A DNA stretch of 13,385 nt from Chloroflexota bacterium (GTDB lineage Bacteria > Chloroflexota > Limnocylindria > Limnocylindrales > CSP1-4). Below the pieces are notes generated by a model that worked only from the letters and a program-made list of their open reading frames with translations, did not search any database and was not told the origin of the DNA. The position numbers were made by a program, and so were the translations under genes. The DNA lies in the NCBI GenBank assembly GCA_021777365.1, contig JAJYDP010000060.1, positions 1 through 13,385 of the forward strand, written 5' to 3'. Numbering within the stretch: the first letter of the stretch is position 1; the number at the start of each line of letters is the position of its first letter. Shown here one piece after another: positions 1 through 13,385 of this stretch.

Positions 1-1463
1 CGGCGATCCCGCGCGAGCAGCCGGGGCCCGTGAGCGGCCGACGCCACTTCGGGCTGAGCGTGCGGTTCGTTGGCGCCACGGCCGCGCTGCTCGTCCTGGC
101 CGTGGTCGCGGCCCTCCTGTGGGGAACGCTGCCACACCTCAACTGGGTCGTGCCGGGCGCGAGCCCGACGGTTCAGCCATCGGTCGAACCGTCAGCGTCT
201 CCCGCGACCGCGAGCCCCTCGGCGTCGCCGTCGGCACCGCCCCCCTCAGCGACGCCTGCGCCAAGCGCGACGTCGTCGAGCGCCGATCTCTGGACGGCCG
301 CACCGCTGCCGAACACGCCGTCGCTCCAGCTTGCCTCAGGAACGCTCCGCACGCTCGTCCTCGGGCTGCACGCTGGCCAGATCGCCCCGCAGAGCAGAGG
401 GGCGCCGACGGGCCCGTTCGTCTACCTCGGGCCGACGTCTCTGCCAGACGACACCTGGACGCGGGCGAAGCACCTCTACGTGGCCGATGTCGGCGGCGGG
501 TCCGTGCGAGTTGTGCCGGTGCCCTCGCAGGGCTACGAGGCGATCGCCTCGGCCATCGAGTCGCAGGGCACCCTGGTCGTGCTCGTCTGGCAGCACACCG
601 GCGGCCAGCCGGCGACGAGGACGATGTCATGGTCAGACTGCTCGCAGCCGCTCGAGTGGCGACTGCTCGCCGCGCCGGCCGGTGCCGACGGGCTCCCGTC
701 CGGTGCGTGGCGTGAGCTCGATACGGCCACGGCGACGCGCAAGTTCCAGAGCCCGCAGCAGGGGGCTGCCGGCTGTGATGAGGCGATGCTCCCGGTGATC
801 GCCGTGTCCGGCGGCCGCGTCGCCTACGACGTGGACCACCCGACGTCGCAGTTCCCGGCTGGGTCCGCGATCCGCATCCGCTCGCTGTCAGGCGGCACGC
901 TGGAGCGCACGATCGACACCCAGAGCCAGGTCGAGCGTCTTGCCCTCTCCGCGTCATCGGTCGCCTGGACCGAGTCACCCAACGCCGACGCTCTGGGCGG
1001 GCCGACCCAGTGGCGAGTGATGCGTGCGCCGCTGGCGAGCGGGGCGGCAAGCACCGTCGCCCTTGGGACGCTCGGGCAGAGCTGGTTCGGGCCGCCCCTG
1101 TACCTCGTGCTCGACGGCGACGCGGTGGTCGTCGCGGAGGGAGGCGCCGGGACGAACGCGGGCGCGACGCTGCGTGTGCAGGGGGGCTCGCTCGAGGTCC
1201 TGAACCCCGACAGCGCCGTGAGCTGCGTGCCGCTCGCGGCGAGCTCGGGCATGGTGATCCTTCGCTGCGGGACCGAGGGTCGCAACGACGGCATCACGGC
1301 CTGGAGCGCGGCGTCGGGCCTCAGGCTCCTCGCGGGCACACCGACCCCGAACATCTGGAGCGAGCAGCTCGGCGACGGCTGGTTCGCCTGGCAGAGCTAC
1401 GACACCACGGGCACGAAGCTCGGAATCTCGGCGCTCCCGCTGAGCGCGCTCGCCGGCCAATAG
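1..1463 (+). CDS. Membrane-anchored extracytoplasmic repeat protein, 5'-partial (possible ECF sigma-associated regulator)
   Basis: The open frame runs through the window edge (first full codon at 3). The GTG at 30 is therefore probably internal. The residues before it (AIPREQPGPV) fit the cytosolic region of the paralogue at 2220, where an IP also sits just before the membrane segment. In order: a short basic cytosolic tail, one hydrophobic helix (ATAALLVLAVVAALL, about nt 75-120), the motif TLPHLNWVVPG (paralogue: TLPRNNALVPG), a Pro/Ser/Ala/Thr-rich linker (about nt 160-290), and about 390 residues predicted to be outside the cell. That domain has weak Trp-containing repeats (WTAAPLP, WSDCSQPLEW, WTESPNA, WSAASGL) suggesting a beta-propeller, and several Cys. 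By analogy an ECF sigma gene may lie just upstream, outside the window. Function is unproven; no zinc anti-sigma motif is visible. It ends at TAG 1461-1463. Confidence 0.8.
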   Translation, partial: AIPREQPGPVSGRRHFGLSVRFVGATAALLVLAVVAALLWGTLPHLNWVVPGASPTVQPSVEPSASPATASPSASPSAPPPSATPAPSATSSSADLWTAAPLPNTPSLQLASGTLRTLVLGLHAGQIAPQSRGAPTGPFVYLGPTSLPDDTWTRAKHLYVADVGGGSVRVVPVPSQGYEAIASAIESQGTLVVLVWQHTGGQPATRTMSWSDCSQPLEWRLLAAPAGADGLPSGAWRELDTATATRKFQSPQQGAAGCDEAMLPVIAVSGGRVAYDVDHPTSQFPAGSAIRIRSLSGGTLERTIDTQSQVERLALSASSVAWTESPNADALGGPTQWRVMRAPLASGAASTVALGTLGQSWFGPPLYLVLDGDAVVVAEGGAGTNAGATLRVQGGSLEVLNPDSAVSCVPLAASSGMVILRCGTEGRNDGITAWSAASGLRLLAGTPTPNIWSEQLGDGWFAWQSYDTTGTKLGISALPLSALAGQ

Positions 1464-1469
1464 CCGAGC

Positions 1470-1503
1470 GGCACCGTCCTCCGGGTGGCGCGCCAGCGGT
1501 GCC
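1470..1503 (+). terminator. Possible hairpin after the first gene
   Basis: Seven nucleotides after the TAG stop, GGCACCG (1470-1476) can pair perfectly with CGGTGCC (1497-1503). The 20-nt loop contains the self-complementary decamer TGGCGCGCCA (1486-1495). There is no U-tract, so it is either a GC-rich atypical terminator or an mRNA 3' stabilising hairpin. It borders the repeat half-site that follows. Confidence 0.35.
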
Positions 1504-1538
1504 AGCCCATCAGCAAGTGTTGCGGGACTGTTGATCGG
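1502..1538 (+). repeat. Degenerate transposon-end-like half-site (A)
   Basis: CAGCAAGTGTTG at 1511-1522, followed by TGTTGAT and GG, matches the reverse complement of the left arm of the palindrome at 4557-4599 (CAGCAAGTGTTG, then TGTTGATAGG), with a one-base indel between the blocks. The 12-mer box that is AGAGACCGGCAG in good copies reads CCAGCCCATCAG here (1502-1513), 7 of 12 matching. The arm points rightwards and is inverted relative to the 4557-4591 arm, so the two bound the sigma/propeller gene pair. No matching 8-bp target repeat is seen on its left side (1494-1501). Confidence 0.45.
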
Positions 1539-1618
1539 CGAGGACACTGGAACGGAGCACCTCCCGGCGCGACTGGACGCCGGATCGACCCGCGCCGACG
1601 ATGACGTCTGACGAAGAT

Positions 1619-1644
1619 TGAACCTTTCGTCGCGCTCGGCAGTC
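1619..1644 (+). promoter_or_regulatory. Candidate ECF-type promoter for the sigma operon
   Basis: TGAACC at 1619-1624 resembles the AAC-containing -35 element of ECF promoters. GTC at 1642-1644 lies 18 nt after the AAC, a spacing seen at many ECF promoters. A transcript would begin near 1652 and give a leader of about 40 nt before the ATG at 1690. Autoregulation is common for ECF sigma operons, but one motif match in GC-rich DNA is weak evidence. Confidence 0.3.
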
Positions 1645-1675
1645 ATGTCGGTCACGATGGACGTCATCACGGCGT

Positions 1676-1680
1676 GGGAG
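1676..1680 (+). promoter_or_regulatory. Ribosome binding site deciding the sigma factor start
   Basis: GGGAG lies 9 nt before ATG 1690. The upstream in-frame starts (TTG 1618, ATG 1645, ATG 1657) lack a comparable site and would add residues before the normal start of region 2. Confidence 0.55.
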
Positions 1681-1689
1681 ACGAGGCAC

Positions 1690-2223
1690 ATGGCGACCCT
1701 GGATCGCGCGGCTGCCCCGGGGGAGCGTGAGGCCGCGTTCGCACGCCTGGCGGAGACGCAGCTCGACGCGGCCTATCACCTGGCCACCTTCATCCTCGTC
1801 GGCGACCGGGCCGAGGCCGAGGACGCCGTGCACGACGCGGCGCTGCGGGCCTGGGAGCACCTCGGCGAGGTCCGCGATCCGGCCCGCTTCGAGGCGTGGT
1901 TCACGCGCATCGTCGTGAACGTCTGCCGGGATCGCATCGCCGGCCGTCGCACGCGACCCGTCACGCTGGCCGACCCGGACCCTGGCGCAGCGCCCGACCA
2001 CGCCGACGCCTTCGCCCGCTCCGACGCGCTCGAGCAGGCCATGCGCTCGCTCTCAGCGGACCAGCGCATCGTGATCGGCCTGCGCTTCGTCGAGGACCGC
2101 TCGATCGAGGAGATCGCCCTGCGCACCGGCGAACGACCGGGCACGGTCAAGAGCCGGCTCCACTACGCCCTGCGCGCGCTGCGCGCCGCGCTCGAGGCGG
2201 ACGCGCGGGAGGTCGTCCCATGA
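1690..2223 (+). CDS. RNA polymerase ECF (extracytoplasmic function) sigma factor
   Basis: A 177-residue cytosolic transcription initiation factor of sigma-70 group 4. Region 2 spans about residues 14-87, with the region 2.2 signature EAEDAVHDAALRAWEHL at 42-58 (core RNA polymerase contact) and the -10-recognition helix WFTRIVVNVCRDRIAGRR at 70-87. An acidic, Ala/Pro-rich linker (about 93-112) leads to region 4 at 113-170. Its SLSADQRIVIGLRFVED and SIEEIALRTGERPGTVKSRL segments form the helix-turn-helix that reads the -35 element. Length and domain order are normal for a compact ECF sigma. ATG 1690 was chosen for its GGGAG ribosome site. The stop overlaps the next ATG as ATGA, so it is translationally coupled to the downstream membrane propeller gene, its likely regulator. 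The ECF subgroup cannot be assigned by eye. Confidence 0.95.
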   Translation: MATLDRAAAPGEREAAFARLAETQLDAAYHLATFILVGDRAEAEDAVHDAALRAWEHLGEVRDPARFEAWFTRIVVNVCRDRIAGRRTRPVTLADPDPGAAPDHADAFARSDALEQAMRSLSADQRIVIGLRFVEDRSIEEIALRTGERPGTVKSRLHYALRALRAALEADAREVVP

Positions 2224-4517
2224 ACGACGAGCAGTTCGAGCAGCGCGTGCGCGACGCGGCCCGCCGGATCGCGGACGCCGACCGGCCCGCGCCGGGGTCG
2301 CTGCACGCCCGGGTGGCAGGCATCCCGGCCGAGCATCTCCACGCCGTGGTCGGCCGACGCTGGTTCGGTGGGGGCCTGCGCCTCGCCGGAGCGGCGCTCG
2401 CCCTCGTCATCCTCGCCGTCGCGGTCGCGCTCCTCGCCTCGACGCTCCCGCGCAACAACGCGCTCGTGCCGGGCACGTCGAGCATCCCGAGCCCCTCACC
2501 CTCTCCCATCGCGTCGCCCGCCGCGCCCGCCTCGCGAGCGCCGGGCGCGGTCGCACTGCCCGATGGGCTGACGAACCGCGCCTGGGTCGAGATGGGTCCG
2601 ACGGAGGCCGCGCCGCCCTATGCCGCCGGCATGCTCGACGACAGCGCGCACCTCGAGCTGCCGGCCAACGAGCGTCCGCTCGGGGTGAGCGGCAACCTCG
2701 TCGTGTCGCTCGTCAGCCTCGGAGCGACCGGGAAGGACGAGCTGATCGTGCGCGACGTCACCGCGGGGACCGTCGTGTCGCGCGCCGCGGTCCCCGCCCA
2801 GGTCGTGCCGACCGCGGTCGCGATGGCGCCGGGCACGCTATATCTCCTCGTGCAATCAGGTCCCGCCCTCGCCAACCCGGCCGTCTATCGGCTCGACCTG
2901 TCCTCCGGGTTCGCAACCCCATTCGCCCTGAACATGCTCGCGAGCGTCCTCGTGGCGAGTCCGAGCGGGCGCACCCTCGTCGCCTGCGGCACCCCGGGCC
3001 TGGGGGCGAGCGCGGTCACGATGATGCGTCCGCTGGCCGGCATCCCGTACGTCCAGTTCTCGGTCCAGGGCATCGCCGTCGCCACGAACGACACGACGCT
3101 CATCACGTACGGCGGCCACACGCTCTACGGCTACTCGTTTGCGACCAGGCGGCTCGCCTGGACGATCCCCGACGTCCTGTTCGACCGCGGCTATGTCACG
3201 ACCGACGGGTCGAGCTTCGTCATCCAGACTGGCCTCGATCCGACTTTCACGGGCAACCAGGGGGCCGGCCTCCCGGCCGCGGCCCTGCCCTCGCGCATCG
3301 CGATCGTCAGCTTCGGCGGAGCGCTACGTGAGCTCGTCACGGCGCCCGAAGGCACGCCCGGCTACCACCTCTGGACGCAGGTCTCGAACGATCACGCCGC
3401 CGTCCTCCTCCAGCCCGGCGAGTTCCCCCAGGCGGCGTTCGAGGCCGGCCACGGCACCCTTTCGCCGACCGTGCTCGACCTCGCGACCGCGAAGCTGACA
3501 CCGCACGCGTTCACGCTCACGGAGGCTGCGCCCGCTCCCACGGCGACGCCGTCCCCCTCGACGACGCCATCGTTCCCGGTGACAGGGCGTCTCGTCGGAC
3601 GCACGCCACTGCCCTCCACGGCAGGGGGCCCGCTGTGGATCACCGTGGCCGACGGCGCGCCCTGGATCACCCTCGGCGGTGACCCCCAGGGAACGGTCGA
3701 ACGGATCGACCCGACGTCCGGGAAGGTCACGGAGACCGTCAAGGTTGGTTTCGCGCCCAGCGCGCTCGCCGCCTACGGGACCTCGCTGTGGGTCACCAAC
3801 AGCACGGGTGCCAGCGCCCATCCGCCGGGCCCATACGTGAACACCGTCCAGCGCATTGACACCACGACGGGTCACATCCTCGCGACCGTGCCGCTCGAGC
3901 TGCCCGGCCAACTCGTCGCCGACGGGTCAGGCGCGTGGGTCGTCAGCGCCCAGCACTCCCTCGTCCACGTCTCGCCGACCGGCCAGATGCTGGGGAGCGT
4001 CGTGCTGGCGTCGGGTTCGCCCAGTCAGGATCTTCCGGTGAGCGTGGCGATCGCGGGCGGGCGCATCTGGGTCGTCCTGGCGCACGGCGGAGCTTCGGAC
4101 GTCACCCTCGAGGCGATCGATCCCGCGAATCTCAAGATCGTCCTGACGACCGAGGTGGCGCAAGGCCTCGGCTGGCTGGTTGCGACGTCGAATGCTCTCT
4201 ACGGGGCGCAGGTCAGCGGCACGACGACGTTCGCCTGGACGCGCATCGATCTGCAGACCGGTCGCGTGACCATGCTCGGCGACCTGCCGGTGCACCCCGC
4301 CCAGTTCGAGGGCGTCGCGGTCACCGCGGACGGGGCGTGGGTGCTCGACCCGGGCGCTCCGCCCGCGCAGACGCCGCGGGTCATCCCCTTCGATCCGATG
4401 ACGGGGCGCCAGACCGGTGCCGGCGTGCAGCTGACTGGATCCTTCGGCGACTTCATGGTCGCAAGCGGGCGCGACGTCTGGACGCTCGGCAGCGAAGTCG
4501 ATCACCTGCGCTTCTGA
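2220..4517 (+). CDS. Membrane-anchored double beta-propeller protein, putative anti-sigma factor/sensor
   Basis: 765 residues. ATG 2220 overlaps the sigma stop (ATGA) and has GGGAGG 7 nt upstream. The same frame stays open to GTG 1896, but that extension runs antiparallel to nothing real: it is an Arg/Ala-rich shadow of the sigma gene. Residues 1-50 form a cytosolic charged segment (MNDEQFEQRVRDAARRIAD) suited to binding the sigma factor. One helix spans about 53-74, followed by TLPRNNALVPG and a Ser/Pro linker (86-105). Propeller-like domain 1 covers about 110-430. A second Pro/Thr linker (PTATPSPSTTPSFP) sits near 437-450. Domain 2, about 453-765, has five IDPxTGKV-type repeats (IDPTSGKV, RIDTTTGHI, IDPANLKI, RIDLQTGRV, FDPMTGRQ) alternating with WV strands (LWVTN, AWVVS, IWVVL, AWVLD), as in YVTN/Vgb-like propellers. 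No HxxxCxxC zinc anti-sigma motif is visible. The anti-sigma role is inferred from gene order and topology. Confidence 0.85.
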   Translation: MNDEQFEQRVRDAARRIADADRPAPGSLHARVAGIPAEHLHAVVGRRWFGGGLRLAGAALALVILAVAVALLASTLPRNNALVPGTSSIPSPSPSPIASPAAPASRAPGAVALPDGLTNRAWVEMGPTEAAPPYAAGMLDDSAHLELPANERPLGVSGNLVVSLVSLGATGKDELIVRDVTAGTVVSRAAVPAQVVPTAVAMAPGTLYLLVQSGPALANPAVYRLDLSSGFATPFALNMLASVLVASPSGRTLVACGTPGLGASAVTMMRPLAGIPYVQFSVQGIAVATNDTTLITYGGHTLYGYSFATRRLAWTIPDVLFDRGYVTTDGSSFVIQTGLDPTFTGNQGAGLPAAALPSRIAIVSFGGALRELVTAPEGTPGYHLWTQVSNDHAAVLLQPGEFPQAAFEAGHGTLSPTVLDLATAKLTPHAFTLTEAAPAPTATPSPSTTPSFPVTGRLVGRTPLPSTAGGPLWITVADGAPWITLGGDPQGTVERIDPTSGKVTETVKVGFAPSALAAYGTSLWVTNSTGASAHPPGPYVNTVQRIDTTTGHILATVPLELPGQLVADGSGAWVVSAQHSLVHVSPTGQMLGSVVLASGSPSQDLPVSVAIAGGRIWVVLAHGGASDVTLEAIDPANLKIVLTTEVAQGLGWLVATSNALYGAQVSGTTTFAWTRIDLQTGRVTMLGDLPVHPAQFEGVAVTADGAWVLDPGAPPAQTPRVIPFDPMTGRQTGAGVQLTGSFGDFMVASGRDVWTLGSEVDHLRF

Positions 4518-4591
4518 ACAACCTCGCAGGCTGCCGCGGCAGTGTGGGCGCTCGTCCTATCAACATCTTCCAACACTTGCTGCCGCACTAA

Positions 4592-4599
4592 TCTCGTTC
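4592..4599 (+). repeat. Left 8-bp target site duplication TCTCGTTC
   Basis: TCTCGTTC directly abuts the left inverted repeat and recurs exactly at 9107-9114 directly abutting the right one. The base before each copy differs (A versus T). The following 12 bases also match, because the flanking palindrome arm resembles the element's own end; this makes a 20-bp direct repeat (4592-4611 and 9107-9126). Confidence 0.75.
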
Positions 4600-4635
4600 A
4601 GAGACCGGCAGGACGTGTTGATTGAGTGGTGGTAA
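4600..4635 (+). repeat. Left terminal inverted repeat of the transposase element
   Basis: Boxes from the tip inwards: AGAGACCGGCAG, GAC, GTGTTG, ATTGAGTG, GTGGTAA. The first 25 bases equal the reverse complement of 9082-9106. The internal GTGTTG and GTGGTAA boxes are likely transposase binding sites. Confidence 0.8.
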
Positions 4636-4655
4636 CCCCGACGAGATCCCGGGCC

Positions 4656-4683
4656 TTGACCGGCCGATACGAGCCGTTACGCT
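4656..4683 (+). promoter_or_regulatory. Candidate promoter giving a leaderless transcript
   Basis: TTGACC (4656-4661), 16 nt, TACGCT (4678-4683). Transcription would start about 7 nt later, at or next to ATG 4691, giving a leaderless mRNA, which is common in high-GC phyla. The -35 match is good and the -10 match is partial. It lies inside the element, so the passenger gene would carry its own promoter. Confidence 0.4.
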
Positions 4684-4690
4684 GGCGAGG

Positions 4691-5617
4691 ATGGACCGAG
4701 CGAGGCGGACGATGAGGACCGCGGCACACTCCGACCACCGAGACTTGGCTCCTGTGCCCGTTTGGGTGCGCCCCTTGGCAGGATGGGCGGCCGCCGCCCT
4801 CGCCGCGGCGATCGTGCTGTTGGACCTGATGATGCTGTGGCCTGGCGCTTCCGGGACTGCGTATGTGCTCTCGCTGGCGGCCGGCGTTGCTTCGGATGGG
4901 CTGATCGTCGGCCTCCTCGCACTCGTGCTGCTCCGTCCGGTCGGGCTCCGCTCCGCCGACCGCGGACTCGTCCTTGGTGCGGTCGTGTTTGCCCTGGCCG
5001 TGGTCTATCGCGTCGGCATCAACCTGCTCGCGCGGCTCGCCGCACCGAGCGAGCCCACCCTCGCGCTGCCGACCGGACCATACGTGGATCCCTTGGTCGA
5101 GTCTGGGCTCCGCGCGGTTGGAGCCTGGCTCTTGGCGGCAGGCATTGCTCAACTCGTGGGAGCCCGACGGGGCCGTTTGGCCACATGGTCAGGCCCTCAG
5201 CTCGCGGCTGCCGTCAGCGGCATATGTGTGGCCGGACTCATTCTCGCGGCTGCGGCATTCGTGGCACCGGTCACACAGAACCGCGGAGAAGTCCCCTGGG
5301 CGCTCGAGGTGCTTGCCTGGACCGTCCTTGGGGTCGGCGCGCTGACCCGGCCGTTGGTGTCGCGGACCCGCTGGCTCGTCGCGGCCGGCGCGGGTCTCCT
5401 GGTTGCGAGCTCGGCGGTCGCCGCTGTTGATCTCCTTGTCCAAGGCTGGTGGTGGGGACCGGTTCGCGCCTGGTTCCCGGCCCTACTCAACTGGCACGGC
5501 GCATACGTCTATGTCGGCGAGCTCGACTTCCTCGGGTGGGCGGCCCTCTGGCTCGGCCTGGTCGGCCTCACCCTCGCGCCTGGGCCCACTGCCCCGGTCT
5601 CCACGCCCAAGCGCTGA
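4691..5617 (+). CDS. Multi-pass membrane protein of unknown function (transposon passenger)
   Basis: 308 residues from ATG 4691. ATG 4712 is an alternative and has GCGAGG 7 nt upstream. The frame also runs back to a TTG at 4622 inside the inverted repeat, which looks incidental. About eight hydrophobic helices can be seen, among them WAAAALAAAIVLLDLMML, LIVGLLALVLL, LVLGAVVFALAVVY, AVGAWLLAAGIAQL, ISGICVAGLI-like and WLVAAGAGLLVASSAVAAV stretches, ending with GWAALWLGLVGLTLAPG and a short polar tail. There is no signal peptide, transporter signature or catalytic motif I can name. It lies between the element's left end and the convergent exonuclease gene, so it moves with the element. A role in transposition is not evident; it may be captured host cargo. 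Confidence 0.75.
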   Translation: MDRARRTMRTAAHSDHRDLAPVPVWVRPLAGWAAAALAAAIVLLDLMMLWPGASGTAYVLSLAAGVASDGLIVGLLALVLLRPVGLRSADRGLVLGAVVFALAVVYRVGINLLARLAAPSEPTLALPTGPYVDPLVESGLRAVGAWLLAAGIAQLVGARRGRLATWSGPQLAAAVSGICVAGLILAAAAFVAPVTQNRGEVPWALEVLAWTVLGVGALTRPLVSRTRWLVAAGAGLLVASSAVAAVDLLVQGWWWGPVRAWFPALLNWHGAYVYVGELDFLGWAALWLGLVGLTLAPGPTAPVSTPKR

Positions 5618-5753
5618 CCTGGCCCTCGTCCGGCCCAAGGCGCGAGGGCACGAGCGCGGTCCGCCAGACGGCTGGGTTGATCGCCCCATCCCTGTCTCCT
5701 TCGCCGTGCATGCAGGCGATGGCTCCGTCAAGGTTGCGCTCGAGTGCGACATC

Positions 5754-5784
5754 GGGCGGGGTAGCGACCGGCGTTACCCCGCCC
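5754..5784. terminator. Strong hairpin between convergent genes, overlapping the exonuclease stop
   Basis: GGGCGGGGTA (5754-5763) pairs perfectly over 10 bp with TACCCCGCCC (5775-5784) across an 11-nt loop. The exonuclease TAA (5776-5774 on the minus strand) lies at the inner edge of one stem arm. No U-tract follows in either direction, so factor-independent termination is uncertain. Its position between two convergent genes suits a bidirectional 3'-end structure. Confidence 0.45.
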
Positions 5785-7408
5785 GCAGGAATCTCGGCTG
5801 GCGCGTCGGGCGCTGCGGCGTGAGGGAGTGGTGATGCTCGGTCGGAGGGTGCGTCAGTCGGGCCAGGCGAGCTCCGACCTGAGCCGCACGGATCGCGAGG
5901 CTTGACCACGCGGGATCAGTGCTCCCGTTCCGGGCGCGCAGGACGCGCCGGCAGTCCCGAAGAGCGGCAACGAGGTCGGTGGGGCGGCCGCCTGCCGACG
6001 TGGTGATGGCCCGAGCCTCGGCGATGTAGGGGTCGCGGCAGCCCTCCTGGCGCCACACCTGGTCCGTCAGCTGCGCCGCCGTGCCCGCCTCGCCATGCTC
6101 CCGGTAGAAAGCGTGACAGAAGCGGAGCACGGTATCGGCGAGCAAGGGCGCGTTGCAGTGCATGGCCGCGTAGCCGCGCCCCGCGCCCTTGCTCGACGCC
6201 GCGACGGTGGCCGAGCGCGTGTTCCAGAAGGCGACGACCTGGACGCGGTCCGCGCTGATCACGGAGGAGACGAGCCCCGCGCGCCACACGTCAGTGGGAC
6301 ATGGATCCCCGGCGCGGCAGGCCGGACACTGATCGTGTGCTCCGCAGCGTTCGATCGGGGCCAGGAGGGCCTCGAGCCAGTTGTGCAGGGCTACCGCCAC
6401 GCCGCGCTGACCGCGCTGCCCGGTGAGACGCGTGAGCTGGGGCCCTTCGGCTCGCATCGCCTCGATCGTGTCGGGGAGCAACCCCAGCAGCGGCATGAGC
6501 GCGCCGAGCACGGTGGCCGCGCCTGCCTGATCGCCAGCGGCCGCGGCGTCCCGCAGGGCCGCGAGCAGGAGCGTCCGCAGGTGCCGCGGCGGAGCGGCGG
6601 CGCTCCGACCCGCCAACCCGTCGCAGCGGAGCGAGGCGCACTCGCCGATCCAAGTCCGCCATTGCGCGAACTGCCCTGGGGTCGGCTGCTCGGGCAGGAT
6701 CTGCCCGTGGGTCTCGATGTGTGAGGGTGTGACCACGGGTGCCGCAATCTTCGGAGCCCGGGACCGCTCGAGCTGACGTGCCGCCACCATCGAACCCGTG
6801 GTCCCGCCATTGAGCTCGGTGAGCAGCGCGTCGAGGTCGGTGTAGCCGGCCTCCTCGGCTCGCCGCAGGAGCTCGCAGGCGGACTCCGCGGTGGCCGATG
6901 CGTCGGCGAGCGCGTCGTGCGCGGCGTGGTTCTCGATCCCGAGTGTCTCGAGCAGTCGCGTGAGCTTGTGAGAGCGAAGCGACACGCCGGCGAGGCGCAC
7001 GAGCGGTCCGGCGGTGTCGAGGATGGGGAGCTCGGGCAGCGGCTCGCCCTTGACCCGCGCGATCTCGTTGCGCAGCACGGGCACGTCGAAACCCGCCCAG
7101 TGGGCGGCCAGCACCACCCGCTCGCGGTTCCGGGCCTCGAGGAGCCGCGCGAACTCCGGGAGCACCTCCGCGAACGTCGGCTCGTCGGCGAGGTGCTCGT
7201 CGGTGAGGTGGTGGATCGTGGTGGTCTTCCGATCTACGGGCACCTCCGGGTTGATGAGCCAGCCGAAACGCTGCTTGATTCCTCCGGCCCGACAGATGGC
7301 CACGCCGAGCGCCACGATGCGATGGGCGTTGCCGGGGGCCACGCACGTCTCGAGGTCGAGCACCACGAGGCGCAGGTTCGCGGGCGGGCCCCACAGCGCG
7401 CCGCTCAC
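5774..7408 (-). CDS. DEDDh-family 3'-5' exonuclease with Cys-rich C-terminal extension, coupled to the transposase
   Basis: 544 residues. The N-terminal 190 residues form an RNase T/DnaQ-type exonuclease domain with all catalytic residues: ExoI VVLDLET (D18, E20), ExoII LAAHWAGFDVPVL (D108) and ExoIII HAAHDALADA (H164, D169). It is predicted to remove nucleotides from DNA 3' ends with two metal ions, in the cytosol. The remaining 350 residues match nothing I recognise. They include a likely zinc site, C-x5-C-x2-C-x5-C (Cys 355, 361, 364, 370), and a conserved-looking stretch AFWNTRSATVAASSKGAGRG. Typical DnaQ-like proteins are much shorter, so the extension may bind the transposase or DNA. 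The GTG start (7408-7406) overlaps the transposase TGA as GTGA, implying co-translation. GAGGAG lies about 11 nt upstream. The gene is inside the element and intact. A proofreading or repair function unrelated to transposition remains possible. Confidence 0.88.
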   Translation of the reverse strand: MSGALWGPPANLRLVVLDLETCVAPGNAHRIVALGVAICRAGGIKQRFGWLINPEVPVDRKTTTIHHLTDEHLADEPTFAEVLPEFARLLEARNRERVVLAAHWAGFDVPVLRNEIARVKGEPLPELPILDTAGPLVRLAGVSLRSHKLTRLLETLGIENHAAHDALADASATAESACELLRRAEEAGYTDLDALLTELNGGTTGSMVAARQLERSRAPKIAAPVVTPSHIETHGQILPEQPTPGQFAQWRTWIGECASLRCDGLAGRSAAAPPRHLRTLLLAALRDAAAAGDQAGAATVLGALMPLLGLLPDTIEAMRAEGPQLTRLTGQRGQRGVAVALHNWLEALLAPIERCGAHDQCPACRAGDPCPTDVWRAGLVSSVISADRVQVVAFWNTRSATVAASSKGAGRGYAAMHCNAPLLADTVLRFCHAFYREHGEAGTAAQLTDQVWRQEGCRDPYIAEARAITTSAGGRPTDLVAALRDCRRVLRARNGSTDPAWSSLAIRAAQVGARLARLTHPPTEHHHSLTPQRPTRQPRFLRAG

Positions 7409-9084
7409 AGAAGGCCGCGCTCCTCGGCGATCGCGTTCATGAGCGCCTCGTCACGCAGTGAGCTGTATGTGCCGCGGCGCGGCTGCGGGTCGGCGATCGC
7501 GCGCAGCGGCACGGTCCAGCCGCCCCACGGCAGCTCGTCGGCCTCAATGAGGGCGGCCACCGCGTTGAGGTCAGTGAAGGCGCCCTCGGAGCGGCACACG
7601 GCGAGGTCGAAGAGGTTGTTCGTGCGCTCGATGTTGGCGAACTGGTATTGGCGCTGCGCGAGGAGCGGATCAATCCAGGTGTGGTTGAGGCTCTCGATGC
7701 CGCCCGTGCTCATGCCGAGGCGCGGATCGGCGAGCAGGGCCGGCAGCGCGGCGGCCATCCGGTCCTCGTAGTTGGCACGGCTGCGGCGCAGGTCGTCGAG
7801 CCTGACGGCCCGGCTCTGGATCGCCAGTGCCCCCAGCGTGTCCCACCAGGTGTGCCAGGCGGCCACGCTCTCCATTGCCTTGCCGTCGCGCGCGAGCTGC
7901 GCGAGGTGCGCCCGAAAGGCGTCGCGGTAGGGCCCGCGGAGGGCGTCCTCGAGCGCATTGTTCTCGAGCGCCTGTCCGATGTGCCAGATGCTCGGCACGA
8001 ACAGCGGGCCGGGCGTTCCGAAGTGGCGGCTGACGCCGCTGATGATGCTCGTCGAGGCGTCCGAGAGGATCATGTCGGGCACGTAGCCCATCTCGGCAAA
8101 GGCGAGCCGCCAGGCCGTGCCGTTGAGGGCCGGCATCGCGCGGACGAGCCGCAGCTTGGTGGCGCCGGGCACGGCGGGATCGGTCCAGTCGAGTTCGGCG
8201 AGCACCAGGATGGCGTAGCCGCCGCTCTTCTTGGCGTTGCCCGCGGCGTCCCGCCCGTAGATGGGGAGTTCGTCCAGAATCCACACGAGTGGCTGGCCGG
8301 CCTCGCGCATCGAGGCTGCCCGCTGACGAAGGCGCGCCTCGACAGGCGCCCACACGACCGGCGCGAACGCCTCGACGAGCCCGGCGCCGATCTGCCAGAA
8401 GCGGCCCATGTTCTTGCTCGCCGGCGAGCGGCGCTTGCGCTTCCGCGTGCTCCACCGCCGTCGCGGGCGCGGTGGCTTCGCCGGTGGCCGGCGGCGGCCC
8501 GGGCGGGTCGGCAGGCCCGCGGCGGTGAGCGCGCCGAGCCCTGTCTTCGCATAGCTCAGCCCGAGCGCGGCATCGGACAGGCCGCGGGCCACCACGCGTG
8601 CGGGGAGGCGGTGACGGCGCGCGACAGACCGCTCGCCGCGGTGGAAGCCCCGCAGCTCGAGGCACTCGCGGCAGCTCTCCCCAGCATGGACGTGCGCGCG
8701 GGGGAGTGGGGGCGTGAAGGTGTGCGGCTTGCTGCCGTCGGCCGGCGCGCAGCGGTATCGCTGCCGAGGGCGACCCGCGCGGGCATACACGCCGCAGCGC
8801 ACGACGTGCGAGCCTGGATGCTTCGCGCAGGCAGGCGCCCCGCGGTGCCCTCGCCGGCGCGGTCCCGAGGCGAGCAGGACGGTGAAACGGTGAGGGTCGC
8901 CGACGGCCGGCGAGCAGCGGTAGCTCCGGTAGGTCCCTGAAGGGCGGTGGAACGTCCCCCAGGCGACGACATGAGATCCGCGATGGCGCGGGTCAAGGCA
9001 GCGAGCTGCCGGTGCTGATCTGGGTCGAGGCAACGCCTGACTTCCCTTCTGGGACGCCAGGGACGCGTACGTTACCACTTCCAA
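7405..9084 (-). CDS. DDE transposase with tandem N-terminal zinc-finger-like modules (IS256/MULE-like)
   Basis: 559 residues from TTG 9084, which lies in the terminal repeat just after an in-frame TGA. GTG 9078, or TTG 9033 with AGAAGGGAAG 7 nt upstream (542 residues), are alternatives. The N-terminus has two similar modules, each with Cys, then GSHVV, then YRC (RGSHVVAWG...YRCSP and PGSHVVRCG...YRCAP), plus a CREC motif; these are likely zinc-binding DNA-recognition modules. A basic linker (STRKRKRRSP) leads to the catalytic core: D271 in WILDELPIYG, D342 in MILSDAS, the motif SIWHIGQAL about 25 residues later, and E464 in STGGIESLN. The spacing D-71-D-122-E, the WH motif and the helix QYQFANIERTNNLFDLAV after the Glu resemble IS256/MULE-type enzymes with a helical insertion. 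The frame is intact. It lies next to the right end, reads inwards and is coupled to the exonuclease gene. The exact IS family is uncertain. Confidence 0.85.
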   Translation of the reverse strand: MEVVTYASLASQKGSQALPRPRSAPAARCLDPRHRGSHVVAWGTFHRPSGTYRSYRCSPAVGDPHRFTVLLASGPRRRGHRGAPACAKHPGSHVVRCGVYARAGRPRQRYRCAPADGSKPHTFTPPLPRAHVHAGESCRECLELRGFHRGERSVARRHRLPARVVARGLSDAALGLSYAKTGLGALTAAGLPTRPGRRRPPAKPPRPRRRWSTRKRKRRSPASKNMGRFWQIGAGLVEAFAPVVWAPVEARLRQRAASMREAGQPLVWILDELPIYGRDAAGNAKKSGGYAILVLAELDWTDPAVPGATKLRLVRAMPALNGTAWRLAFAEMGYVPDMILSDASTSIISGVSRHFGTPGPLFVPSIWHIGQALENNALEDALRGPYRDAFRAHLAQLARDGKAMESVAAWHTWWDTLGALAIQSRAVRLDDLRRSRANYEDRMAAALPALLADPRLGMSTGGIESLNHTWIDPLLAQRQYQFANIERTNNLFDLAVCRSEGAFTDLNAVAALIEADELPWGGWTVPLRAIADPQPRRGTYSSLRDEALMNAIAEERGLL

Positions 9085-9106
9085 TCAACACGTCCTGCCG
9101 GTCTCT
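9072..9106 (-). repeat. Right terminal inverted repeat of the transposase element
   Basis: Read inwards on the minus strand: AGAGACCGGCAG, GAC, GTGTTG, ATTGGAA, GTGGTAA. The outer 25 bases match the left end exactly. The inner part differs by an indel and substitutions (7 versus 8 nt before GTGGTAA). The longest transposase frame opens inside it. Confidence 0.8.
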
Positions 9107-9114
9107 TCTCGTTC
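9107..9114 (+). repeat. Right 8-bp target site duplication TCTCGTTC
   Basis: An exact copy of 4592-4599, directly abutting the right inverted repeat. It forms the spacer of the palindrome at 9072-9149. Confidence 0.75.
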
Positions 9115-9288
9115 AGAGACCGGCAGCAGGTGTTGGTAGTTGGTGGTAATCCGCGGGGGTGATTGGGTTCCCTGAAGCGAGGGGGGCTGCGATGGTCAGA
9201 TCAGGCGAGCGACTCGCGCAGGCACCGTTCGCGGGTCAGTGCGTGTTCGGGCTGACTACCTGGTAGCAGGCGCGCGTCGGCTCTTGAC

Positions 9289-9293
9289 GGAGG
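9289..9293 (+). promoter_or_regulatory. Ribosome binding site before three tandem GTG codons
   Basis: GGAGG precedes GTG at 9298, 9301 and 9304 with spacings of 4, 7 and 10 nt. The middle codon has the best distance. Confidence 0.5.
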
Positions 9294-9300
9294 TCGCGTG

Positions 9301-9876
9301 GTGGTGAACCGTGGGAGCGTGGAACGCTCGACCTCGGTCTTCGACGAACCGAGCAGGCCATCCGATGCGGGTGCGGCGCAGCCGCACCTCCCGGAGCTGA
9401 CGTGGCCCGCGTGGGTGTTCATCGGTGGGGCAGTCGTCGTCGTGCTGGTCCACCTCTCGCATGTCGGTCAGGAGTCCGGCGGCCTCCTCGTCGCCTCGGC
9501 CGTGCTGTCCGCTCTCGTCGCGGGCCTCGGGGCCCTCCTGCCGGCGGCGCTGCTGGTGCGCATGCCCGAGGCTCCGCGGACGCTGCGATTGCTGCTCGCC
9601 GGTCTCGCCGGTCAGGCCGTCGCGGTCTGGGGCTGGGCGATCTTCCCGGTCCTGCTCACCGGTCCGGCGTGGCCCGACTGGTCAGCGACCGCCGTGTTCG
9701 CCATCCTCTACGGGGCGGGTGTCGTGGCATCCCTCTGCCTCGCCGTGGGGCTCCTGCGGCTGCGTCGTCCGGGCGTGAGGCGCGTCTGGCTGCTGGCCGT
9801 CATCGCCGTCCTCCAGATCGGGTTCACGGTCGTTCAGGCCGCCTCCCTGCGGCGACCGTGCACCTGTCGTTCGTGA
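9301..9876 (+). CDS. Membrane protein, N-terminal part (five predicted helices); frame interrupted or gene pair
   Basis: 191 residues. A polar N-terminus of about 35 residues is followed by about five hydrophobic helices: WVFIGGAVVVVLVHL, ASAVLSALVAGLGALLPAAL, LLLAGLAGQAVAVWGWAI, TAVFAILYGAGVVASLCLAV and VWLLAVIAVLQIGFTVV. It then ends in a hydrophilic RRPCTCRS at TGA 9874-9876. Hydrophobic coding continues in the -1 frame without a break (LSFVSPMLMPIAVLTVAA), giving three further helices. Either this is one eight-helix protein broken by a one-base deletion between about 9841 and 9873, or two coupled genes with a GTGA overlap at 9873-9876. No family is recognised. It lies in the block bounded by transposon-like arms. 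Confidence 0.65.
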   Translation: MVNRGSVERSTSVFDEPSRPSDAGAAQPHLPELTWPAWVFIGGAVVVVLVHLSHVGQESGGLLVASAVLSALVAGLGALLPAALLVRMPEAPRTLRLLLAGLAGQAVAVWGWAIFPVLLTGPAWPDWSATAVFAILYGAGVVASLCLAVGLLRLRRPGVRRVWLLAVIAVLQIGFTVVQAASLRRPCTCRS

Positions 9877-10190
9877 GCCCCATGCTCATGCCGATCGCCG
9901 TGCTGACGGTCGCCGCTGCCGTCGCCGCGTGGGTGTCGGTGGACGCCTGGCTCGGCCACGAGTTCCCACGGCCGTTCTGGGCGCTCCTGGCGCTCGGGTT
10001 TCCACTCGGTCTCGTGGCCGGCGCTCTGGGTGTCTGGAAGACCCTCGAGATGCTCCGGCTGCCGGAAACCGGACTGACGGCCGACACGCCGTTCTGGGTC
10101 GCCTCGATGCTCGTGTCGCTGATCGGCATCACCGCGAATGTGCTGGCGCTGGCGGCCTACGCGCGGCTGACGCCGATCCCCGAGGTCTGA
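9873..10190 (+). CDS. Membrane protein, C-terminal part (three predicted helices)
   Basis: 105 residues from GTG 9873, which overlaps the preceding TGA as GTGA; ATG 9882 is an alternative. The helices are MLMPIAVLTVAAAVAAWVSV, WALLALGFPLGLVAGALGVW and FWVASMLVSLIGITANVLAL, ending at TGA. No purine-rich ribosome site precedes the GTG, so independent initiation would depend on coupling. That favours the reading that this is the displaced C-terminal half of the upstream membrane protein. Function unknown. Confidence 0.55.
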   Translation: MSPMLMPIAVLTVAAAVAAWVSVDAWLGHEFPRPFWALLALGFPLGLVAGALGVWKTLEMLRLPETGLTADTPFWVASMLVSLIGITANVLALAAYARLTPIPEV

Positions 10191-10321
10191 TCGGGCGAAC
10201 GGGGTCGCCTCCGCCTTCTCCCGCGCGCGTCAGCCGCGGCCCTCGGACACAGACGCGCAGGCGCTGACGGTCGCGGCGTGGCACGCTCGGCACCCCCTTG
10301 GGCTTCTGGGCGTGCGACCCG

Positions 10322-10906
10322 TCAGGGCGCGGTGCTCGCTGCGGGCAGCGGACAGGTGCCGGCCTCCGGGGCGGTGGCACCCACGCACAACTGGAGCGAG
10401 GCCGGGAGCTGGGACTCGAACCGCTGGGTGCCCACGTGGTATCGGAGCACGATCGAGTTGACCGGGTAGTTGCCGGCCGAACCGGTGGAGATGAGGAACA
10501 CGACCCACTGGCGGAGAGCGCCGTCCACGGCAGGATGGAAGGACCAGCCGACCAGGGAACGCGCGCCCACGGCTGAGCGCATGAAGTCGGTGGCGGGACC
10601 CGTCACGGGCGGCGCGAGACCGGGTCCTTCGGACATCCCGGCCGCGCCAACGACGGACAGGCCACGGGACAGGCCGACGAGCTCGTAGGCATCGATGACC
10701 GCCGGTTCGGACGCGTCGTCTGCGATGTCCACGGACCACGTGACGGTCGTGCCCGGCGCCAGTCCAGAGACGCCCGATCCCGTGCTCGAGCCGCCGGCGA
10801 GCCGCAGCGGGTCGCCGGACACAATGGCCGCCGGCGACGCGCACGAGGCGAGGAACGACGCCACGACGATCGCCACGACAAACCGCCAGCACGCGCACTG
10901 GGCCAT
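10322..10906 (-). CDS. Putative secreted lipoprotein, unknown function
   Basis: 194 residues from ATG 10906, which has GGAGG at 10920-10916, 9 nt upstream. The 25-residue upstream extension to GTG 10981 is polar and would bury the signal peptide. The signal peptide WRFVVAIVVASFLASC carries a lipobox LASC, with C22 the predicted lipidated residue, so the protein should sit on the outer face of the membrane. The mature part is Gly/Ser/Ala-rich and beta-strand-like (TTVTWSVDIADDA, LRQWVVFLISTG, NSIVLRYHVGTQRF), suggesting a small beta-sandwich. Two C-terminal Cys (LQLCVG, GTCPL) could form a disulfide. It converges on the membrane protein gene at 9301-10190. I do not recognise a family. Confidence 0.75.
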   Translation of the reverse strand: MAQCACWRFVVAIVVASFLASCASPAAIVSGDPLRLAGGSSTGSGVSGLAPGTTVTWSVDIADDASEPAVIDAYELVGLSRGLSVVGAAGMSEGPGLAPPVTGPATDFMRSAVGARSLVGWSFHPAVDGALRQWVVFLISTGSAGNYPVNSIVLRYHVGTQRFESQLPASLQLCVGATAPEAGTCPLPAASTAP

Positions 10907-10915
10907 CACCCGACA

Positions 10916-10920
10916 CCTCC
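10916..10920 (-). promoter_or_regulatory. Ribosome binding site deciding the lipoprotein start
   Basis: GGAGG on the minus strand, 9 nt before ATG 10906. It places the start directly before the signal peptide and argues against GTG 10981. Confidence 0.6.
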
Positions 10921-11152
10921 GCCCCCGACCGCCTGCATCACGATCGAACGGCGGGCGACCGTCGTCAAGGGTCAGGTGCACACAGGAGATGCCTCACGTG
11001 CACCTGCCACAGCGCCGGAGCACTGCTGGCACCACCGCCCGAACTCAGGTCAGCTCGGCGCGCAGCCGCCCGCACGGAGGCGGCGCGCGCGGCCTCAAAG
11101 CCAGACGCCCCGAAGCCCCCCGCGACCCTGCATGAGGCGGCATGGCCTGGCA

Positions 11153-11206
11153 TCACCACCACTTTGCCAACACTTCCTGCCGGTCTCTGATCGTTCTGAG
11201 ACCGGC
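11153..11206. repeat. Palindromic site D: full left arm, truncated right arm
   Basis: TCACCAC 11153-11159, 8 nt, CAACAC 11168-11173, TTC, CTGCCGGTCTCT 11177-11188, spacer GATCGTTC 11189-11196, TGAGACCGGC 11197-11206. The core GCCGGTCTC/GAGACCGGC pairs perfectly over 9 bp, but the right arm has no GTGTTG or GTGGTAA box and merges into unrelated sequence. The spacer shares TCGTTC with the other two sites. Confidence 0.75.
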
Positions 11207-11418
11207 GTGGCCGCCGTGGGTGCACCGTAGCTTCATGACCGCGGCAGATCGCGGAACGCGGCCTTGTGCCGCTCCTGACGGTCCTCCTCGACGTCGCCGC
11301 CGCAGTCCGTCGGATCCTCCCTCCGGCATGACGATCGCTTCGCCTGTCTGTCCCGTCCACCTGCCTCTACCCTTCCCGACGGACGGGCGGGGCCGGTTGT
11401 TCTAGATCGAGGTCGGGG

Positions 11419-13385
11419 CTACGGCGTGAGGGGCACGTACGGGGCGAGCGACCGCGGCACGACGGCGCTGACCTCGATGCCACTGCATGCCGGCAGGTCG
11501 CTGCCCATGCCGGGCCCCCAGGCGGAGAGGGTGGTGGAGCCCGACGCGCCCGGCGCCGTGACCCGCAGCGTGGCGTAGGACGGCGGGCAGGTGTTCGCCG
11601 CGCCGGCGGGGTTGTCGCCGCCGGCGAAGGCCGCGAAGGCGTCCTGGCCCGGTTCGAGCACGACGTTCGGCGCCTGTTGCAGCGTCGGCGAGCCGAGGAC
11701 GGCGGGCACCTCGCGTGCGCGGGTCTGGGCGCCGGAGGCGTTGACGCCGACGAGGGTGGGCCACCCCCGCATCGCGCACGCGTCGCTGCCGGCGTTCACG
11801 AAGCGGAGCCAGCCGCCGACCGTCCCCGCCGCCGCGCCGCTGTCGACGATCGAGACCCGGAGCTGCCCCGTCGTGCACCGGGGAGCCGTGAGCGCCGGCG
11901 ACGGCGAGGCGGCCTCGGCCGGCGCGCTCGCCACCGCCCGCCACAGGCGCGTCACCGGCGGGTCCCCGACGCTCCGCCCGATGACGAGGACGCCGTCGGG
12001 GACGACGAGGCTACGTCCCAGCCAGCGATCGGCCTGTGCCACGTCGCCCTCGAAGACGGGGCCCGTGGCGGTGCCGCCCGTCTCGGCGAGGCGCTGCCAG
12101 TGGCGGCCGTCGGTCGAGCTCCACCACGCGATGGCGTTGTGGTCCCCGGAGCTCGTCGCGACGAGGTGGGCCCCGTCGTCGGTGATCCCGTACGAGGGCA
12201 GCACGGGACCGCCGGTGGGCGGCGACGCGACGCCGCCGACCGCCGCCGAGATGGGGATCCACGTCTGACCGTCCGTCGACGTCCAGGCCGCCGCTTCCTT
12301 CCCGCCGGTCGCGGACCCGACGGCGACCAGGCCGTCCTCGCCCACGTAGATGTCCGAGACGTAGGCCCCACCGCTCGCCGGCCGCTCGACCGTTCCCTGC
12401 GTCCAGTGCTGCCCGTCGGCGGACCACCAGGCCGCCGCGGTGGCGGGGACCGTCGCCGGGGGCGAACCCGTTCCGCTGAACTGCCGGGAACCCGTGCCGC
12501 CGCCGATGACGAAGCCCGGCCCGGCGGCGCGCGCGCTGAAGAGGCGTGCGCCGGCGAACACCGACCCGAGCGACTCGCGCTGCCAGCGTGCCCCGCTCGG
12601 GGAGATCCAGACGGACGCGGTGCCCGAGGCGGTCTCGCCCACGGCCACGAGCCCCGAGGGACCCGCGGCGATGCTGCTGATCATCGCTCCCGAGAGGTCG
12701 GCCGGACCGATCACCCGCGTCCAGGCCACCCCGTCGGGCGACGTCCAGATCGCCTGCGGCACGGGACCGCAGGTCTGGCCCGCGCCGGGGGCCGAGCAGA
12801 CGGGCTGACCGTCCTGGCCCCAGGCGAGGAGGCCCGACGTCGTCGTCACCAGCGACAGTGGCCCGGCGCCGGCGAAGGCGCGGTCCTCGCGGCTCAGCTC
12901 GGTCCAGTTCAGGCCGTCGACGGAGTCCCAGAACGCCGTCTCCCTCGAGGTGCCGACCTGCACCTGCCCCGTCGCGTAGAGCTGGTCGTGGGAGAACACC
13001 ACGTCGTCGGGTCCGGAGGGGTCAGGGAACACGGATCGCCCGGACCAGTCGAGGGTGCCCCAGGCGCCACCAACGAAGACGAACGGGGGGCCTGGGGGTC
13101 CGTTCGGAGTCGACTTCGACGAGGGACCGGGCGCCGGCGAGCCGGGAGTCGCAGACGGGATCACCCCGGGCGAGGCGGACGGGCCGACCGAGGGGACGGT
13201 CAGCGCGCCCGTCCCTGTCGGCGGCCTCGTCGCCACGAGGATCCCGGCGGCCACCACGATGACGCCCGCGGCGGCGAGTCCGGCAACCAGGCGCAGGCCG
13301 ACGCGTCCCACGACCCGGCGCCGCGAGCCGTCCTCGTCGGCGGCGATGTCGCGGATGTCTGCCCGCAGCGACGCGGGAGGCTCGC
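11419..13385 (-). CDS. Membrane-anchored Asp-box repeat protein with C-terminal DUF4232-like domain, 5'-partial
   Basis: The frame stays open through the right window edge. The GTG at 13311 is probably internal, because the upstream residues EPPASLRADIRDIAADEDG resemble the charged cytosolic tails of the other two membrane proteins here. Numbering from GTG 13311: one helix at about 7-27 (LVAGLAAAGVIVVAAGILVA), then a Pro/Ser/Gly linker to about 70. Six Asp-box-like repeats follow (FWDSVDGLNW, IWTSPDGVAW, VWISPSGARW, WWSADGQHW, AWTSTDGQTW, WWSSTDGRHW), typical of a sialidase/BNR-type propeller. From Cys 479 comes a DUF4232-like domain (CTTGQLRVSIVDSG, LRFVNAGSDACAMRGWPTLV, a late ACSG). Its role may be extracytoplasmic sensing or binding; no catalytic set is evident. 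Stop: TAG 11421-11419. Confidence 0.85.
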   Translation of the reverse strand, partial: EPPASLRADIRDIAADEDGSRRRVVGRVGLRLVAGLAAAGVIVVAAGILVATRPPTGTGALTVPSVGPSASPGVIPSATPGSPAPGPSSKSTPNGPPGPPFVFVGGAWGTLDWSGRSVFPDPSGPDDVVFSHDQLYATGQVQVGTSRETAFWDSVDGLNWTELSREDRAFAGAGPLSLVTTTSGLLAWGQDGQPVCSAPGAGQTCGPVPQAIWTSPDGVAWTRVIGPADLSGAMISSIAAGPSGLVAVGETASGTASVWISPSGARWQRESLGSVFAGARLFSARAAGPGFVIGGGTGSRQFSGTGSPPATVPATAAAWWSADGQHWTQGTVERPASGGAYVSDIYVGEDGLVAVGSATGGKEAAAWTSTDGQTWIPISAAVGGVASPPTGGPVLPSYGITDDGAHLVATSSGDHNAIAWWSSTDGRHWQRLAETGGTATGPVFEGDVAQADRWLGRSLVVPDGVLVIGRSVGDPPVTRLWRAVASAPAEAASPSPALTAPRCTTGQLRVSIVDSGAAAGTVGGWLRFVNAGSDACAMRGWPTLVGVNASGAQTRAREVPAVLGSPTLQQAPNVVLEPGQDAFAAFAGGDNPAGAANTCPPSYATLRVTAPGASGSTTLSAWGPGMGSDLPACSGIEVSAVVPRSLAPYVPLTP

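Follow-up and report, generated by a model that had tools for sequence, protein, structure and literature searches.

The usual picture of a bacterial DDE transposase from the IS256/MULE branch is of a single element-encoded protein that relies otherwise on host replication or repair. Transposons often bear passenger genes, and we know of no bacterial element in which a DDE transposase shares the labour with a DEDDh exonuclease. Such pairings have been published for eukaryotes: KolobokD transposons of animals are described as encoding a DEDDh (DnaQ) exonuclease alongside their DDE transposase, and the authors propose that it degrades DNA intermediates from the 3′ end (PMC9587614); in P and piggyBac elements, a DEDDh nuclease is reported among the genes other than the transposase (Kapitonov et al., cited in PMC3627910). 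In the IS256 family, one end of ISCth4 is joined to sequence flanking the opposite end, with a variable spacer of a few nucleotides between them, and the circle so formed is then integrated; the ISCth4 transposase is reported to carry out the steps of this pathway on its own in vitro (PMC7780238). Mutator-like DDE transposases of prokaryotes have been surveyed as a superfamily, in which TnGBS is linked to conjugation machinery (PMC3942029).

In the window, by which we mean the whole 13,385-nucleotide stretch of Chloroflexota DNA that was analysed, a 559-aa transposase ORF on the minus strand is followed by a 544-aa exonuclease ORF, and the two genes share four bases (Table 1). A preliminary description had joined the two genes by this GTGA overlap, placed both inside inverted repeats and proposed a two-component transposition module. 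Both ORFs exist, and the overlap is as described. The genes also lie inside inverted repeats, within an element that runs from 4600 to 9106, whereas the coordinates first given take in the gene pair alone. The observation holds and proves stronger than it was first put. The arrangement recurs in 14 of 14 other loci, far beyond chance. The overlap suggests translational coupling of the two genes, and a two-component module is well supported by the conserved neighbour, its C-terminal region, the overlap and the joint divergence of the two proteins.

Table 1. Features of the transposon in the window.
Feature	Positions	Strand	Remarks
Target-site duplication TCTCGTTC, copy 1	4592..4599	.	8/8 identical to 9107-9114
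Terminal inverted repeat, exonuclease side, tip AGAGACCGGCAGGACGTGTTGAT	4600..4636	+	Gapped alignment with other end; identical 23-bp tips
Multi-pass membrane-protein ORF, probable passenger (longer reading from TTG 4622)	4691..5617	+	Opposite strand, within element ends
Predicted DEDDh (DnaQ-fold) 3′-5′ exonuclease with conserved, predicted helical, Cys-containing C-terminal region	5774..7408	-	
GTGA stop/start overlap of transposase and exonuclease genes	7405..7408	-	4 shared bases, read on minus strand
DDE transposase, divergent IS256/MULE type, N-terminal Cys/His motifs; D271, D342, E464, H368	7405..9084	-	
Terminal inverted repeat, transposase side	9072..9106	-	Gapped alignment; identical 23-bp tips
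Target-site duplication TCTCGTTC, copy 2	9107..9114	.	8/8 identical to copy 1

Protein-database searches, which scored roughly 8000 candidates sharing most words, returned 70 transposase and 57 exonuclease relatives, the window's own protein being among each. A genome scan with one conserved transposase peptide pattern, blind to the exonuclease, found 14 loci in 12 genomes (three of the loci in one genome), and in 14/14 the exonuclease profile matches the same-strand ORF directly downstream of the transposase; in L003, L009 and L013 the exonuclease ORF is cut off by the end of the contig. At L049, where the transposase belongs to the same long family and has an in-frame stop, the exonuclease again adjoins. 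With the window included, the genes overlap by 4 nt (ATGA or GTGA) in 12/15 cases and by 1 nt in two (L011, L014), and do not overlap in L002. A ribosome-binding-like sequence precedes the exonuclease start in 6 of the 14 overlapping loci, compared with 154 of 1400 control positions; this signal is suggestive only. The transposases of the 14 loci are 30-48% identical to that of the window, and the loci are labelled Chloroflexi, Actinomycetes and Acidimicrobiia, Acidobacteria and Saccharibacteria. A database entry identical over 81% of the window transposase carries a Chloroflexi label, in keeping with a probable Chloroflexota host, and wherever a database match has a readable name, the relatives' proteins are called 'hypothetical'. 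The long transposase family is rare, being seen in 1/400, 5/395 and 1/296 genomes in draws that included the starting genomes and scored three or four candidates per genome. Viral contigs and phage and plasmid records contained no relative of the window transposase, and a second, distant query likewise found none in plasmid records. The element belongs to a conserved two-gene bacterial transposon family without a name of its own.

Outside this family, twelve further loci (L045-L048, L050-L057) encode transposases that are related to it but shorter or fragmentary. Eleven of them have no such exonuclease next to the transposase gene, including L057 with only 562 bases after the gene; L045, with 63 bases after its transposase gene, was left uncounted. 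These 11 loci indicate that the chemistry of this transposase branch needs no exonuclease. In an unrooted tree of 23 transposases, which omits the broken L008 and includes eight of the twelve exonuclease-free loci, one branch with 100/100 support splits the 15 proteins with the exonuclease from the eight without it; several exonuclease-free rows sit on long branches, and the nearest relative of the window transposase comes from a Chloroflexi MAG. A DEDDh-type ORF lies 5.6 kb from the transposase in L053. The survey of transposase homologues suggested in the preliminary description finds the neighbour, its C-terminal region and the overlap all conserved across the family, and the two outcomes it had named as speaking against a module, namely most transposase homologues lacking the exonuclease or a widespread host gene captured once, were not seen.

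The window transposase has no match at E 0.1 in Pfam, NCBIfam or PHROGs; the NCBIfam IS256 profile is among those without a match, and the protein is thus not placed in IS256 by curated profile. Several of six scanned shorter relatives match IS256, IS1249, MULE or Transposase_mut weakly, below cut-offs. A weak PADLOC match to DpdH (E 0.0012, residues 192-330) was taken as chance. The claim of an intact DDE transposase holds, with D271 conserved in 71/71, D342 in 69/69 and E464 in 67/68 aligned rows. In the predicted structure, D271 lies on a strand, D342 just past a strand and E464 at the start of a helix, as in an RNase H-fold with D, D and E. The model matches ISCth4, Hermes and retroviral integrases structurally, with IS256-family ISCth4 the closest, and its overall fold agrees with the IS256 family; Foldseek alone gave no match to the model at E 0.001.

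The exonuclease has a DnaQ fold with D, E, D, H, D. PF00929 matches residues 15-175 (E 9.6e-23), and the remaining two thirds have no Pfam match. All five DEDDh residues are retained, as first claimed, and are invariant among aligned rows (D18, E20, D108 and D169 in 52/52, H164 in 51/51) in an alignment that counts the window twice, as query and as identical database entry, and omits the weak partial sequences P0122-P0127. From fold and active site, the protein is predicted to have 3′-5′ exonuclease activity. The exonuclease profile was run against 395 genomes of one class, with at most three candidates scored per genome. Among the matches listed, scores at family level (E 1.9e-48 or better) occur in at least seven places, all seven beside the transposase (three times in genome G009 and once each in G006, G005, G794 and G011). 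The next matches listed (E 1.0e-36 and weaker) hardly extend past the DEDDh domain, ending by model position 247 and mostly near 195. The C-terminal region was matched only beside the transposase among the matches listed in these 395 genomes. In the 12 genomes that hold the loci, the 14 family-level exonuclease matches are the 14 loci themselves, and six further matches are confined to the DEDDh domain or go just beyond it.

The two proteins have also diverged together. Across 14 pairs, with L008 and L049 omitted and three exonucleases cut by contig ends, protein distances of transposase and exonuclease correlate with r = 0.964 (permutation p = 0.0001), a co-divergence that would also follow from plain vertical descent of two linked genes. 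D, E, D, H and D are kept in all 14 exonucleases of this set. Between L009 and L013, dN/dS (NG86) is 0.042/0.228 over 644 codons for the transposase and 0.053/0.184 over 406 codons for the exonuclease, and both genes are under constraint; values were not obtainable for more distant pairs, except for one transposase pair of high divergence. One old capture followed by common descent is the likely origin of the pair.

The transposon in the window is 4507 bp long. Its 23-bp tips are identical, and the same 8 bp, TCTCGTTC, flank it on both sides as an exact target duplication; its boundaries were set by comparison with the termini of relatives. When the flanks are aligned with gaps, repeats appear at 4558-4636 and 9071-9148 with a score of 69, whereas 100 shuffles reach at most 35. 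An ungapped search of the window found no terminal repeats because the right end sits past the membrane-protein gene. Given these element ends, this opposite-strand gene, which ends at 5617, also lies inside. Its ORF has six predicted hydrophobic segments and no Pfam match at E 0.01. Opposite-strand membrane-protein ORFs of differing lengths occur within up to 1.1 kb behind the exonuclease in 5/12 loci, and none was called within that distance in the other seven.

Across the family, five elements with placed ends and an exact 8-bp duplication (window, L001, L004, L005, L010) are 3.8-4.6 kb long. The inverted termini match in the window, L001, L004 and L005, each with a duplication identical at 8/8 positions, as in a DDE transposon with terminal inverted repeats; in L010 the duplication matches at 8/8 positions with the ends offset by 3 nt. 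Target duplications could not be placed in L002 (5/8) and L008 (2/8). A gapped repeat search over 13 loci (window, L001, L002, L004-L008, L010-L012, L014 and L049) found seven with repeats above all 40 shuffles; L003, L009 and L013 were omitted, having no right flank on their contigs. L001 and L010 passed narrowly (48 versus 46 and 49 versus 45, 40 shuffles) and were clear in an ungapped scan for repeats plus duplication (16 versus 11 and 18 versus 9, 30 shuffles). The gapped search with 40 shuffles found no terminal repeats in L006, L007, L011, L012, L014 or L049. Genome G009 holds three copies; two of its loci, L059 and L060, are 91.9% identical inward from the terminal repeat and unaligned just outside, which provides an independent marker of the left boundary. 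A preference for palindromic targets is at most tentative: the combined p was 0.15 for nine elements whose boundaries were still preliminary, two of which lack a clean duplication, and 0.024 for seven elements with final boundaries, where L005 and the window carry the signal. In folding energy of the joined sites, the window, L005 and L065 beat 100/100 shuffles and the other six elements did not.

What might the exonuclease do? Most likely it is a dedicated transposition subunit that would act on 3′ DNA ends. We think it rather probable that in these transposons of the IS256/MULE branch the pair is a fixed one, with the exonuclease working within the transpososome or immediately afterwards to remove 3′ nucleotides. 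These could be flank or spacer bases beside the terminal repeats, or 3′ ends at a branched or broken donor, and trimming would leave a 3′ end that can be used, or an intermediate clean enough for repair. If the family follows the ISCth4 pathway, for example, a 3′-5′ exonuclease could trim the ends of flank or spacer nucleotides. In L001, L065 and L066 the two ends differ in their outermost 1-3 nt, and the duplications of these elements and of L010 match at 7 or 8 of 8 positions; the variable tips, with the offset in L010, are a weak fit to imprecise processing of 3′ ends. In the window, L004 and L005, by contrast, the tips are the same at either end, and such variability is therefore not general. 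The lack of a placed duplication in L002 and L008 and the terminal repeats not found in six loci also count against the main reading. A stronger version can be put forward only tentatively, and we doubt it: the exonuclease would be an essential subunit of a bacterial two-protein transposase, trimming 3′ flank or spacer nucleotides to expose the attacking 3′-OH, with the pairings in eukaryotic Kolobok, P and piggyBac elements perhaps independent. By analogy, the reported self-sufficiency of the ISCth4 transposase in vitro would count against a need for the exonuclease.

The main rival to end trimming is action at the donor break, in which the exonuclease would process broken or gapped donor DNA after excision and steer its repair instead of preparing ends. 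Removing 3′ strands would hamper strand invasion, which speaks against this role, and we consider it unlikely, even though the 3′-5′ polarity expected from the fold would suit it, as would the degradation of DNA intermediates from the 3′ end proposed by the KolobokD authors (PMC9587614). It is more unlikely still that the exonuclease is a passenger serving defence, repair or the degradation of competing DNA and is simply co-expressed with the transposase. Transposons do often have cargo genes, and among the PADLOC models that match the DEDDh domain are ones for CRISPR-associated and for candidate defence exonucleases. The membrane-protein ORFs, however, vary between elements or were not found, whereas the exonuclease is constant (14/14 loci), co-diverges with the transposase and mostly overlaps its gene, which makes a pure passenger role less likely. 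Finally, chance capture of a host exonuclease by one element, with no general module, is extremely improbable: the DEDDh superfamily is very common (163/395 genomes of one class match the exonuclease profile at E 1e-25 or better), but this reading is already contradicted by adjacency in 14/14 loci, with transposases this divergent and varied taxonomic labels, by co-divergence, and by a C-terminal region found, among the matches listed, only in the transposase context.

Kolobok target duplications are TTAA, and the family differs in having 8-bp duplications of other sequence. Set side by side by description, KolobokD and the window element are alike in housing a transposase and a DEDDh exonuclease together; KolobokD belongs to the eukaryotic Kolobok superfamily, and its exonuclease is likened to exuperantia, TREX and ERI1 (PMC9587614). 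P and piggyBac elements, as cited in PMC3627910, are likewise eukaryotic and have transposases of other superfamilies. On the bacterial side, the window transposase resembles those of the prokaryotic Mutator-superfamily survey in being a Mutator-like DDE transposase of prokaryotes, and the text of that survey has 0 occurrences of 'exonuclease' or 'nuclease' (PMC3942029); 'exonuclease' likewise occurs 0 times in the text on ISCth4 (PMC7780238; PDB 6xgx, 6xg8, 6xgw). No bacterial transposon with a DEDDh exonuclease gene appeared among the matches listed from the titles and abstract beginnings of open-licence literature. The preliminary statement that no IS256/MULE-like element was known with such a partner is thus uncontradicted for bacteria within those matches, but eukaryotic Kolobok, P and piggyBac elements with this pairing have been described. 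DEDDh nucleases in eukaryotic transposons are thus already published, and what appears new here, within the literature matches listed, is a conserved bacterial transposase/exonuclease family. A clade that keeps an overlapping 3′-5′ exonuclease gene offers a natural test of the limits on 3′ end processing in transposition, and its gene pair is a bacterial parallel to the eukaryotic elements that bear the same type of enzyme.

The stretches immediately outside the window's element, at 4558-4599 and 9107-9148, resemble its terminal repeat and point outward, and its empty site would therefore be a strong palindrome; this site folds at -44.1 kcal/mol, beating 100 of 100 shuffles. Across elements, a possible general preference for palindromic targets gave p = 0.15 with preliminary boundaries (nine elements) and p = 0.024 with final boundaries (seven elements). 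Elsewhere in the window, an ORF at 1618-2223 encodes an ECF-type sigma factor (Sigma70_r2 and Sigma70_r4_2 matches).

Behind the exonuclease gene, 5 of the 12 family loci searched carry an opposite-strand ORF with at least two hydrophobic segments, and these ORFs differ in length (table). At two family loci the transposase reading frame is disrupted, by a frameshift (L008:175-1885) or an in-frame TAG (L049:141-2588), and the adjoining exonuclease frame is open. In the transposase tree, L003 and L006, from MAGs labelled Acidobacteria and Saccharibacteria, cluster with actinobacterial copies, a placement that may reflect transfer or else mis-binned contigs.

Features of the window and of related loci
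Feature	Location	Strand	Length	Details
TnpB element	L065:2403-4021 (genome G009)		1.6 kb	8-bp duplication, 8/8
TnpB element	L066:1575-3204 (genome G009)		1.6 kb	8-bp duplication, 7/8
Hydrophobic ORF	L001:3931-4209	opposite		≥2 hydrophobic segments
Hydrophobic ORF	L005:11370-11879	opposite		≥2 hydrophobic segments
Hydrophobic ORF	L008:3774-4244	opposite		≥2 hydrophobic segments; DUF6326
Hydrophobic ORF	L010:10738-11142	opposite		≥2 hydrophobic segments
Hydrophobic ORF	window 4691-5617	opposite		≥2 hydrophobic segments

Two short elements in G009, a genome with three transposase-exonuclease copies, have a terminal repeat (AGTTCGGCAAA..) resembling that of those copies. Both contain a TnpB gene (PF07282 and PF01385 matches), and the family transposase was not found among their ORFs of at least 150 aa. 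These elements are probably non-autonomous and mobilised by the genome's own transposase-exonuclease elements; TnpB within them is to be compared with Fanzor1 inside MuDR-like elements.
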